Below, piece by piece: positions 1 to 64,000 of a stretch of 64,000 nt of DNA. A program made the position numbers and the translations under genes. The DNA is from Arthrobacter sp. cf158 (lineage in GTDB: Bacteria; Actinomycetota; Actinomycetes; Actinomycetales; Micrococcaceae): positions 223,182 through 287,181 of the forward strand of contig NZ_FNNR01000001.1 in the NCBI RefSeq assembly GCF_900106835.1, read 5' to 3'. Within the stretch, counting starts at the first letter, position 1; each line of letters starts with the position of its first letter. The notes beneath the pieces are model-generated. The model did not search any database. It was given only the letters and a program-made list of their open reading frames with translations, and was not told where the DNA came from.

Positions 1-111
1 GTCAGATTGGATTGTGTGGTGGAGAGCGACGTCGCTGCCAGGCCGAAATTCCCGGTTTCTGCAACAGCGACGAAGGACCGCAAGAGCCGTAGTTCCATTC
101 ATGGACCCTAT

Positions 112-129
112 TTCCATTCCGGAATGGAA
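112..129. promoter_or_regulatory. 18-bp perfect palindrome upstream of nitrilase gene
   Basis: TTCCATTCCGGAATGGAA reads identically on both strands (9-bp half-sites, no spacer). It lies 81 bp before the nitrilase start codon. A weaker dyad, TCCAT-2-ATGGA, sits at 94-105 just upstream. A gapless palindrome of this length in a promoter region is most easily read as an operator for a dimeric regulator, possibly encoded beyond the left edge of the window. The regulator itself is not visible. Confidence 0.6.
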
Positions 130-210
130 TCAAATGCTCGCATAATTTCATTGGACGGAATGCCTCAAAGGACACCAGCATGGGAGGTGTCCAAACCCAA
201 GGAGAATCCA

Positions 211-1188
211 ATGCCCGTGACCCCCACCCTTCGTGCCTCCGTTGTTCAATTCGAAGCGGTCCCCGATCGCCCGGACCTCAATCTGAAGACCATCCGACGC
301 CTGGCGGACAAGGCGGCTAAGGACGGAGCCCAGATTGTGGTGTTCCCGGAAATGTGCCTCATTGGTTACTGGCACCTGCGCAGACAGACCCGCGACCGCT
401 TGCTTCACTTGGCGCAGCCTGCTGGCGGCGAACACCTCCACACCGTCACAAAGCTTGCCGAAGAGCTCGGCGTGGGAATCGGCGTCGGGTTCCTGGAAGT
501 GGACGTTGACGGGCAACTCTACAATTCATATTCCCTGTGTCTCCCGGACGGGACCGTTCACACGCATCGGAAATTACATGCGTTCGAGCACGACGCCATC
601 AGCAGCGGCTCGGACTACACCGTGTTCGATACGCCTTGGGGAATCAAAGTGGGAATCCTGATCTGCTGGGATAACAACCTGGTGGAAAACGTTCGCGCCA
701 CCGCGCTTCTGGGTGCCACGGTGCTCATTGCTCCGCACCAGACGGGCGGCACCAACTCCATGAGCCCTCGTGGCATGCAGCCCATCCCGCAGAGGCTATG
801 GGACAACCGTGCAGAGGATCCTGCAGCGATCGGGGCCGCGTTCCGTGGACCCAACGGCCGCGAATGGCTCATGCGGTGGCTGCCTGCGCGGGCACACGAC
901 AATGGGATCTTCGTTCTTTTCAGCAATGGTGTGGGCCGGGACGACGATGAAATCCGTACTGGAAATGCAATGATCCTTGATCCGTACGGGGCGATCGTGG
1001 CCGAGACGTGGGTGGCCGATGAGGCTGTGGTCACGGCAGATTTGGACCTGGGCCTGGTGCCGCTGTCCACCGGGCGCCGATGGATCCGTGGGCGCCGGCC
1101 TGAACTCTACGACATCCTGAGCCGTCCGCAGGGCAACGAAGTTGGGGCGCGGGCCGCGCGCTTCTCCACAAAGCCGGTGCGGGTCTGA
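211..1188 (+). CDS. Nitrilase-superfamily carbon-nitrogen hydrolase
   Basis: 325-residue cytoplasmic hydrolase of the nitrilase (CN hydrolase) superfamily, which hydrolyses nitriles, amides or carbamoyl amines through a Glu-Lys-Cys triad. The triad is visible: Glu47 in VVFPEMC, Lys121 in HRKLHAFE and Cys152 in ILICWDN. The start was set at ATG 211 because AAGGAG lies 6 bases before it and homology begins there; the frame stays open upstream to base 7 without a plausible site. The length fits N-carbamoylputrescine amidase or aliphatic amidase/nitrilase branches. The substrate cannot be assigned. It appears to be a single-gene unit controlled from the palindrome at 112-129. Confidence 0.85.
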   Translation: MPVTPTLRASVVQFEAVPDRPDLNLKTIRRLADKAAKDGAQIVVFPEMCLIGYWHLRRQTRDRLLHLAQPAGGEHLHTVTKLAEELGVGIGVGFLEVDVDGQLYNSYSLCLPDGTVHTHRKLHAFEHDAISSGSDYTVFDTPWGIKVGILICWDNNLVENVRATALLGATVLIAPHQTGGTNSMSPRGMQPIPQRLWDNRAEDPAAIGAAFRGPNGREWLMRWLPARAHDNGIFVLFSNGVGRDDDEIRTGNAMILDPYGAIVAETWVADEAVVTADLDLGLVPLSTGRRWIRGRRPELYDILSRPQGNEVGARAARFSTKPVRV

Positions 1189-1408
1189 CCTGACGCTCCA
1201 GAGTGCTGGAGCGCTGGCGGGCTTGAACCGGCCGGATGTGACAAACCACCCCACGGTATGTCCACATAGCTGCAGGTCAGCTGCCTCCCGGACCCAACTT
1301 TGTACCGTCGTTCGTTGGGCGCTAAGGTATTTCCAGACCGTTTTGCAGAGGGCGGCGATATTCGCTCCTTTGCTGTCTGCTGGGGACGCTTTTCAGTCAG
1401 TAGGAACC

Positions 1409-2146
1409 ATGGTCAACCCCCGCCCCGAGCAGGAAGCTCTCCAGAACGGATACTTCCTGGATCTCGTCCTCGGCAGCGAAGATGTCGAGGCTTTTCTCAG
1501 CGATCTTGCTATATTCTCGGCCCAAAGCCTCTCCTACCCGGACGCCCCCGTTTTCTGTGGCATCACTGTGCTGCGCCTGAAGAAATCGGCCACGGCGGCC
1601 AGCAGCGACGAGCGCGCCCGGGTGATGGATGAGTTGCAAAGTGCCTACGACGGACCCTGTCTCACCGCCATGGATAAGCTCACGTCCGTCATGGTGCCGG
1701 ATCTCCTCCGCGAGCACCGCTGGCCGGAGTACGTCGAGGCGGCGTCCCACCAAGGTTTGCGCTCCATCCTCAGCGTCCCTCTCCTGGTTGAGGGGGATAC
1801 CCGGGCAGCGCTGAACCTGTACTCGGAGCGGACCAAGGCGTTCAGCGACGACGATGTGGAGCGGGCTGAAGTGTTCGCTTCCCACGCAGCCAAGTCGCTG
1901 CGGCTCGCGCTGAAGATTGCCCAGCTCAGCGACGCCCGGAACGACCTCGCCGCAGCCATGCAGTCCCGAACGGTCATCGATCTGGCAGTGGGCGCCATCA
2001 TGGCACAGAACAGCTGCAGCCAGGACGAAGCTTTCACCATCCTGCGCACCGCTTCAAGCAACAGGAACATCAAGCTGCGGCACTTGGCTGAATCGATCAT
2101 CTCGGCCGTTTCCTCCGGGAAGGTCACGACGCACTTCGAGGAATAG
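1409..2146 (+). CDS. GAF-ANTAR transcription antitermination regulator
   Basis: 245-residue two-domain regulator. An N-terminal GAF sensor fold spans roughly residues 20-165 (segments QSLSYPDAPVFCGITVL and SVPLLVEGDTRAALNLYS). A C-terminal ANTAR RNA-binding three-helix domain spans roughly 180-240 (VIDLAVGAIMAQN, DEAFTILRTASSNRN). ANTAR proteins bind dual hairpins in nascent RNA and prevent termination; GAF-ANTAR fusions are common in actinobacteria. ATG 1409 was chosen because the protein-like sequence begins there; upstream residues in the same frame look non-coding. The ribosome site (AGGAACC) is weak. The ligand and target RNA are unknown and no partner kinase is adjacent. Confidence 0.85.
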   Translation: MVNPRPEQEALQNGYFLDLVLGSEDVEAFLSDLAIFSAQSLSYPDAPVFCGITVLRLKKSATAASSDERARVMDELQSAYDGPCLTAMDKLTSVMVPDLLREHRWPEYVEAASHQGLRSILSVPLLVEGDTRAALNLYSERTKAFSDDDVERAEVFASHAAKSLRLALKIAQLSDARNDLAAAMQSRTVIDLAVGAIMAQNSCSQDEAFTILRTASSNRNIKLRHLAESIISAVSSGKVTTHFEE

Positions 2147-2154
2147 GCGGGACC

Positions 2155-2772
2155 TCAACGCCGCAGAGCTCCCTCCCACACCAGCTTCACGGCGTTGCGG
2201 ACACGTTCCTGCTTCGCTTCGAGGGAGGCTGGGTCCTGCGTGGGCGGCCGCACAACGAACTGGTAGTAATACAGTCCGTTGATGAGGTCGATCATGGCCT
2301 CGACGTCCACGTCCGCCGCGAGCTCACCCATCCCGATGCCGCGCCGGATCTCCGCGGCAATGGGCTCCCGCCGCCGCGAAACATGCCGGTCCCAGGACAG
2401 GGCGCGGAGTTCGTCGTTCTCCAAGCCCATGGCAACGCGCTTCTTTACCAGCGCCCCCACGTGGCCCTCAACGTCCAGCGCAGCGTCATTGTAGGAGTTG
2501 AGGATTGTCTCCAGGGTGGTTGCTGCGCGCTTCAGGCCGATGCCGGACCTGACGCTGTCCAGAGCAGCCGCGAGCAGTTCCTCGCGGCTGCTCCAGCGCC
2601 GGTACAGGGCTGCGCGGCTGACCCCTGATCGTTCGGTGATCGCCGAGACCGTCACCTCGCGAGTGTCCCGCTCCAGCAGCAGTTCCACGGTGGCTGACAG
2701 GACTGTGGACTCCAGCGCCGTGTCACGTGGCCGGCCCGGTCGCCGCTCGGTAACCGCTACGGATTCAGGCAT
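2155..2772 (-). CDS. TetR-family transcriptional regulator
   Basis: 205-residue TetR repressor. The N-terminal helix-turn-helix is evident (residues about 10-60; VTVSAITERSGVSRAALYRRW). The C-terminal half is a TetR_C ligand domain that differs between family members. Start ATG 2772 overlaps the 3-prime end of the phosphatase gene by 8 bp, so the two are translationally coupled and belong to the phnDCE-phosphatase operon on the minus strand. Position at the operon end suggests it controls this cluster or the divergent MFS exporter. The ligand is unknown. Confidence 0.85.
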   Translation of the reverse strand: MPESVAVTERRPGRPRDTALESTVLSATVELLLERDTREVTVSAITERSGVSRAALYRRWSSREELLAAALDSVRSGIGLKRAATTLETILNSYNDAALDVEGHVGALVKKRVAMGLENDELRALSWDRHVSRRREPIAAEIRRGIGMGELAADVDVEAMIDLINGLYYYQFVVRPPTQDPASLEAKQERVRNAVKLVWEGALRR

Positions 2773-3532
2773 CGGCAACCACCAGTCTTTCGCGCAGCTG
2801 CGCAATGGTGGCGTCCGACAGTCCCGCCCTGCGGATCGGTTCCAGCACACTTCCGTGACGTTCGATCAGCACGTTTTGCATGGCTTCCATCGACTCTGCG
2901 TGCGCCCCCATCATGGCGCCCATGCCTTTGATGGCTTCCTCGTCCAGCACGCGGTCCGGCATGAGCCCGCCCATGATGGCCCGGAGCCGCGGGAACAGCT
3001 GCGGCAACCGCGTGGCTGTTACGGCATAGTCGGCGGAGATGGTTTCCGGGGTGGCACCCAAAGCGGAAAGCACGACGGCGGCGAACACTCCCGTACGGTC
3101 CTTGCCGGCCGCGCAATGGAAGACTGTGGCACCGTCCGCCATGGCCACCAAAGTGACGCCCAGGGCAAGCTGCCGGGCCTGGGTCTCCAGGAGGTTCGCG
3201 TACCAGTCGCCCACATGTGCAGGAGTAGTGGCTGCTGTCATCATGTCGTGGCTAATGGTCTCCGGCGAGGCAACGGATGCCGTCAACGCAAGGTGGTGGT
3301 AGCTCACGCCGGGCACCGTCAGGGGACCCCGGCCGGTGAAAAGTGCTTCCTCAGGTGAGCGGAGATCGATAACTGACGTGACGCCGTCGTCGATCATTTG
3401 CTGGGCGAATGCCGCAGGCATCACTGAGACGTCGTCGCTGCGGAGCAGCACACCGGGGCGGACGGTCCCACCGGAAACGGGCAGGCCGCCAAGGTCTCGC
3501 AGGTTGACGGGGGTGAGGTCAAGAGTTTCCAA
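2765..3532 (-). CDS. Tyrosine-phosphatase-like hydrolase in phosphonate-type operon
   Basis: About 255 residues, similar to the bacterial tyrosine/serine phosphatase family (Y_phosphatase3, PtpB/IphP-like). The P-loop signature is intact: HCAAGKDRTG with Cys140 and Arg146. The N-terminal NLRDLGG segment is also typical. No ATG fits. TTG 3532 was chosen because TAGGAA lies just upstream and the conserved sequence starts there, 10 bp after the phnE stop. Linked to a phosphonate/phosphite-type importer, it might release phosphate from an imported ester or act on inositol lipids; this is inference from position only. Confidence 0.75.
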   Translation of the reverse strand: METLDLTPVNLRDLGGLPVSGGTVRPGVLLRSDDVSVMPAAFAQQMIDDGVTSVIDLRSPEEALFTGRGPLTVPGVSYHHLALTASVASPETISHDMMTAATTPAHVGDWYANLLETQARQLALGVTLVAMADGATVFHCAAGKDRTGVFAAVVLSALGATPETISADYAVTATRLPQLFPRLRAIMGGLMPDRVLDEEAIKGMGAMMGAHAESMEAMQNVLIERHGSVLEPIRRAGLSDATIAQLRERLVVADA

Positions 3533-3542
3533 AAGAAGGTTC

Positions 3543-4412
3543 CTAGCTGAGCTTGGCGCGGATGAAAGCGCTGACCCGGTCGATGATGGTGACCAGCACG
3601 ACGATGCTGATGATGATGGCGCAAAGGTGTCCGTAATCGTACATGCGCATGGCGGTAGTGAGCTCCAAGCCGATGCCGCCCGCACCCACCAAGCCTAGGA
3701 TGGTGGCGCCGCGGACGTTGCCCTCGAACAACAACAGTGTGTAGCTGACCAGCAGCGGCGCGGCCTGGGGGAGCACCGCGTAGCTGATGATCTGCCGTTT
3801 GTTGGCGCCCACTGCCGTGAGCGCTTCCACTGGTCCGGGCTGCACGGATTCCATGGCCTCGGCGTAAACCTTCCCGATCGATCCCACCGAGCCCAGGACG
3901 ATAGCCAGGATGCCGGCGAACGGCCCCAGGCCCACTGCTGAGACGAACATGAGTGCGAAAATCAGCTCGGGAACGGAGCGTAGTACATTCAGCACCGCGC
4001 GGCAGGACGTGTACACCCAGCGTGGGGCGATGTTGCTGGCCGCGCCGAAACTCAGCAGCAAGGACCCAAGTGCCCCGAACACTGTGCCCACCAAGGCCAT
4101 TTGCAGAGTCTCCACCAGCAATTTGATGATGACGCCGAACTTGTCGAAGGTGGGCGGGAAGAGCCGGCCCAGGAAGTTGCCCATGTTGGGGATGCCGCTG
4201 AGCAATTTCTCCGGGTTGAATCCGGCTCCCATACCGGCCCACACGAGAACGACGGCGACGATTACCCACAGCGTGGCACCACGCGGCGTAGGGAGGCCGA
4301 AAGGACGGGACAGGCGGAGTCTGTCGGATTCAGGGAGGCTGGTATGAATGGTCTTTTCGGCGGGTTTTTCCGGGGCAGTCTCAGTTTTCGAGGAGCTCAG
4401 TGTCTGTTCCAT
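3543..4412 (-). CDS. phnE: PhnE-type ABC permease (first copy)
   Basis: 289-residue inner-membrane permease of the phosphonate/phosphite ABC family, forming the channel for PhnC and PhnD encoded just upstream. The binding-protein-dependent transport domain occupies the C-terminal two thirds, with six predicted helices. The EAA loop is clear (EALTAVGANKRQ, later VGAGGIG). Start ATG 4412 has AGGAGGT about 11 bases upstream and overlaps phnC by 32 bp. The N-terminal 45 residues are polar and poorly conserved. The exact substrate (phosphonate, phosphite or phosphate ester) cannot be read from sequence. Confidence 0.88.
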   Translation of the reverse strand: MEQTLSSSKTETAPEKPAEKTIHTSLPESDRLRLSRPFGLPTPRGATLWVIVAVVLVWAGMGAGFNPEKLLSGIPNMGNFLGRLFPPTFDKFGVIIKLLVETLQMALVGTVFGALGSLLLSFGAASNIAPRWVYTSCRAVLNVLRSVPELIFALMFVSAVGLGPFAGILAIVLGSVGSIGKVYAEAMESVQPGPVEALTAVGANKRQIISYAVLPQAAPLLVSYTLLLFEGNVRGATILGLVGAGGIGLELTTAMRMYDYGHLCAIIISIVVLVTIIDRVSAFIRAKLS

Positions 4413-5190
4413 AAATCTGGTGCACCTCCTTTTCGGTGATGGTGTTGGCGGGGCCGGCGAACACCAGCTCGCCTGAGTGCAGGCCAAGAACACGATCGGC
4501 ATAGCGGCGGGCGAGGCCTACAACGTGGAGGCTGACGATCACGGGGATCTGTTCTTCGCGGGCGATGTCACGGAGCAGGCCAAGGATGTTCCCGGCGAGC
4601 CGCGGGTCCAAGGAAGCTACGGGTTCGTCGGCCAGAATCAGCCGCGGCTGCTGCATGAGCGCACGGGCAATCGCGACGCGCTGCTGCTCACCGCCACTCA
4701 GGCTCCGGCATGGCTGCTTGGCTTTGTGCGCCAGGCCTACGCGGTCCAACAGCTCCAGGGCCATGGTCCGCTGCGCCCTGCTGAACGTGCCAAGCACGTT
4801 CAAAGGACCTGCCGAGTGCAGGCCGCCGGTGAGCACGTTGGTCAAAGCGGTCAGCCGGGGCACCAGGTTGAAGTGCTGGAAGACATACCCGACGTCGGAT
4901 CGCAGCTCGCGCAGTCCGGCCGGGTTCTGCCGGGCTACTGAGCGCCCGGCAACGTCCAGCATGTCCGCTGTAAAGGGGGCGATGCCTGTCAGTGTTTTCA
5001 TGAGCGTCGACTTGCCGGAACCGGAGTGACCCAGAAGGGCCACCACCTCTCCCGGATACACGTCCAGATCGATTCCGGCCAGGGCAAGCTGCTCGCCGTA
5101 CTGGACCCTCAGCCGGCGTGCACGGACGGTGGGCGTACCGGCCGGGGTGAGCGCCGCCGTCGTGCTTTCTGCCGGTGACAAAAGGCTCAT
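4381..5190 (-). CDS. phnC: PhnC-type ABC ATP-binding subunit (first copy)
   Basis: 269-residue ATPase that energises the PhnE permease. Walker [13 protein letters not shown] signature [15 protein letters not shown] and Walker [13 protein letters not shown] are all intact, as is the Q-loop (VGYVFQHFN). ATG 5190 overlaps the phnD stop as ATGA, which indicates coupling. The N-terminal 20 residues are an extension before the usual start of PhnC proteins. Gene order phnD-phnC-phnE matches known phosphonate importers. Confidence 0.9.
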
Positions 5191-6101
5191 CGGAGGTCCT
5201 GAAGGTCCACGCCGATGGACTCGGCAACGTCCACCAGCGGGGCGTAGGTGCTGAACTCGGGATCCTTGGCGGGTTCCCCCGTGAGGCCGAAGGTCTTGGC
5301 GAGCTTCTGGTTGCCGGCCATGAGGGCGGGGAGCTTGGCCTTGAGGGCTTCGCGGGCGTCGTCGTCCAGGCCCTTACGGACCACGATGGAGATGCCCACC
5401 GGGATGGGATCCGACTTAGCGATGATGCTTACTTCGTCCTCCTTGATAACCCCCTTCTGGACGAACGTCGGGTAGAGCTGGCGTGCGGTGCAGGCGACGT
5501 CCACGTTGCCGTTGGCCATCGCGAGGACGGCGGAGTCGTGGGAGCCGGCGAACGTGCTCTTGTAATCGGTGCCGTCGGTGAGCCCGGCCTTGGCCAGCAG
5601 GGACTTGGGCATGAAGTAGCCGGTGGTGGAGCCGGGATCAATGAACGCCACCTGTTTGCCCTTCACATCGGCGGGGGATTGGATGCCACTGTCCTTCTTG
5701 GCCAGGCAGAAGCTGGCAGGCTCGGTGCTGGCGGGCCACACCAGGAGCGGGTCCACGCTGTCCGTCTTGTAGGCGAGGGCCGCCGAGAACTGGCTGAGGA
5801 CGGCGACGTCAACGGAGCCGTTGCGAACGGCTTCCACCACGCCCAGGTAGTCGGCCGGCTGGAGGTTGGTCACGGTTCGGCCGGAGGCTTCGCCCACCAT
5901 ACCGGCGAGGTCAGCCATGATGGCTTGCTCTTCTGGATCGTCGGTGCCCGGAGGGGTGGCAAAGACGAGCTCGGTGTTGCTTTTGTTGCCGCCTGTGGCG
6001 TTAGCGCCGGCCGCGTTGGCGTCGCCGGAACAGCCAGCGAGTGCGCCGATGGCCATGAGGCCCAGGAGCGAAGTTGCGATGATGCCTGCACGAGCGTGCA
6101 T
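5187..6101 (-). CDS. phnD: PhnD-type substrate-binding lipoprotein (first copy)
   Basis: 304-residue periplasmic-type binding protein. A signal peptide ends in a lipobox (ALAGC, Cys24), so it is anchored outside the membrane. The rest is a two-lobe PhnD fold (PF12974-like), with AVLSQFSAALAYK and DPGSTTGYFMPKSLL typical of that family. ATG 6101 was preferred over ATG 6119 because GGAAGG lies at good spacing before it and it starts right at the signal peptide. First gene of the phnDCE-phosphatase-tetR operon. Confidence 0.88.
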   Translation of the reverse strand: MHARAGIIATSLLGLMAIGALAGCSGDANAAGANATGGNKSNTELVFATPPGTDDPEEQAIMADLAGMVGEASGRTVTNLQPADYLGVVEAVRNGSVDVAVLSQFSAALAYKTDSVDPLLVWPASTEPASFCLAKKDSGIQSPADVKGKQVAFIDPGSTTGYFMPKSLLAKAGLTDGTDYKSTFAGSHDSAVLAMANGNVDVACTARQLYPTFVQKGVIKEDEVSIIAKSDPIPVGISIVVRKGLDDDAREALKAKLPALMAGNQKLAKTFGLTGEPAKDPEFSTYAPLVDVAESIGVDLQDLR

Positions 6102-6135
6102 GGTGGTGCCTTCCGTCATATGTGTTGGGGTGACG

Positions 6136-6174
6136 GGAATTACGAAACCAGCAGTATCTGAATCGGAATTACGA
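6136..6174. promoter_or_regulatory. Direct repeat GGAATTACGA, two copies 29 bp apart
   Basis: GGAATTACGA occurs at 6136-6145 and 6165-6174, followed by AAC and GAC respectively. The 29-bp spacing is close to three helical turns. The pair sits 35-75 bp upstream of the phnD start in the phnD/MFS divergent region, so it is a candidate binding site for a regulator of the phn operon. It does not resemble the GTTCA PHO-box repeats found in the second phosphonate cluster. Confidence 0.45.
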
Positions 6175-6205
6175 GACTGCCGTACTTGAAATGGCGCGGA
6201 GGTTA

Positions 6206-6229
6206 ACTGTTTGGAGGGGCCCAAACAGT
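6206..6229. promoter_or_regulatory. 9-bp inverted repeat before MFS exporter gene
   Basis: ACTGTTTGG (6206-6214) and CCAAACAGT (6221-6229) are exact reverse complements separated by 6 bp. The element lies immediately upstream of the proposed MFS start (6237). The size fits a TetR- or MarR-type operator, so the TetR protein at the far end of the phn operon is a candidate binder. It could alternatively form an RNA hairpin around the upstream GGAGGGG. Confidence 0.5.
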
Positions 6230-6236
6230 CCGCCCT

Positions 6237-7649
6237 GTGACCCTGTTTCGTGACCCGAAGCAACAATGCACCAGACTTGGTTGGGTGACCGCCAACAGAC
6301 CCCGCCCCGGCCTTGCTATTGCTGCCTTGAGCCTCGGGACGGCGCTGAACCCGCTGAACTCGTCCATGATCGCCGTCGCGCTGGTGGTTTTGAGAGAGCA
6401 TTTCGAGCTCGACGTCGCCACCGTCACCTGGGTGATTACCTCGTTCTACCTCGCGTCCGCAGCCGGTCAGCCGCTCATGGGCAGGCTCGCCGACCGGTTC
6501 GGCCCCCGGCGTCTGTTCATGGTCGGCATGGCCTTGGTGGCCGTCACTTGTGCCATCGCACCCTTTCTGCCCAATTTCGCACTGGTCTGCGTGGCGCGTG
6601 CGCTCATGGCCCTGGGGACAGCGACGGCGTACCCGTCCGCCGTCGTGATGGTTACCGAACTGAGCCGGCTGGCAGACTTGCCGTCCACGCGGCCTCTGGG
6701 CCGGATCCAGATGGCGACGACCTCTGCCGCTGCCGTCGGACCGGTGGTGGGCGGCCTGCTGGTGAGCTTGGTCGGTTGGCAGGCGCTGTTCGCGATTAAC
6801 GTGCCCATTGCCTTGCTGGCTCTGTTTATTGTCCGCCAGACCGCTCCCGCGGATGCCGGGCGCGAAACCGGGAAGCTCGGCCAACTGATCCGCGATTCCG
6901 ACATTCCCGGGATACTGGCCTTCGTCACGTCCCTCACGCTCGCGATGATGGCGCTGCTCAACGTCATGCCCGGCTACCGTTGGTACCTGCTGGGCGGCGC
7001 CACCGTGATCGGAGCGCTCTTCGCCTGGCGGGAGCTCCGGTTCCAGCCCCCGTTCCTGGACCTTCGCCTGTTGGGACGGAACCGGCCCCTGCTCCTGGTC
7101 TACCTGCTGTTCGTGGTCTTCAGTGGCGTGTATTACTTCGCGTTCTTCGGCCTCCCGCAGTTGCTGCAGGAAGCCGGCCATAACGACGCCGGTGTGGTGG
7201 GCCTGCTGATGCTGCCCCTTGCGGCGTTGTCCGTTGTGGTGACGCCACTGACCGTTCGGTTCATTGAGCGGTTCGGTGTGCGTCCTGTGCAGATCACCGG
7301 CGTCCTGATTCTGACGATTGCGGCGGGAACGCTCGGATTCCTGACCATGAGCCTGTGGGCGCCGCTCGTGTTTGTGCTTACTGCCTTGATGGGTGTTCCG
7401 TATGGCGTGGTGAGCACGGCCTCCAACCAGGGCCTGTACGTTTCTGCGCGCCCTGAAGAAAGGGGAGTGGCTGCCGGGATCTTCCAGACGTGCCGCTACC
7501 TGGGGGCCATCACCGCCACGGTACTGATCGGAGTGCTCTACGGTCCGGGCGTGAACCAGGCGAACTGGGGGCTCATGGTCTTGGTGATGCTGGGTCTTAG
7601 CGCTGTGGTGCTGGTGCTGGCCGTGATGTGGCGGAAGCCCGCCGTTTAG
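6237..7649 (+). CDS. MFS drug/metabolite exporter (DHA2-like)
   Basis: 470-residue major facilitator transporter with about 14 hydrophobic segments, as in the DHA2 multidrug branch. Motif A is present (GRLADRFGPRRLF) and the helix-5 antiporter motif region reads AAVGPVVGGLLVS. The start is uncertain: GTG 6237 is the first in-frame start, but GTG 6285 is also possible and neither has a convincing ribosome site (GGAGGGG lies 17 bases before 6237). It is divergent from the phn operon and convergent with terC. The substrate is unknown; coupling to TetR suggests efflux. Confidence 0.82.
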   Translation: MTLFRDPKQQCTRLGWVTANRPRPGLAIAALSLGTALNPLNSSMIAVALVVLREHFELDVATVTWVITSFYLASAAGQPLMGRLADRFGPRRLFMVGMALVAVTCAIAPFLPNFALVCVARALMALGTATAYPSAVVMVTELSRLADLPSTRPLGRIQMATTSAAAVGPVVGGLLVSLVGWQALFAINVPIALLALFIVRQTAPADAGRETGKLGQLIRDSDIPGILAFVTSLTLAMMALLNVMPGYRWYLLGGATVIGALFAWRELRFQPPFLDLRLLGRNRPLLLVYLLFVVFSGVYYFAFFGLPQLLQEAGHNDAGVVGLLMLPLAALSVVVTPLTVRFIERFGVRPVQITGVLILTIAAGTLGFLTMSLWAPLVFVLTALMGVPYGVVSTASNQGLYVSARPEERGVAAGIFQTCRYLGAITATVLIGVLYGPGVNQANWGLMVLVMLGLSAVVLVLAVMWRKPAV

Positions 7650-7668
7650 AAGTGCCGCTCCCGCCCAT

Positions 7669-7760
7669 TTCGATGGCTCGCTGCGTATTCGACGTTTCCA
7701 ACCATCGAATGCGCAGCTGAACATCGAAACGGGACCTGAGCATGTTCCCAAGGTCCCGTT
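7669..7760. terminator. Nested hairpins between convergent MFS and terC genes
   Basis: The 123-bp gap between converging genes holds several dyads. AACGGGACC (7728-7736) pairs with GGTCCCGTT (7752-7760). TCGATGG near 7669 pairs with CCATCGA near 7701. CTGCG-ATTCG pairs with CGAAT-CGCAG within 7681-7716. No long T-run follows, so a bidirectional terminator is likely from position but not proven. Confidence 0.5.
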
Positions 7761-7772
7761 CGTCTCGGATTT

Positions 7773-8960
7773 CTAGCGCTTCAGGAACTCCTCGTGCTGC
7801 CGGTGTGCTTCGGTCACCTGCTCGCGGATCTTCTCCACGTCCTTGGCCTTGTTCCGGTACTTGAGCGGCATCTGCACGATCTGCGCTTCCTCAGCGGTCA
7901 GGGCACGGTAGATGCGCTCGCGCTCGTTGGCGTCAGCGGTGTAGTCCAGGTCCAGGTAGTCGACGGCGTGGCGGCGGGCGTTGTTGATGGCCGTCTGGGC
8001 CTTGCCCGCGGGGCTAATGAGCGAGAGCACCACGGTGATGATCAGGACGCCGATGATGACGCTCAGCGAGAGGCCGGTGGTGATTTCGAGGACGTTGACG
8101 TGCTCGCCGTCGTTGATGAACGGCAGGTTGTTCTCGTGGAGGGCGTGCAGGATCAGCTTGACGCCGATGAACGCAAGGATGGCTGCCAAGCCGTAGGAAA
8201 GATAGATGAGGCGGTCCAGCAGGCCGTCGATCAGGAAGTAGAGCTGGCGAAGGCCCATCAGTGAGAACGCGGTGGCTGTGAAGACGATGAAGACGTTCTG
8301 CGTGAGGCCGAAAATTGCCGGGATGGAGTCCAGAGCGAAGAGGATGTCCGTGCCGCCGATAGCCACCATCACCAAGAGCATAGGAGTGAGGGCCCTCTTG
8401 CCGTTGACCACGGTGAAGAGCTTGTCGCCGTCGTACTTGTCCGTGGTGTGGAAGAGCTTTTTGGCGAGCCGGATGATGAAGTTGTTGGCCTGACCGTCCC
8501 CGTGGTCGCCAGGCTTGAGCAGGTTGCCGGCTGTCAGGAGCAGAATGAGGCCGAAGATGTAGAACACCCAGGCGAACGAGTTGATCAGCGCAGCACCCAG
8601 GAAGATGAAGCCGGTGCGGGCGATCAGCGAGAACACGATGCCGAACAGCAGGACCTTCTGCTGATCCTCACGTGGCACCCTGAAGCTCGCCATGATGATC
8701 AGGAACACGAAGAGGTTATCCACCGAGAGGGCCTTCTCCGTGATGTAACCGGCGAAGTACTCGGACCCCATTTGACCGCCGCCGAAGATCAGGACCAGGA
8801 CGCCGAAGAGCACAGCCAGGCCAACATAAATGGAAGACCAGATGGCCGCTTCTTTGAGTGAGGGGACGTGGGCCTTGCGGATGTGGAAGAAGTAGTCAAA
8901 GGCCAAGAGCGCCAGAATGACGACGATGGTGATGCCCCAGATGAGGGGAGAGACGGTCAT
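7773..8960 (-). CDS. TerC/Alx-family integral membrane metal transporter
   Basis: 395-residue polytopic membrane protein of the TerC family, associated with tellurite resistance and, in Alx/MeeF-type members, manganese export. The paired acidic membrane motifs are visible: SVDNLFVF and ALDSIPAI, plus about eight hydrophobic segments. The C-terminal 65 residues are a charged cytoplasmic tail. ATG 8960 has AGGAT 5 bases upstream. It is a single-gene unit; I looked for a manganese riboswitch of yybP-ykoY type in the leader and did not recognise one. Confidence 0.88.
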   Translation of the reverse strand: MTVSPLIWGITIVVILALLAFDYFFHIRKAHVPSLKEAAIWSSIYVGLAVLFGVLVLIFGGGQMGSEYFAGYITEKALSVDNLFVFLIIMASFRVPREDQQKVLLFGIVFSLIARTGFIFLGAALINSFAWVFYIFGLILLLTAGNLLKPGDHGDGQANNFIIRLAKKLFHTTDKYDGDKLFTVVNGKRALTPMLLVMVAIGGTDILFALDSIPAIFGLTQNVFIVFTATAFSLMGLRQLYFLIDGLLDRLIYLSYGLAAILAFIGVKLILHALHENNLPFINDGEHVNVLEITTGLSLSVIIGVLIITVVLSLISPAGKAQTAINNARRHAVDYLDLDYTADANERERIYRALTAEEAQIVQMPLKYRNKAKDVEKIREQVTEAHRQHEEFLKR

Positions 8961-9142
8961 ATGATCCTGCTTTCGTGAGGCGCGCGATTGGTGTTGCTCA
9001 CCGAGGGTCAAACTCGTGGGTCTAAATTTACCGGGACTGGCGGGGTTGTTGGTAACTCGGTTGACCAACCCGGCGGCTTGGTCTGTGGCCGAAGGTGGCC
9101 ACCGCGGTTTGACGCAAAGCCACGCCAAGCACAACGGGGTTT

Positions 9143-9544
9143 CTATTGCCGGGGCACTTCCCGGACGTGAGCGCCGAAGTCCTTGGTAAGCACGGACTGA
9201 GAACTCTCATGCCCGCTATCGCCAAGCCACATGATGATGCGATCCCGGTAAGTGGCCACCACGCCGCGCATGCCTGAACCTTCCATGCTCCAGGCGGCGA
9301 CATCGTGCACGACCACAGTCACCCCGTAATCACTCGGCGTCGGACCGGACACCGAGAGCATTGCCGGACCAATGTGTCACATACCCGCTGCGAACTCGCC
9401 GAACTCCTTGGCATGCACCATATTCCGCTCGCGGATGCTGTCACGAGCAGCGTCCGCCCTTGCCACGTTGTTCATCGATCCACCCATACCGATGATTGTG
9501 CACCTGATGGAGTTCTGCCGGGACATTGCCCAATCCTGGGCCAT
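9143..9544 (-). pseudogene. Interrupted small gene with one in-frame TGA
   Basis: One minus-strand reading frame runs from ATG 9544 (or ATG 9526, ATG 9475) to TAG at 9143, 133 codons, broken only by a TGA at 9377-9379. Before the stop it reads like real protein (NNVARADAARDSIRERN, HAKEFGEFAAGM). After it the frame continues as MLSVSGPTPSDYGVTVVV and ends HVREVPRQ. Codon use looks coding on both sides. I do not recognise the family. Either a nonsense mutation split one gene, or two small genes lie in the same frame. It fills most of the 650-bp gap between terC and the repeat protein. Confidence 0.4.
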
Positions 9545-9612
9545 TGATTGGGCTAGTACTTATGGGCCAAGTGCCACCCATCCTCGTTCGGCGGCCGACC
9601 CTTGGGGTTGCG

Positions 9613-10536
9613 TCAGACCAAAGCGGTCATGACGTTCCAGCCCTCGCCGATTTTCTTGCGGGGCTCAAGGTGCCGACTGCCGACGCCGGGATAGAGCCAG
9701 AGGTCTCCATTGGCGTCCCGCGCGATGATCTGTGAATACCCCGGGTAATTGCCGTCGAATCTGCCGGTGGAAATGATCGCCGTCATGACGTTCCAGCCCT
9801 CGCCGACCTGCGACCGCGGCAACCACCCACCCTTCCCGTCACCGGGGTAGAGCCAGAGCCGTCCGCTGGTATCCCGCGCCATCACGTCCCGTTTGCCATC
9901 CTCGTTGAAATCACCCCGGCCGATCAGGGCTGTCATCACGTTCCAGCCTTGGCCGATTTGGACGCGGGGATGCCAACCACCTTGATGGTCGCCGGGATAC
10001 AACCAGAGCCGGCCCTCCGCGTCGCGGGCGATGACGTCTGCGCAATAGTCGCCATCGAAGTCGCCCGGACCCATGATGGCGGTCATGGCATTCCAGCCTG
10101 TGCCAACCTGCGTGCGGGGTTTGAATCGCCCGCCAGCGGCAGGGTAGAGCCAGAGGTCGCCGTTCTTATCGCGGGCGAGGACGTCGTCCCAGAACTCGCT
10201 CTGAAATTTTCCTGCACCGATGATGGCCGTCATGGCATTCCAGCCTTCGCCCATCTTGAAAGGTGGCTTCTTCCAACCACCCTTGCCGTCGCCTGGGTAC
10301 ACCCAAAGGTCACCAGCCCCGTCGCGGGCCATGACGTCTTCGAAGTAGCCGGTGTTGATGTCGATGTAGTCCCAGTTGTTGAAGGCCCGGCCGCCGCCCA
10401 GGTCTGCGTGGGCAGGAACTGCAGTGGGACCGAAGAGCAAGGCAGTGGCCGTCGCCAGCGCCATGACTCCAAAACGGCGTCTCCGTCTTCCAGACGTATC
10501 AGGGCATGAATCCGTGGTCGATTTAGATCGGAACAT
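9613..10536 (-). CDS. Secreted FG-GAP/VCBS-like repeat protein
   Basis: 307-residue exported protein. An arginine-rich N-terminus (RRRRRFG) and hydrophobic stretch end in a signal peptidase site (PAHA before Asp-Leu-Gly-Gly). The mature part is five tandem repeats of about 48 residues. Each carries an Ala-Arg-Asp-x-x-Gly core, a Trp-Leu-Tyr-Pro-Gly turn and a Gly-Trp-Asn-x-Met-Thr-Ala end, with acidic loops such as GDFNEDGKRD that look calcium-binding. This fits a beta-propeller. ATG 10536 was chosen for the upstream GGGGGT. A binding or adhesion role is plausible; no catalytic domain is present. Confidence 0.8.
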   Translation of the reverse strand: MFRSKSTTDSCPDTSGRRRRRFGVMALATATALLFGPTAVPAHADLGGGRAFNNWDYIDINTGYFEDVMARDGAGDLWVYPGDGKGGWKKPPFKMGEGWNAMTAIIGAGKFQSEFWDDVLARDKNGDLWLYPAAGGRFKPRTQVGTGWNAMTAIMGPGDFDGDYCADVIARDAEGRLWLYPGDHQGGWHPRVQIGQGWNVMTALIGRGDFNEDGKRDVMARDTSGRLWLYPGDGKGGWLPRSQVGEGWNVMTAIISTGRFDGNYPGYSQIIARDANGDLWLYPGVGSRHLEPRKKIGEGWNVMTALV

Positions 10537-10569
10537 CACTGTTACCCCCATTAGCAACATAGCCATCAC

Positions 10570-10899
10570 ACGATGCAGGGGAGCCTAGTCCTCTTGGGGT
10601 GGTTTTGTTAGGGGTTCCGGCTGTATCCGCTGCTCAGGCGCGACCTTGAGTGAAGTGCGACGGCGGTGAGCGCCTTGGGTGCCGACGGTTGGCTAACGCT
10701 GACTAAGACTTGGGGGGATCCTTGGGACGGCATGCTGCGCTTGTCGGCGGTATCCTCTCGGATTTGCGCTCGGAGATTCGGAGCTCTTAAGGTGCCGTGC
10801 TAAACGGCATGGTATCGCTAGAGAAAGACAACCCAGCCTGGCTGGCCCAGCCTGGGATTTCTCCAAGATCGATGATCATGGATTAATGCCTCAGGTGAC
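10570..10899. other. Intergenic region without recognised gene
   Basis: About 330 bp upstream of the repeat-protein gene and downstream of the next minus-strand gene. No credible reading frame seen. It contains a small dyad GCCGT-5-ACGGC near 10795 and a repeated CCCAGCCTGG at about 10832-10856. Composition becomes AT-richer to the right. Confidence 0.5.
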
Positions 10900-11247
10900 C
10901 TATAGTTTGCGGGTGCCCCTGGGGTCCCTGGTTTCCCATTCGGCCGAGTGGAAAAAGTCCTGCAGGGTTGCTGCTCCATTGTCAGTAATTCCTGCATTTT
11001 GTTCTGTTAGGTCAAACAATGGAAGATAGCCCTTTTGGGCAGCGATCTCGTTTGCGATATTCAACGACTGCCTCTCGAGGGCGGAGATTTGTTCATTTCG
11101 GATAAAGCTCTGTGCAGCGTGCTCGCAGCCGGAGATTTGTAGAATGACCATGAGATCAAAATTCCGTTGGTCGTGGTTTTGCCAGATGCTCTTCAACTGG
11201 AGTGGCCCCGTTATGGTCTCATCGGCCCTGTATTCGTTGCTATCCAT
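10900..11247 (-). CDS. Orphan hypothetical protein, 115 residues
   Basis: Soluble protein of mixed composition with no signal peptide or membrane segment; family not recognised. It contains a Cys-Glu-His (GCEHAAQSF) segment and a helical middle (ALERQSLNIANEIAAQKG). ATG 11247 was preferred over GTG 11259 because GTGAGGG lies just upstream of it. The base composition is clearly less GC-rich than the flanking core genes and third positions are mixed, which suggests recent acquisition. Confidence 0.5.
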   Translation of the reverse strand: MDSNEYRADETITGPLQLKSIWQNHDQRNFDLMVILQISGCEHAAQSFIRNEQISALERQSLNIANEIAAQKGYLPLFDLTEQNAGITDNGAATLQDFFHSAEWETRDPRGTRKL

Positions 11248-11761
11248 GCGTACCCTCACCTAAAAAACATTTGCTCTTGTGTTCCTGTACCACAGGCTTG
11301 CAGAGTCTGGCGCGGCAGGGCGTCGAAGGAACCTGAGCCGTCAGGGAAGTTTACGGTCCACCATGTCTCGTATCAAGCGCCACTTTCCAGGTCCCCTGCA
11401 CCGCCACTGTAAGCAAATGAAGTACTCCGTAACTAGAAAATCCATGGGCATACGATTTTTAGGCTAGTTTTTGGAGGGATTTTCGATCAAGGGCGCATAG
11501 CACAAGTGAATTGCGGCCTGCGGTCGTCAATGCAGCTTGTCGGCACGAACCAGGTGCAGCCCGCGGTGAGTCCAACGAGTCCTGTGGGCAAAGGTAGTTC
11601 AATCCTCGAGTATTAGCATTTGTTTCCAGTGCTGGCTGTCCTAATGCCAACTGCTTGGACCTGCCGTCGCGGGGCGGAGTCCAAGCCTCATAATCTTCGT
11701 TCGCAAGGATTCCGTGATCACTCCCATTCGCGAACTTCAAATGCGTGGCCCCTGCACCGCC
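11248..11761. other. AT-richer intergenic stretch, no supported gene
   Basis: About 510 bp between two minus-strand genes. The only open frame of note (11459-11740, minus, TTG start, 93 codons) has no ribosome site, no family resemblance and low-complexity character, so it is not called. No repeats or hairpins stand out. Confidence 0.5.
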
Positions 11762-12001
11762 CTAGAGAGTTTTCCGTAGCCGGACGCCACCCGCGGTCTG
11801 TCTTAGTCCGGGCTTGGCATACAGCCATGCCATCAGTCCGAGCAGCGGCACAGCGAACAACACCAGAACCCAGATGATCCTCGCTGTTTGGCTGAGACTT
11901 GGGTCCCGAAGAACGTCGAAGACAGCCCAGATGATAGATCCCATGACGAAGACCGCAGATAGTCCTGCCAATGCGGCCAGTGCCCACTGCCAAGGCTCCA
12001 T
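11762..12001 (-). CDS. PLDc_N-domain small membrane protein
   Basis: 79-residue protein with two transmembrane helices (residues about 5-27 and 38-60) and a basic tail. The segment TARIIWVLVLFAVPLLGLMAW matches the cardiolipin-synthase N-terminal domain family (PF13396), which also occurs as stand-alone small proteins. AGGGA lies 6 bases before ATG 12001. In a probable ancestral arrangement it followed the gene now at 13748-14338 (see the relic at 12048-12173). Confidence 0.7.
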   Translation of the reverse strand: MEPWQWALAALAGLSAVFVMGSIIWAVFDVLRDPSLSQTARIIWVLVLFAVPLLGLMAWLYAKPGLRQTAGGVRLRKTL

Positions 12002-12047
12002 GCCGTCCCTTTCGTCCCGTCCGTTCGGTTCAAACTAGCACTAGTAA

Positions 12048-12173
12048 TTAGTTGGTGGCATCCTTGCTGGTCTTGGCTTGAGCGTTTTGTCCCGCGTCGC
12101 GCCGCCTTCTTCCGGGGCCATTCCCGCCGGAGCCGGCGACGAACCCGAAGTCGTACTTTCCATTGTCCGGTCG
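12048..12173 (-). pseudogene. Relic of the 3-prime end of the 13748-14338 gene
   Basis: Bases 12131-12170 match 13801-13840 at 38 of 40 positions. In the same frame the relic encodes RPDNGKYDFGFVAGSG as the intact gene does, then continues differently (ending KTSKDATN, stop TAA at 12048). No start or upstream part exists here. It is therefore the orphaned tail of a paralogue or of the original gene, left about 1.67 kb from the intact copy, with the secreted-peptide operon in between. Confidence 0.7.
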
Positions 12174-12199
12174 TGAAATAGGAACGTCTCTGGTGCCCC

Positions 12200-12293
12200 A
12201 GTACCTAGGCCGGGCTTGTGAGCACTCATATATGGGGGTTTTGGCACCTAATTGTGCTCTAACAGCACCTAGTTTGAGGGTTTCGCCACCTAG
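12200..12293 (+). repeat. Phased array of the AGCACCTAG motif (array 1)
   Basis: Motif copies start at 12200 (AGTACCTAG), 12221 (AGCACTCAT, degenerate), 12243 (GGCACCTAA), 12264 (AGCACCTAG) and 12285 (GCCACCTAG), that is at steps of 21, 22, 21 and 21 bp. Three copies are preceded by T-rich runs ending in G. The array ends 62 bp before the start of the secreted-protein gene at 12355 and has the same orientation. The step equals two helical turns, so all copies face one side of the DNA. Confidence 0.65.
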
Positions 12294-12354
12294 ATGCGGG
12301 TTTGTGGGCGCAGGCTGTGCGAGTCAAAGCAATGTCGCTTCCACAGGAGTAATT

Positions 12355-13075
12355 ATGTTCACGGAACAATTCACCGAAAACGGAAAAACTCGCCCTGATT
12401 ATTACGCGCGGACCTTGCCACTCAAGCAGAGGATGATAAAGGCTGCCGCTGTTCTACTGACCACTGCAACCTTGCTGTCAGCTGTAGCCCTAGCGGCAAA
12501 TGCTGCACCTCGGGGTGGGGTCTCACGATGGTAAAACCATTAGCTCGTCCACACTGGTCATGAATCCGGACAAGCAAGCCTTGGAGATGCTCGGCCAAGC
12601 TGTCCAAAAGGCTAAGGCTCAGGACCCGTCTGGGTTCGACCAGCGGATTAAGCTGATCACGTCGTCCAAGGCTTTGGTGGAGTATTTGGCAAGCTACAAA
12701 GGCCTTGACCGAAGCATGCAGATCGAGGGCCTGGCGGCGTCTATGCCTACAGATGCGTTGACCGGAATGGCAGACATGATGGACAAGAAGGTGATCGAGT
12801 ACAAGGTCCGTCCGGCGTCGGCCTCAAGTAATTGGGTGACGATGAGCGTCAAGCAAGACAGAATGGCCTCATACTCCGATAACTCAGGTGCCGTCACGAC
12901 GTTGGGGCTGGGGTCGTTGCCCCAATGTCCATCCGCGTGGGCTGCCTTTTGGGCCTGGTTTGCCTTCAATACGGCATTTTGCGCCCCCTTTGCCGCGTAC
13001 CCTCCCGCTGCGGTTGCTTGCGCGCTTGGGCTTGGGTTGGGCGGAATGATCATCGACTTCAATAAAGGATGCTGA
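12355..13075 (+). pseudogene. Frameshifted secreted cysteine-tailed protein (bacteriocin-like precursor)
   Basis: ATG 12355 with AGGAGT 4 bases upstream opens a frame encoding a long signal peptide (KQRMIKAAAVLL to ANAAP). It then runs into a stop at 12532-12534. The rest of the protein continues in the +1 frame from about 12517 to 13075: about 140 helical polar residues, then a hydrophobic Gly/Ala/Trp-rich C-terminus with four cysteines (CPSAWAAF, NTAFCAPF, AVACALG, FNKGC). One extra G in GGGGTGGGG (12512-12520) explains the break. The layout recalls SdpC-type antimicrobial precursors: signal, helical pro-region, hydrophobic disulfide toxin at the C-terminus. This is architectural resemblance only. 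Confidence 0.55.
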
Positions 13076-13087
13076 CGGGCGGGCAGT

Positions 13088-13450
13088 ATGACCAAGGCCA
13101 GAAACTTCTCGCTCTCCTTGTCCCTGGTTCTGGGTGCAGGAACGCTGGCTGTCGGTTTAGTCCCTCAGCCCATGGTCTTTCTGGCCGGTGCTCTGCTTCT
13201 CGGCCTCCTCGGAGTTGTGACTCTGCGCTTTAGAGGGTGGCGATGGGTCCAGGACCGAGAACTTGAGTCAAGCCATTCTGTCTTTGCTGTTGGTTGCGTT
13301 GTTGCCATGACCTTGGCGTCACTTCTCAGGAGTACGGATTGGAGTTTCGTGCTTGTTCCAGTGGTCAGCATCGCAGTGACAACCAGTGCGTTCTACTGGC
13401 TTGACCGGCACGTCGACATTCAGGATTCCAGGTCGTCGAGCGATCCATAA
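13088..13450 (+). CDS. Small four-helix membrane protein, possible immunity protein
   Basis: 120 residues with four predicted transmembrane helices (about 8-24, 26-46, 62-80 and 86-104) and a polar tail. ATG 13088 follows GGGCGGGCAG and lies 12 bp after the secreted-protein stop, so the two are co-transcribed. Family not recognised. A small multi-helix membrane protein directly after a hydrophobic secreted peptide is a usual layout for bacteriocin immunity, but nothing in the sequence proves that role. Confidence 0.6.
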   Translation: MTKARNFSLSLSLVLGAGTLAVGLVPQPMVFLAGALLLGLLGVVTLRFRGWRWVQDRELESSHSVFAVGCVVAMTLASLLRSTDWSFVLVPVVSIAVTTSAFYWLDRHVDIQDSRSSSDP

Positions 13451-13501
13451 GCCGAGGCAGTGCCTTATCAAGAATCTCAGTCGCAGTTCAACAGGAGAGA
13501 T

Positions 13502-13708
13502 ATGAGAAGGGTTCCAGACCCTCTGCAGATCGCGGTGTTCTTCGCTTTGGCGATTGTGTTCGCCACGTGGCAGCCGTTGGTCTGGTGGCGTGCTGCCGCT
13601 GCAGTTCTCATGCTGGGGTTCGGCTGCTATGGCTTTTATGTGTTGCGGCGCAGCAAACGACAAGAGTCCAGCCCGGAGCCTGACGAACTTGAGTCACGGG
13701 GAAGATGA
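13502..13708 (+). CDS. Small two-helix membrane protein
   Basis: 68 residues: two hydrophobic helices (about 8-24 and 28-45) then a charged C-terminus (RRSKRQESSPEPDELESRG). A strong AGGAGAG lies just before ATG 13502. Third gene of the secreted-protein operon, 51 bp after its neighbour. Family not recognised; it may help in immunity or processing. It stops 39 bp before the convergent gene at 13748. Confidence 0.6.
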   Translation: MRRVPDPLQIAVFFALAIVFATWQPLVWWRAAAAVLMLGFGCYGFYVLRRSKRQESSPEPDELESRGR

Positions 13709-13747
13709 TGATGGCCTGTGGACTGACGCCTGCGGGGCATCTCCCTA

Positions 13748-14338
13748 TTACTGGGTGTTTTTATCCGTGCGAAGGCGGTTCTGAAGATCCGGGTCACCTG
13801 AGCCGGCGACAAACCCGAAGTCGTACTTTCCGTTGTCCGGCCGCGCCTCCCGCTCCAGCTTCAGCGCCGTCGTGGGTGTGACTAAGGTCTTTGCCATCCC
13901 GCTTTCCGTGTCAAAGGTGAAGGACCCGAAGATCGTGGGGTCGACGCGGTGCCGTAGCAGGAGTGTGGTGTCCGAGCCACGAACTTCGGAACCGACCGGG
14001 TGATAGTCGTCCAGGTGTCGGCCCCAGATGGGCAGGGACAGCGGGAATGAGAGTTGGACGGCTTCAGGAAAGGAAAAGGGGATGCGCTCAATAGAGAGGC
14101 CGTAGGGATCATCCACGCCGTCGGTCTGGATGATCAGTCTTTGGGGGTCGAAGGTTCGGGTAGGTCCGTCCGGCAACTCCTTCGCAGACCACATGAAGGC
14201 CCTCGGGTGCACAGAAACGGCATAACTCATCTGATGGTTGAGGCCTTGACAGAACACTGTGGCGTTATAGGCGCTTGCTTGCCCGCCGCCCAGCGCTTTT
14301 CCGATCGCGATCGCCAGGTTCTCAGAGGAAGTGTCCAC
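13748..14338 (-). CDS. Hypothetical protein, 196 residues, with duplicated 3-prime end
   Basis: Soluble protein without signal or membrane segments. The family could not be named; a beta-rich middle (LSFPLSLPIWGRHLDDY, FGSFTFDTESGMAKTL) is notable. GTG 14338 was chosen because AAGGA stands 7 bases upstream. Its C-terminal RPDNGKYDFGFVAGSG is duplicated at 12131-12170, and the stretch right upstream of its start carries a copy of the marR 3-prime end. Both flanks have therefore been rearranged. Confidence 0.6.
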   Translation of the reverse strand: MDTSSENLAIAIGKALGGGQASAYNATVFCQGLNHQMSYAVSVHPRAFMWSAKELPDGPTRTFDPQRLIIQTDGVDDPYGLSIERIPFSFPEAVQLSFPLSLPIWGRHLDDYHPVGSEVRGSDTTLLLRHRVDPTIFGSFTFDTESGMAKTLVTPTTALKLEREARPDNGKYDFGFVAGSGDPDLQNRLRTDKNTQ

Positions 14339-14364
14339 GCCTCATCCTTGCACGAGCCCGCGAA

Positions 14365-14424
14365 GGAGGGTTCGCCGTCGTCGTTTTGGTAGCAGTGACT
14401 TGCGCAGGCGGTTCCCCAGTTGCG
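14365..14424 (-). pseudogene. Relic of the 3-prime end of the marR gene
   Basis: The stretch GGAGGGTTCGCCGTCGTCG... (14365 onward) repeats the end of the marR gene (16006-16065) with about three quarters identity over 60 bp, including the ACTTGCGCA core. No upstream marR sequence remains here. It sits just before the start of the 13748-14338 gene, as if a marR-like gene once preceded it directly. The rest of 14425-14654 holds no gene that I can support. Confidence 0.5.
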
Positions 14425-14654
14425 CCACTCCGTCGTGGACGGGCCATGTACCCGCCCCACTTATGGGCTGTTTCGCCGCTTGCCACGCACGATTGCTGGG
14501 AGGAATATCGACTTATCTGCATGGCTGAAATGGGCCTGTGGTGTTGCTTCGTGGCGGCCACGAGCCGCATCCACGTACCGGCGTTCCTCCGGCGGCCGCC
14601 GGGTGGAACGGGTGCTGGCTCCAAGGTCTGACTTCCGTCAAAGTTGGTGAGTCG

Positions 14655-15821
14655 ATGAACCGCCGGGCCCGCCTAGTGCGATTGACCGCAATGCTGGCCG
14701 TTGCGGCTTTGGCGGGGTGCACAGCCCTGGACCCGGCCCCCTTGCCGCCCTCCATCGAGGCTGATGCCATGGCCTCCCTCGACTATGCGATGCAGGAGTT
14801 CATGGATCAGGATGCTCTGGCAGTCCTTGCGCAGGTGCGGTGGCCGGGCGGTGAATGGTCCAAGGCCTATGGGGTCCGCGACCTTGAAACCAAGCAGCCG
14901 GCCCAACCAGGGGATCGCGTACCGGTTGCAAGCGTCACCAAGACCATGACGGCGGTCTCCGTGCTGAAACTTGTGGATGACGGTCTGATCGCGCTTGATG
15001 ATCCTGTTAACGGCCTTTTGGAAAGCTTCGGGGTTGGGCTGAAGCCTCCGGGCCCAATCACTGTGCGGCAGCTGCTCGACCACACCTCCGGGATGCCCTC
15101 CTACGGAGATGCGCTGTTCCGGAGCATGGATGACCTGGTGTCCGCATCCAATCAGAGGCTGACCCCGCTGCAAGGTCTCAAGATCGCCAGCACCCTGCCG
15201 TGGGATGAAAGAACTGTCGGGTTGTTCCACTACTCGGACTCCAATTACCTGGCGCTGGGCCTGATCCTGGAGAGATTCCGCGGCAAGGGGTACCCGCAGA
15301 TACTTCGCGACGACATCATCAACCCCCTGGGGCTGACTCATACAACCATCGACCAGGAGCTCTCGGACGCACCCGACCTCATCACGGGCTATATCACCAT
15401 CCGCGGCAAACGCGTCACCGGCAGCCCCACCCTGGAACAGCTCGGTTCCCCGTCCCACGGCGTCGTGTCCACCATGTCCGACATCAATGACTTCATGGCT
15501 GCTCTCTTCGGCGGCCGGCTCGTCTCCGCCACTGCGCTGGCCCAGATGCAGAAGGCCGTGATCGGCCCCTTTGCGTCGGGGATGTTCAAGTGGTCTCCGG
15601 ATTGCAGCGGTGCCCCGCGTTTCTTCGCCAGGGGCGGTTTCCTCGATTTCCGGACCATCGCGCTCAGTTCCGCCGATGGACGTTACCAAGCAACCATGAC
15701 TTTGGCCCCCGCCCCGCTCCCGTCCCCGCAGGAGAACCCGGACATGCAGGACGAACGCGATCTGATGAGCAGCCAAATACTGTCCGCGCTCATGGAGGCT
15801 CAGGACCGGCTGTGTCGGTAG
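14655..15821 (+). CDS. Beta-lactamase-family serine hydrolase lipoprotein
   Basis: 388 residues. A signal peptide with lipobox ALAGC (Cys22) makes it an exported lipoprotein. The catalytic fold is the class C beta-lactamase / DD-peptidase (PF00144) type: SxxK motif Ser93-Val-Thr-Lys96, then the Tyr-containing HYSDSNY motif and a DHTSGMPSY segment typical of the family. Start ATG 14655 lies at the signal peptide; the GGTGAG upstream is close. Probable role: peptidoglycan peptide or ester hydrolysis. Real beta-lactam resistance cannot be claimed. It lies between the marR 3-prime relic and the intact marR gene. Confidence 0.82.
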   Translation: MNRRARLVRLTAMLAVAALAGCTALDPAPLPPSIEADAMASLDYAMQEFMDQDALAVLAQVRWPGGEWSKAYGVRDLETKQPAQPGDRVPVASVTKTMTAVSVLKLVDDGLIALDDPVNGLLESFGVGLKPPGPITVRQLLDHTSGMPSYGDALFRSMDDLVSASNQRLTPLQGLKIASTLPWDERTVGLFHYSDSNYLALGLILERFRGKGYPQILRDDIINPLGLTHTTIDQELSDAPDLITGYITIRGKRVTGSPTLEQLGSPSHGVVSTMSDINDFMAALFGGRLVSATALAQMQKAVIGPFASGMFKWSPDCSGAPRFFARGGFLDFRTIALSSADGRYQATMTLAPAPLPSPQENPDMQDERDLMSSQILSALMEAQDRLCR

Positions 15822-16002
15822 CGGTCGGTCACCTCTGCTTTGGGAACCGGCGTTGAAGTTGCCGACGACGGCGATAGGGACTTCCCTGGCGATCTCACCT
15901 CGAGGGGCGCTTTTGTTGGGCGCTTCCTCTGGGTGCCTCCTAGGGTGCTTCCTTTGGGTGCCGAACTGCAGGTCAGCCCGGACTCCGGTTGCGCCTACGC
16001 GC

Positions 16003-16506
16003 TTAGGAGGGTTCGCCGTCGTCGTTTGTCAGCAAGAACTTGCGCAAGAGGTTGGCGAGCTGTGTGCTCTCGGTCTTGGACAGTCCGTCGAGCATCCGTT
16101 GCTGATTTTCCACGTGATGCACCACCATATCGTCCACCAAGGTACGACCCTCGGGGGTGAGGCTGATCAGCAGTTGCCGGCGGTTTTCGGGGTTGGTCTC
16201 CCTGTGAACGAGCCCGCGGGTGACGAGCCTGTCCACGCGGTTGGTCATGGCCGCGGAACCGATCATGGTGAGGCTGGCCAACCGCCCGGGTGTGAGCGGA
16301 GCTTCGGCGGCCGATCTGCGGAGCGTTGCCAGGACATCGAACTCCCAAGGTTCCAACCCGAACCGGTTCATGAACTTCTGCACGTCCAGTGAGGCCAGAC
16401 GGCTGGCCCTGTTCAGCCTGCCCAGAACGCCCATGGAGCTGACGTCCACATCGGGCCGCTCCTTGTTCCACTGTTCAAGAATCAGGTCTACTACGTCGCG
16501 GTCCAT
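16003..16506 (-). CDS. MarR-family transcriptional regulator
   Basis: 167-residue winged-helix regulator. The DNA-binding region is clear (LTPGRLASLTMIGSAAMTNRVDRLVTRGLVHRE, residues about 75-108), flanked by dimerisation helices. GGAGGG lies 4 bases before ATG 16506. It is divergent from an EamA transporter; a dyad TTCGA-2-TCGAA sits in the 87-bp gap between them. A usual arrangement is repression of both genes with relief by a small ligand. Its last 60 bp are copied at 14365-14424. Confidence 0.85.
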   Translation of the reverse strand: MDRDVVDLILEQWNKERPDVDVSSMGVLGRLNRASRLASLDVQKFMNRFGLEPWEFDVLATLRRSAAEAPLTPGRLASLTMIGSAAMTNRVDRLVTRGLVHRETNPENRRQLLISLTPEGRTLVDDMVVHHVENQQRMLDGLSKTESTQLANLLRKFLLTNDDGEPS

Positions 16507-16564
16507 TGCCCTCCCATGCTTGACCTCAAACAATACAGCACCTACATTGTCTTACATCAAATAG

Positions 16565-16576
16565 TTCGACATCGAA
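16565..16576. promoter_or_regulatory. Candidate MarR operator TTCGA-CA-TCGAA
   Basis: Perfect 5-bp inverted repeat with a 2-bp spacer, 18 bp before the start codon of the EamA transporter gene and 59 bp upstream of the marR start, in an AT-rich 87-bp divergent promoter region. The position would let one protein control both genes. Confidence 0.5.
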
Positions 16577-16593
16577 ATAAATGGAAATGAACA

Positions 16594-17517
16594 ATGACTA
16601 AAGCCTCCCCTCGCGACCTCTTCATCACCGCCCTCGCGCCGATGGTGTGGGGCTCCACGTACCTGGTGACTACCGAGTTTCTCCCCGCCGACCGGCCTCT
16701 CCTCGCCGCAACTGTGCGGGCCCTGCCAGCTGGGATCGTGCTGATGCTGGCCACCCGGACGTGGCCGCGGGGGACTTGGTGGTTCAAAGCAGCGGCGCTG
16801 GGCGCGCTCAATATTGGGCTGTTCTTCTTCCTGCTGTTCTTCACCGCGTACCAGCTACCCGGTGGTCTCGCCGCACTGGTGATGTCCGTGCAGCCGCTGT
16901 TCGTACTCTTCCTGGGCGTGCTTCTTCTGGGGGAGAGGATCCGCCTGATGCACGTGGTTGCCTGCGCGGTGGGAGCAGCCGGTGTTGGCTTGCTCGTCCT
17001 GCGGTCCGACGCGACGCTTACTTTTGTGGGTGTGCTGGCCGGGATGGCGGGGGCGCTCAGCATGGCGGCGGGCATCGTCCTCACCAAACGATGGGGAAAG
17101 CCCGACGGCGTGGGGCTGCTTGGGTTTACCGGCCTGCAGTTAGCGATGGGCGGAGTCATGCTCCTGCCGGTCACCTTGATGGTTGAGGGGCTGCCGGGCT
17201 CGGTTTCTGTTCCTAACCTGGCGGGCTTCGCTTACTTGAGCGTGATCGGTGCTTTGGTCGCCTACGCGGTGTGGTTCCGGGGGATCCAGCGCCTGCCGAC
17301 CATGGTGGTGTCGTTCCTGGGATTCCTGAGCCCGCTGGTGGCGACGGTGCTGGGGTTCGTGTTTCTGGGGGAGTCGTTGTCCGGGTGGCAGATTGTGGGG
17401 GCGGTGCTGGTGCTGGGGGCGGTGTTTTTGGTGCAGGGGGGGCGGTTCGCTCCCAGCGCCCAGGGCAGAAGAAGCCATCTCCGGCGGCGGGGAGTCCAGG
17501 AAGCAGCACTTAGGTAG
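16594..17517 (+). CDS. EamA/DMT-family transporter (RhaT/YdcZ-like exporter)
   Basis: 307-residue protein with ten predicted transmembrane helices in two EamA halves (first half about 10-140, second 150-285). Characteristic segments are APMVWGSTYLVTTEFLP at the start and LGEXXX-type ends (LLLGERIRLMHVVACAVGAAGV, VFLGESLSGWQIVGAVLVL). Drug/metabolite transporters usually export amino acids or small metabolites. It is divergent from marR, which probably controls it. The C-terminal 25 residues are basic and cytoplasmic. Confidence 0.86.
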   Translation: MTKASPRDLFITALAPMVWGSTYLVTTEFLPADRPLLAATVRALPAGIVLMLATRTWPRGTWWFKAAALGALNIGLFFFLLFFTAYQLPGGLAALVMSVQPLFVLFLGVLLLGERIRLMHVVACAVGAAGVGLLVLRSDATLTFVGVLAGMAGALSMAAGIVLTKRWGKPDGVGLLGFTGLQLAMGGVMLLPVTLMVEGLPGSVSVPNLAGFAYLSVIGALVAYAVWFRGIQRLPTMVVSFLGFLSPLVATVLGFVFLGESLSGWQIVGAVLVLGAVFLVQGGRFAPSAQGRRSHLRRRGVQEAALR

Positions 17518-17659
17518 GTCATCGCGTGGCTGCCCAGGAGCCCTTGCCACCCTAGAAGCTCGGCATTGTTGTCCGATCCGTAAAGCTTGCTGACCTTGTA
17601 AGCACAGGAACCGGTCCACCCTTCCGTGGGAGATCACTAGCCCGTGCCGCGAGTACTAC

Positions 17660-18913
17660 CTATCTGTGACCTGACACGCCAATGGAGATCTGCTCTTGAT
17701 AAGCGATGTGCTCAAAATTCAGCATGTGGGCCGTGGAGACAGTAAGCTGCCCCACTGGCTCACCCAGGTTCAGCACGGTACCGTCTGGACGAATAGTCAG
17801 GGCATGCCCGTCAAGTAGCTTGTGGCAGTTTGGGCATAGGCACAGGATGTTGTCCAACGTATCGGGCCCATTGTGGGGTATGCCTAGCGGTCGAATGTGT
17901 GCACCCTCCGAATATGGCCCTGCGGAAGTGACAAGCCGGGCGCTGCAAATCTGGCATGTGTGGTCATAAAGCCGCTTGACCGAAGCTGCGACTTCATAGT
18001 TTCTAACGATGCGACTGATTTGTGACGGGCGGCGTAGTGGTGCCAGGTCTTCCCCACGCGTTAGGGCGATGGCAGTCTCGTCCGGAATTAGGCTGTCGCC
18101 TGCAACTGCCCGCAGCTGATAGATCAGTACTTTCCAGCCATCGCGCATGCCCCAGCTCCAACTGGTGACTGTAAACAAACCGAGATAAATGTACTGTTCG
18201 TGTGACCGATCCCCCGTGAGCACCGACTCCTTGACCAGCACCCGCACAGGCCGGCCCAGATTGTGGTTTTCGACTAGGCCGAGATTTCCCTTCTCGAGCT
18301 TTTGGTCAGCTACGTGTCTGCCCGAATTGGCATTGCGTCCCCCGAATCCGGTGTAGGTGATGAGGTCACCTTGGATCTCATCATCGGAGTACCCCGCTGA
18401 TAGACAAATGGACTGTGTTCCGTGTGCCTGACCAGCTATGCCTGCCTGCAGCGTCCTGTGCACGCCGGCGTCGTACGCCTCCCGTCGATTAGCGAAAATG
18501 GTGCCGGGAGGGCATTCCGGGATTTCTCCATATTGGGGTGCCGGTTGGGCATCGCCCCGTATGACAAGGTCGATACCAAAGCGTTTGAGTGTCCGCCGCG
18601 TCTCCTCACCTCCGGAGAAAAGGTGAATCGAAAGAGGACCGCTGGCGGGATGTTGTTTTCCATATGCAACGGCCAAGAGCGGCTTCGAATCCACCAGCGT
18701 GCCATCAACGTCAGCGAAGTACCTATGTGAAGCCTGCTGCTCATATTTTTCAAGGAAAGCACTTCGTCCTAAAGTCTTAAACTCGGCGACGGTCCTCGCG
18801 ATTGCTGATGCATCAGTCAGCTCTGATAATAAGCGCACAGAAGTAGCCCCGGTCCTATCCCTTTTAGGTACGTGGTCTGAGTTCACGTCCCTAGATCGTC
18901 TGAGTCTTGGCAT
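17660..18913 (-). CDS. SRA-HNH modification-dependent endonuclease (ScoMcrA-like type IV restriction)
   Basis: 417 residues, three parts. Residues about 25-118 resemble the N-terminal head domain of ScoMcrA-like enzymes. Residues about 127-270 form an SRA-YDG domain (QYGEIPECPPGTIF, REAYDAGVHR, TYTGFGGRN) that flips out modified cytosines. Residues about 325-380 form an HNH nuclease with two Cys pairs (CQIC, CPNCH) and the GAHIRPLG His motif. Such proteins cut DNA carrying methylated or hydroxymethylated cytosine, restricting phages or foreign methylated DNA. Start ATG 18913 lacks a clear ribosome site; GTG 18886 is possible. It is AT-richer than the core genes and flanked by broken genes. 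Confidence 0.85.
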   Translation of the reverse strand: MPRLRRSRDVNSDHVPKRDRTGATSVRLLSELTDASAIARTVAEFKTLGRSAFLEKYEQQASHRYFADVDGTLVDSKPLLAVAYGKQHPASGPLSIHLFSGGEETRRTLKRFGIDLVIRGDAQPAPQYGEIPECPPGTIFANRREAYDAGVHRTLQAGIAGQAHGTQSICLSAGYSDDEIQGDLITYTGFGGRNANSGRHVADQKLEKGNLGLVENHNLGRPVRVLVKESVLTGDRSHEQYIYLGLFTVTSWSWGMRDGWKVLIYQLRAVAGDSLIPDETAIALTRGEDLAPLRRPSQISRIVRNYEVAASVKRLYDHTCQICSARLVTSAGPYSEGAHIRPLGIPHNGPDTLDNILCLCPNCHKLLDGHALTIRPDGTVLNLGEPVGQLTVSTAHMLNFEHIAYQEQISIGVSGHR

Positions 18914-19077
18914 GGTGCCAACAATCTGTAGTCAAAATATACGAAAATTCGCGTCACGTTCCGCATGTGTCCCCCACCTATAGTGGGGATCTATCTCTCT
19001 GGTCGGCGGAGGAAGGCCAGATTCACCGACAGATGGTTAGGTTCACCCCACGCCCTCACCGACGCTCTCCAAGGCTC

Positions 19078-19374
19078 GACGACGTCCCAGACGACCGGTG
19101 GGCCGAAGAGAAGCCCGCTGACGACTTCGGGTTCGGCGGTTGGCAGGCGCTACTGATTGACGAGATCGTGGGGCAGCAGATCTACGCCGGTATGGAGGGG
19201 TTGGGCGCGCTGCTTCTTGGGCGTCGGACGCACGACATCTTTGCTTCGTATTGGCCGCAGCAGGCTGGCAGAATCGCGCAGTTGTTCAACCGCATTCCCA
19301 ACTATGTGGCTTCGCGTCAGTCGCTGAATCCCGAATGGGCCGGCACCTCTCAGCTCGGACCGGACCTCGCCTGC
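19078..19374 (+). pseudogene. Dihydrofolate-reductase-family fragment (RibD C-terminal fold)
   Basis: One frame carries an unmistakable middle portion of a YyaP/RibD-C-like dihydrofolate reductase family protein: FGFGGWQALLIDEIVG, ALLLGRRTHDIFASYWP, NRIPNYVASR and EWAGTSQLGPDLA. The expected N-terminal sheet with a start codon is missing, and after LGPDLA the frame stops resembling the family. The remnant is broken at both ends, between the SRA-HNH gene and another degraded gene. Confidence 0.7.
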
Positions 19375-19394
19375 CGCCCGAGCGAGCCTGAACA

Positions 19395-19799
19395 AATATT
19401 GGGGCACTCCTGCGGACGTGGACGCAGCCCTTTCAAACGAAGCCCGACGGCGAGCCACCTTGGCAGTAAGCGGGCTGCCGCGTCCTATGCCTTGGAGGCC
19501 TCAACTCTTGGAGGAGCGGCCGCTCTGGAGTGCGGAGACTACTCCGACCGGATTGGCAGGCTGCCGATCGAGGCATATTGGGGCTAACGTCGATATCCCT
19601 TCTCGGGACAGTCCTCCTGTTGATCGCGACAGTTACTCGGATCGCAGGGATCCACTCGTCGCTTTATATGGCCGTTGCGGGCCTGCTTCTGGCCGTGTTT
19701 TCGTGGTCGGCGCAAGTTAGTCCCCCTGCTTGGTGCAGAGCGATGCTCTTACTTGTAGGCGCCGCCGAATCCTGCCTGCGTCGTTGGCGCCTCGGATAG
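19395..19799 (+). pseudogene. Degraded small membrane protein gene
   Basis: A frame around 19395-19500 reads KYWGTPADVDAALSNEARRR, like the start of a small membrane protein. A different frame from about 19530 to 19799 encodes three hydrophobic segments (LTSISLLGTVLLLIATVTRIAG and following). The two would join by a frameshift. The second part could alternatively be an intact 89-residue gene from GTG 19530, but it has no ribosome site. Family not recognised. Confidence 0.35.
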
Positions 19800-19809
19800 A
19801 AGCATGCCG

Positions 19810-20175
19810 TCATGGCGCGGTCTTCGGTTCCTTCGGTGCTTTGGGTGGCCACGTCGCCACGTTCTCTAAGGCCCTGGCCAGCCATTCCGCAGTTTGCTCG
19901 GCGTCGTCCTGCCAGGACTCGGGAAGGCCAACATAACCAGCCATGGGCGTCTCTTCCGGGCCAAAGGGTTGAGTCTGCTGATTGGCCTCCAACTCCTGCC
20001 GGTCAGCTTCGGAGAGCTTGACGCCGATGGTGGGGCCAAACAAGCCTGCGAACATGTTGCCGTTGACGAAAGCGCCGAGGTTGCCGAACATAGGCTTGAT
20101 CTCCACGTCTGGGCTTTCCGGGATGGCCGAGCGGAAGCGGTCCTTGTCCGCCTGTGATGGCCTGGGCATTTGCAT
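19810..20175 (-). CDS. TfoX N-terminal domain protein
   Basis: 121-residue protein of the TfoX/Sxy N-terminal family (PF04993). The core reads VEIKPMFGNLGAFVNGNMFAGLFG. Stand-alone versions in actinobacteria have unknown function; full TfoX regulates competence in proteobacteria. ATG 20175 was preferred over the TTG 27 bases upstream because AAGGA stands at good distance. It is followed on the same strand only by degraded sequence, so it is the last gene of its unit; the monooxygenase starts upstream on the same strand. Confidence 0.75.
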   Translation of the reverse strand: MQMPRPSQADKDRFRSAIPESPDVEIKPMFGNLGAFVNGNMFAGLFGPTIGVKLSEADRQELEANQQTQPFGPEETPMAGYVGLPESWQDDAEQTAEWLARALENVATWPPKAPKEPKTAP

Positions 20176-20220
20176 GGAATCGTCCTTCTGGAAGTGTTTC
20201 AACTGAGCGGTAACAGGTGT

Positions 20221-21465
20221 TCACAGGCCGGATATTCGCTCAGCGATATACTCCGCGTCTAGCCCAACCCCGCCGACTATCGCTGAGTAGTGCCGGGTTA
20301 GCCACGGCAGCCCCACGACGTACAAGCCCGGAATGACAGTGACACCGCGCGTGTGTTTGGGGTAGCCCCACTCATCGACCAGCGGTAGGTCGACGAAACC
20401 GAAGTCGAGCTTGAACCCGGTTGCCCACAAAACGGACGTGATGTTCGCACCGGCGAGGTTTAGCTCAGTTTGTTCTGAGGGGAGCCAGTCATCTGGCGGC
20501 GGGGGAGGCTGCTCCGGTGCGTCAATCTCTGCCGCCGCAATGTACGCATCAATTGCTCTTCCCGACCTTTGCGCGAAGATCGACTCAACTGTCCCAAGAC
20601 GCTCAGGGAGGTCGTCGCTGAAGGTGATGTCGCCGTCGTCGATGGTTTCCAGGTGACCGTGCAGGTGCATGCCACGGCGGCCGAGTTCGCGGAGGTGGAT
20701 GCTGTGGCCGCCGTCGGTACCGGAGAGCAGTGGGTTGGGGGCGAAGCGGAGGGCGGGGGAGGGGAGCGCCTCGGTGGTGAGGGCGTTGACCCCGTAGTCG
20801 GGGCCGTGTTTGCCGGTTTCGAGCATCCAGTAGATGAGGTCTTGGCCGCGGTATCGGCGGGGCGCTTCGGGAACGATGGAGACGGAGAGGTGGACCTCGC
20901 GGCCTGCAGCGTGCAGCTCCTCGGCAATCTGTCCGCCAGATTGGCCGGTGCCGACGATGAGCACTGCCCCCGCCGGGAGCTGCGACGGATTGCGGTAGTC
21001 GTGGGTGTGGAGTTGGGTGACGCCGGCGGGAAGCTTGGCGGCCAACGCGGGGATCTTGGGAACTTGGTAGGCGCCCGTTGCCAGAACAACGTTCCGCGCC
21101 TGCAAGTTTCCCAGTGACGTCTCAAGGTGGAACCCGCCGCCGGGTGCTGCGGATAGCCGGGTCACGTCGACACCCGTGTGTACTTGAGCGGAGATCAGTT
21201 CGGCGTACCGCCTGAACAGGTTCACCACCGCGTCCCGGGAGATGAACGCGTTCCGGTCGTCGCCGTCGTACGGCATCCCAGGGAGGTCCAGCGCAAGGTT
21301 TGGGGTGTTCATGTAGAAGCTGTCCCAGCGGTCCTGGAATGCCCCGCCAAGTGAGTCGCGCCGATCCAGGATCTGATGCTCGACGCCGAGTTGCGTGAGC
21401 CAGTAACTCGTCGTGAGGCCGGCTTGGCCTGCGCCGATGATGACCGTATCCGGGGTCGGTCCCAT
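20221..21465 (-). CDS. Flavin-containing monooxygenase / NAD(P)-binding oxidoreductase
   Basis: 414-residue two-dinucleotide-binding flavoprotein. The FAD motif is at the N-terminus (VIIGAGQAGLTTSYWL). A second Rossmann motif for NADPH lies mid-protein (VLIVGTGQSGGQIAEELHAAG), and ATG-type segments follow (VVLATGAYQVP, VLWATGF). This matches the putative flavoprotein monooxygenase CzcO / FMO-like family; a Baeyer-Villiger or N-oxygenase activity is possible. The tandem prolines near residue 326 are a linker. Start ATG 21465. It follows a 51-residue gene by 54 bp in the same direction. Confidence 0.83.
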   Translation of the reverse strand: MGPTPDTVIIGAGQAGLTTSYWLTQLGVEHQILDRRDSLGGAFQDRWDSFYMNTPNLALDLPGMPYDGDDRNAFISRDAVVNLFRRYAELISAQVHTGVDVTRLSAAPGGGFHLETSLGNLQARNVVLATGAYQVPKIPALAAKLPAGVTQLHTHDYRNPSQLPAGAVLIVGTGQSGGQIAEELHAAGREVHLSVSIVPEAPRRYRGQDLIYWMLETGKHGPDYGVNALTTEALPSPALRFAPNPLLSGTDGGHSIHLRELGRRGMHLHGHLETIDDGDITFSDDLPERLGTVESIFAQRSGRAIDAYIAAAEIDAPEQPPPPPDDWLPSEQTELNLAGANITSVLWATGFKLDFGFVDLPLVDEWGYPKHTRGVTVIPGLYVVGLPWLTRHYSAIVGGVGLDAEYIAERISGL

Positions 21466-21519
21466 GGGGTGGAGTTTACGCCTGGGGACGGTGTTTGGGG
21501 ACGGCCGGATGTGGGTTAA

Positions 21520-21675
21520 CTATTGGCCCTGCGCCTCGAAGAATGCGGCAAGTTCGTCGTCCGTTGGCTCACGGATCTCGACGGGCGTCGTAGCGGGGGT
21601 GGGCGGCAGGAAATCGTTGATGGACGTTTGACCTTCCAGCTGGGGAATTGGTTCAAACGCGGTGTTGTCTGCCAT
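21520..21675 (-). CDS. Small conserved-looking protein, 51 residues
   Basis: Very short gene with a strong ribosome site (GAGGAG) 8 bases before ATG 21675. The product is acidic and proline-rich (FEPIPQLEGQTSINDFLPP, then EIREPTDDELAAFFEAQGQ), without cysteines or hydrophobic segments. Codon use is typical of the genome. It ends 54 bp before the monooxygenase start on the same strand, so the two may be co-transcribed. Family not recognised. Confidence 0.6.
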   Translation of the reverse strand: MADNTAFEPIPQLEGQTSINDFLPPTPATTPVEIREPTDDELAAFFEAQGQ

Positions 21676-21813
21676 CTTGTGCTCCTCGTTCAGATCCGCT
21701 CAGACCACCCTATTGGGCTCCGCCGCACTTGCGCGGATACGCGGCCGCAGGATGCCGCGTGTGTTCAAAGGACGTAGGCTTTCGGGAAATGAATCTGGGG
21801 GGATGATTTGCTT

Positions 21814-22014
21814 ATGTCGACCGCAATCGTGATTCGGGTACTGGACATCACAATGTGGGTGATGATCGTTCTCAGTCTGTTTCTGCTGTTCAGCGGCCTT
21901 CTCAACAACTTCTGGGCAACGGTGTGCCTCATAGGGACTGCCGCTCCATCAATTACCAGTTGGGTGATCAAGGACAGGCTCCAAGGCGCAACCAAAGGTG
22001 ACGATTCGCAGTAA
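21814..22014 (+). CDS. Small two-helix membrane protein, 66 residues
   Basis: Two hydrophobic helices (about residues 7-26 and 31-50) and a short polar tail (KDRLQGATKGDDSQ). A GGGGGGA stretch lies 6 bases before an in-frame TTG (21808) and 12 before ATG 21814, so either may be the start. No family recognised and no clear partner. Confidence 0.5.
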   Translation: MSTAIVIRVLDITMWVMIVLSLFLLFSGLLNNFWATVCLIGTAAPSITSWVIKDRLQGATKGDDSQ

Positions 22015-22344
22015 CGCCGGCGTTGGAGGCGACGGGCTTCCCGTGGTGGTCACCTGGCGGGTTTGCTCGGGATCACTTGGAGAGGGCCAGGATATTCGGT
22101 TCGAACGATGGATGTGGCAGGGCAGCCGCCACCATTTCAGCTTCGCGTTCTGCCCTGCGAGGGCAGCGCAGAAGGCGGCCCAAATGCCTGAGTTTGCCCC
22201 TCCGGAACACATCCGATGGATAAATATTGCCCAGCACTAGCTATCTGCTCAGAACTCTGTAGACTTGACGGTGTTGTTGTGTTTGGCATTTGGTAGTTCA
22301 GGCAGTCCCCACGGTCCCTCTGGATCGTGACCTTCTGAAGTAAC
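22015..22344. other. Intergenic region upstream of the cold-shock gene
   Basis: No gene supported. Short frames on both strands lack ribosome sites and protein character. A TTGACG hexamer at 22265-22270 followed by a weak TTTGGT about 18 bp later is a possible promoter for the cold-shock gene, which would give a leader of about 110 nt. Confidence 0.4.
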
Positions 22345-22410
22345 GGTGGAGAACACCCCACACCGGAGACCCGAAAGTCGGGAGAATCTCCACCTTCAGT
22401 AAGGACTGAA
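22345..22410 (+). promoter_or_regulatory. Structured 5-prime leader of cold-shock gene
   Basis: Three nested or adjacent hairpins precede the gene. GGTGGAGA (22345-22352) pairs with TCTCCACC (22387-22394). Inside it CCCGA pairs with TCGGG (22370-22374 with 22378-22382). Directly after, TTCAGT and ACTGAA (22395-22400, 22405-22410) pair with the ribosome site AAGG as the four-base loop. The start codon is 4 bases further. Long structured leaders control csp mRNA stability and translation in the cold in other bacteria; here the ribosome site exposed in a tetraloop is distinctive. Confidence 0.65.
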
Positions 22411-22413
22411 AAA

Positions 22414-22617
22414 ATGGCTACAGGTACCGTGAAATGGTTCAACTCCGAAAAGGGCTTCGGCTTCATCTCTCCTGAAGATGGCAGCCAGGACGTTTTCGCT
22501 CACTACTCTGCGATCAACTCCTCGGGCTACCGCTCCCTCGAAGAGAACCAGAAGGTTTCCTTCGACGTCGAGCAGGGCCCCAAGGGTCCCCAGGCAGTAA
22601 ACATCCAGGCTATCTAG
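22414..22617 (+). CDS. Cold-shock protein (CspA family)
   Basis: 67-residue single cold-shock domain. It starts [17 protein letters not shown] and carries both RNA-binding motifs, RNP1 (KGFGFI) and RNP2 (VFAHY). It binds single-stranded nucleic acid and acts as an RNA chaperone. The ribosome site AAGG sits in a hairpin loop. A strong terminator follows at 22636-22668, so this is a monocistronic unit. Which paralogue it is cannot be told. Confidence 0.95.
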
Positions 22618-22635
22618 TCTTCGGATAACTAAAAA

Positions 22636-22668
22636 GCGGGGCCGGTCATTGACCGGCCCTGCTTTTTT
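22636..22668 (+). terminator. Rho-independent terminator of cold-shock gene
   Basis: A 12-bp stem, GCGGGGCCGGTC (22636-22647) with GACCGGCCCTGC (22651-22662), one G-T pair, loop ATT, followed by six T. It is preceded by five A, so it may also work weakly in reverse. Confidence 0.9.
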
Positions 22669-22839
22669 GTCTGCCGTCTAATAGAAGATATCTACTAGTC
22701 CTAAAAAGTGCTTTAGAACATATATCCACATAGTGAATTACACCGCTGTAATTCACCCCAGCCGTCCGTAGCGTGGAGATCAAGCAATCACCACGGCAAG
22801 GGGTCCTGATGAACAACCCGATCACTCCACCAACGGCAC

Positions 22840-22967
22840 AGCACCTACTGCTCCAGCACCTAGATCACCCCGCCGAGCACCTAGTTTCACCCAAATCAGC
22901 ACCTAAACAGGCCCAAAGTGGCCTGTGCAAGGCTGTTTTGCCACCTAGTCCTGTTTTCTCGATCTAG
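22840..22967 (+). repeat. Phased array of the AGCACCTAG motif (array 2)
   Basis: Copies begin at 22840 (AGCACCTAC), 22855 (AGCACCTAG), 22876 (AGCACCTAG), 22898 (AGCACCTAA) and 22940 (GCCACCTAG). A slot at 22919 is degenerate, and CTAG recurs near 22964. Apart from the first, steps are 21, 22 and 42 bp, two or four helical turns. The array ends 37 bp before the start of the ATPase-LuxR regulator gene and has the same orientation as array 1 relative to its downstream gene. Confidence 0.7.
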
Positions 22968-22984
22968 CCTGCGAGGTGAGCCGC

Positions 22985-25573
22985 ATGTCGGGCATCCAGA
23001 GAAACAGAAGGTCAGATCGAGTGTTCGATTCAGAGGTTCAGCGAATCCTCGACTTTGTTGCGCGCGGCATAGGCGTGCGGGTTGCGGGTGCACCTGGAAG
23101 CGGTAAGACCACTGTGGTCCGTAGCGTCGTCGCTAACCTGCGGAAGACGGGCGTCACTGTCCACTTCATCAGCGGGATGCGCACTCACCGCAACATCCCT
23201 TACGCCGCCATCAAGGGACTCGGACTGGAGATGAGGCCCGGGCGCAGCGGCGTCCTGGACATCGCTGATGTGTTTTCGAGCCAGTTGGCCAGTGCCGGGA
23301 AGCATCTGTTGGTGGTTGACGATCTTCACTTGGTAGACAACGAGTCACTGGCAGTCCTGGAGGCTGTGAGGCGGCGGTCGGACTGGCCCATGGTGGCTAC
23401 GGCCCCCGAAACCTGGGCGTTCTCAAGAGGCCAGTTGGCGGTGCTCAACAATGGTCGCGAGGCTCATCTCCAGCTGGATCCCCTTCACTACGAGCAGGTT
23501 CACACGCTGATCGCCCAAGTACTGGGTGCGCCTGCCGATGCAGAAACAACGGCCCGGGTCCTCACAAAGTCCGGCGGAAATCCGCGGCTCATAGTGCGGA
23601 TCGCGGAGACCGCATCGCTCAGCAACCTCGTTGCCATGCAGGGCGAGCAGTGGAGCATGACCACCAACACCCTGTGGAATGAGCATTTACGCGGAACCTT
23701 GGAGGCCCTGCTGGCTGAACTGGGCCCGGAGGAGTTCAACGCGCTCCACATCATGGCGATCCTGGGAACGGCCCGGATCGATGTCCTGCAGAAGGTGGTC
23801 CATCCCGACGTCCTGGAGAGCCTGGAACGCCGGGGTTTCCTGTCCGTCCTGAACGATCACCACAATGGTGCGATCGGCGCCATCACCCCACCGGTGATCG
23901 CAGACTACTTCCGAGGCCAGAAGATGCTCCGCGACAGGCACCTCCTCAGAAGCAAAATCGCCGGAGTCCTGGATGCCGTACCGCAAACGGACCGCGATAC
24001 ATCCACGACGGCTGACTGCCTGACCCTGGTGCTCGCTGAACTGCGCCTCGAAAAAGGGGACGACGACGCTGTCACGGCTCGCCATTTCCACGATCACAAC
24101 GCCGCGCGTGAACGGGTTCGTTTCGAACGATGGGAATCGAATAAGACGGCGGCAAACGCGGCGGCGCTGCTTCGGATCTACTGGGGTGCTCCGGTGGACG
24201 TTCAACGCGCCTCCCGCGTCTGTGCAGAAACAATGACTTCCGACGCCGGCTCAGGAGACCTGCTGTTCGTCACCATCACCAAGGCCATGCTCGCGGTCCA
24301 CACCGGACAAGGGCCGGGAGCCGCCGTCGAGATCCTCCAGAAGTTCGCTGCCGACCATCCTCAGCACGCGGCTGAGGCCGGGGACGCCATCCTTTTCCTC
24401 AGTGCCTCCCATGGCAGGGTGCCTTCGGGCTCGTGGCTTGTGGAACCTGAACAACAGTCCTCGGGAGTGGGGAAGTTGGTGAGAGGCCTCATTGAGCTGT
24501 ACCGCTTCCGGCCCGCGGCAGCCCTGGAATCAACTGATGGTGGGGACGAAGAGGACACCTTCCCACACCTCCGTCCCTTCATTCGTGGGTTCGCACTGTT
24601 TGCCGAAGGGCGGATTGAGGAGTCACTGGTCTTTGCGCTCGACTGGCGGACCGAAGCCCGGAAGAACCTGGACCAGTTCGGTGTGGTGACCAGCAGCTAC
24701 ATCGCCGCTCACGGCTTGCTCTACCGTGGCCAGTTCGAAGAAGCCGAATATCTCATGAGCAGCGTCTTTGCGATGGGCCGGCCGGGTTTCGTGGTCGATT
24801 CCCTCTACGATGCCATGCTACGGCTGGCCGGACTTCGCCATACCGCCACGGCCATTTCGCCGGCGCTGTCCATAGCTGCACAGGCGCGGGCTGAAGCACC
24901 CGACGTCGGTCCCTTGCCTGGTATCGGCAAGGGAGCCTACCAAGTCATCACGAACGACAGCGCCAAGCCTTCAACATTCGATCGCAAGGCCACAAAATTC
25001 ATTCGGCGTCAGCTCAAGAGCGGCTACATCCTCGAAGCAGTGATGACTGCGCTCGTCTGCACCTGCCTGTGCCCGGGCCGTCCTGTTCTGGACATACTCC
25101 AGAGAATCCTCCGGGAAAGCGGCAGCACTGTCCACGATCAGCTCATTGGAATTGCCAACGCGGTGGTTGAGGGCGACCACAAGTTGCTGGGCCTGCTCCT
25201 CAAGCACTACGAGCCTGATCCCGACACCTACCAAGTTGGCATGCTGCTCCGGGGAGCACTCAAACGGCACGTGATCGACGGCGATGCCGCGGCGGCTGAT
25301 GCGATTGCCCAAGCATCGTCCATGTTCGCCGTGAGGTTCCCCTCCGCCAACGAACAGCTCTCCTTCAACACGTTCAGTACCACTCCACTGACCGAGAGGG
25401 AGATTGAAGTTGCCATGCTGGCAGGCCACCGGTCCAATGTTGAAATCGGGGAACATCTGGGCATCAGTGCCAGGACCGTGGAGAACCACATCTCCAACGC
25501 GCTGCGTAAGACCGGTGCGACGTCCCGTAACGGCCTCTTCATGCTGGTGGCTACTTCACTACCGCTGAGCTGA
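22985..25573 (+). CDS. Large ATPase-LuxR transcriptional regulator (LAL-like)
   Basis: 862 residues. The N-terminal P-loop ATPase has Walker A GAPGSGKTT (residues 35-43) and Walker B LLVVDDLHLVD, followed by a long helical repeat region. The C-terminal LuxR helix-turn-helix (residues about 798-855) reads LTEREIEVAMLAGHRSNVEIGEHLGISARTVENHI. Such STAND-type regulators usually act as ATP-dependent activators. ATG 22985 was preferred over GTG 22976 because GAGGTGA lies 6 bases upstream. The phased AGCACCTAG array stands right in front, so autoregulation is possible. A transporter follows 81 bp downstream. Confidence 0.88.
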   Translation: MSGIQRNRRSDRVFDSEVQRILDFVARGIGVRVAGAPGSGKTTVVRSVVANLRKTGVTVHFISGMRTHRNIPYAAIKGLGLEMRPGRSGVLDIADVFSSQLASAGKHLLVVDDLHLVDNESLAVLEAVRRRSDWPMVATAPETWAFSRGQLAVLNNGREAHLQLDPLHYEQVHTLIAQVLGAPADAETTARVLTKSGGNPRLIVRIAETASLSNLVAMQGEQWSMTTNTLWNEHLRGTLEALLAELGPEEFNALHIMAILGTARIDVLQKVVHPDVLESLERRGFLSVLNDHHNGAIGAITPPVIADYFRGQKMLRDRHLLRSKIAGVLDAVPQTDRDTSTTADCLTLVLAELRLEKGDDDAVTARHFHDHNAARERVRFERWESNKTAANAAALLRIYWGAPVDVQRASRVCAETMTSDAGSGDLLFVTITKAMLAVHTGQGPGAAVEILQKFAADHPQHAAEAGDAILFLSASHGRVPSGSWLVEPEQQSSGVGKLVRGLIELYRFRPAAALESTDGGDEEDTFPHLRPFIRGFALFAEGRIEESLVFALDWRTEARKNLDQFGVVTSSYIAAHGLLYRGQFEEAEYLMSSVFAMGRPGFVVDSLYDAMLRLAGLRHTATAISPALSIAAQARAEAPDVGPLPGIGKGAYQVITNDSAKPSTFDRKATKFIRRQLKSGYILEAVMTALVCTCLCPGRPVLDILQRILRESGSTVHDQLIGIANAVVEGDHKLLGLLLKHYEPDPDTYQVGMLLRGALKRHVIDGDAAAADAIAQASSMFAVRFPSANEQLSFNTFSTTPLTEREIEVAMLAGHRSNVEIGEHLGISARTVENHISNALRKTGATSRNGLFMLVATSLPLS

Positions 25574-25654
25574 GCCGGGATAGGCTGACAGCAATTCCCG
25601 ACGCCGGTCCCAAGGTTTCAGTTCCGATCCCGGCTCCCAGCATGAAGGGTTTCC

Positions 25655-26908
25655 GTGAGTAATTCCCCGGCCTTGGCCCGTCGGCTCGGCACCTTCGATG
25701 CCTCCCTGATTGGGCTTGGCTCAATGATCGGCGCAGGCGTATTCGCAGCATTTACCCCAGCCGCTGCCGCTGCGGGATCGGGGCTGCTGGTGGGACTCGT
25801 GGTGGCCGCCTTCGTAGCCTTTTGCAACGCCACGTCATCCGCACAGCTCGCTGCCGCCTATCCAACGTCCGGCGGTACGTATGTATACGGTCGCGAACGG
25901 CTCGGTCCGTGGCCCGGGTTCCTGGCCGGCTGGGGCTTCGTCATTGGCAAGACTGCCAGCGCAGCAGCCATGGCCATGACGTTCGCTGCCTATGCCGCAC
26001 CGCAAGGTTGGGAGCGCCCAGTGGCGATTGCCGCCGTCGTGGTATTGACCGCTGTGAACTACCACGGTGTCACCCGAACAGCGGGCCTTACCCGGATCCT
26101 CGTGGTCGGAGTCCTGGCGGCGCTGGCCATTGCCGTTGCCGCCGTGTGGGGTGGTTCCGGCCCCGACGTCGGCACCATGGCGGGGGAAGGGCTGGTGGCG
26201 AGCGGCTGGTACGGCATCCTGCAATCGGCCGGGCTGCTGTTCTTCGCGTTCGCCGGATACGCGAGGATCGCGACCATGGGCGAGGAAGTACGGGCGCCGA
26301 GGCGCACCATTCCCCGGGCCATCAGCATCGCCTTGGGGATCACCATCGTCATCTACGCCGTCATCGCCGTCACCCTGCTGGCTGCCCTTGGACCCGAGGG
26401 AGTGGCCGAAACGCCAACCCCAATGGCCGATGCCGTGAGCGCCGGTTCGATGTCATGGTCAACGCCCGTGGTTCGGGTTGGTGCCGCCATCGCGTCGCTG
26501 GGAGCACTCTTGGCACTCATTGCCGGGCTGGGAAGAACCAGCCTGGCCATGGCGCGGGAGCATGACCTGCCGAGCTGGCTCGCCGCTGTCCACCCACGCT
26601 ACAAAGTGCCGCACCGGGCCGAGATCACTCTCGCCGTGGTGATTTGCGTGATCGTTGCCCTGGCTGACCTGCGCGGGGCAATCGGCTTCTCATCATTTGG
26701 GGTGCTGCTCTATTACCTGGTTGCCAATATCGCGGCGTACACTCAGCCGGCTCACGACCGACGGTATCCGAAGGCCCTTCAGATCACAGGTGCCCTGGCA
26801 TGCGTGGCCTTGGTTGCAACGCTGCCGCCGCTTTCAGTGGGGCTGGGTGTGCTGATGTTCGCGGTGGGTATTGTGTACCGATTGCTGAGGCTTCGGGCTG
26901 CGCGGTGA
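25655..26908 (+). CDS. APC-family amino acid permease
   Basis: 417-residue transporter with about 12 transmembrane helices. The N-terminal GLGSMIGAGVFAAF is the conserved helix-1 unwound motif of the amino acid-polyamine-organocation family. Later segments such as AFAGYARIATMGEEVRAPRRTIPRA are typical of loop 6-7. GTG 25655 is preceded by GAAGGG at good distance. It follows the ATPase-LuxR regulator on the same strand, so that regulator may control it. The substrate is not determinable. Confidence 0.87.
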   Translation: MSNSPALARRLGTFDASLIGLGSMIGAGVFAAFTPAAAAAGSGLLVGLVVAAFVAFCNATSSAQLAAAYPTSGGTYVYGRERLGPWPGFLAGWGFVIGKTASAAAMAMTFAAYAAPQGWERPVAIAAVVVLTAVNYHGVTRTAGLTRILVVGVLAALAIAVAAVWGGSGPDVGTMAGEGLVASGWYGILQSAGLLFFAFAGYARIATMGEEVRAPRRTIPRAISIALGITIVIYAVIAVTLLAALGPEGVAETPTPMADAVSAGSMSWSTPVVRVGAAIASLGALLALIAGLGRTSLAMAREHDLPSWLAAVHPRYKVPHRAEITLAVVICVIVALADLRGAIGFSSFGVLLYYLVANIAAYTQPAHDRRYPKALQITGALACVALVATLPPLSVGLGVLMFAVGIVYRLLRLRAAR

Positions 26909-26946
26909 AGCCGTGGGCGGTGCTGACGTCATGCGTGCCGCTCCAG

Positions 26947-28233
26947 TCAGGCCAGGTCCTGCGCGTGGCGATTCGGCAGGAACCGCCGAATCGCCACAGC
27001 CGAAACCAAAGCGAGCACAGCGGTGAACAGCCACGGTGAGGATGCCGCCGTCGACGGTTGCTCGGCTAGTTGGTACAGAGGCCCCATGGCCGTGTTCCCC
27101 ACCAACACCATCGCGCCACCGCAACTGGCCAACAAACCGTAATACGCGCCAGTGGGGCGACCGTCCGCGAAGTCCATGACGAGTCGCATCGCCGTCGGGG
27201 TGGCGCACATATTGCCCAAGCACAGTCCGGTCACAAGCACGACGGCGGGAAGGGCTTCCAGCGCAGCGGCAGGAGGCTGGGCGGCCAGTACCGCGACGGA
27301 GACGAAACCGGCGGCCTTCAGCCCGAGTCCCAGAGTCAGGGCATTGCGCTCGCCGAACCGGCGCATGAGCTTGGCTATGGGCCACTGGAGGCTCACTGTG
27401 AGGATCGAGGCGTAAGCGAAGATGGATCCAAGGGCGCCGGCGTCGAGGCCGCTGCGGCGGAGCTCGACCGGCAATCCGAAGTACAACTGATTATGCGCCA
27501 GCAAGCTCACGCTGAAGAAGCATGCGAAGGCTACAAATCGTTTGTCCCGGAGGCAGGCGAGAAGCTGGTGGTTTTGGGCTTCCATCCCCGGGGCTCGTCG
27601 GCCATGAACCCGGTCACGTGGCAGGAAGCGCCAAAAGATGAATGCCATGGTGGTGAAGATCGCTGAAGCTACGTAGAGGGATACTTCGAAGCCGAATCCC
27701 AGTAACAGGCTGCCCAGTAGTGGACCGACCACCGCGCCGAACTCGCCAACAATGACTAACGATGCGAAGAGCGTTGGGCGGTGTTTGGCCGTCGGCTCGC
27801 GACGTTCCTCGGCTGCCGCCACAAGGCTCTCCAGCGCGGGAGAGAACAGCGCGCCTCCGATGCCGGTAACGATTGCCCCGGCCAGGAAGAGTGCGAAATT
27901 GTCGGCGGCGGCCAGCAGCAGGTAACCGGTCACTCGGACGAGGCATCCCGTGACCATCGTGTACCGGGCACCCCAGCGGTCTGCGATGGCACCGCCTGCC
28001 AGGAACATTCCTTGTTGTGCGAACGTCCGTGCCCCAAGAACAACACCGATGGCTACAGCGCTCATGGCGAAGTCGTTGGACATCGTGATGGCGATGAACG
28101 GCACCACTGAATAGAAACCGATGTTGAAAATCAGTTGGCTGGAGAGAAGGAGCCGAGGGTTTGGCCTGGCAGGGGCTGCAGGCGCCGGGGCGGTGGTGCC
28201 TGGTGAGTCTGTGGTGCTCTTGGCGGGGTTCAT
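26947..28233 (-). CDS. MFS transporter
   Basis: 428 residues, about 12 helices. Motif A reads GGAIADRWGARYTM. The N-terminal 27 residues are Pro/Ala-rich and cytoplasmic. ATG 28233 is preceded by GAGGAA. An AT-rich imperfect dyad upstream (28271-28290, CAATAATCGTTCTCGTTAAC) loosely resembles Fur/Zur-type boxes, which would suit a metallophore or metal-related exporter, but the match is weak. It converges with the APC permease gene. The substrate is unknown. Confidence 0.85.
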   Translation of the reverse strand: MNPAKSTTDSPGTTAPAPAAPARPNPRLLLSSQLIFNIGFYSVVPFIAITMSNDFAMSAVAIGVVLGARTFAQQGMFLAGGAIADRWGARYTMVTGCLVRVTGYLLLAAADNFALFLAGAIVTGIGGALFSPALESLVAAAEERREPTAKHRPTLFASLVIVGEFGAVVGPLLGSLLLGFGFEVSLYVASAIFTTMAFIFWRFLPRDRVHGRRAPGMEAQNHQLLACLRDKRFVAFACFFSVSLLAHNQLYFGLPVELRRSGLDAGALGSIFAYASILTVSLQWPIAKLMRRFGERNALTLGLGLKAAGFVSVAVLAAQPPAAALEALPAVVLVTGLCLGNMCATPTAMRLVMDFADGRPTGAYYGLLASCGGAMVLVGNTAMGPLYQLAEQPSTAASSPWLFTAVLALVSAVAIRRFLPNRHAQDLA

Positions 28234-28449
28234 CAACGGCTTTCCTCGAGGGCTTGCTCGTTGAGACTATCAATAATCGTTCTCGTTAACCCGCGTGAAG
28301 ATGTGAGGCTGGGCACGACTCCACCTGGGGGTAGGTGGGTGGAGCCGTGCCGCAGGTGCCTCCTACGCCTGGAACAGGTGGGGCTCCGGCCGGACACCGG
28401 GACTCCCGTTCCGGAGGCACATAAGGAGACTAAGGCCTGATTTTGGGCT

Positions 28450-28545
28450 CTAGGTGGTCAAATCCAGCAAACTAGGTGCTCGCTGGCTCCGGAATGAGGG
28501 TGAGAATCCGAGAATTTAGGTGCTGCCGCGGGGCGTCTAGGTGGT
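28450..28545 (-). repeat. Phased array of the AGCACCTAG motif (array 3)
   Basis: On the minus strand, copies of the motif lie at 28450-28458 (ACCACCTAG), 28472-28480 (AGCACCTAG), 28516-28524 (AGCACCTAA) and 28537-28545 (ACCACCTAG). Plus-strand steps are 22, 44 and 21 bp; one slot near 28494 is missing. More degenerate GTAGGTGGG, GCAGGTGCC and ACAGGTGGG at 28331, 28352 and 28374 keep the 21-22 bp step. The array is 39 bp before the kinase start at 28584 (opposite motif orientation) and about 217 bp upstream of the MFS gene at 28233 (same orientation). Confidence 0.65.
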
Positions 28546-28583
28546 GGCCCGCCGTCGAGCGTTTCCTGTGCCACGATGGTCGG

Positions 28584-29267
28584 ATGATTGGGGAAAACAC
28601 TGTTGTGAGGCGTGAGCTCTTGAGGCTCTTGGCCCAGGAAATGCTGGCCTGTGGTCCGGGACGTCAGTTGGTTGCCATCGATGGCGTGGACGGGAGCGGA
28701 AAATCAACCTTTGCAAGGGAGCTTGCCCACGCCATACCGGACCGACCCGTTGTGACCATCCACGTGGATGACTTCCTCAACCTCCAAGAAGAACGGCACC
28801 GACGCGGGCGCACTTCGCCGCTGGGTTTCTGGCTCGATACCTACAACTACGCAGCTTTGACTGAGAACGTGCTGGAACCCTTGGGAAAGGGCGGGACCGG
28901 AGAATATCGCGCGGCAGTCACGGACCTCCAAGCGGACGTCACTATCGAGCTCGCCCCACGGGAGGCCCCGGACAATGCACTCGTCCTGGTTGAGGGCATG
29001 TTCCTTCATCGCGCCGAACTGCTCGGCTGGTGGGACTATTCCATCTTTCTGGATGTCCCCTTTGCCGAGACTGCACGGCGGATGGCGCTGAGAGACGGAA
29101 GCAACCCGGACCCGGAACATCCCTCCATGCAGCGATATGTGGGTGGTCAGCGGCTCTATTTCGAAAGTGCGCAGCCGTGGCTGCGGGCCACACGGGTCAT
29201 TGACAATACACATCCGGCCGAGCCGAGGGTGATGTCTCCGCAAGAAGCCAAGGGCCGCCACCGCTAG
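28584..29267 (+). CDS. Uridine-kinase-like P-loop nucleoside kinase
   Basis: 227-residue P-loop kinase of the uridine kinase/phosphoribulokinase type. Walker A is GVDGSGKST (residues 34-42), followed by the substrate-binding HVDDFLN segment and the GRTSPLGFWLDTYN lid region. It would phosphorylate a nucleoside or related alcohol with ATP. ATG 28584 was chosen from family alignment; its ribosome site is weak. No operon partner; a phased AGCACCTAG array stands just upstream. Confidence 0.8.
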   Translation: MIGENTVVRRELLRLLAQEMLACGPGRQLVAIDGVDGSGKSTFARELAHAIPDRPVVTIHVDDFLNLQEERHRRGRTSPLGFWLDTYNYAALTENVLEPLGKGGTGEYRAAVTDLQADVTIELAPREAPDNALVLVEGMFLHRAELLGWWDYSIFLDVPFAETARRMALRDGSNPDPEHPSMQRYVGGQRLYFESAQPWLRATRVIDNTHPAEPRVMSPQEAKGRHR

Positions 29268-29279
29268 CGGCGCAGCGAA

Positions 29280-30683
29280 CTAAGCCCGGGCGTGCCGCTT
29301 TCCCGCGACGGGAGCCCCGGCAACCCGTGTCGCAGTGTTGCCACGGTCCTCGGCCACCACCGAGGCCCCGGTGCCCAACCCGCGGACCGTCCACCCGGCG
29401 CTCCGCCAGGCCTCAGCGTCCAGGACGTTCCGGGCGTCCAGCACCATCCGGCGTCGTACCAGTGACCCAACGACTGAAGGCGACAGCGAAACGTACTCAT
29501 CCCATTCGGTGAGCAGCAGCACCAGCTCGGCGCCTTCGAGGGCGCGCTTGGTCGAGGCCTCGAAGCGGATTTGTGGGTAACGGATCCAGGCGTTGTTGAT
29601 GGCTTTGGGGTCGGTGACTGTGACGTGCGCGCCGGCGGCGGCGAGTTGCTGGGCGACGTCCAGGGCGGGGGAGTCGCGGATGTCGTCGGTATCGGGTTTG
29701 AACGCGGCGCCGAGAATGGTCACCGTGCGTCCGGACAGGAAGCCGCGGCACATTTCGCGGGCCACCTCCACGGCGCGGGATCGCTGGTCCAGGTTCACAG
29801 AATCCACCAAGGCCATCCACTCATCCACCGATGGCACGTCCAGCTCGCGGGCCTGGGCGCGGAAGGACCTGATGTCCTTGGGCAGGCAGCCGCCGCCGAA
29901 GCCGAGCCCGGCGTGCAGGTACCGGTTGCCGATGCGCGGGTCCAGGCCCATCGCGTCGCTGAGCTCGCTCACATCGGCGCCCGACGCGTCGCACAGCTCG
30001 GCCATCGCGTTGATGAAGCTGACCTTCGTGGCAAGGAACGCGTTGGATGCGGACTTGATGAGCTCCGCCGTCGCGAAATTGCAGACCAGCCGAGGGATGC
30101 CGGCGCAGATCAGCGGCTCATACACGGCATCCAGAACGGCAGTGATGGGCGCGACCGCTGCAGCGCCCTTGCCGCCGGGAACGCCGTAAACAAGACGGTC
30201 TGGGACCAGCGAATCCTTCACGGCCGTGCCCTGACGCAGGAACTCGGGGTTCCAGCCAAGCAGCACGTCCGAGCGTCGGGCCAGCACAGCGCGGAGCGTC
30301 TCCACCGTGCCTACCGGCACTGTTGATTTACCGACGACGGCGGCCCCCTTGGCCAGGTGCGGCAAGAGGCTCCTTGTGGCGCCCATCAGGTAGGAGAGGT
30401 CGGCGGTGTCAGAGGTTTTGGACTGCGGGGTGCCCACGCACAGGAAATGGACCTGGGCGTCTGCGGCAGAGGCGAAGTCTGTGGTGAAAACGAGCCGGCC
30501 GGTGGTGCGACCGTCCCTGAGGAGCTCATCCAGGCCAGGTTCATGGAACGGTGCCAGCGCCTTGTTGAGCTGCTCAACTTTGGAGGAATCGACGTCGATG
30601 CCCACCACGGTGTGGCCCATCGAAGCGAGCGTTGCGGCGTGGACCGCGCCGAGGTAGCCGCAACCGATCACGGAAATCTTCAT
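29280..30683 (-). CDS. ugd: UDP-glucose 6-dehydrogenase
   Basis: 467-residue enzyme oxidising UDP-glucose to UDP-glucuronate with two NAD+. The N-terminal Rossmann motif is GCGYLGAVH. The central domain carries the catalytic cysteine in GFGGGCLPKD, and GKSTVPVGT and AAFKPDTDDIRDSPA are further family signatures. ATG 30683 overlaps the upstream glycosyltransferase stop as ATGA, so the two are coupled. UDP-glucuronate could feed glucuronosyl-diacylglycerol or polysaccharide synthesis. The C-terminal 30 residues (VVAEDRGNTATRVAGAPVAGKRHARA) are an unusual basic tail. Confidence 0.92.
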   Translation of the reverse strand: MKISVIGCGYLGAVHAATLASMGHTVVGIDVDSSKVEQLNKALAPFHEPGLDELLRDGRTTGRLVFTTDFASAADAQVHFLCVGTPQSKTSDTADLSYLMGATRSLLPHLAKGAAVVGKSTVPVGTVETLRAVLARRSDVLLGWNPEFLRQGTAVKDSLVPDRLVYGVPGGKGAAAVAPITAVLDAVYEPLICAGIPRLVCNFATAELIKSASNAFLATKVSFINAMAELCDASGADVSELSDAMGLDPRIGNRYLHAGLGFGGGCLPKDIRSFRAQARELDVPSVDEWMALVDSVNLDQRSRAVEVAREMCRGFLSGRTVTILGAAFKPDTDDIRDSPALDVAQQLAAAGAHVTVTDPKAINNAWIRYPQIRFEASTKRALEGAELVLLLTEWDEYVSLSPSVVGSLVRRRMVLDARNVLDAEAWRSAGWTVRGLGTGASVVAEDRGNTATRVAGAPVAGKRHARA

Positions 30684-31849
30684 GAGGAGGTTCCTTTGCT
30701 TGAGGTGAACTCGCTGGGCCCGGATGTTCCGATGGGCACACCGGCGATGACTTCGTTGTAATGGCGCACCAGGTCCGCGCTGAGGACAGGCCACGTGCGG
30801 CCCTGCACCGACGCGGTTGCTGCCGTGGCGAACGCGCGGCGCTTGGCGTCGTCGCCGATCAAGTCCTGTACGTAACCGCGCAACTGAGCCAGATTTCCGG
30901 GCTCATACAGCCACCCCGTGCGTGAGTTTTCCACCAGGTCCAAGGGCCCGCCACGGCCTGTCGCCACCACGGGAACACTGGATGCCATGGCTTCCTGGAT
31001 GGTTTGGCAGAAAGTCTCGAACTCGCCCGGATGGACGAAAAGATCAAAACCTGCGACGGCCTCCGCCAAAGCATCTCCGCCAAGGAAACCGGCAAAATGG
31101 GCGTTCGGCAGTGCCGTCTGGAGGGCCTCACGCTGCGGACCATCGCCAACGATGACCAGCTTGGTGTTCGGCAAATCGGCCAGCACCGCGAGATCTTCAA
31201 CCTGCTTCTCGACGGCGAGCCGGCCGGCGTAGCCGATGATGCGGTGACCATCGGGTGCTACCGAGCTGCGCCACGCCGTCGAACGTTTCGCAGGGTTGAA
31301 ACGCGCGGTATCCACACCGCGGCGCCACATGTCCACGCGCAGAATGCCGCGTCCGCGCAACTGGTTCAGCGCGAACGTTGACGGCACCAAGGTACGGGTG
31401 GCGAGGAGGTGGATGTTGTCCACACGATTCCAGGCCCAGTTCTCCAGGAACGGCACACCGTAGCGGGCGGCATAGCTGGGAACTTCGGTTTGGTAAATGG
31501 CCACAGTGGGGATGCCCAGCTGATGGGCGGCCTGCACGGCGCGCCAGCCGAGGACGAACGGGGAAGCGAGGTGAACGACGTCGGGGGAGAAATCGGCAAG
31601 GATTCGCTTGACCCGATTCACACCACCCAACGCAACCCGCACATTCGTGTAGCCGGCCAGCGGCACCGAAGGAAGCCGGTGCACATACGCACCCTTCTCG
31701 ACGCTCGAAACATCAGTGTCCGAGGTCGACGGCGCGATCACCATCACCTCATCCCCGCGCTCCTGCAGATGCTCCAGCACCCGCAGTATGGAATGGGTTA
31801 CCCCATTCATCAGTGGCAGGAATGATTCGGCGACGATTGCGATCCTCAC
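30680..31849 (-). CDS. GT4-type glycosyltransferase (MgtA-like)
   Basis: 389-residue GT-B glycosyltransferase of family GT4. The N-terminal glycine-rich acceptor motif is AESFLPLMNGVTHS. The C-terminal donor site has GRLAVEKQVEDL and the EX7E motif within PGEFETFCQTIQEAMAS. Close relatives in corynebacteria (MgtA) mannosylate glucuronosyl-diacylglycerol. Coupling to ugd, which makes UDP-glucuronate, supports a glycolipid role; this is inference. ATG 31849 starts directly at the conserved MRIAIVAESFLP sequence. Confidence 0.87.
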   Translation of the reverse strand: MRIAIVAESFLPLMNGVTHSILRVLEHLQERGDEVMVIAPSTSDTDVSSVEKGAYVHRLPSVPLAGYTNVRVALGGVNRVKRILADFSPDVVHLASPFVLGWRAVQAAHQLGIPTVAIYQTEVPSYAARYGVPFLENWAWNRVDNIHLLATRTLVPSTFALNQLRGRGILRVDMWRRGVDTARFNPAKRSTAWRSSVAPDGHRIIGYAGRLAVEKQVEDLAVLADLPNTKLVIVGDGPQREALQTALPNAHFAGFLGGDALAEAVAGFDLFVHPGEFETFCQTIQEAMASSVPVVATGRGGPLDLVENSRTGWLYEPGNLAQLRGYVQDLIGDDAKRRAFATAATASVQGRTWPVLSADLVRHYNEVIAGVPIGTSGPSEFTSSKGTSS

Positions 31850-32188
31850 GCCTACAACGGTGGTGGCGGCGGTTGGCTCAGCGGGTTCGAACGGGTGGCT
31901 TGTGGGGGAAGAGTTGGTTAACAGGTGGGTTGGATGGCTTCCGGCTCATCGAGTAGGACTCAAAAGACGGTCAAGTGGGTGAGGTTACCTTCGAAAGTTG
32001 TGGAACACGCTTGAAGCCAGTCCTGCCGGAGCGCGCTGTAGGGCGGTGGTCCGCAAGCTCTAGGACTCGACCGTCGTTGTTCCCAGCTGGTCCCAGCCGG
32101 TGATCCGGCTGTCAGCAAAGGATCCTGAGGAATTACACAGGCGTTTCTGGCCTACGTCCATGAGTTGCACTTTAGAGTGGTTGCAATT
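31850..32188. other. Intergenic region between glycosyltransferase and defence module
   Basis: About 340 bp with no supported gene. The right part becomes AT-rich and holds TTGCAC, TTTAGA and TTGCAA hexamers in front of the extended -10 element at 32189. It marks the left border of the AT-richer SLATT-RT segment; no direct repeats or attachment site were recognised here. Confidence 0.45.
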
Positions 32189-32197
32189 TGCTAGAAT
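32189..32197 (+). promoter_or_regulatory. Extended -10 promoter for the SLATT-RT module
   Basis: TGCTAGAAT is an extended -10 element (TGn followed by TAGAAT) in an AT-rich stretch. Transcription would start near 32204, two bases before the 5-prime arm of the long-range stem at 32206. The 35 region is not well defined (TTTAGA at 32171 is a candidate). Confidence 0.5.
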
Positions 32198-32205
32198 TTA
32201 CGTTG

Positions 32206-32338
32206 GTCCGGCCGCTTGCTCACGTGTTGTGGGCAGAACTGAAAATTGGTGGCTTAGAGCCGCTCACCCTCTGGGTGTGCTCGCTTGCGGGTATTGATAG
32301 ATTGCAAAGCCCTTCGGGAAACCGTTGAGCGGCCGGAC
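32206..32338 (+). ncRNA. Candidate structured leader RNA of the SLATT-RT module
   Basis: GTCCGGCCGCT (32206-32216) and AGCGGCCGGAC (32328-32338) are perfect reverse complements, closing a domain of about 133 nt. Inside are a 7-bp hairpin (32217-32223 with 32229-32235, one G-U pair), a GGCT/AGCC hairpin at 32251-32261, a 5-bp hairpin CACCC-TCT-GGGTG (32265-32277), and a CCC-UUCG-GG tetraloop hairpin at 32310-32318. It lies between the promoter and the AGGAG of the SLATT gene. Several defence reverse transcriptases use a non-coding RNA encoded beside them as template, so this may be such an RNA; alternatively a leader controlling translation. Confidence 0.55.
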
Positions 32339-32356
32339 TTATGACTAGGAGACGCA

Positions 32357-32920
32357 ATGGGGTCACTGGAAAAGCTGGAGGATCGCTCCTTCAAGTCCTA
32401 CAAAGGACGCATGCACGCATCTCAAAGACTTGCACTTCGAGACAAAGCATGGAATGCATCCCTTCTTTCGCTTACAGTGGCAACGACAATAGCGTCCGTA
32501 GGCTTGCTGGCCGACAGCCGAATGTATGGCTCGGGTGGCCCGACTATCTTCGTCTGCCTCGCCGTCCTATCATTGGTTATTTCGTTGGTTGTTGCAGGTC
32601 TCAATTACGGAGCACGTAGTAGGGATCTATTCAACAACTATCGGCGCATTCAGAGACTATCAACGGAAGTTGAGCACCTGCGCACTCGAGACCATGCGCC
32701 TGATTATGCCGAAGTCAAGGTTTTGCTAGACCGGTACAACGATCTTCTTGATGATTCAGAGAACCACAATGCCTCTGACTTTGCTCGAGTCGGCAAGTCT
32801 GGTAGATGGTCATGGCTTGTGTTGCGGGACAGATCTATCTCGGCACTTCCCTTTGTCACGCTTCTTGTACCAATTGGTGTGCTTGTTCCCTTCGTTCAAT
32901 GGCTTATGCGTGCTGTCTAG
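32357..32920 (+). CDS. SLATT-domain membrane effector (SLATT_5-like)
   Basis: 187 residues. An N-terminal amphipathic start (KLEDRSFKSYKGRMHASQRL) leads into two transmembrane helices (about 34-51 and 62-82), a helical cytoplasmic region (90-135), and a third hydrophobic segment at the C-terminus (161-183). This is the SLATT fold, predicted as a pore-forming effector in conflict systems; the SLATT_5 branch is known to pair with reverse transcriptases. AGGAG is 6 bases before ATG 32357. The gene overlaps the reverse transcriptase frame by 11 bp. AT-rich codon use differs from flanking genes. Confidence 0.82.
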   Translation: MGSLEKLEDRSFKSYKGRMHASQRLALRDKAWNASLLSLTVATTIASVGLLADSRMYGSGGPTIFVCLAVLSLVISLVVAGLNYGARSRDLFNNYRRIQRLSTEVEHLRTRDHAPDYAEVKVLLDRYNDLLDDSENHNASDFARVGKSGRWSWLVLRDRSISALPFVTLLVPIGVLVPFVQWLMRAV

Positions 32921-34298
32921 CCACAAGCGTTCACCAAGTCGATACTTTCTTAGTCTAACGGCGCCCACAAATCTTAAAGAGACTTACGCAAGCCATGTTC
33001 AGAGTGGTGGCGCCCGAGGTCGAGATGGCGTTGAACCTCATGCTCTAGAGCGCGACATCGGGAACATATCCCAGTTGATCTCCCGAAAGATGCGGGCTGG
33101 AACGTATCGATTCACTTCTTATCGTCAACTACTGATCTCAAAAGGTGCCAGTCGCCCGCCCCGTGTCGTGTCGATCTCTACTGCTAGGGACCGGATTGCT
33201 CTCAAGTCCTTGGCGTTCCTGATTCAAGCTGTCTTTCCCGAATCTCGAGGCCGAGTGCCGCAGGCTAAGGTGACTCAGCTTAACCTTGCCCTTCAGAAGA
33301 ATGAGTTTGATGGGTTTGTCCGGTTGGACATTGAGAATTTCTATCCGTCCATCTCACATGCGGCGATCATGCGGACTCTGCGCCAGAAGATTCGAAAGAA
33401 GGAAATTCTTGCGCAGATCGAGTGTGCCATCAAGACGCCGACCCTTGCTGACCATGCTCCTCGCTCAGACGTACAAAGTGACCGTGGCGTTCCCCAAGGC
33501 CTACCGATATCCAACCTACTTGCTGAGATTGCAATGGAAGAAATTGATCGGCGGTTTGGCACCGATACTCGAATGTTCTATCTTCGTTATGTGGATGATA
33601 TTGTCATTCTTTGCAATTCGACGGACTCGGTGTCTATTTGTGAAGAGGTAACAAAGGCGTGCTCCGATATCGCGCTTACGGTCCATGATCCACGACTCAT
33701 TGGATCAAAATCGCAAATTGGTCTGATGTCCGAATCGATTGACTACTTGGGATATGTATTCTCATCCGGAAAAGTAGCAGTCAGGTCGGATAGTGTCAGT
33801 AAATTGAAGGCCTCCATTGCCAGGGTCTTCACTCGGTATAAGTACGAAGTTCGTAAGCATGAGGGCGATGATGTGGCCGAGTTGAGGGCCCGCACGGAAT
33901 GTCTGTGGAAGCTTAAGCTGGTGATAACCGGGTGTCTTTTTGAAGGCAAGCGGCGAGGTTGGCTTCACTATTTCTCGCAGATAGACGACCTTCCCACCCT
34001 GAAGGGTCTTGATGCCACGGTCAGGAACTTCGCCCATCGATTCGGGCTGGCTGACGACTTTCTACCGAAGACATTCACTCAAGCATTCTGGAGAATTAAC
34101 CACGGTGATCCGGGAGACGGTCAGTACATTCCAAACTTTGATTTGTACACACCAGCGCAGATGCGAAAGGTTCTAATCGAAGTTTTTCAAATGGTTGGTG
34201 CTGATCATTTTAGCGATGATACTGCGCGCAGGAATTTCCATAGAGAGGTCAAGCGCTTGGCCGATAAACTTGAACACGACATCTCCGGGGTCTCTTGA
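32910..34298 (+). CDS. Defence-associated reverse transcriptase
   Basis: About 462 residues. RT fingers/palm motifs are clear: motif A FVRLDIENFYPSI (Asp140), the GVPQGLPISNLLAEI motif (193-207), catalytic LRYVDDIVIL (YVDD 227-230) and the following helix and sheet of RVT_1. The C-terminal about 200 residues are alpha-helical with no known domain; no maturase or integrase is present, so it is neither a group II intron nor a retrotransposon enzyme. GTG 32910, overlapping the SLATT stop by 11 bp, is the best start, without a clear ribosome site. Likely an abortive-infection type RT that triggers SLATT. Confidence 0.85.
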   Translation: MLSSHKRSPSRYFLSLTAPTNLKETYASHVQSGGARGRDGVEPHALERDIGNISQLISRKMRAGTYRFTSYRQLLISKGASRPPRVVSISTARDRIALKSLAFLIQAVFPESRGRVPQAKVTQLNLALQKNEFDGFVRLDIENFYPSISHAAIMRTLRQKIRKKEILAQIECAIKTPTLADHAPRSDVQSDRGVPQGLPISNLLAEIAMEEIDRRFGTDTRMFYLRYVDDIVILCNSTDSVSICEEVTKACSDIALTVHDPRLIGSKSQIGLMSESIDYLGYVFSSGKVAVRSDSVSKLKASIARVFTRYKYEVRKHEGDDVAELRARTECLWKLKLVITGCLFEGKRRGWLHYFSQIDDLPTLKGLDATVRNFAHRFGLADDFLPKTFTQAFWRINHGDPGDGQYIPNFDLYTPAQMRKVLIEVFQMVGADHFSDDTARRNFHREVKRLADKLEHDISGVS

Positions 34299-34335
34299 CG
34301 TTACTTGGGAGCTGGCGTCACGTGTGCCAGCCACC

Positions 34336-34824
34336 CTATGGCTGCTCCTGGGTCGGAGCCGTACCCCCACGGTGTCCGGTGGCGCTATCGGTTCTGGGCT
34401 CTGCACCCCGAGCCTCCTTCAGATCCTTCCGCAACCCACGGTTATCTTCCCGTAGCCCGCGGTTGTCGTCAGCCAGCCCTTTGTTGTCCTCCGTCAACCC
34501 CCGGTTCTCCGCCTCGAGTTCCAGCACCAGCTTCACGCCGGCCAGGTTCAGCCCCTCATCAAGGAGCGCCCCGATCCTGCGCAGCGTCGCGAGGTCGTTT
34601 TCGCTGTATCGGCGAGTGCCGCCGTCGGTCCTGCCAGGGGTGAGCAGGCCCTTGCGTTCGTATTGGCGGATGTTCTGCTGCCCGGTGCCAACGAGCTCGG
34701 CAGCCACCGAAATCGCGTAGACGCCGCGCGTGCCCGGCCCCGCACCTGAGGTGCCGTGCGCGCCGGAAGCCGACAGTCCGCCGTCGTACTCCTCAGCAGG
34801 AGTTCCGCCGTCCGATGCCGCCAT
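34336..34824 (-). CDS. MerR-family heat-shock regulator (HspR-like)
   Basis: 162 residues. The MerR helix-turn-helix begins at about residue 36 ([41 protein letters not shown]), as in HspR. Residues 107-134 are four perfect heptads of the type N-x-G-L-x-x-D, a predicted coiled coil. The first 33 residues are Gly/Ser-rich. GGAGG stands 6 bases before ATG 34824. It is divergent from hsp20 across 135 bp, so it probably represses that gene. A dyad CCAGCC-11-GGCTGG (34896-34918) lies between them. The canonical HspR inverted repeat was not found. Confidence 0.8.
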
Positions 34825-34959
34825 CAAGAACCTCCAAAAATCTTCCGGAAAACTACTTGCATCAACTCTCTCACCAGTGCTATAAAAAATCTATACCAGC
34901 CACCAGAGATAAGGCTGGCACAACAGAGTCAGCATCAAGACCAAAGGAGTGAGAACCAC

Positions 34960-35382
34960 ATGCTGATGCGCACTGACCCGTTCCGAGAATTCGACAGGCT
35001 CGCACAACAGGTTTTTGGCACAACAGCACGCCCGGCCGGAATGCCGATGGATGCATGGCAGGAGGACGGACAATTCGTTGTAGCCTTCGATCTGCCAGGG
35101 GTGGATCCGCAAACGGTTGACCTCGACGTCGAGCGCAATGTCCTCACCGTAAAGGCAGAACGTAAGTCGCCCGCTGGCGAGAACACCGAGATGATCGCCG
35201 CCGAACGCCCCCAAGGCGTCTTCAGCCGCCAACTCATCCTCGGTGACACCTTGGATACCGATGGCGTCCAGGCAAGCTACGACGCCGGGGTGCTCACACT
35301 CCGCATCCCCGTTGCCGAGAAGGCCAAGCCGCGGCGCATCGAAATCCAGTCCAGCGGGCAGAGGCAGGAAATTAACGCCTAA
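34960..35382 (+). CDS. Small heat-shock protein Hsp20
   Basis: 140-residue alpha-crystallin-type chaperone. The crystallin domain runs from about residue 30 to 125 ([23 protein letters not shown], then the [15 protein letters not shown] end motif with the I-x-I/V-type tail RRIEI). It keeps unfolding proteins soluble. AAGGAG stands upstream of ATG 34960. First gene of a stress operon with a J-domain protein and a small partner, divergent from an HspR-like regulator. Confidence 0.93.
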
Positions 35383-35610
35383 ACCAGTCCGCCCTGCCGG
35401 AAGGCTCACCCGGGGGTGGCGGACCGGCGGGGCGCCGAGCGGGAACAACGGAGGCGGCCGCATCGGAATAGTTGGGCGCAGGCTTCGCGCCACGTCACAG
35501 CGTTTTTTAGCGCACATGAAAGCGACCCCCGCCCGTCGTCTCCCGAGTTGATGGCCCCCGGTCCACGCCGGGGGCCATCTCCCAGTCCGCAGCAGGAACC
35601 GGAGCAGCAG

Positions 35611-36000
35611 GTGAGCACCCAACCTGACCACTACGCCACTCTTCACGTGTCGCCGGACGCGACGGCCCGTGAAATCACCCGCGCCTACCGCTCGCTGCTG
35701 CGGACGCACCACCCGGACACACGCCAGAGGGTCGACGACGGCGGCACCACCTCCTCGGCCGACCTCCAGGAACTGCACGCCATCATGCAGGCGTACGTCG
35801 TTTTGTCGGACCCAGGAAAGCGGGCGGCATACGATCGTGCGCGCAGAACACCCGGTAGTACTGGCGGGACGCCGGTGAAAGTGCGCTTCCACCGCTCCGG
35901 GTCCACGGCTCCCCAACGCGAGCAGTCCCCATTGTCGTTTGGACCGTCCCGTTGGGATCCCTCACCCCGCAATCTGAGATCACCGAGGAGTAATCCATGA
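35611..36000 (+). CDS. J-domain protein (DnaJ-like)
   Basis: 129 residues with an N-terminal J domain (about 5-75), including the HPD motif in THHPDTR and a final helix ending AYDRARR. There is no glycine-rich, zinc or C-terminal DnaJ domain. It should stimulate an Hsp70 partner for a dedicated task; the cluster suggests delivery of Hsp20-held clients. GTG 35611 was chosen over ATG 35551 because GGAG precedes it at 6 bases and the domain begins there. Its stop overlaps the next start as ATGA. Confidence 0.82.
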   Translation: MSTQPDHYATLHVSPDATAREITRAYRSLLRTHHPDTRQRVDDGGTTSSADLQELHAIMQAYVVLSDPGKRAAYDRARRTPGSTGGTPVKVRFHRSGSTAPQREQSPLSFGPSRWDPSPRNLRSPRSNP

Positions 36001-36374
36001 GCGCTTGGCGTCCCTACGACGGCCACATCATTCCCGCGTTCTACGAACGGTTTGAGAAACGCTGGGGGAGAGGAACGGCCCCGTTCCTGGACCCTGAAGT
36101 CCACGAACAGCCCATGCCGCGGGCGCAGTGGATCAACCCGGACACTGGTGCCGCGGTGGCCGTAGTGCCCATATGGACAGACGACCCGGAGCAGAGATCC
36201 TTTGGGGTCTTCTACCTTCCACCCGCCGGCGATATCTGGATGCTGCGCCCGGGCCCCACCACTTTTCTGGAGCCGGGCGAGGGCGTCAGCAGGGAACAAG
36301 TGACGCTCCGCAACGACGCATTCAAGAAGGCCGTCAACCACGCGAAGGAGTTCATTTACGGGCCGCAGCTTTGA
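35997..36374 (+). CDS. Hypothetical protein in Hsp20 operon
   Basis: 125-residue soluble protein, no signal, rich in Pro and aromatic residues (FYERFEKRWGRGTAPFLDPEVHEQPMPRAQW). Family not recognised. ATG 35997 overlaps the J-domain gene by 4 bp, so production is coupled to it; a role in the same stress response is likely. Confidence 0.65.
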   Translation: MSAWRPYDGHIIPAFYERFEKRWGRGTAPFLDPEVHEQPMPRAQWINPDTGAAVAVVPIWTDDPEQRSFGVFYLPPAGDIWMLRPGPTTFLEPGEGVSREQVTLRNDAFKKAVNHAKEFIYGPQL

Positions 36375-36530
36375 AGAGCGCGCGTTTCTCATCGAGGGAT
36401 GAGCTCTCGGCTCTCAGTGGGCGCCAAAGTGCGAAAAAGCCTCCCCTCGGCCAGCCTGTAACGCGGACCATTCCTGACCTTATTCAGCCGTAGTCTGAAA
36501 CCACTGAACCCTCAGGAACAGGAGACAGCC

Positions 36531-37361
36531 ATGACCGTTGCAGACCCGAGCATCAGCACCGTCCCCACCGGCTACTCCAGCGTCAGCCCGTGGCTCATCA
36601 CCCGCGATACCAATGCCCTTTTCGAGTTCATCACAGCAGCGTTCGGCGCTGAGGAGATCGACCGCGTTGTGGGTGCGGACGGCTCCAAAGGGCATGCGGA
36701 AGCGAGGATCGGTGACTCAGTAGTCCTCGCTTTTGATAGCCGACCGCACTGGCCCGCCACGCCGTCGTACCTCCGCCTCTATACGCACGACGCCGATGCC
36801 GCCTTCCACGCCGCCCTCGCCGCGGGTGCCACCACGGTTTCCGTCCTGGACAACAGCGCCTGGGGTGACCGCGGTGCCCGCGTCCAGGACCCGCTGGGGA
36901 ACGTCTTGTGGATCATGTCGCACATGGAGGACGTCCGCGACGACGAAGCCGCTGACCGCTGGCAAGCCCCCCAATACGCGGCCGGCATGAGGTACGCCAT
37001 TGACTCGCTCCATCGCCACATGACCGGCCAGCCGAAAGCGCCCGTCCCGGACGAGGTGAAGGCCATGGCCCCACTGGTCCGCGCCGACGGCGTCAGCCAC
37101 ATCCCCGCTGGCTATCATTCTGTGGAACCCTGGATCATCTCCCGCAGCACACCCCAACTCCTCGACTTCATCACCACCGCGTTCGGCGCCCAGGAGGAGT
37201 TCCGCGTCCCCATGGAAGACGGTTCCATAGGTCATGCGGAGGCCAAGATCGGCGACTCGACAATCCTCGCCTTCGACTCCCGCCCTGATTGGCCCCCGAC
37301 GCCGGCGTTCGTGCAAGCCATGGAGTACGTGTCCGGCGTCGACTTCTTCGCGAGGGGTTAG
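36531..37361 (+). CDS. VOC-family (glyoxalase/PhnB-like) protein with truncated second domain
   Basis: 276 residues. Residues about 15-130 are a complete VOC domain of the PhnB-like type (SPWLITRDTNALFEFITAAFGAEE to RVQDPLGNVLWIMSH). A second copy starts at about residue 195 (VEPWIISRSTPQLLDFITTAFGAQ) but ends at TPAFVQAMEYVSG, after the first half only. AGGAG precedes ATG 36531. The function of such domains (metal-dependent lyase, dioxygenase or resistance protein) cannot be told. Not in an operon. Confidence 0.8.
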   Translation: MTVADPSISTVPTGYSSVSPWLITRDTNALFEFITAAFGAEEIDRVVGADGSKGHAEARIGDSVVLAFDSRPHWPATPSYLRLYTHDADAAFHAALAAGATTVSVLDNSAWGDRGARVQDPLGNVLWIMSHMEDVRDDEAADRWQAPQYAAGMRYAIDSLHRHMTGQPKAPVPDEVKAMAPLVRADGVSHIPAGYHSVEPWIISRSTPQLLDFITTAFGAQEEFRVPMEDGSIGHAEAKIGDSTILAFDSRPDWPPTPAFVQAMEYVSGVDFFARG

Positions 37362-37685
37362 TTCCCGGCAGCAAGCCAGCGTGCGGGGTGCCAACAAAAA
37401 GAAGGCTGGTGCAGCCTAAGGAGAGAATCCCAAGGCGGCTGCACCAGCTGCTAGTACGACTTTCTGTTATGAGTTGTGACACCTATCCATTGGCCGCTCC
37501 TAGTTCCCGGCTTCGATTGTTTCCGGGCCTTTCAACGTCAGCTGTGGGCGGTCATCGCGTGCTCCAGCCGCCCAGTGAGAACACCTCCAATCTTACGGCG
37601 GCAATCGGGAAAAAGCGCAGGAATCAGCGGTATTTCAGGGGCGCCTGCCGGGGGAGTGGTGCCCACCGTGGCACGATAGATCACG
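37362..37685. other. Intergenic region with one long hairpin
   Basis: Between the VOC gene and the DUF6350-like gene. Besides the hairpin at 37405-37448 I see only a likely promoter region for the membrane protein gene; no further gene is supported. Confidence 0.5.
37405..37448 (+). terminator. 12-bp stem hairpin downstream of VOC gene
   Basis: GCTGGTGCAGCC (37405-37416) pairs perfectly with GGCTGCACCAGC (37437-37448) across a 20-nt loop. No T-run follows directly, although TTTCT occurs 10 bases later. A terminator for the VOC gene is the simplest reading; the long loop is unusual for one. Confidence 0.5.
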
Positions 37686-39017
37686 ATGAAACTGCGCGCT
37701 GATCAGACCGGAAACCGTGGCCTCCCGATGCCCCTTTGGCTACAGGGTGGTTTGGAAGCGGCGCAGGCAGCCTTCATTTCGGCCATCGTGGTGGTCCTTC
37801 CACTGGTGGGGGTGTGGGCCACCGACGGTTTCCAGGACCGTAACGTCGACTCGCTCGCGCGCTTGGCGGGTCAGGCCTGGTTGCTGATTCACGGGGTTCC
37901 GTTGGAGTTGGCGCAGGTCAATCTTGGGACAGCCGCCCAGCCGGGCTCCGGCCTGCTGTCCTTGATTCCACTGGGCTTGACGCTCATTCCGTTCCTGCTT
38001 GCCTGGCGGGCGGGACGCCGGCTGGCGCGTGCCTCCTACACGGACCAGCTCTGGCAGGCGTTCTTTGGCGCCTTCGTCGTCTACGCCGCGTTCGGTGCCG
38101 CCACCGGCTTCGTGTGCCGTACCTCCGAAGTTGTCATCAATCTCTGGCTCGCCATGACGCTCCCGCTGATCTCCTTCGGCCTGGGCATGATCGTAGGTGC
38201 CCGACGTGAGGCAGGCTCGTGGAGCCGCCTGATCGGCGTCGACGCCGTTGCCTGGCTCGCCAAGACCAGCCAGCATTCGCGCTGGGCGGGGTCCTATGTG
38301 GGATCGGCCCTGAAGGCCGGTTTCGTGGCTGCCATGGCCGCAGTGTGTTTGGCGGCGCTGCTGCTGGCAGTGACCATCGTCTGGCATTGGACGGACATCA
38401 TCGCCGTCTACGAAGGACTGCAAGCCGGCGCGTTGGGCGGTGCCGTGCTCACCATCGCCCAGCTCGGATTCTTGCCGAACCTGGTGATTTTCGCCTTGGC
38501 GTGGTCCTCCGGCGCTGGTTTCTCCCTCGGTGTTGGCTCCACGGCAGGCCCACTTGGCACCGCTGTTGGACCGCTTCCCGCCGTCCCCATTCTCGGCAGC
38601 CTCCCCGCGGGTCAGCTGGACGCCGGGGCCATGGCGCTCGCGTTGCCAGTGGTTGCCGGCATCCTGGCAGGCTGGTGGTTCCTACGCGAAGGCGAGAACC
38701 ATTTTGACGAGTGGCTCTCCATCAAGATCAAAGCCCGCTGGTTCACGGCCACCGTCTCAACCCTGTTCCTGGGCGCCTTCATCGGTGCTGTGGCGGGTCT
38801 GCTTGGCGGTGCCCTGGCGTGGATCGCGCGCGGTTCGGCGGGCATTGGCCGACTCACGGAAATCGGACCCCACCCCCTGTGGACGGCGGTCTGGCTGGCC
38901 GCGGAGGTGGGCATCGGCGTCGTGATTGGCTACGCAGTGGGGCCGTGGCTGGAACGTCGCCAGAAGCTGCGCGAGGCGAACCTGGACGAAGCAGCGTACG
39001 ACGACGAACACGCCTAA
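37686..39017 (+). CDS. DUF6350-family polytopic membrane protein
   Basis: 443 residues with about ten transmembrane segments and a short acidic tail (EANLDEAAYDDEHA). It matches the actinobacterial membrane protein family usually found directly before purN (cell division protein PerM-like/DUF6350). Function unknown. ATG 37686 is used although the ribosome site is weak. A small membrane gene on the opposite strand separates it from purN here. Confidence 0.78.
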   Translation: MKLRADQTGNRGLPMPLWLQGGLEAAQAAFISAIVVVLPLVGVWATDGFQDRNVDSLARLAGQAWLLIHGVPLELAQVNLGTAAQPGSGLLSLIPLGLTLIPFLLAWRAGRRLARASYTDQLWQAFFGAFVVYAAFGAATGFVCRTSEVVINLWLAMTLPLISFGLGMIVGARREAGSWSRLIGVDAVAWLAKTSQHSRWAGSYVGSALKAGFVAAMAAVCLAALLLAVTIVWHWTDIIAVYEGLQAGALGGAVLTIAQLGFLPNLVIFALAWSSGAGFSLGVGSTAGPLGTAVGPLPAVPILGSLPAGQLDAGAMALALPVVAGILAGWWFLREGENHFDEWLSIKIKARWFTATVSTLFLGAFIGAVAGLLGGALAWIARGSAGIGRLTEIGPHPLWTAVWLAAEVGIGVVIGYAVGPWLERRQKLREANLDEAAYDDEHA

Positions 39018-39042
39018 GCGGGTCTGTTGACTCAGCGCTGGG

Positions 39043-39465
39043 CTACCTGAGCGGTCCCGGCATCGAGTTCTCGAGCTGCGTGAGGCACTGCGTCTTGGCG
39101 GACTCCGTGAGTGCCCCGCGTGAGCAGTCCTGGTACGTGGTGACCTGGTTGAAGAAGAGCGCGGATGTCAGGATCAGCAGGCACATCACGGCCGTGACGA
39201 TCAGCCCGGAGATGGTCCCGAAAAGAATCAGCCGCGGGTGCTTGTACTTCAACGTCCGCACCAGCACCACAACGCCCAACACCAAGCCTGCGAGTGTCAG
39301 AATCGCGCTCAACCACACATAGTTCACGTTCAGGGAGAAGACGAAGAACGCGCCCAAGGCCGACAAAAGGAATGCTCGGAACAAGATTTGGGTCACGCCG
39401 AGGGCGGACTTTTCGGCCTCGGAGCGGGGTTGCTGGCTCGGCTTGGGACCGGCGTCGGGATTCAT
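39043..39465 (-). CDS. Small four-helix membrane protein
   Basis: 140 residues: polar N-terminus (NPDAGPKPSQQPRSEAEK), then hydrophobic helices at about 24-44, 46-68 and 79-101, and a C-terminal extracytoplasmic stretch with two cysteines (YQDCSRGALTESAKTQCLTQL) that could form a disulfide. ATG 39465 was chosen at the polar N-terminus. The family resembles DUF4190-type proteins. It is convergent with DUF6350 and divergent from purN. Confidence 0.65.
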   Translation of the reverse strand: MNPDAGPKPSQQPRSEAEKSALGVTQILFRAFLLSALGAFFVFSLNVNYVWLSAILTLAGLVLGVVVLVRTLKYKHPRLILFGTISGLIVTAVMCLLILTSALFFNQVTTYQDCSRGALTESAKTQCLTQLENSMPGPLR

Positions 39466-39503
39466 GTTTTCCAGCCTACGCGAGCCGCCCATAAGCTAGT
39501 GCA

Positions 39504-40073
39504 ATGCGCATTGTTGTCCTTGTCTCCGGTACCGGTTCCAATCTTCAGGCTGTTATCGACGCCGTGAAGTCGGGTGAGCTGGATGTCGAGATCGCCGCTG
39601 TGGGGGCTGACCGGCCCGACACCTACGGCGTGGAGCGGTCCGACGAAGCCGGCATCGAGACTTTCGTGGTCAACTTCAACTCGTTTGAAACCCGGGCGGA
39701 GTGGGATTCCGCGTTGCGGGACAAGGTCCTTTCCTACAACCCGGATGTTGTGGTGTCCTCCGGGTTCATGAGGATCGTGAGCGCTGACTTCATCGAAGCT
39801 TTCGGCGGCAAGTACGTCAACACGCACCCGGCCCTGCTCCCGTCGTTCCCGGGCGCTCACGGAGTCCGCGACGCCATGGCCTACGGCGTGAAGGTCACCG
39901 GCTGCACCGTCCACTGGGCCGACGCCGGCGTAGACACGGGGCCCATCATTGCGCAGGAAGCCGTTGCTGTTCTTCCCGAGGACTCCGAGGAGTCCCTGCA
40001 CGAACGCATCAAGGTAGTGGAACGCCGACTGCTGGTCCAGACCCTCGCGGACCTCGCCGCCGCTCCACACTAG
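39504..40073 (+). CDS. purN: Phosphoribosylglycinamide formyltransferase
   Basis: 189-residue GART enzyme that transfers a formyl group from 10-formyltetrahydrofolate to GAR in purine synthesis. Motifs: GTGSNLQAV at the N-terminus (phosphate binding), HPALLPSFPGAHG with the catalytic Asn/His region, and the GVKVTGCTVHWADAGVDTGPII signature carrying the catalytic aspartate. The length is normal. The next purine gene, purH, lies over 5 kb away here although the two are often neighbours in related genomes. Confidence 0.95.
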   Translation: MRIVVLVSGTGSNLQAVIDAVKSGELDVEIAAVGADRPDTYGVERSDEAGIETFVVNFNSFETRAEWDSALRDKVLSYNPDVVVSSGFMRIVSADFIEAFGGKYVNTHPALLPSFPGAHGVRDAMAYGVKVTGCTVHWADAGVDTGPIIAQEAVAVLPEDSEESLHERIKVVERRLLVQTLADLAAAPH

Positions 40074-40077
40074 CCGC

Positions 40078-41430
40078 CTACTCGAGGACGCGCTGCTTCG
40101 TTTCCGGGGCGAAGAACGCCATCCACAGCACGGAGAGCAGCACCAGGCCACCTGCCATCGCGAACGACTGCGCCAGCCCGAACTCCGGCCAGAAGAACGA
40201 GGCAAACACCAACGGCCCGAAGCCTGCGCCGATGCGGGAGAACGTCGACGCCCAGCCGAAGCCTGAGCCACGAAGTTCCGTGGGGTACAGCTCGGAGACG
40301 TAGGCGTACAAGACGGGGATGGCCACCTGGACCACGAACCCGAACACCAGCAACCAAAATACGGCAGCCGAGGGCACATCCACCACGAATGCCACGATCA
40401 CCAGCGTCAGTGCGGACAGCGGGCCGGTGATGGCCAGGATCCACTTGCGGCCAACCCGTTCCACCAGGAGCGCTGCAACCACCACACCCAAAAGTCCGAC
40501 GGCGGCCATGCTCGCCGTCGTCACGAACGCCTTGTACTCCTCGAAACCGGCACCGATGAGAATGCGGGGCATCCACGTGAGCGACAAGTAATAGACCAAG
40601 AGGATGCTGAAGAACAGGGCCCAAGCCGCGGTGGTGATCTTCCAGTTGAACTGCCAAATCCGCTGCAGCTGCGTCCATGCACTGCCGGCGGAGAGACGGG
40701 GAGCAGCCTGCGGTTCGGGCAAGCTATAGGCCCGCGGTTCAGCTCCGGTTGCTTCCACCAGACGGTCAATCACCGCCGCTGCTTCAGCTCGGCGGCCCTT
40801 GCGGATCAGGAACAGAGGGGACTCAGGAACCGAACGGCGCACCCAAAACACGAGCAGCGCGGGCAGCACCATGATCAGCATGGTGAGTCGCCAGTCACCG
40901 AAGGCAGCCACCAGCCCGGCGGAGATGAAACCACAGAGAGCGGCCCCGATCGGCCACCACCCGTCCATGGCCGTGAGCACCTTGCCCCGTTGCTTGCGGG
41001 GCGTGAACTCTCCCACCAGTGCGTAGTCCACAGGGATGCAGCCGCCCAGACCGAAACCGGCCATGAATCGGAAGATGCAGAACCACACGATGTCCGGGGC
41101 AAACGCGCCGAAGACGGTGAAGATGCTGAAGATCAGGAGGGTGGCGGTGAAGGCTTTCTTTCGCCCGATGGTGTCGGCGATGGTGCCCCATGCGAACGCA
41201 CCCACAGCCATGCCGATCAGGTTGGCCGTCCCGATCCACGCAGCGTCAGCGGGCTGGAGGGACCAGTGCTTGGACAGCAACGGAATCAGGATGCCGTTGA
41301 GCGTCACATCCCAGGCGTCGAACATGAACCCGAGCCCACCGATCAGGAAAATCCTGCCTTGGACCTTCCACCGCCATGGCAGTTCCTGCACAACTTGTTC
41401 GCCGCTGGGCACGGCTGTGTATGTATTCAT
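40078..41430 (-). CDS. MFS transporter linked to MurNAc recycling genes
   Basis: 450 residues, 12 helices in two halves with a central loop near residue 215-260. Motif A is GTIADTIGRKKAF and the PESP-type motif RRSVPESPLFL follows helix 6, as in sugar porters and aromatic acid symporters. GGAGGG precedes ATG 41430. It is the last gene of the kinase-murQ-MFS operon (51 bp after murQ), so it may import an amino sugar or muropeptide in place of a phosphotransferase permease. It ends 4 bp after convergent purN. Confidence 0.85.
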   Translation of the reverse strand: MNTYTAVPSGEQVVQELPWRWKVQGRIFLIGGLGFMFDAWDVTLNGILIPLLSKHWSLQPADAAWIGTANLIGMAVGAFAWGTIADTIGRKKAFTATLLIFSIFTVFGAFAPDIVWFCIFRFMAGFGLGGCIPVDYALVGEFTPRKQRGKVLTAMDGWWPIGAALCGFISAGLVAAFGDWRLTMLIMVLPALLVFWVRRSVPESPLFLIRKGRRAEAAAVIDRLVEATGAEPRAYSLPEPQAAPRLSAGSAWTQLQRIWQFNWKITTAAWALFFSILLVYYLSLTWMPRILIGAGFEEYKAFVTTASMAAVGLLGVVVAALLVERVGRKWILAITGPLSALTLVIVAFVVDVPSAAVFWLLVFGFVVQVAIPVLYAYVSELYPTELRGSGFGWASTFSRIGAGFGPLVFASFFWPEFGLAQSFAMAGGLVLLSVLWMAFFAPETKQRVLE

Positions 41431-41481
41431 TTGCCCTCCTGCATGCAACTTTATGCGCTGGGGCTCAGGCTTCCGGACGCG

Positions 41482-42432
41482 TTACTTCTGGTTCTCGATG
41501 GCCCTGCGCAGGAATCCGCCGGCTTCTTCCAGGGCACCCTTGGCCTGACCAGCGTCGATGCCCGTCAGGAGCACCAGAATGGCAGCCTTGACGGACCCAC
41601 CCACTGAGTCCAGGGCAGTCGCGGCTTCCTGGGCCGACACACCGGTTGCGTGCTGAACCGTCCGCTGCGAGCGGGCCAGCAGCTTCTCATTCGTGGCCCG
41701 TAGATCCACCATGAGGTTCCCGTAGGTCTTGCCGAGCTTCACCATCACCAAGGTGCTGATCATGTTGAGGACAAGTTTCTGTGCCGTGCCCGAGTTCAGC
41801 CTGGTTGAACCCGCGATGAACTCCGGACCCACCACAACCTCGATCGCGGCATCAGCCACGTGACTCACGGCCGAGCCCTCGTTGCACGCCAGCGACGCCG
41901 TGAACGCACCACGTTTCCGGGCCTCTTCCAGGGCGCCGATCACGTATGGTGTCCGGCCAGAGGCAGTAATACCAACGACGGCGTCCGCTTCCGACACGTT
42001 GATATCGTGCAGATCCCGCGCGCCGGCGGTTGCGTTGTCCTCGGCGTACTCCACAGGTTTCTGGATCGCCTGAACGCCGCCCGCGATAAGTCCGACGACG
42101 AGTCCCGGCGGGGTGCCAAACGTCGGCGGGCACTCGCTGGCGTCCAGCACTCCGAGTCGCCCGGCCGTTCCGGCTCCCACATACAGAAGGCGGCCACCGC
42201 GCTGGAGTCGCTCCGCAACGGCGTCGACCGTTTGGACAATCGCTGGACTCGCAGCCTCAACCGCAGCGTGCACTCCTGCACTGTGGTCGAGCATGGCTGC
42301 AACAAGTTCCTCAGTGCCAAGGATGTCCAGGTTTTCGAGGCCCTCGGCAGTGGCCTCGGTCTGCAACCCGGCGAGTTCCGTGCGGAGGCCAGCGAGTTTG
42401 TCAGCGTCAGTCGGGCCAGTTTGTGCCGTCAC
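41482..42432 (-). CDS. murQ: N-acetylmuramic acid 6-phosphate etherase
   Basis: 316-residue SIS-domain enzyme that cleaves the lactyl ether of MurNAc-6-phosphate to give GlcNAc-6-phosphate and lactate. The family signature GAGTAGRLGVLDASECPPTFG is intact, as is the later IAGSTRLNSGTAQKLVLNM segment. GTG 42432 was chosen from alignment; AGGAAAGG lies about 10 bases upstream. The start overlaps the end of the upstream kinase by 26 bp. Central step of murein amino sugar recycling. Confidence 0.95.
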   Translation of the reverse strand: MTAQTGPTDADKLAGLRTELAGLQTEATAEGLENLDILGTEELVAAMLDHSAGVHAAVEAASPAIVQTVDAVAERLQRGGRLLYVGAGTAGRLGVLDASECPPTFGTPPGLVVGLIAGGVQAIQKPVEYAEDNATAGARDLHDINVSEADAVVGITASGRTPYVIGALEEARKRGAFTASLACNEGSAVSHVADAAIEVVVGPEFIAGSTRLNSGTAQKLVLNMISTLVMVKLGKTYGNLMVDLRATNEKLLARSQRTVQHATGVSAQEAATALDSVGGSVKAAILVLLTGIDAGQAKGALEEAGGFLRRAIENQK

Positions 42433-43354
42433 GGTGGATGTACCTTTCCTGGATGAGCCCGCCGCGCGTCGCAGCGAGGGCAGCACCGTCCAAGCCATCG
42501 CCGAGCGGCGCCACCACCTCAATCCCAGCCGAAGCGAGGGACTTCCGCAAGAGCGCGGCGAAGAAGTCCGATCCCACCACTCCGCCCAGCATCGCCACGC
42601 GGGGCGTACCTGGTTCGGTGCCGCTCGCGCGCTTAACGGTATTGGTCAGGATGCGGCACGCCTCACCGATGATGTTGCGCGCGACGGCGTCACCCGCCTC
42701 AGCTGCGTGCAGAACCAACGGCGCGAAACGGGCCATCGCCCGGTAGGGGTTCTCCGACGCGGCGAGCCAGCCCGGCAGCATTTCGGGCGACTCGACCAGT
42801 GCGCCGGCCGCTGCAGACAACGAGGTGGAAGTGCCGCCGTCGTGCGCTTCAAGAACGGCCTGCAGACCTTGCTGGCCGATCCATCGGCCGCTGCCGCGAT
42901 CTCCAAGGTAGGGTCCCCAGCCGTCGGCGCGGTGGAGGACGCCGGCGTCATCGAAGCGGAAGGCCACCGCGCCGGTGCCCACAATCAGGGTGGTGCCGGG
43001 GGCGCCCTGGAGCGCGCCGAGTTGCGCGGCCGTGGCATCGGAGAGGACCGCTGCGGGGACGCTGAACCGTTGGGACAGCATAGTGGCGAGTTCCTGCGAC
43101 TTCTCGGCAGAGGCTTCAACGCCGGCCACTGCTGCGCCAATGCCGGTGATTCCGCTCAACGGGAGGCCGGGCGGCAGCAGGCTGACGGTCTCAAGCAGGA
43201 GGTCGAACGCGAGGGTGGGTCCGTTATCCACGTGCACGCCAGGGAAGCCGTGCTGGTCCGCGGCGCCCAGCAACTCATCACCTCTGCGCAACTCCACGCG
43301 GCAGCGGCTCTTTCCTACATCGGCAACAAGTACCACATCGTTGGAGGCTTCCAT
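42407..43354 (-). CDS. BadF/BadG-type amino sugar kinase (MurK/NagK-like)
   Basis: 315-residue ASKHA-fold ATPase of the BadF/BadG/BcrA family. The N-terminal phosphate-1 region is VADVGKSRCRVEL; later segments are VGTGAVAFRF, GPYLGDRGSGRWIGQQGL and AMLGGVVGSDFF. N-acetylglucosamine and MurNAc kinases (NagK, MurK) belong here. With murQ overlapping downstream, it most likely makes MurNAc-6-phosphate for MurQ. ATG 43354 begins the operon; the repeat array starts 17 bp upstream of it. Confidence 0.87.
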   Translation of the reverse strand: MEASNDVVLVADVGKSRCRVELRRGDELLGAADQHGFPGVHVDNGPTLAFDLLLETVSLLPPGLPLSGITGIGAAVAGVEASAEKSQELATMLSQRFSVPAAVLSDATAAQLGALQGAPGTTLIVGTGAVAFRFDDAGVLHRADGWGPYLGDRGSGRWIGQQGLQAVLEAHDGGTSTSLSAAAGALVESPEMLPGWLAASENPYRAMARFAPLVLHAAEAGDAVARNIIGEACRILTNTVKRASGTEPGTPRVAMLGGVVGSDFFAALLRKSLASAGIEVVAPLGDGLDGAALAATRGGLIQERYIHRDGTNWPD

Positions 43355-43370
43355 TGCTCAACCCTATGTT

Positions 43371-43580
43371 GTGGGGCCTGGTGTGCGTGCTTGATTGGTG
43401 GTGTGGGGCGCAGAGTGGGCCCCGCATGTTCTGGGTGCTGTGTTGTGGGGTCTGGTGTGCGTGTTTGGTTGGTGGTTTAGCGCGCAGAGCGGGCCCCGTA
43501 AGTTTTGGGTGCTGTGTTGTGGGGCCTGGTGTGGGTGTTTGGTTGGTGGTGTGGGGCGCAGAGTGGGCCCCGTAAGTCTG
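43371..43580 (+). repeat. Three 74-bp GC-rich tandem repeats (left array)
   Basis: Units begin GTGGGGCCTG at 43371, GTGGGGTCTG at 43445 and GTGGGGCCTG at 43519: exactly 74 bp apart. Each unit runs GTGGGG(C/T)CTGGTGTG, a T-rich TTGGTTGGTGGT middle, then GGCGCAGAG(T/C)GGGCCCCG. The same unit type forms the larger array at 44613-45332, but the middle differs. The array fills the region between the divergent kinase and DUF559-type genes. Confidence 0.9.
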
Positions 43581-43663
43581 TGGAGGAACAGTCAGGGGCG
43601 CCTCAGAAGGCGATTTCTGTGGATAACCGAATGTCGTTCTGCGTTTCGGGCAAGCATTGTCCA

Positions 43664-44593
43664 ATGCGGAAGATCACTCCTTTGCCAACTGACCTCGACC
43701 CCCAAGGCTTTCTCGTCGCCGACGCCTACTCTTCCGGGGTGCCACGGTGGCGACTCCAGACGAAAGACCTTGTGACGCCGAGTCGTGGCATCCGCATCGC
43801 CAGGTCAAACGAATGCGACCTCGAACTGCTCGGGCGGCTGCACACCGCTGTCACTCCACGCTGTGCAGTCAGCCACGTCACCGCAGCATTGTTGTGGTCC
43901 ATGCCCCTCCCCGTCTACCTCGCGGACGAGGGCAACGGCGGGGTAATCCATGTGACGCGTCGGCAAGAGATCGGGAGGGTCAAACGCCGTGGAGTGATAG
44001 GACATCGGGCTCCGCTGCTTGCTCGGGACGTTCGTGTCTTAAACGGAGTTCAACTGACATCGCCGGAATGGACGTGGGTGGATCTGGCCAGGCACATGGG
44101 GAGGTCGTCGCTCGTGGCAGCTGGCGATTCATTGCTCGCGAGGGATAGTCCGTTGTCCTCAATCGAAGCCATCCAGGAAGTTGTTGACCGGCGCCCGAAG
44201 GTCAAGGGAATCCGGATGGCCCGGGAAATTCTGCCCCTGTTGCGCTCAGGCGTAGATTCGCCGCAGGAGTCGAGGTTGCGTCTGAAAATAGTCGACGCCG
44301 GGCTGCCGGAGCCAGCTGTCACCCAGCCGATTCTCGACGATCATGGCCGTTACATCTCAACGCCTGACCTCCAGTACAAGGGGTACAAAATCGCCATGGA
44401 ATACGAGGGCGATCATCATCGCTCCGACCCCGTGCAATGGGGCAAGGACATCGAACGCGACGACCGACTACGCGCCCTGGGGTGGATCGTCCTGAGATTC
44501 ACCGATGTCCAGATGAAGGGTGGGTGGGCCAATGCCGAGCGGAAAGTGCGCGACGCTTTGACGTCGCGCGGGTGGCGAGGGCCGTCGTCGTAG
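43664..44593 (+). CDS. DUF559/Vsr-like endonuclease-domain protein between repeat arrays
   Basis: About 309 residues. The N-terminal half resembles AbiEi-type winged-helix regions of actinobacterial homologues. The C-terminal 110 residues are a PD-(D/E)xK-like fold of the DUF559/very-short-patch-repair type (LQYKGYKIAMEYEGDHHRS, then RDDRLRALGWIVLRFT), with Asp/Glu residues in the right order. Nuclease activity is plausible but untested for most of this family. The start is uncertain (ATG 43664 or 43631, no clear ribosome site). It is bracketed by the two tandem-repeat arrays. Confidence 0.75.
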   Translation: MRKITPLPTDLDPQGFLVADAYSSGVPRWRLQTKDLVTPSRGIRIARSNECDLELLGRLHTAVTPRCAVSHVTAALLWSMPLPVYLADEGNGGVIHVTRRQEIGRVKRRGVIGHRAPLLARDVRVLNGVQLTSPEWTWVDLARHMGRSSLVAAGDSLLARDSPLSSIEAIQEVVDRRPKVKGIRMAREILPLLRSGVDSPQESRLRLKIVDAGLPEPAVTQPILDDHGRYISTPDLQYKGYKIAMEYEGDHHRSDPVQWGKDIERDDRLRALGWIVLRFTDVQMKGGWANAERKVRDALTSRGWRGPSS

Positions 44594-44612
44594 TTTTGGT
44601 CTCGTGCTAGTT

Positions 44613-45332
44613 GTGGGGCCTGGTGTGCGCCCCTGGCGCACGGGGTGGGGCGCAGAGTGGGCCTCGCAGCGCAGGAGGGGGGCGGGTTGTGGGGCCTGGT
44701 GTGCGTTCCTCGGTCCGGGGTGGGGCGCTCAGTGGGCCTGGCAACGCAGGGGAGCGGGTTGTGGGGCCTGGTGTGCGTTCCTCGGGCCCCGGGTGGGGCG
44801 CAGAGTGGGCCTCGCAGCGCAGGGGGGGCGGGTTGTGGGGCCTGGTGTGCGTTCCTCGGTCCGGGGTGGGGCGCTCAGTGGGCCTGGCAACGCAGGGGAG
44901 CGGGTTGTGGGGCCTGGTGTGCGCTCCTGGCGCCCGGGGTGGGGCGCAGAGTGGGCCTCGCAGCGCAGGGGGGCTAGTTGTGGGGCCTGGTGTGCGTCCT
45001 TCGGGCCCGGGGTGCAGCGCAGGGGAGAGGGCGGGTTGTGGGGCCTGGTGTGCGTTCCTCGGGCCGCGGGTGGGGCGCAGAGTGGGCCCCGCAACGGAGG
45101 GGGGCGAGTTGTGGGGTCTGGTGTGCGCCCCCCCGCGACCGAAAAGGCGCGCAGAGTGGGCCTCGCAGCGCAGCGCAGGGGGGCGAGTTGTGGGGCCTGG
45201 TGTGCGCCCCCCGCGCCCGAACAGGCACGCAGAATGGGCCTGGCAATGGAGGGAGGCGAGTTGTGGGGCCTGGTGTGCGCCCCCCGCGACCGAAAAGGCA
45301 CGCAGAGTGGGCCCCGCAACGCAGGGGGGCCA
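44613..45332 (+). repeat. Ten GC-rich tandem repeats of 58-79 bp (right array)
   Basis: Units begin GTGGGGCCTGGTGTGCG (or TCTG) at 44613, 44689, 44761, 44835, 44907, 44980, 45038, 45111, 45190 and 45263; steps are 76, 72, 74, 72, 73, 58, 73, 79 and 73 bp. Each unit ends with GGCGC(A/T)(G/C)AGTGGGCC and an (A)CGCAGGGG-type run. The 58-bp unit has lost its GGGGCGCAGAG part. The middle differs between units (CTCGGTCCGGGG, CTCGGGCCCCGGG, CCCGCGACCGAAAAGG). Open frames crossing it are by-products. The array ends about 105 bp before purH. Confidence 0.92.
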
Positions 45333-45436
45333 AAAGACGCAAAACCGGGCCAACCTCGAAACGCGATAAACTCTCCGTATCCCCACCACCCGCGAAACCA
45401 CCCGCGATATCTACGCGAACTAAGACGGAGACTTTT

Positions 45437-47107
45437 GTGAGCTTGACGCAGCTTGACCGTGTTCCCATCCGCCGTGCACTGATCTCGGTTTACGACAAGA
45501 CGGGACTGGAGGAGCTCGCGAAGGGCCTGCACGCAGCAGGCGTCGCCATTGTTTCCACCGGCTCCACCGCCAAGAAGATCGCCGCCGCAGGCATCCCGGT
45601 CAAGGAAGTCGAAGAAGTCACCGGCTCCCCGGAAATGCTGGACGGCCGCGTCAAGACCCTGCACCCGCGCGTGCACGGCGGCATCCTGGCAGACCGTCGC
45701 GTCCCGGCGCACATGGAAACCCTTGCCGGCATGGAGATTGAAACCTTCGACCTCGTGGTGGTGAACCTCTACCCGTTCGTGGAGACTGTGAAGTCCGGCG
45801 CAGCGCAGGATGACGTGGTGGAGCAGATCGACATCGGAGGCCCAGCCATGGTGCGTTCGGCCGCGAAGAACCACGCCGCCGTCGCCATTGTTACGGACCC
45901 GCACTTCTACGGCGCAGTTGTGGACGCCGCTGCTCACGGCGGTTTTGACCTGAACACCCGCCGCCGCCTGGCCGCCAAGGCTTTCGCGCACACGGCCAGC
46001 TACGACAATGCTGTTGCTTCCTGGACTGCCAGCCAGTTCCTGGACGAAGACGGCGACGGCATCATTGACTGGCCCGCCTACGCAGGTCTTGCACTGGAGC
46101 GCTCCGAGGTTCTCCGCTACGGCGAAAACCCGCACCAGCAGGCCGCGCTCTACGTGGACAAGGCTGCCCCGGCCGGCATCGCCCAGGCGGACCAGCTGCA
46201 CGGCAAGGCCATGAGCTACAACAACTTCGTCGACGCCGATGCCGCCCTCCGCGCTGCTTTCGACTTCGCCGATCCCGCTGTCGCGATCATCAAGCACGCC
46301 AACCCGTGCGGTGTGGCTGTGGGTTCCGCCGACGCTGCCGACCCGATCGCTGACGCCCACGCCAAGGCCCACGCCTGCGATCCTGTCTCCGCGTTCGGCG
46401 GCGTGATTGCTGCCAACCGCACCGTCACCGCCGGCATGGCCCGCACGGTTGCCGACATCTTCACTGAGGTTGTCATCGCCCCGGACTTCGAGCCTGAAGC
46501 CGTGGAGATCCTTTCCAAGAAGAAGAACATCCGCCTCCTTGCCCTGCCCGAGGGCTACGGCCGCTACCCCTCCGAGATGCGCCAGGTTTCCGGTGGCGTC
46601 CTGGTCCAGATGAGCGACAAGGTGGACGCCGACGGCGACAACCCCGCCAACTGGACCCTCGCAGCCGGTGAAGCCGCTGACGAAGCAACCCTCGCTGATC
46701 TCGCTTTCGCCTGGACCGCTTGCCGCGCGGCAAAGTCCAACGCCATCCTGATCGCCAACCACGGTGCAGCCGTGGGCATCGGCATGGGCCAGGTCAACCG
46801 CCTGGACTCCTGCCGCCTGGCCGTGGAGCGCGCCAACACGCTGGGCGTGACGGTGGAGTCCGACGTCGAAGGTGCTGGCGGCGCGTCCAACACCAGCGGT
46901 GGGGACGCACCTGAGCGCGCACGTGGCGCCGTTGCATCCTCGGACGCGTTCTTCCCGTTCGCTGACGGCCTGGAGATCCTGATCAATGCCGGTGTCCGCG
47001 CCGTGGTCCAGCCTGGTGGTTCGGTCCGAGACGAGGAAGTCATCGCCGCAGCCAACGCTGCCGGCATCACGATGTACTTCACCGGCGCACGCCACTTCTT
47101 CCACTAA
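45437..47107 (+). CDS. purH: Bifunctional AICAR formyltransferase / IMP cyclohydrolase
   Basis: 556 residues, normal for PurH. The N-terminal IMP cyclohydrolase (MGS-like) domain spans about 1-150 ([43 protein letters not shown]). The formyltransferase domain follows with the catalytic KHANPCG motif and ends in RHFFH. It makes the last two steps of IMP synthesis. GTG 45437 is preceded by GGAG at 7 bases. A repeat array lies right upstream, so its promoter must lie in the repeats or in the last about 100 bp. Confidence 0.97.
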
Positions 47108-47131
47108 AGACAAGAACTAAAGCACAACGAA

Positions 47132-47165
47132 ACGGCGGCCGCCCCCGGGAGGGGACGGCCGCCGT
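47132..47165. terminator. Bidirectional terminator-like hairpin purH / protease
   Basis: ACGGCGGCCG (47132-47141) pairs with CGGCCGCCGT (47156-47165); CCCC and GGGG extend the stem inside. It lies in the 86-bp gap between convergent genes. Flanking AAC/GTAGTT gives only short T and A stretches. Confidence 0.75.
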
Positions 47166-47193
47166 CGTAGTTAACAGGGACGTGCTAAATCGG

Positions 47194-48195
47194 TTACGAA
47201 GCCGATGCGGTGTTGTAGGTGGACTGGATCACGGTGCCCCAGTACGGGCCGTACATGGTGGTGGAGTTGCTGCCGTAGCCGTAGCTGTTCACGGAGTTCT
47301 GGTAGCCGGAGGAGCTGTTGCCGATGAACCACGGACCGCCTGAGGAACCACCGGTCATGTTGCAGGGGATTCCCTGGGTGGCGAACTGCGGGTTGTAGGG
47401 ATCGTTGGTGGCGGTGCCGGAGCAGCTCTTGAGCGATTCACCGTTGAAGGGCGAGCCTGCCGGGTAGCCGAACGACTTGTAGCTCAGGCCGCGGGCAGCG
47501 TTGAACTGGACGCCGGAGGAACCAACAACGTCTGCGAGCTTCTGGCCGTTGAGGGTGTTCATGACAGCGAAGGCGGTGTCGTATTGCATGTTGCCGTTGG
47601 AGGCCCACTGGGTGGGGGCGTACAGCGCCTTTGCCGTCCACTTCCCGTAGGGTGCTGCGCCGTTGAGGTACGCGGGGACAAAGACGAAGTTGGTGGCGTA
47701 CGCGCCTGGACCTTCATTGAGGCAGTGGCCAGCGGTGGAGACGGTGCTCTTGTTGGCCGAGGTCACGGAGTTGCCGGAGCAAACGTAGTTGGCGCCGCCC
47801 AGGGTGAAGAAGATTTTGCCGATGTGCTTGACGGGCGTTTCGCTCTGGTTGACCTTCAGGTTGATGGCCTTGGAATCGGGGGCTGCCTGCTGGCCGGCGA
47901 TGCTGCTGACGGCGCCCGGGGCTTCGGTGACCGGGGCTTTGCCGAGGTTGAGGAGCTTGCCGCGTTCCAGTGCCTTGGCGGCGAGGATTTCGCCGGACTT
48001 GGCTTCCTTCATGCGGTCCGGCGTCCAGTAGTCTGCAGCGCCGGCGTCCGACACTACATGGCTGCTGACCGCAGCGCCGCTGGAGTCTGCGTTGTTTGCC
48101 GGTGCAGCGTTGGCGCTGGTGGTTCCAACCAGCGCCAGGATTGCGGCAGCGGACAGACTCAGCAGGCTTGTGGCCAGGGTCTTGGTTTTTGTCAC
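47194..48195 (-). CDS. Secreted trypsin-like serine protease
   Basis: 333-residue exported protease. Signal peptide 1-30 (ending TTSANA before Ala-Pro-Ala), a propeptide of about 90 residues, then a chymotrypsin-fold domain. Catalytic residues: His157 (STAGHC), Asp206 (QYDTAF) and Ser285 (GGSSGGP). Two Cys pairs (138/158, 258/278) can form disulfides. It resembles Streptomyces/V8-type glutamyl or trypsin-like endopeptidases. GTG 48195 was chosen because it starts at the signal peptide with GGAAC upstream. Confidence 0.88.
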   Translation of the reverse strand: MTKTKTLATSLLSLSAAAILALVGTTSANAAPANNADSSGAAVSSHVVSDAGAADYWTPDRMKEAKSGEILAAKALERGKLLNLGKAPVTEAPGAVSSIAGQQAAPDSKAINLKVNQSETPVKHIGKIFFTLGGANYVCSGNSVTSANKSTVSTAGHCLNEGPGAYATNFVFVPAYLNGAAPYGKWTAKALYAPTQWASNGNMQYDTAFAVMNTLNGQKLADVVGSSGVQFNAARGLSYKSFGYPAGSPFNGESLKSCSGTATNDPYNPQFATQGIPCNMTGGSSGGPWFIGNSSSGYQNSVNSYGYGSNSTTMYGPYWGTVIQSTYNTASAS

Positions 48196-48515
48196 GTTGT
48201 TCCTACCTATCGAGGGAGTGAGGCGGCCAGTGATGGCGACCGCCGACTGACGAGATTGAAGGTACCCAACGTATGACAACTTTGTAAAGAGATGTTTCAT
48301 AGTTTGTGATATTTTGCTGTCACTTCTTGTTGAGCTACTGGAGGGGGCGTACGACGGCGGTCGGCAGCGGCGGCGGACAGGCCGCCGTCGGGCGTAAATC
48401 GCTTTCCCGGACGGTAACGCTGGGAGTGATCCCGGACACGAAGAGACGTCAAAACGGCCTGCTCGGGTAAGTTAGAGATGTTGAAATCTGCAGACTTTCA
48501 GGGAGAACCCCGCCA
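48196..48515. other. Divergent promoter region of protease and icd
   Basis: About 320 bp. On the minus strand TTTACA (near 48279) and TACCTT 18 bp further could be a promoter for the protease gene. AGGGAG stands before icd. A CG-rich stretch CGACGGCGGTCGG recurs at 48351. No gene seen. Confidence 0.4.
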
Positions 48516-50738
48516 ATGGCCAAGATTATCTATACCCACACAGACGAAGCGCCGATGCTGGCAACCTACTCATTCCTGCCGATTGTGGAAGCGTATGCCT
48601 CAACCGCAGGTGTAGAGGTGGAGACCCGCGACATTTCGCTGGCCGGCCGCATCATCGCCGTCTTCGGCGATTTCCTGACCGAAGAGCAGCGCACGGGCAA
48701 CGCCCTTGCCGAACTTGGTGAACTGGCAAAGCAGCCGGAAGCCAACATCATCAAGCTGCCCAACATCAGCGCCTCCGTTCCGCAGCTCAAGGCTGCCATC
48801 GCCGAGCTCCAGGCCCAGGGCTACGCCCTCCCGGACTACCCGGACAACCCCTCCTCGGACACCGAGACGGACATCCGCTCGCGCTACGACAAAATCAAGG
48901 GCTCCGCTGTGAACCCGGTGCTGCGCGAAGGCAACTCGGACCGCCGCGCGCCCCTGTCCGTGAAGAACTACGCCCGCCAGAACCCGCACTCCATGGGTGC
49001 CTGGACGGCCGAGTCCAAGACCAACGTTGCCACCATGGGCGAGAACGACTTCCGCTCCAACGAGAAGTCCGTTGTCCTCAAGGCTGACGATTCCCTGACC
49101 ATCCAGTTGGTCCGCGAGGACGGCACCACCAAGGTCCTCAAGAAGGACTTCCCCGTCCTGGCCGGCGAAGTTGTGGACGCCACAGTGCTCCGCGCTGACG
49201 CCTTGGATGAGTTCCTCAAGGCACAGGTTGCCCGTGCCAAGGAAGAGGGCATCCTCTTTTCCGCACACCTGAAGGCCACCATGATGAAGGTCTCCGATCC
49301 CATCATCTTCGGCCACGTGGTCAAGGCTTACTTCTCCGAGCTGTTCGACACCTACGGCAAGCAGCTCGCAGCCGCAGGCATCAGCCCGAACAACGGCCTC
49401 GCTGCCATCCTCAGCGGCCTGGAAGAGCTGCCGGAAGACGTCCGCGAAGGCGTCAAGGCAGCCATCACCAAGGGCCTCGAAGACGGTCCCGCGCTGGCCA
49501 TGGTTGACTCGGACAAGGGCATCACCAGCCTGCACGTCCCGTCGGACATCATTGTTGACGCCTCCATGCCGGCCATGATCCGTTCCTCCGGCCACATGTG
49601 GGGCCCGGACGGCAAGGAAGCCGACACCCTGGCTGTGATCCCGGACAGCTCCTACGCCGGCATCTACCAGGTTGTCCTGGATGACTGCCGTGCCAACGGT
49701 GCGTTCGACCCCACCACCATGGGCACCGTTCCCAACGTGGGCCTCATGGCGCAGGCAGCCGAAGAATACGGCAGCCACGACAAGACGTTCGAGATCCAGG
49801 CAGCCGGCACCGTCCAGCTGGTGGACAGCAAGGGCAACGTCCTCACCGAGCACCAGGTCTTCCCGGGCGACATCTGGCGCGCATGCCAGACCAAGGATGT
49901 CCCGGTCCGCGACTGGGTCAAGCTGGCCGTTACCCGTGCCCGCGCATCCCAGACTCCGGCTGTGTTCTGGCTGGACGAGACCCGCGCCCACGATGCCAAC
50001 CTCATCGCCAAGGTCAACGAGTACCTCAAGGAACACGACACCGAAGGCCTGGAGATCAAGATCCTTTCCCCGGTCGAGGCCACGGCCTTCACCTTGGAGC
50101 GCATCCGCAAGGGTGAGGACACCATCTCCGTCACCGGTAACGTCCTCCGCGACTACCTCACGGACCTGTTCCCGATCCTCGAGCTCGGCACCAGCGCCAA
50201 GATGCTCTCCATCGTTCCGCTGATCAACGGTGGCGGCCTGTTCGAGACCGGCGCCGGTGGTTCCGCTCCCAAGCACGTCCAGCAGCTGGTCAAGGAAAAC
50301 CACCTCCGCTGGGACAGCTTGGGCGAGTTCCTTGCCTTGGCCGTCAGCTTCGAGCACCTTGCCACCACCACGGGCAACGCCCGCGCACAGGTCCTGGCTG
50401 ACACGCTGGACCGCGCAACGGGTACGTTCCTGCTGGAAAACAAGTCCCCGCGCCGCAGCGTTGGCGAGCTGGACAACCGCGGCAGCCACTTCTACCTGGC
50501 CACGTACTGGGCCCAGGAACTGGCAAAGCAGAGCGAAGATGCAGAGCTGGCCAAGGACTTCGCAGCCATCGCGGAAGCCCTGACCTCCAACGAGGAAACA
50601 ATCGTCGGTGAGCTGGCCGCAGTCCAGGGTCCCGCCGTCGAGCTGGGCGGTTACTACCGTCCGGACGCCGCCAAGGCCGCTGAGATCATGCGCCCGTCGG
50701 CTACGTTCAACAAGGTCCTCGAGACCCTGAAGAAGTAG
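48516..50738 (+). CDS. icd: Monomeric NADP-dependent isocitrate dehydrogenase
   Basis: 740 residues, the normal size for the monomeric IDH-II class found in actinobacteria such as Corynebacterium. Start [21 protein letters not shown] and the later [16 protein letters not shown]-type and [10 protein letters not shown] segments are diagnostic. It decarboxylates isocitrate to 2-oxoglutarate with NADP+ in the TCA cycle. AGGGAG precedes ATG 48516, and a perfect 15-bp terminator hairpin follows at 50752. Codon use is strongly biased to C-ending codons, as in highly expressed genes. Confidence 0.97.
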
Positions 50739-50751
50739 TCACGGCATAGCA

Positions 50752-50784
50752 AACTGGCCCGCAGGCATTGCCTGCGGGCCAGTT
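50752..50784. terminator. 15-bp perfect hairpin after icd
   Basis: AACTGGCCCGCAGGC (50752-50766) and GCCTGCGGGCCAGTT (50770-50784) are perfect reverse complements with loop ATT. It lies between convergent icd and the sarcosine-oxidase-like gene and is followed by GCTTTAAG. Likely bidirectional. Confidence 0.85.
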
Positions 50785-50799
50785 GCTTTAAGTATTGAT

Positions 50800-51909
50800 T
50801 TAGCGCTCCGCGTGGAACCGATCCGGTGCCACGCCGCCGTCGACGATGTCCTTCAGCACCCGGCCAATGGCGGGCGTGAACTTGAATCCGTGACCGGAGA
50901 AACCCGCGCCCACCACCAGCGGACCGAAGCGGTCCAGCACAAAATCCTCAGTGGGCGTGGTGGTGTAGGTGCAGCTGATGGGAACCGCCGTGGAAGGGTC
51001 GACGCCGGGAAGCCACTCTTCCGCGTACCGCACCAATGCTTCCATCTGGTGGGGGATGGGCTCAAAAGTGCGCTCGTCGGGATCCATGACGGGGCCGACG
51101 CCGTGCCAGCCAGCTTTGACGCCTTCGCCGGGGGTGAGCATTCCGTAAACGGGGCTGTACCAGTACTCGTAGAGTTCGTTGTTCGGGTCGGGGTCCGGAT
51201 TGTGGTTGAAGCTCGGCCAGACCAGCGTGTTGTCCGTTGGGGTGAAGTGCGCGGGCTGCTCCTGGGTCACCACAAGTGCCGGCAGTTTGGCGAGGTCTTT
51301 GAGGACCTTGGGTGTCCAGGCGCCGGCCGTCACCACCACACGGTTCGCCGTGTATTCGGTTTCCTCCGTCACCACAACTACCGATTCAGCGCCATCGATG
51401 CGGATGTCCCGGACCGGCGTGGAGTATTTGAAGATGGCGCCGTGCGACTCCGCAGACTTACGGAGTGCCACCAAAGCATCAGCTGAGCGGATCCGGCCGG
51501 AGCCTGGAACAAACAGGACGTCGGTGGCAAAGTTCATGCCTTGCCAGCGGTTGGCGGCTTCGTCGGCCGAAATGAAGTAGCTCTCGATGCCCCGTGCCTC
51601 GTGCGCTTCCCGGACCTCTCGAAGGCGGGGGACGTTGCCGTGGTTGGCCAGCCCCACCAAGTCCAGGAGCGGCGCACCGTTCTCGGCCGCGAGTTCGTCC
51701 CACAGCGTCTTGGACTCAGCCAGGAGGTCAAGGTAGTCGGCCTCCGCGTACGCGGTGTTGAAGTTGCGGGTGGCGCCGTGCGAAGCGCCGATGTGGTGGC
51801 CTGCCTCGAACTGCTCCAGCAGGACCACGGAGCGGCCGGACCGGGCCAGTTGCCAGGCGGCAGCCGATCCCATGGCTCCTCCGCCAACAACTACAACGTC
51901 AACCTGCAT
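50800..51909 (-). CDS. Sarcosine-oxidase-like FAD-dependent amine oxidase
   Basis: 369-residue flavoenzyme of the monomeric sarcosine oxidase / N-methyltryptophan oxidase family. N-terminal FAD motif VVVVGGGAMGSAAAWQLA with acidic end LLEQFE and the ASHGATRNF segment typical of the family. The Cys in ISCTYTTTPTEDF sits where the covalent FAD-linking cysteine stands in sarcosine oxidase. It would oxidise an N-methylated amino acid to formaldehyde, amine and peroxide. GGAG precedes ATG 51909. It lies 103 bp downstream of the phnE end of the aminophosphonate operon on the same strand and may belong to it. Confidence 0.87.
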   Translation of the reverse strand: MQVDVVVVGGGAMGSAAAWQLARSGRSVVLLEQFEAGHHIGASHGATRNFNTAYAEADYLDLLAESKTLWDELAAENGAPLLDLVGLANHGNVPRLREVREAHEARGIESYFISADEAANRWQGMNFATDVLFVPGSGRIRSADALVALRKSAESHGAIFKYSTPVRDIRIDGAESVVVVTEETEYTANRVVVTAGAWTPKVLKDLAKLPALVVTQEQPAHFTPTDNTLVWPSFNHNPDPDPNNELYEYWYSPVYGMLTPGEGVKAGWHGVGPVMDPDERTFEPIPHQMEALVRYAEEWLPGVDPSTAVPISCTYTTTPTEDFVLDRFGPLVVGAGFSGHGFKFTPAIGRVLKDIVDGGVAPDRFHAER

Positions 51910-52012
51910 GCCTGCTCCGTCCACCGTGACCCTCGTAAAAAGCGACCCCCGAAACAGGGCCACCTCCCATTCTGCCCCCATTCACCAAACTGGTTGGGTC
52001 CGCCAGTCCGGG

Positions 52013-52867
52013 TTACGCAGCCAGGCGCCGTCGAATCCACGCGGAGAACTGGTCCACCACGATGATCAGCACCAGCACTATCAGGATGTGCGTCAGCATG
52101 GAGTCGAACTGGAACGACTTGATGGACTGGTTGATCAAGAGCCCGATGCCACCGGCTCCCACCAGGCCCAGGACCAGAGACGAGCGCACATTGACGTCGA
52201 AGCGGTAGAGCAGCAGGCCCACGAATTGAGGGACCACCATGGGCAGCGTGGCATTGGCTACCTGCTGGATCCTGTTTGCGCCCGCAGTCCGGAGTGCCTC
52301 CTGCGGTCCGGCATCGATCTCCTCCATCGACTCGGCCCAGAGTTTGCCCATCACACCGGTGTTGTGGCAGATCAGCGCGAGCACGCCCGCGAACGGTCCA
52401 AGTCCCACGGCGGTGACGAAGATCAGTGCGAACACGATGTCCGGCACGGCCCGGAAAAACGACAAGACAGAACGCGCCACCTGATAAACCAAACGGTGCG
52501 GGCTGGTGTTCTCCGCTGCCAGCGCCGCGAGCAACAGGGCGAACGGCACGGACAGCGTGGTCCCCAACAGGCCAATCCACAGGGTCACCAGGGTGGCTTC
52601 CAACCCAGGCCGGATGGTCTTCTCCCAGCTGAGGTCCGGTGGGAAGGCATCACCGATAAATGCAGCCATGCCCTTCCAACCGTCGACGAGCAGTTCGGGT
52701 TTGAAGTCCGTGCCTTCGATGGCCACGGCGTGAAGGCCGACGACGGCGGCAGCCACTGCCGTCGTCGTGATCCACCGCAGCGGCTTCTTGGGGCGGACAA
52801 GTGCCACGCGGCTTTTTGCGGTTGTGTCCCTGCGTGCGACGGCTGGGGTCAGGGTCTGGGGTGTCAT
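52013..52867 (-). CDS. phnE: PhnE-type ABC permease (aminophosphonate cluster)
   Basis: 284-residue permease with six predicted helices. The EAA loop reads EALRTAGANRIQQVANATLP and the VGAGGIGLLINQ end is typical of PhnE. ATG 52867 overlaps the phnC stop as ATGA. Together with PhnC and PhnD it imports a phosphonate; linked enzymes suggest an aminophosphonate. It is clearly different in sequence from the first PhnE copy at 3543-4412. Confidence 0.9.
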   Translation of the reverse strand: MTPQTLTPAVARRDTTAKSRVALVRPKKPLRWITTTAVAAAVVGLHAVAIEGTDFKPELLVDGWKGMAAFIGDAFPPDLSWEKTIRPGLEATLVTLWIGLLGTTLSVPFALLLAALAAENTSPHRLVYQVARSVLSFFRAVPDIVFALIFVTAVGLGPFAGVLALICHNTGVMGKLWAESMEEIDAGPQEALRTAGANRIQQVANATLPMVVPQFVGLLLYRFDVNVRSSLVLGLVGAGGIGLLINQSIKSFQFDSMLTHILIVLVLIIVVDQFSAWIRRRLAA

Positions 52868-53619
52868 GCTGCAATGTTCCTGTCCGGGGCGTACAGAGTG
52901 TCGAGGTGCTGGGCGGTGACTTCTGTGGAGGGGAGGTCGAAGGTCATGGAGCCCTGAAGCAGCCCGATGGACCTGTCCGCGTACCGCAGAGCAAGATCGG
53001 GCTGGTGCAGCACCGCAGCCACCGCCAGGCCTTCCGAATGGGCGAGTTCGCGCAGCAGTGCCATGACTTGCTCGGCCGCATGCGGGTCCAGGGCTGAGAC
53101 GGGCTCATCGGCCAGTACGACGTCGGCGCGCTGGCACAGCGCCCGGGCTACGGCCACGCGCTGCTGCTGTCCGCCGGAGAGACGGCCGACGCGATCGAAA
53201 GCACGGTCTGCCAAACCAACGCGGTCCAGGCAGTCGAGGGCTTCCTGCTGCACGTCCGCAGGGAACAGCATCGGCGTGAGGGACCGGGCCGTGGGGATGC
53301 GGGCGAGGGCACCGGCGCAGACATTGTCCAGAGCAGTGCGGCGGGGAACCAGATGAATCTTCTGGAAGATCATGGCCATCCGTTGCCGGGCCTGTTGCAG
53401 CTCACGGCCTTGCAGGGAATCCAGCGCCGCCCCATCAATGCTGATGCTGCCCGAATCCGGGGCGGTGATGCCCATGACGCAGCGCAGCGTGGTGGACTTG
53501 CCCGAGCCGTTGGCGCCGAGGAAGGCAACAAGCTCACCCGCGGCTACGGAGAAGTCCACTCCCTGAAGGACGGTCCGGCCACTGAAGGACTTGCGTAAGC
53601 CCTGGACGGAGAGCAGCAT
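52864..53619 (-). CDS. phnC: PhnC-type ABC ATP-binding subunit (aminophosphonate cluster)
   Basis: 251-residue ABC ATPase. Walker A GANGSGKST, Q-loop MAMIFQKIHLVPR, signature LSGGQQQRVAVARAL and Walker B VVLADEPVSALD are intact. Its start codon overlaps the phnD stop by one base (TAATG), and its stop overlaps phnE. No N-terminal extension, unlike the first copy. Confidence 0.92.
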   Translation of the reverse strand: MLLSVQGLRKSFSGRTVLQGVDFSVAAGELVAFLGANGSGKSTTLRCVMGITAPDSGSISIDGAALDSLQGRELQQARQRMAMIFQKIHLVPRRTALDNVCAGALARIPTARSLTPMLFPADVQQEALDCLDRVGLADRAFDRVGRLSGGQQQRVAVARALCQRADVVLADEPVSALDPHAAEQVMALLRELAHSEGLAVAAVLHQPDLALRYADRSIGLLQGSMTFDLPSTEVTAQHLDTLYAPDRNIAA

Positions 53620-54533
53620 TACAGGTCCTTCTCGGTGAGGCCCATGGTATCGGCGAGTTCGAACAGCGGCGTGTAGTTGTCCTTGGTGACCTCCAGCAGC
53701 GGGCCTGGAGGGGTGACGTCCAGGAACTCGCCCACCTTGGCGACGTCAGCGGGATCGAGACTCAGGAATGCATCCTGGACAGCTTTCTTGAAGGCGGGAT
53801 CGGCGTCGCCGCGCACAGTGATCGGATCATTGGGGATGGGCTCGGAGGTCCAGACCTGGCGGAAGTCGTCCTTGGCGAAGGTGCCTGCTGCGATTGCTGT
53901 GGCCAGCGTCTGGGAGTTGATCTCGGCAGCGTCCACCTTGCCGTTGGTCAAGGCCAACAAGGCTTCGGGGTGGCCGCCGGTGTAGTCCATCTTGAGGTCG
54001 GCGTCGGCGATGCCTGCTTCACGGAGGCCGAAGCGGGGAAGGACATCACCCGAGGTGGAACCGACGCTTCCCAACGCCAGCGATTCGCCCTTGAGATCGC
54101 CAATGGCCTGAATCGCGCTGTCCTTGGGAACCCAGATCCCGGCGGTGTATGTGCTGAGTTCCTTGTCGGCAGTGCCGAAGGAAACCAGCGGCTCGGCACC
54201 GGCCTTGGCATCAGCAAACACATAGCCCAGCGGGCCGAACTGGCCCAGATCCAGCTTGCCGTTGCGCATGGCCAGGACCTCGGCGGCGTAGTCCTCAACC
54301 ACCTGCACGCTGACCGGGCATTGAAGCTTCTTGGAGAGCGCCGCGGCCAGGACGTCGTAGGCGGGCTTGAGTTTGGCCGGGTCCTCGTAGGGCTCAATGC
54401 CGAACTTGATCTCGCCATTGGGGCAGGTAGCACTCGTGGCTTCGGGGGAGGACTGTGCCGAGCCGCCACAGGCCGTCAGCGCCAGGGCAGTGGCAAGGGC
54501 AAGCGCAGAACCGGTGAAGAGCGAGGTTTTCAT
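53619..54533 (-). CDS. phnD: PhnD-type binding lipoprotein (aminophosphonate cluster)
   Basis: 304 residues. Signal peptide with lipobox LTAC (Cys22); mature PhnD-type binding fold (FGIEPYEDPAKLKPAYDVLAA, QFGPLGYVFA, VGSTSGDVLPRFGL). It should capture the phosphonate outside the membrane and hand it to PhnE. AAGGA stands 5 bases before ATG 54533. It follows the FAD oxidase by 40 bp on the same strand, so all four genes form one transcript from the operator region near 55850. Confidence 0.92.
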   Translation of the reverse strand: MKTSLFTGSALALATALALTACGGSAQSSPEATSATCPNGEIKFGIEPYEDPAKLKPAYDVLAAALSKKLQCPVSVQVVEDYAAEVLAMRNGKLDLGQFGPLGYVFADAKAGAEPLVSFGTADKELSTYTAGIWVPKDSAIQAIGDLKGESLALGSVGSTSGDVLPRFGLREAGIADADLKMDYTGGHPEALLALTNGKVDAAEINSQTLATAIAAGTFAKDDFRQVWTSEPIPNDPITVRGDADPAFKKAVQDAFLSLDPADVAKVGEFLDVTPPGPLLEVTKDNYTPLFELADTMGLTEKDL

Positions 54534-54573
54534 GGGGATCCTTATGCGAAGGGAGGGAGGGGAGAAGGGGAAA

Positions 54574-55788
54574 TCAGTACAGGTGCGACACGTTGCGGTG
54601 TGCCAAGCCGAAGGACAGGGTCATACCAACGCCGGAGGTCACGGACACCACCGTGACGCCGGGCTGGATCTCGCGGACCAGGATCGGTGCCACATCAGAA
54701 GACGCATAGACGCCTTGCCAGCGCTGGATGATCTCCAACTGCGTGCCAATCCGGCCCGAGATTTCGGTGTTGAGCGCGGTGGTCACGGACTCGTCCAGGA
54801 ACGGATCGGCCGTGCGGTGGTAGTGGTGCGAGTCGCCCAGGATCACGGTGCCGTCGGGGCGCTGGGTGAACATGACGTTGGCGCCGATCTCCAGCAGCTC
54901 GGGCTGGTTCTCCAGCACCTCGGAGCGGAGCGCGGCAGCGGCAGGCATATCAGTGAACGCCGGGTACCGGAGCATGGACGTTGCGGTGAGGACAGCCGGA
55001 GCGAACTCGACGCCCGACGGTTTGGCGGCCAATGACATCTGCAATGCACAACGCTGGATCCGGTGCTCAGCAGCAAGGTCCGGGAACAAGTAGTCCACGT
55101 CATGGCCGACGCACACGAACACCTGCCCGGCATGAAGCTCTCCGCGCGACGTCTGGACAGTCACGCCCTGGCTGTCCTGCGCGAAGCCCAGCGCTGCAGT
55201 GTTCCAGTGAAGTTCGACGCCGGGCTGCCGGCTGAGCCATTCGGCTAACTTCGCCACTGTGGTGCGGGGATCGACGCGGAGGTCGTCCCGGAGGAAGGCG
55301 CCACCTACGAGGCCGGGCCATGCGCCGTGGTGAGTGCCGTCGTCGTGCGTTTTGTCTGCACCGGAGACGGCGGCACCCAAGCGGTTCCGGGTCCCGGCGG
55401 GGGAGAGCAGTTCCACTTGGCCCGGCTCGCGGACTGCGGAGAGTTCGCGCAGGACGTTCATTTCGGCTTCCGTGCGGGCCAGGACTACGGCTCCGGCCTC
55501 CGAAGCCCAAAAGCCGGCCTGTTCGGCGAACTCGAGCCAGTACTTCCGGGAGGTCAGCGCGAGCTCGTACAGTTCACCGGACTGGGCGGTGATGCAGCAG
55601 TGGCCAAAGTTGCGGACGGAGGCGCCTGCGGCGTGGTGGTCGCGGTCAATGACGGTGACGGTCAGACCATTGGCAACAGCGTGCGCGGCATGTGCCAAGC
55701 CAACGATGCCAGCGCCGACAATCACGATGTCGGTGGACTGGCCGGCGCTGCTGTTGAACGGTGTGGGGGAGGTTCTTGCGTTGTTCAC
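54574..55788 (-). CDS. FAD-dependent oxidoreductase of TIGR03364 (proposed aminophosphonate oxidase)
   Basis: About 404 residues, DAO-type flavoprotein. FAD motif IVIVGAGIVGLAHAAHAV with acidic end TVIDRD, then the GASVRNFGHCCITAQSGE segment typical of the TIGR03364 clade. Members of that clade occur with PhnX-like hydrolases and phosphonate importers and are proposed to deaminate an aminophosphonate oxidatively to an aldehyde. The gene set here matches exactly. GTG 55788 was preferred to the TTG 36 bases upstream because AAGG stands 8 bases before it; the first 30 residues are a polar extension. Confidence 0.85.
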   Translation of the reverse strand: MNNARTSPTPFNSSAGQSTDIVIVGAGIVGLAHAAHAVANGLTVTVIDRDHHAAGASVRNFGHCCITAQSGELYELALTSRKYWLEFAEQAGFWASEAGAVVLARTEAEMNVLRELSAVREPGQVELLSPAGTRNRLGAAVSGADKTHDDGTHHGAWPGLVGGAFLRDDLRVDPRTTVAKLAEWLSRQPGVELHWNTAALGFAQDSQGVTVQTSRGELHAGQVFVCVGHDVDYLFPDLAAEHRIQRCALQMSLAAKPSGVEFAPAVLTATSMLRYPAFTDMPAAAALRSEVLENQPELLEIGANVMFTQRPDGTVILGDSHHYHRTADPFLDESVTTALNTEISGRIGTQLEIIQRWQGVYASSDVAPILVREIQPGVTVVSVTSGVGMTLSFGLAHRNVSHLY

Positions 55789-55835
55789 ACCATTGACCTT
55801 GGCGGCGAAAACCCGCTGGATCAAGCCAGATTGGC

Positions 55836-55851
55836 ACTTGTATATACAAGT
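55836..55851. promoter_or_regulatory. Operator 1: ACTTGTATATACAAGT
   Basis: Perfect 16-bp palindrome whose core TGTATATACA matches the GntR/HutC-subfamily operator type (GT-x-TA-x-AC). It is 48 bp upstream of the oxidase start on the minus strand. The GntR/UTRA regulator encoded next to it is the obvious binder. Confidence 0.8.
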
Positions 55852-55870
55852 TAATCTGAATTTAACGTCT

Positions 55871-55902
55871 GTTCATTTGAGTTCACTCCAAGTTCATCTG
55901 TG
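55871..55902. promoter_or_regulatory. PHO-box-like triple direct repeat
   Basis: GTTCA occurs at 55871, 55881 and 55892, that is at 10- and 11-bp steps, with pyrimidine-rich followers (GTTCATTTGA, GTTCACTCCAA, GTTCATCTGTG). PhoP in Streptomyces binds tandem 11-nt repeats beginning G(T/G)TCA. Two weaker units (GTTAATCTGAA at 55850, TTTAACGTCT at 55861) continue the phase to the left. This would place the aminophosphonate genes under phosphate-starvation control. Confidence 0.7.
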
Positions 55903-55934
55903 GCCTCTCAAAACCGGTGTTTTCGCCAGAGGTG

Positions 55935-55950
55935 ACTTGTATTATCAACT
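55935..55950. promoter_or_regulatory. Operator 2: ACTTGTATTATCAACT
   Basis: Imperfect copy of operator 1; the left half ACTTGTAT is identical and the right half is degenerate. It is centred 99 bp from operator 1 and ends 2 bp before the proposed GTG start of the GntR gene, so binding would block that gene directly and could loop to operator 1. Confidence 0.6.
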
Positions 55951-55951
55951 G

Positions 55952-56719
55952 GTGAGCACACAGCAGAACGCACCCCTCCATGTCAGGCTGAGCGAGGAAT
56001 TCATGCGCCGCATCACTGACGGCGAATGGCCGCCGGGCTATCAGCTGCCCAGCGAGGCGGATCTGTGCAGGGAGTTCGGCACATCGCGCGGCCCCATCCG
56101 CCAAGCCTTGGCGTTCCTCCGTTCGGAAGGCGCGGTAACCGGCGGCCGGGGCCGTCCTCCCATGGTCCGATCGTCCGTGCCGTCACAGTCGTTCTCCACG
56201 TTCAACTCCTTCACGGAATGGGCCACCGGCATCGGCAAGAAGCCCGGCCAACGGACCCTGGAAGTGGCGCGCCGCGAAGCCAGTCCGGAAGCCGCCGAGG
56301 CCCTTGGACTGATGCCGGGAACCACCGTGGTGGAGGTCTTGCGTGTCCGCTACCTGGATCAAGCCCCGGCCATGATCGAACGCACCACGTTCATCCTGGA
56401 GGTGGGCCGGAAACTGTTCGACTTCGACACTGACTCCGGGTCCATCTTCGCGTTCCTCAAGGACCAGGGCGTGGACCTGCACAGCGCACGGCACACCATC
56501 GACGCCGTGGCGGCCAGCGACGAGGACGCCGAACTCCTGGAACAGCCTGAAGGCATTCCGCTGCTGCGGGAACGCCGCATCACACGCTCCGGCGATGGCC
56601 AGCCCCTCGAATACTCCGAGGACCGCTACCTGCCGGCGCTCACAAACTTCACCATCGACAACACCGTGGAACGCAGGGCCGCCCTGGTCCGCATCCACAC
56701 CGAAGGAGCCACCCCATGA
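55952..56719 (+). CDS. GntR/HutC-family regulator with UTRA domain
   Basis: 255 residues. N-terminal winged helix (about 8-72: LHVRLSEEFMRRITDGEWPPGYQLPSE, GTSRGPIRQALAFL) and C-terminal UTRA effector-binding domain (about 90-245; ending LPALTNFTIDNTVERRAALVRI). It resembles PhnF-type regulators of phosphonate genes. GTG 55952 begins at the conserved region but lacks a ribosome site, so the mRNA may be leaderless; TTG 55937 with AGAGG upstream is an alternative. It overlaps the hydrolase gene as ATGA. Confidence 0.88.
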   Translation: MSTQQNAPLHVRLSEEFMRRITDGEWPPGYQLPSEADLCREFGTSRGPIRQALAFLRSEGAVTGGRGRPPMVRSSVPSQSFSTFNSFTEWATGIGKKPGQRTLEVARREASPEAAEALGLMPGTTVVEVLRVRYLDQAPAMIERTTFILEVGRKLFDFDTDSGSIFAFLKDQGVDLHSARHTIDAVAASDEDAELLEQPEGIPLLRERRITRSGDGQPLEYSEDRYLPALTNFTIDNTVERRAALVRIHTEGATP

Positions 56720-57387
56720 TCAAGCTTGTTGCCTGCGATATGGCCGGAACCACCATCGACGAACACGGCGACGTCTACGTTGCCCTGGCCCGCTGCGTTG
56801 AAGAGACCGGCGCAGCCACTACCCCGGAAGCCGTGCAGGAATGGATGGGTGCTGACAAGGTGGAGGCCATCACGGCCCTGATTGAAGCCGGTGGGGGAGC
56901 GGCTACCCCGGAAGTTGTGGCTGCCGCCTTCGTCCGGTTCAAGGAGTTGCTGGTGGAGTTCTACGACGCCAACCCGCCGATCGCCTTGGAAGGCGTGGAA
57001 GACGCGTTCCGCGCACTCCGCAACCAAGGCATCAAGGTAGCGCTGACCACCGGCTTCTCACGCGACGTCGCCGTTCCCCTTCTGAAGCGGCTGGGCTGGA
57101 GCGTCGGCGACGACGACTTGCTGGACGCCGTCGTGTGTTCCGATGAAGTAGCCGCGGGCCGCCCCGCGCCCCATATGATCCACCGGGCCATGGAGCTGAC
57201 AGGCGTCCAGGATGTCCGTGCCGTGATTGCTGCAGGCGACACCGTGAACGATCTCGCCGCCGCCACCAACGCCGGCGTCACGGCCGTCGGTGTCCTGACG
57301 GGCAAGCTGGGCCGCGAAGACCTTGCCGCACACCCGCACCACCACATCCTGGACGGTGTGAAGGACATTCCCGCCTTGATTTCCTAA
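56716..57387 (+). CDS. PhnX-like HAD hydrolase (phosphonatase-like, TIGR03351 type)
   Basis: 223-residue HAD enzyme. Motif I is DMAGTT (Asp8), as in phosphonoacetaldehyde hydrolase, instead of the common DxDGT. The cap domain retains a lysine in WMGADKVEAI (Lys48) aligned with the Schiff-base lysine of PhnX. An arginine (GRPAP) replaces the usual motif III lysine, and motif IV is GDTVNDLAAA. It should cleave the C-P bond of an aldehyde made by the neighbouring FAD oxidase. ATG 56716 overlaps the GntR stop (ATGA). Confidence 0.88.
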   Translation: MIKLVACDMAGTTIDEHGDVYVALARCVEETGAATTPEAVQEWMGADKVEAITALIEAGGGAATPEVVAAAFVRFKELLVEFYDANPPIALEGVEDAFRALRNQGIKVALTTGFSRDVAVPLLKRLGWSVGDDDLLDAVVCSDEVAAGRPAPHMIHRAMELTGVQDVRAVIAAGDTVNDLAAATNAGVTAVGVLTGKLGREDLAAHPHHHILDGVKDIPALIS

Positions 57388-57437
57388 AGCACCCGCCGGG
57401 TTGGCTGTGGGGACGCGGACATGGAAGATTGGAACCC

Positions 57438-57878
57438 GTGAAATTCCTTCACCCGTCTCCCAAGTCCTCCGCCCGCGGCGTCACCATCCTGCGCGTGGTG
57501 TTTGGCGCGCTCATCATGGTTCACGGCTTCCAGAAGCTCATGGCCGGTCATGCTGCGTTCTCCGCCTCGGTTGCTGCCATGGGCGTGCAAAAGCCCGAGG
57601 TCGTCGCGTGGCTGGTGATCGCCGGTGAACTGGGCCTCGGCCTGCTGCTGGTCCTTGGTGCCCTGACCCGCGTGGCCGGTTTCCTGGCGGCGATCATGTT
57701 CGCCGGGATCTGGTTCGTGACGGAAGCGGGCAAGCCCCTGCTCACGGACAAGGCGGGCGTCACGGCCGAGCTCCTGATCATCTACGCAGCCATCTCCGTG
57801 GCCTTCGTGTTCCTGGGTCCTGGCGCGCTGTCGCTGGACCGGAAACTTGCGCGGCAACCGGCCCGCCAGGGGCGTTAA
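57438..57878 (+). CDS. DoxX-family membrane protein
   Basis: 146 residues with four helices and the DoxX signature (ILRVVFGALIMVHGFQKLM, ELGLGLLLVLGALTRVAGFLAAIMF). DoxX-like proteins take part in respiratory or redox membrane complexes; the role here is unknown. GTG 57438 with GGAA upstream was chosen; TTG 57429 is possible. It follows the phosphonatase-like gene by 50 bp but is probably not part of that pathway. Confidence 0.82.
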   Translation: MKFLHPSPKSSARGVTILRVVFGALIMVHGFQKLMAGHAAFSASVAAMGVQKPEVVAWLVIAGELGLGLLLVLGALTRVAGFLAAIMFAGIWFVTEAGKPLLTDKAGVTAELLIIYAAISVAFVFLGPGALSLDRKLARQPARQGR

Positions 57879-57957
57879 CGCAGCTGGGTTAACTCACGAC
57901 GGCGGCACGCGCCCGGCCGGGTCAACCCGCCGAGCGTACACTAGCCGAGTCTTCAAC

Positions 57958-59028
57958 TCACCGGGCATCGTTGGGGTACCGGATGCCCAGCTGGGACCGC
58001 ACGCCATCGAACAAGCGCATGACGTTGACGGAGTCCTCCAAGGGCATGACAGGGCTTTCTGTGAGGCCCTGCTGTACGCAGCGCGTCACCTCGCGGAGCT
58101 CGAAGGTGTAGCCGATGCCCACCACCTCGAAGCGTTCGTGGCGCGGCTCGTCCCAGCCAACCCGGATCATCAGCTCGCGGGGGTTGTTTACTGAACCCAC
58201 GGTCTGCAGGAAACCCAGCCCACCGGCAACCGTAGCGGTCCTCGGTCCGTGCGCCATGAGGGAGGACGTCAGCTGTGCTTGGGCACCGTTGGCGTAGCCA
58301 AGCGTCAGTGCGTTCTGAGTGTCCACGCCGTCCTCGTTCAGGGTGCCGATCGCCGTGACTGACTGCGGGAATCCCAACGTTCCCAAAGGCCACAACAACG
58401 GGTAGACAGTGAGGTCCAGGAGTGCGCCGCCGCCGTCATTCACAGCCCAGATCCGCGCAGAGGGATCGTACGGTGCCGGGAAGCCGAGGTCGGCGCTGAC
58501 CCACTGGATCCCGCCGAGCTCCCCGGACGCGGCAATCGCAAAGGCCCGCTGCATGCTGGGCAGGAAGCGGCTCCACACGGCCTCCATGAAGAACACCTTG
58601 TTGTCCTTGGCCAGTTTCACCAGCTCGGTGGCTTCACGGGCGTTGATGGTCAACGCCTTCTCACAGAGCACGTGCTTGCCGGCACGCAAGGCGGCCGATG
58701 CGATCTGGAAGTGCTGGGCATGGGGAGTTGCCACGTAAATCACGTCCACCGCGGGATCGTCGAACATGCGCTGGTAGCCGGGCACCTCGCCGTCGTCCCC
58801 GTATCCCTTGGCGAAGCCAAGCGAAGCGGCGAACGCATCCGCGGCAGCCTGGGTCCGGGAACTTACGGCGTACAGCTCGGCGTCTTCCAGCAAGGACAGG
58901 TCCTGCGAAACGCTGCTGGCGATGTTGCCCGTGGAGACGACGCCCCACGTCAAACGCCGGCCCGTAGCTGCCCGGGGATCCTGGTTGGTTTGCGAGAAAA
59001 GCCACGGCTTGGCGATAGGGAGGGTCAT
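57958..59028 (-). CDS. Gfo/Idh/MocA-family oxidoreductase
   Basis: 356-residue NAD(P)-dependent dehydrogenase. The N-terminal Rossmann motif is WGVVSTGNIAS. The conserved EKxxx segment is CEKALTINAREA, followed by a C-terminal GFO_IDH_MocA_C-type domain (FMEAVWSRFLPSM). Such enzymes oxidise sugars, inositols or trans-dihydrodiols; the substrate is not evident. ATG 59028. It is a single gene, convergent with doxX. Confidence 0.88.
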   Translation of the reverse strand: MTLPIAKPWLFSQTNQDPRAATGRRLTWGVVSTGNIASSVSQDLSLLEDAELYAVSSRTQAAADAFAASLGFAKGYGDDGEVPGYQRMFDDPAVDVIYVATPHAQHFQIASAALRAGKHVLCEKALTINAREATELVKLAKDNKVFFMEAVWSRFLPSMQRAFAIAASGELGGIQWVSADLGFPAPYDPSARIWAVNDGGGALLDLTVYPLLWPLGTLGFPQSVTAIGTLNEDGVDTQNALTLGYANGAQAQLTSSLMAHGPRTATVAGGLGFLQTVGSVNNPRELMIRVGWDEPRHERFEVVGIGYTFELREVTRCVQQGLTESPVMPLEDSVNVMRLFDGVRSQLGIRYPNDAR

Positions 59029-59056
59029 GCGCTTTATCCTCTCATTCCGGCCGCCG

Positions 59057-60031
59057 CTAGCTGGGAAGTTGCAGCTGCTCCAAGTCAGCCAACGTTCCTG
59101 TCGATTCGAACGTCAGCCTGACATTGACGTTGTAGGCGCCAGGCTTGCCGAGGTCCGGTATCCAAATTTCCGCGACCCCGGCGTCATGGTTCGTGGTGGC
59201 CAGGATTCTGTAGGCGAGGTTTTCGGCCTTCCAACTTTCGGACACGTCAACGCCATCCAGTGACCACGTGAGCAGCATCGGGACGTGGGCCAGGCCCTCA
59301 AGGTCCAGCTTGACCGCTACAGTCCACCCGAGCGGGTCCTTGCCCTGAGTGCCGTCGATGACCAGCACTTCCTCCAGAGCCTTGACCAGTTCTGCTGCCA
59401 CCTGGGCCGGTGGAAGGAGTTCACCAGCCTCATTGACGGTCACCGGCGGCAGGAGCGCGGGAAGAACTATGAGGGCTCCGGGAACGTATCCCTCCAACAC
59501 TTTCTGTTCCTTGACAGCGGTGCGATACTCCTCCGGCGGACGGGAGGTGATCTTGTGTGCCGCGGTGGGCGAGCCGGTGGACGTGCCGGTGGGCGTGCCC
59601 GTGGACGTGCCCGTGGACGTGCTCTGGTTGGCGGAAGTTGTCGCAGGAGTCGTGGGAATGGTGGGGGTGACGGTCGCCGTAGACGTCGCTGGGGAGGACG
59701 TGGTGGTTGGCGGAACTGTGGTGGGCGTCGGCTTCTTGCTTCCGGCAGACGCGGCAAGATTCACTGAATACCGCTCATGGACGGCTGCTGCGGCCGGACT
59801 GAGGGTGAGGTCCTTGCCCAAGTCCGCCGGGGCAAAGGCCGCAAGCGAGGTTTGCTTGACGATGGTCAGCGATTCGATGGTGGCAACATCTTCGGTATTG
59901 GGCGGAATGATCCGGTCCCAGAGGGCGATGATGCTGATGAGGGCTGCCGCGATGGCCCCCGCGGTAATGATCCACGTCTTGCCGCGTCGATGCCAGGGAG
60001 TCCTTTTCCCTTTTTTCTTGTGAGCGGACAC
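59057..60031 (-). CDS. Membrane-anchored protein with Ser/Thr/Pro-rich linker
   Basis: About 324 residues. Basic N-terminus (HKKKGKRTPWHRRGKTW), one transmembrane helix (about 20-40), then an extracytoplasmic part. A linker at about 95-160 is almost only Thr, Ser, Pro and Gly (TSTGTSTGTPTGTSTGSPT), encoded by near-identical 6- and 12-bp repeats at 59575-59640. The C-terminal 150 residues form a beta-rich domain of unknown family. GTG 60031 was preferred to GTG 60040 because GGAGGTG precedes it at the right distance. The linker is a likely O-mannosylation target. Confidence 0.7.
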   Translation of the reverse strand: MSAHKKKGKRTPWHRRGKTWIITAGAIAAALISIIALWDRIIPPNTEDVATIESLTIVKQTSLAAFAPADLGKDLTLSPAAAAVHERYSVNLAASAGSKKPTPTTVPPTTTSSPATSTATVTPTIPTTPATTSANQSTSTGTSTGTPTGTSTGSPTAAHKITSRPPEEYRTAVKEQKVLEGYVPGALIVLPALLPPVTVNEAGELLPPAQVAAELVKALEEVLVIDGTQGKDPLGWTVAVKLDLEGLAHVPMLLTWSLDGVDVSESWKAENLAYRILATTNHDAGVAEIWIPDLGKPGAYNVNVRLTFESTGTLADLEQLQLPS

Positions 60032-60196
60032 GCCCGCCACCTCCTGCCCCTGCTCACAGATTGCTCCCGCCGCGGAACAGCGTCAACCCTGCCCTGTCAA
60101 GTCATACGAATGCCCGGCACAGCGAAAATCCTCGCCTAGGCTTAGGCCATCATCCCTCGCAGAGGTTCTGTGGGGAGTTACCGAAATGGAGCAGGG

Positions 60197-61288
60197 ATGG
60201 GTACTTTTCGGCGCGTCATTTTGCCGGTTGCCTGGTTGTTGGTTTTCGCGATTATCGCAGTGGCCCTGGTCAAGATCGCCTTTGTAGATGGCCTCGAATC
60301 GTCGGCCGCAGAGCCAGCACCGCTGGCCCAAGTGGACATCCCGGTGGTCCCGGCCACACGTGCCACCGTCACCAACACCGTGCAAATAAAGGGCACCGTT
60401 CAGAGTGACGCCGCCCAGACCGTCCGGAGCACCTCCGCCGGCAAGGTCGTCAAGATCTTCGTGGAGCAAGGCGCCACCGTTGCCAAGGGAGATGCCCTTT
60501 TCCAAATCAAGGCGGAACGCGCGGTCACCAGCGCGCCTGCCTCCAAGGACGGCACCCCCACCACGCCAAAGCCGGTGTACGACTACTTCGACATCACCGC
60601 TCCGAGCGCAGGAACCTTGCAGCAGTTGACCACGCTGATTGACCAGCAGGTCACGGTGGGCGAAGCCGTGGGCAAGATCGATCCCGGTACGTACACGGTG
60701 GCAGGCTCGGTCACCGCGGCCCAGCAATACCGTCTGCTCGGTAAGCCCGGACCGGCGGAAATCGCCTTGGTAGGTGGCCCGGCACCGTTCCAGTGCACCG
60801 AAGTAACGCTTAAGAACAACGCATCCGACGACGCCGGCACCACCTCGGGCGGTTTGGCCGCTACCGGCGGAGGTGCAGGCATGGGCGTCGGCGCAGCGCT
60901 CGCAGGTCCAGGGGGTGGGAGCCAGCCTGAAGAGGGCGGGACCCCTACGGGAACCCTTAGCTGCGCGATTCCGGCAGGCCCGGAGGTCTTCGCCGGTCTG
61001 GGAGCCACCATGACGGTCAGCGCCGGTGTGGCACCCGATGTTGTCACTGTTCCCCTGACCTCGGTAAAGGGCAGCGTGAAGGATGGGATCGTTTGGATCG
61101 CCGGTCCGGGAGGAGCGGGCGCAGCGCCCGAGCAACGCACAGTCCAGCTTGGCCTGAACGATGGTTCTGTAGTTGAAGTGACCTCCGGTCTCGCAGAGGG
61201 TGAGCAGGTTCTGGAGTTCGTGCCGGGCGCACCGGCCGTCCAGGGCCCCATGGGTCCGGGCCAGGTAGCATTCGCTCCGGCGGGCTGA
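60197..61288 (+). CDS. HlyD/RND-type adaptor subunit of a MacAB-like exporter
   Basis: 363 residues. An N-terminal transmembrane helix (about 10-30), then a lipoyl-like barrel (TNTVQIKGTVQSDAAQTVRSTSAGKVVKIFVEQGATVAKGDALFQI) in two halves. A Gly-rich loop (ATGGGAGMGVGAALAGPGGG) lies near residue 215-240, and a final membrane-proximal domain follows. GGAG precedes ATG 60197 at 5-6 bases. It is directly followed by an ABC ATPase and FtsX-type permease, so the three form a MacAB-type export complex; in an actinobacterium the adaptor works without an outer membrane channel. Confidence 0.83.
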   Translation: MGTFRRVILPVAWLLVFAIIAVALVKIAFVDGLESSAAEPAPLAQVDIPVVPATRATVTNTVQIKGTVQSDAAQTVRSTSAGKVVKIFVEQGATVAKGDALFQIKAERAVTSAPASKDGTPTTPKPVYDYFDITAPSAGTLQQLTTLIDQQVTVGEAVGKIDPGTYTVAGSVTAAQQYRLLGKPGPAEIALVGGPAPFQCTEVTLKNNASDDAGTTSGGLAATGGGAGMGVGAALAGPGGGSQPEEGGTPTGTLSCAIPAGPEVFAGLGATMTVSAGVAPDVVTVPLTSVKGSVKDGIVWIAGPGGAGAAPEQRTVQLGLNDGSVVEVTSGLAEGEQVLEFVPGAPAVQGPMGPGQVAFAPAG

Positions 61289-61292
61289 AGGC

Positions 61293-62018
61293 ATGGAAGA
61301 ACCTAAAGAAACCCTTGTCAGCCTGCGGTCAGTCACCCGCTCGGTCATCCTGCCGGACGATCAGCACCTGCATATCCTCCGGGGCATCGACCTTGAGGTG
61401 CGCAGCGGCGACCACACAGCCATTGTGGGCCGCTCCGGTTGCGGCAAATCGACGCTGCTCAATCTGCTGGGTCTGTTGGATATTCCTACATCAGGGGAAA
61501 TGGAGTTTCTGGGGCAGTCCGCTGACCGGCTGAGCAGCAACGCCCGCGCCCGGCTCCGTGGTTCCACCGTGGGCTTTGTGTTCCAGCAGTTCAATCTCTT
61601 GCCGGGCCGCAGCGCTTTGGACAACGTGATCACCCCGTTGTTTTACGCCAAGGGCAGGGAATTCTGGCGTCGCCGGGACATCGCCATGGACATGCTGGAC
61701 CGCGTAGGCCTCGCCGCGCGTGCCCACACCATGCCCACCATGCTCTCCGGCGGTGAACAGCAGCGCGTGGCTATTGCCCGTGCCCTGGTCCGGAGGCCGC
61801 GGCTCATCCTTGCCGATGAGCCCACAGGCGCCCTGGATGTGGAGACCGGCCAGTCGGTGATGGCCCTGCTGGATACCGTAGCCACCGAGACCGCAGCTGC
61901 CCTGGTAACCATCACCCACGACACCAATGTGGCGGCGCTGGCCCGTGCCTGCTACCGCCTGGATGCGGGTGTCCTGAGCCGCATGTCAGTAACTGAAACA
62001 ACGGGAGTCAGCGCATGA
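61293..62018 (+). CDS. MacB-type ABC ATP-binding protein
   Basis: 241 residues. Walker [11 protein letters not shown]-loop [20 protein letters not shown], signature [16 protein letters not shown] and Walker [13 protein letters not shown] are intact; this is the MacB/LolD/FtsE branch. It follows the adaptor gene by 4 bp and overlaps the permease gene as ATGA. It powers the mechanotransmission-type permease downstream. Confidence 0.92.
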
Positions 62019-63196
62019 CCGGCTTTGTTTCCACGCTGGTGGAGGCGTGGCAGGAACTTCGCATCAACAAGGTCCGGATCCTCCTGGCACTCCTTGGGGT
62101 AGCGTTGTCTGTCGCTGCGTTGACTTCTGTGGTGGGCGTCGGCAGCCTGGTCCGCGAGGGCATCAAAGTCCAGTCGGAGCGTAACGGCGGCAGGGTGGCT
62201 ACGTTGTCCCTGAATGTCGGCGGCCCCACCATGCCGGACCCGGCAAAGCTCGAAAAGGCTTACCAGGGAATCCAGCAGCGTTACGGCATCACCACCTCCA
62301 CCCACGTGGGCCAGACGCAGGCGGGATTCCAGTTCCCCCGCGGAGTAACCAGCGTGAACATGACCATCGTGGACATCGGCTACGGCGTCATCCATCGCGT
62401 CCCGCTCCAGCAAGGAAGCTGGTTCGCCGCCGACGACGGCCAAAGGCTGGCACCCGCCGTCGTGGTTTCCGAGGCCTTCTACAACCAGGCCGGCAGGCCC
62501 AACCTGACCACCCATCCCACAGTGAGCATCCCAGGTGACCGCCCGGCCACGGCGGTAATCATCGGCGTCGTGCCTGACGCCTATCCGGAGACGCCACCTG
62601 CCGCCTTCATCCTCACGGAGGGAGCGGCCATGACGGGCATTGAACCGCAGATGTCCGAGTTCAAGATGTGGGTGGGGGAGGAGCAGGCTGATGCCCTCAA
62701 AGCAGCCATTACCGCCGACCTCCAGGGCCAGTTTCCCGGCTTCTACGCCCAAGCAGACCGCATGGACTACGCCGCCTGGGGCGATCCTTTGGGGCCGGCC
62801 CAGTGGATGGTTGGCGGCGTAGCCGGGCTGGTGCTGCTGCTCGGAGCCGTGGGGATGCTGAACATCTCCATGGTCACCGTGCGGTACCGGGTCAGGGAAA
62901 TCGGCATCCGGCGCAGCTTCGGAGCCACGTCCGGCCGGATCTTCGTGGGCGTCATGATGGAATCCGTGGTGGCCACCGCAGTCGCCGGCCTGGCCGGGGT
63001 CATGCTGGCAGTCGCCGTGGTGAAGAATCCCTGGATCGAATCGAAGGTGGCGCCGGGGCTCACCGAGTACCCGGCCTTCCCCATCGACGCCGCCCTGCTC
63101 GGATTCGGTGCCGCCGTCCTTGTAGGCGCACTGGCCGGAGCCATTCCCGCGCTCGTGGCGGTGCGCGTCAAGGTCATCGACGCGATCCGGTTCTGA
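62015..63196 (+). CDS. MacB-type FtsX-domain ABC permease
   Basis: 393 residues. One N-terminal helix (RILLALLGVALSVAALTSVV), a large extracytoplasmic MacB_PCD domain (about 45-250), then three C-terminal helices of the FtsX fold with the REIGIRRSFGATSGRI coupling segment. It is the membrane partner of the preceding ATPase. Its last 23 bp overlap tail-to-tail with the ATPase gene on the other strand. Confidence 0.9.
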   Translation: MTGFVSTLVEAWQELRINKVRILLALLGVALSVAALTSVVGVGSLVREGIKVQSERNGGRVATLSLNVGGPTMPDPAKLEKAYQGIQQRYGITTSTHVGQTQAGFQFPRGVTSVNMTIVDIGYGVIHRVPLQQGSWFAADDGQRLAPAVVVSEAFYNQAGRPNLTTHPTVSIPGDRPATAVIIGVVPDAYPETPPAAFILTEGAAMTGIEPQMSEFKMWVGEEQADALKAAITADLQGQFPGFYAQADRMDYAAWGDPLGPAQWMVGGVAGLVLLLGAVGMLNISMVTVRYRVREIGIRRSFGATSGRIFVGVMMESVVATAVAGLAGVMLAVAVVKNPWIESKVAPGLTEYPAFPIDAALLGFGAAVLVGALAGAIPALVAVRVKVIDAIRF

Positions 63197-63866
63197 CCTC
63201 CTCGGTAAGCCTGCCCTGCTGAAGGCGGAAGCAGCGTTCCGTTTTTTGGGCCAGGCTGCGATCGTGGGTGACCACCAGAATGGTGGTGTTGTGGTCCCTG
63301 CTCAGTGAGCTGAGCAGTTCAATGATGTGCTCACCGGTTTGTTCATCCAGGTTCCCGGTGGGCTCATCGGCGAGGATCAGCTTGGGCTCGTTGGCCAGCG
63401 CCCGCGCAATGGCCACACGCTGCTGCTCGCCACCGGAGAGCCGGTTGGTCCGCCGGGAGTGCTTCTCCGGATCCAGTTGCACCTGCTCCAGCAGTTCCTT
63501 GGCGCGCTGCAGCCTGGCCGCTTTGCGGACACCGGCGAACTCCATGGGAAGCATCACGTTGTCCACGGCGCTGAGGTTGGGGATCAGGTTGAACTGCTGG
63601 AACACGAAGCCGATGTCCCGGCGTCGGTACTCAGTCAGCTTGCCGTCCGGCAGGCCGGCAAGGCTGACGCCGTCCACGACGACGTCGCCGGAGGTGGGTT
63701 TGTCCAGCGCACCCAGGAGGGACAACAGCGTGCTTTTGCCGCTGCCGCTCTTGCCGACGATGGACGCCAGCGAACCCTTTTCGAGTTCGAAGCTGACGCC
63801 GTTGACCGGCTTGATGGTCCGGTCACCGGACTTGAACTGACGGACCAGGTCCTTGACTACAATCAC
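63174..63866 (-). CDS. LolD/MacB-type ABC ATP-binding protein (second system)
   Basis: 230 residues. Walker [11 protein letters not shown]-loop [21 protein letters not shown], signature [15 protein letters not shown] and Walker [16 protein letters not shown] 63866 with AGGAG upstream. It follows the partial permease gene by 2 bp on the minus strand, so these form a second ABC system facing the first. The similar sequence of the two ATPases suggests related transport roles. Confidence 0.92.
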
Positions 63867-63868
63867 GG

Positions 63869-64000
63869 CTATTCTCCTCGGAGTACTTCGATGGGACGGA
63901 TGCGGGCGGTCAGCAGTGCCGGGACCAACGCACCGATGATGGCCACCGCGAACACCGCGGCGATGCCTGCTGCCAGGACGCCGGGGGAGACGCTCGCAGT
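63869..64000 (-). CDS. FtsX-domain ABC permease, C-terminal end only
   Basis: The window edge cuts this gene; only its last 43 codons are present, up to TAG at 63869. They read as the final helix and tail of an FtsX/MacB permease (FAVAIIGALVPALLTARI, then RPIEVLRGE). It is the partner of the ATPase at 63174-63866. Confidence 0.82.
   Translation of the reverse strand, partial: TASVSPGVLAAGIAAVFAVAIIGALVPALLTARIRPIEVLRGE

What the first reader, a model, noticed from the sequence alone, without database searches (positions are those of the whole stretch)
32206..32338. Long-range stem closes a structured leader RNA in front of the SLATT-RT genes
An 11-bp perfect stem (32206-32216 with 32328-32338) encloses 111 nt with at least three local hairpins, one with a UUCG tetraloop. 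It starts a few bases after an extended -10 promoter and ends before the SLATT ribosome site. Several defence RTs copy a neighbouring structured RNA. This leader is a concrete candidate for such a template or a regulatory RNA.
Basis: partly seen in the sequence, partly recalled or inferred. Interest (0 to 1): 0.82.

Follow-up and report, generated by a model that had tools for sequence, protein, structure and literature searches.

The report
Template RNA of a DRT10 phage-defence system
The folded RNA in front of the membrane-protein and reverse-transcriptase genes is, very probably, the template RNA of DRT10, a recently described telomerase-like bacterial defence system against viruses, here in an Arthrobacter-like bacterium.

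Summary
The 11-bp stem is exact, and a covariance model built from four other actinobacterial loci, without the window, finds the window RNA at 32203-32341 (58.6 bits, E 2e-14; the only other listed match in 64 kb has E 0.72). The closing stem and five inner hairpins show compensatory changes. The 11-bp stem alone would be unremarkable; homology makes it real. The RT is UG17 and its neighbour SLATT_5. UG17 + SLATT + upstream ncRNA is DRT10 (Tang et al. 2025 preprint), whose RT copies a short A-B-A' segment of this RNA into tandem-repeat DNA primed from the RT's own C-terminal serine. The window RT ends in serine.

New here: a loop variant in eight actinobacterial RNAs (an extra covarying hairpin between template loop and closing stem); a template prediction, GAU-A-GAU giving (TATC)n, or AUUG-AUAG-AUUG giving (CTATCAAT)n; gain at a variable site. 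Against: the A-B-A' repeat alone is not significant (27% of shuffled loops), and in the naked RNA a competing fold is 3.7 kcal/mol more stable than one with the conserved template-boundary hairpin. No expression or cDNA data were available.

The parts
32187..32197 (+). extended -10 promoter element TTTGCTAGAAT, expected start about 32204
   Evidence: read in sequence; not listed by the sigma-70 scan; inference
32203..32341 (+). DRT10-type ncRNA, 139 nt as matched by the covariance model
   Evidence: R1 (built without the window) 58.6 bits, E 2.2e-14 in 64 kb; one match in the 5.1-Mb genome with R2
32203..32216 (+). closing stem, 5' arm
   Evidence: covariation
32328..32341 (+). closing stem, 3' arm
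   Evidence: covariation
32217..32235 (+). hairpin SL2 (numbering mine, fitted to the paper's)
   Evidence: 8 pairs, 92.3% of cells paired
32236..32246 (+). conserved single-stranded core GAACTGAAAAT (CTGATAA in most of the aligned homologues)
   Evidence: alignments
32249..32263 (+). hairpin SL3
   Evidence: 5 pairs, 95.8% paired
32265..32277 (+). hairpin SL4
   Evidence: 75% paired, the weakest helix
32279..32292 (+). hairpin SL5, the presumed template boundary
   Evidence: conserved by alignment (90% paired) but pair probability only about 0.01 in the window RNA alone
32289..32312 (+). competing hairpin that replaces SL5 and holds part of the template in its loop
   Evidence: MFE of the window RNA; the fold is 3.7 kcal/mol better than the best fold with SL5 forced
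32293..32304 (+). candidate template A-B-A': AUUG-AUAG-AUUG (32293-32304) or GAU-A-GAU (32296-32302)
   Evidence: not significant on its own
32315..32324 (+). hairpin SL6, CGG-GAAA-CCG, between template loop and closing stem
   Evidence: 4 of 4 pairs change on both sides, 90% paired
32347..32351 (+). AGGAG ribosome site of SLATT
   Evidence: sequence
32357..32920 (+). SLATT_5 membrane protein gene, 187 aa
   Evidence: Pfam SLATT_5 95.4 bits; PADLOC RTasSLATT 216.5 bits
32910..34298 (+). UG17/DRT10 reverse transcriptase gene, 462 aa from a GTG start (start inferred from alignment); YVDD codons 33588-33599
   Evidence: PADLOC RT_UG17 472.4 bits, next family 116.4 bits; alignment A1
34293..34295 (+). 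codon of C-terminal Ser462, the presumed primer residue

Best explanation
32203-34298 is a complete DRT10 system: a ~139-nt ncRNA, a SLATT membrane effector and a UG17 reverse transcriptase. Proposed working: the RNA is transcribed from the promoter at 32187-32197, alone or as the 5' part of the operon mRNA, and is bound by the RT. The RT copies a short segment in the loop 3' of SL5, starting from the hydroxyl of its own last residue, Ser462. At the SL5 boundary the cDNA lets go, re-anneals to the downstream copy A' and is copied again, giving long single-stranded tandem-repeat DNA, (TATC)n or (CTATCAAT)n. The cDNA in turn controls the SLATT pore and so phage defence. Shown here: gene identities, RNA homology, covariation, serine end. 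Shown by others for E. coli homologues: RNA binding, copying, priming, defence. Inferred: everything about this locus in action. How the cDNA acts on SLATT is a proposal of the authors, not shown.
For: RT_UG17 at 472.4 bits and RTasSLATT at 216.5 bits. UG17 = DRT10, with ncRNA upstream of SLATT, closing stem plus small stem-loops, SL5 before the template loop, A-B-A' template, C-terminal serine primer. Window RNA found by a model built without it, E 2.2e-14 (the four training RNAs were trimmed at their closing stems by eye). Covariation: 14 of 43 pairs with changes on both sides in five sequences vs 6.4 in shuffles, 92.3% vs 84.1% of cells paired; 29 of 32 pairs in 28 distinct sequences (alignment fitted to the model). 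The RNA match ends 549-634 nt before the RT homology start, room for one SLATT gene, in 36 of 39 loci with both (L105 and L117 723; L124 1025, its RT match begins at residue 165); SLATT is annotated in between in L065 and L074-L076. E. coli loci L075 and L076 match model R2 (61 bits) and hold CAATGATTCCAAT, the published Eco3DRT10 template plus A', tying the model to the characterised system. The window RT ends in Ser; so do 42 of 51 distinct homologous RTs whose alignment reaches residue 457 or beyond (Tyr 7, Arg 1, Lys 1), and 51 of all 64.
Against: No expression, RIP or cDNA data for this locus. A direct repeat as long as the window's occurs in 27% of shuffled loops; the position-specific test on eight actinobacterial loops gives P 0.085. 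In the naked window RNA, SL5 is disfavoured by 3.7 kcal/mol against a hairpin that uses its 3' arm. No terminator-like site was listed between RNA and SLATT, so a mature ~139-nt species would need processing or another kind of ending. 30 of 70 sources given to model R2 had no match, some divergent, some because the stretch held starts close to the RT.
Confidence: 0.93

Rival explanations
1. The element is a cis-acting leader (attenuator or regulator of SLATT-RT translation) and not a template.
For: It lies in the 5' leader, ending 15 nt before the SLATT start, without a listed terminator in between; a competing hairpin exists.
Against: The homologous E. coli RNA is bound by the RT and copied, and its deletion abolishes defence. 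Helices and spacing recur with the RT family in Actinomycetota and E. coli. No Rfam family matches the window at gathering score. A secondary regulatory role is not excluded.
Confidence: 0.05
2. It is a DRT10 RNA but the locus is inactive: the template-boundary hairpin is lost to the competing fold, so no repeat is made.
For: SL5 pair probability about 0.01; SL5 fold 3.7 kcal/mol above MFE; A-B-A' not significant alone.
Against: RT and SLATT frames are open, with YVDD and the terminal Ser; SL5 columns keep pairing; one homologue, L073, also has no predicted SL5 pairing in isolation while its RT frame is open; the loop of the characterised Eco3 type, L075, is not significant in the same shuffle test either (P 0.16); protein binding can select a minor fold.
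Confidence: 0.12
3. Chance inverted repeat.
For: Eight 11-mer stem matches of this kind in the window vs a mean of 3.4 in shuffles.
Against: Independent model hit and covariation.
Confidence: 0.01

Closest known systems
DRT10 (UG17), Eco3DRT10 of E. coli, Tang et al. 2025 preprint PMC12632851
   Same: Gene order ncRNA-SLATT-RT, UG17 RT with YVDD, C-terminal serine, ncRNA of similar length (137 vs 139 nt) with closing stem, small stem-loops and a template loop after SL5; model R2 reaches both.
   Different: RT about 35% identical to the E. coli RTs of L074-L076. The window and 7 actinobacterial relatives have 34-43 nt with an extra hairpin (SL6) between SL5 and closing stem, against 17-23 nt in the other 20 distinct sequences. 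SL5 is weak in the window.
DRT9 (UG28)
   Same: Upstream ncRNA, occasionally SLATT; ncRNA structure said by the authors to resemble that of DRT10.
   Different: RT matches Drt9 at 70.3 bits against 472.4 for UG17; no poly-U tract in the loop.
DRT3a
   Same: Second-best PADLOC family (116.4 bits); copies a short repeat, ACACAC, from a loop placed like that of DRT10 (passages of PMC13174585).
   Different: Works with a second RT, DRT3b; no second RT among the eight window genes scanned. 'SLATT' does not occur in that paper's main text.
Eukaryotic telomerase RNA and TERT
   Same: Works alike by the authors' account: template plus alignment segment and a template boundary element; the RT profile also reaches solved TERT chains weakly (E 4e-6).
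   Different: DRT10 is protein-primed and compact.

Membership tests
DRT10 | RT of group UG17 | tested here: met
   472.4 bits over profile 4-428 of 429; next 116.4 bits
DRT10 | adjacent SLATT protein | tested here: met
   SLATT_5 95.4 bits, RTasSLATT 216.5 bits, overlapping the RT start; 82% of UG17 RTs have SLATT_5 (passages of PMC8934634)
DRT10 | structured ncRNA upstream of SLATT, homologous to the family's | tested here: met
   model R1 without the window, E 2.2e-14; model R2 also hits the E. coli loci with the published template sequence
DRT10 | stable stem-loop SL5 directly before the template loop | tested here: inconclusive
   conserved pairing in the alignment, but pair probability about 0.01 in the window RNA alone
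DRT10 | A-B-A' pattern in the template loop | tested here: inconclusive
   two overlapping patterns present; P 0.27 against shuffles; position test P 0.085 over 8 loops
DRT10 | C-terminal Ser or Tyr as primer | tested here: met
   Ser462 is the last residue; Ser or Tyr last in 49 of 51 distinct RTs aligned to the end; priming itself not tested
DRT10 | tandem-repeat cDNA and phage defence | not testable with these tools
   needs miniprep-seq and plaque assays
DRT9 | UG28 RT and poly-U template | tested here: not met
   Drt9 70.3 bits against UG17 472.4; no U tract in the loop
Known Rfam RNA families (riboswitches, leaders) | match at the curated score | tested here: not met
   0 matches in the whole window

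The most novel reading that the evidence does not exclude
Actinobacterial DRT10 systems form a variant with ultrashort repeat units (4-5 nt; template GA-N(2-3)-GA starting 3 nt after SL5 in 7 of the 8 loops seen, L056 being the exception; in the window GAUA, product (TATC)n) and a template loop bounded on both sides by hairpins, SL5 and SL6; in the window the template can also be shut inside an alternative hairpin that competes with SL5, a possible built-in switch.
Probability: 0.22. Interest if true: 0.55.

Novelty: new member of a known kind. Interest (0 to 1): 0.42.

Why it matters
DRT10 is proposed as a bacterial relative of telomerase. An actinobacterial member with a different loop anatomy and a concrete, falsifiable repeat prediction helps define which RNA features are essential (template boundary, A-B-A', second boundary hairpin). 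It also shows that a reader of raw sequence picked out the likely template RNA without any tool.

Tried and rejected
Chance stem: rejected by the independent covariance model, although the stem alone is not unusual. Known RNA families and tRNAs: none. UUCG tetraloop: the preferred hairpin is GAAA-capped. A-B-A' as stand-alone proof: fails its shuffle test in the window and in 19 of 20 loops tried (only L061, P 0.03), so it is reported as a prediction only. A phage as the source: 14 of 50,697 phage records match at E 1e-10, none over 80% of the RT, though many IMG/VR contigs carry relatives. Solved structures: among 26 chains at E 1e-5 none is named DRT10 or UG17, the best being group II intron RTs; the best SLATT match has E 0.85. 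AlphaFold of the RT was not run: the tool's description lists no coordinates, which the Ser462-to-active-site distance would need. More actinobacterial loci were sought with few gains: strong matches in 3 of 394, 2 of 391, 2 of 396 and 1 of 2 genomes, with repeats of genomes already in hand.

Full report
What is there. The RNA region 32203-32341 is followed by AGGAG (32347-32351), a SLATT_5 gene (32357-32920) and an overlapping RT gene (32910-34298, GTG start inferred). The 11-bp stem of the finding is exact. Alone it is not remarkable: 8 perfect 11-mer inverted matches at 6 places, with 60-150 nt loops, occur in the window, against a mean of 3.4 (range 0-11) in 20 dinucleotide shuffles. The whole fold is better than 200 of 200 shuffles.

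What it belongs to. PADLOC's UG17 model scores the RT 472.4 bits; the next, Drt3a, 116.4. In the preprint of Tang et al. (PMC12632851; I read abstract, introduction, results and discussion, and the first of two parts of the figure legends; supplements not readable) UG17 is named DRT10: a ncRNA upstream of SLATT, SLATT and RT together give phage defence in E. coli; the RT binds the RNA and copies a 9-nt segment into tandem repeats, primed by the C-terminal Ser456 (likely Tyr444 in Eco1), with an A-B-A' template after stem-loop SL5. The pairing of UG17 with SLATT_5 was known before: 82% of UG17 RTs in a 2021 survey (PMC8934634, passages only). Five paper searches (listings) showed no second paper on the DRT10 ncRNA; the DRT3 preprint and the DRT9 paper mention DRT10 or UG17 (passages only). 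The latter cites a finding that sbcB is essential in strains with UG17. The library lacks most subscription papers.

Test of the RNA. Relatives came from whole genomes, GTDB contigs, plasmids, E. coli genomes and IMG/VR. A covariance model from four actinobacterial RNAs (L028, L029, L056, L059, trimmed at their closing stems by eye), the window left out, finds 32203-32341 with 58.6 bits and E 2.2e-14; the only other listed match in the window has 9.1 bits and E 0.72. Over 69 sources R1 matched 12 at E up to 1, four of them its own training sequences and one the window. A second model, from those 12, matched 40 of 70 sources at E up to 1: 37 at E 0.012 or better and 3 weak (L119, L105, L117). 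30 sources had no match, among them divergent loci (L030, L060, L066-L070, L078 and others), stretches that start close to the RT (for example L088, L089) and the relic L021. Some RT loci whose stretch starts at or near the RT were not given to the model (for example L083, L087, L094, L127). The window's own genome has a single match.

Covariation. On a sequence-only alignment of five RNAs, window included, 92.3% of cells form standard pairs (shuffled 84.1) and 14 of 43 pairs change on both sides (shuffled 6.4; 0 of 500 shuffles as high); sliding by one to three columns drops paired cells to 30-47%. The structure was derived from that same alignment, which favours it. The closing helix keeps 98.6% of cells paired with 5 of 15 pairs changed on both sides; SL4 is the weakest helix, 75%. 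On the fitted alignment of 28 distinct sequences, the 3 weak matches included, 29 of 32 pairs change on both sides, 91.6% paired (such an alignment leans towards its structure).

Link to the characterised system. E. coli loci L075 and L076 carry TTCAATGATTCCAAT in the loop. This contains CAATGATTC followed by CAAT, the reverse complement of the published Eco3 motif GAATCATTG plus the four-base A'. Both score 61 bits with the second model. The relation between window RNA and Eco3 RNA is therefore by homology, not only by analogy.

The RT end. The window RT ends ...HDISGVS. Among 64 distinct homologous RTs the last residue is Ser in 51, Tyr in 9, Lys in 3 and Arg in 1; among the 51 of them aligned to residue 457 or beyond, Ser in 42, Tyr in 7, Arg and Lys in 1 each. 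The larger count includes proteins whose alignment stops early (for example L113 at 398). Three of the four Lys or Arg cases have a Tyr one or two places before the last residue; in the fourth, L103, the reading frame ends early.

The template. Of 28 distinct loops I tested 22 for position (8 actinobacterial and 14 others; six near-duplicates among the others left out). In the 14 others, a repeat of three or four bases starts four bases after the SL5 column, that is three nucleotides after the stem, in 11; the mean there is 3.0 against 1.67 in shuffles (0 of 5000; relatedness ignored). L109, L104 and L119 do not fit. For the eight actinobacterial loops the mean is 2.25 against 1.69, P 0.085. 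In the window that position gives GAU-A-GAU; a longer but differently placed option is AUUG-AUAG-AUUG. Neither is significant by itself: 27% of shuffled loops reach a four-base repeat, and 19 of 20 loops tried this way, the Eco3-type L075 included (P 0.16), do not pass 0.05. I rank GAUA, product (TATC)n, slightly above AUUGAUAG, product (CTATCAAT)n.

A weak point. Folded alone, the window RNA prefers a hairpin at 32289-32312 that uses the 3' arm of SL5 and holds part of the template in its loop; SL5 pairs have probability about 0.01, and forcing SL5 costs 3.7 kcal/mol. Of ten homologues tried, SL5 pairs had probability 0.45 or more in eight and 0.0 in L073; for L056 my search string did not find the hairpin. 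Either the RT selects SL5, or the window's RNA works differently, or it is impaired.

A clade feature. The window and seven actinobacterial RNAs (L027, L028, L029, L056, L059, L061, L073) have 34-43 nt between SL5 and the closing stem, against 17-23 nt in the other 20 distinct sequences, which are E. coli, Pseudomonas or unnamed IMG/VR records. In the five-sequence alignment this stretch holds a further hairpin, all four pairs of which change on both sides, 90% of cells paired; in L027, L061 and L073 I see it by eye only (CUCC...GGAG). The main text of the preprint describes four small stem-loops; whether its supplement shows this fifth one I cannot tell.

Distribution and context. Among 206 genomes of the genus only the window's own has a strong match (22 have some match at E 0.001; the next best is 55 bits). 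In the order, 5 of 396 genomes, the own one included, have strong UG17 matches (349-472 bits; next 132). In a relative (G034, locus L163) the flanks that match window positions up to 31947 and from 34404 lie 86 bases apart, so about 2.4 kb with the whole DRT10 system is extra here. Two other relatives (L165, L166) keep the same flanks but hold genes for FG-GAP-repeat proteins between them, and in the 5 kb taken of a third (L164) only the right flank matches: a variable site. The only flank match in the plasmid collection is 131 bases of Arthrobacter sp. StoSoilB13 at 93.9%, so the host is most likely Arthrobacter-like; the genome itself is unnamed.

Verdict. It is a new member of a system described in October 2025, with an actinobacterial loop variant and a testable repeat prediction.

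Noticed in passing
L021:1501-1605: A congeneric genome (G074) holds a 34-residue stretch, 56% identical to the C-terminal end of the window RT, near a resolvase-like reading frame (by eye): probably a relic of a lost DRT10 RT; no ncRNA match in that 3.1-kb stretch.
   Followed up: partly
window 31947-34404: Variable site: 86 bases in one relative, genes for FG-GAP-repeat proteins in two others, the DRT10 system here.
   Followed up: partly
L028:838-1356: The SLATT gene of this actinobacterial locus aligns only over residues 1-133 of 187, possibly frameshifted or truncated.
   Followed up: no
L074 and L075, template loop: E. coli loci with nearly the same upstream sequence by eye differ in the template (CAACGGTTC vs CAATGATTC), fitting relaxed selection on template sequence.
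   Followed up: no
window 34336-34827: MerR-like regulator (by eye) before an Hsp20-like gene (by eye); weak PADLOC mad1 match (35.2 bits), probably only a shared DNA-binding domain.
   Followed up: no
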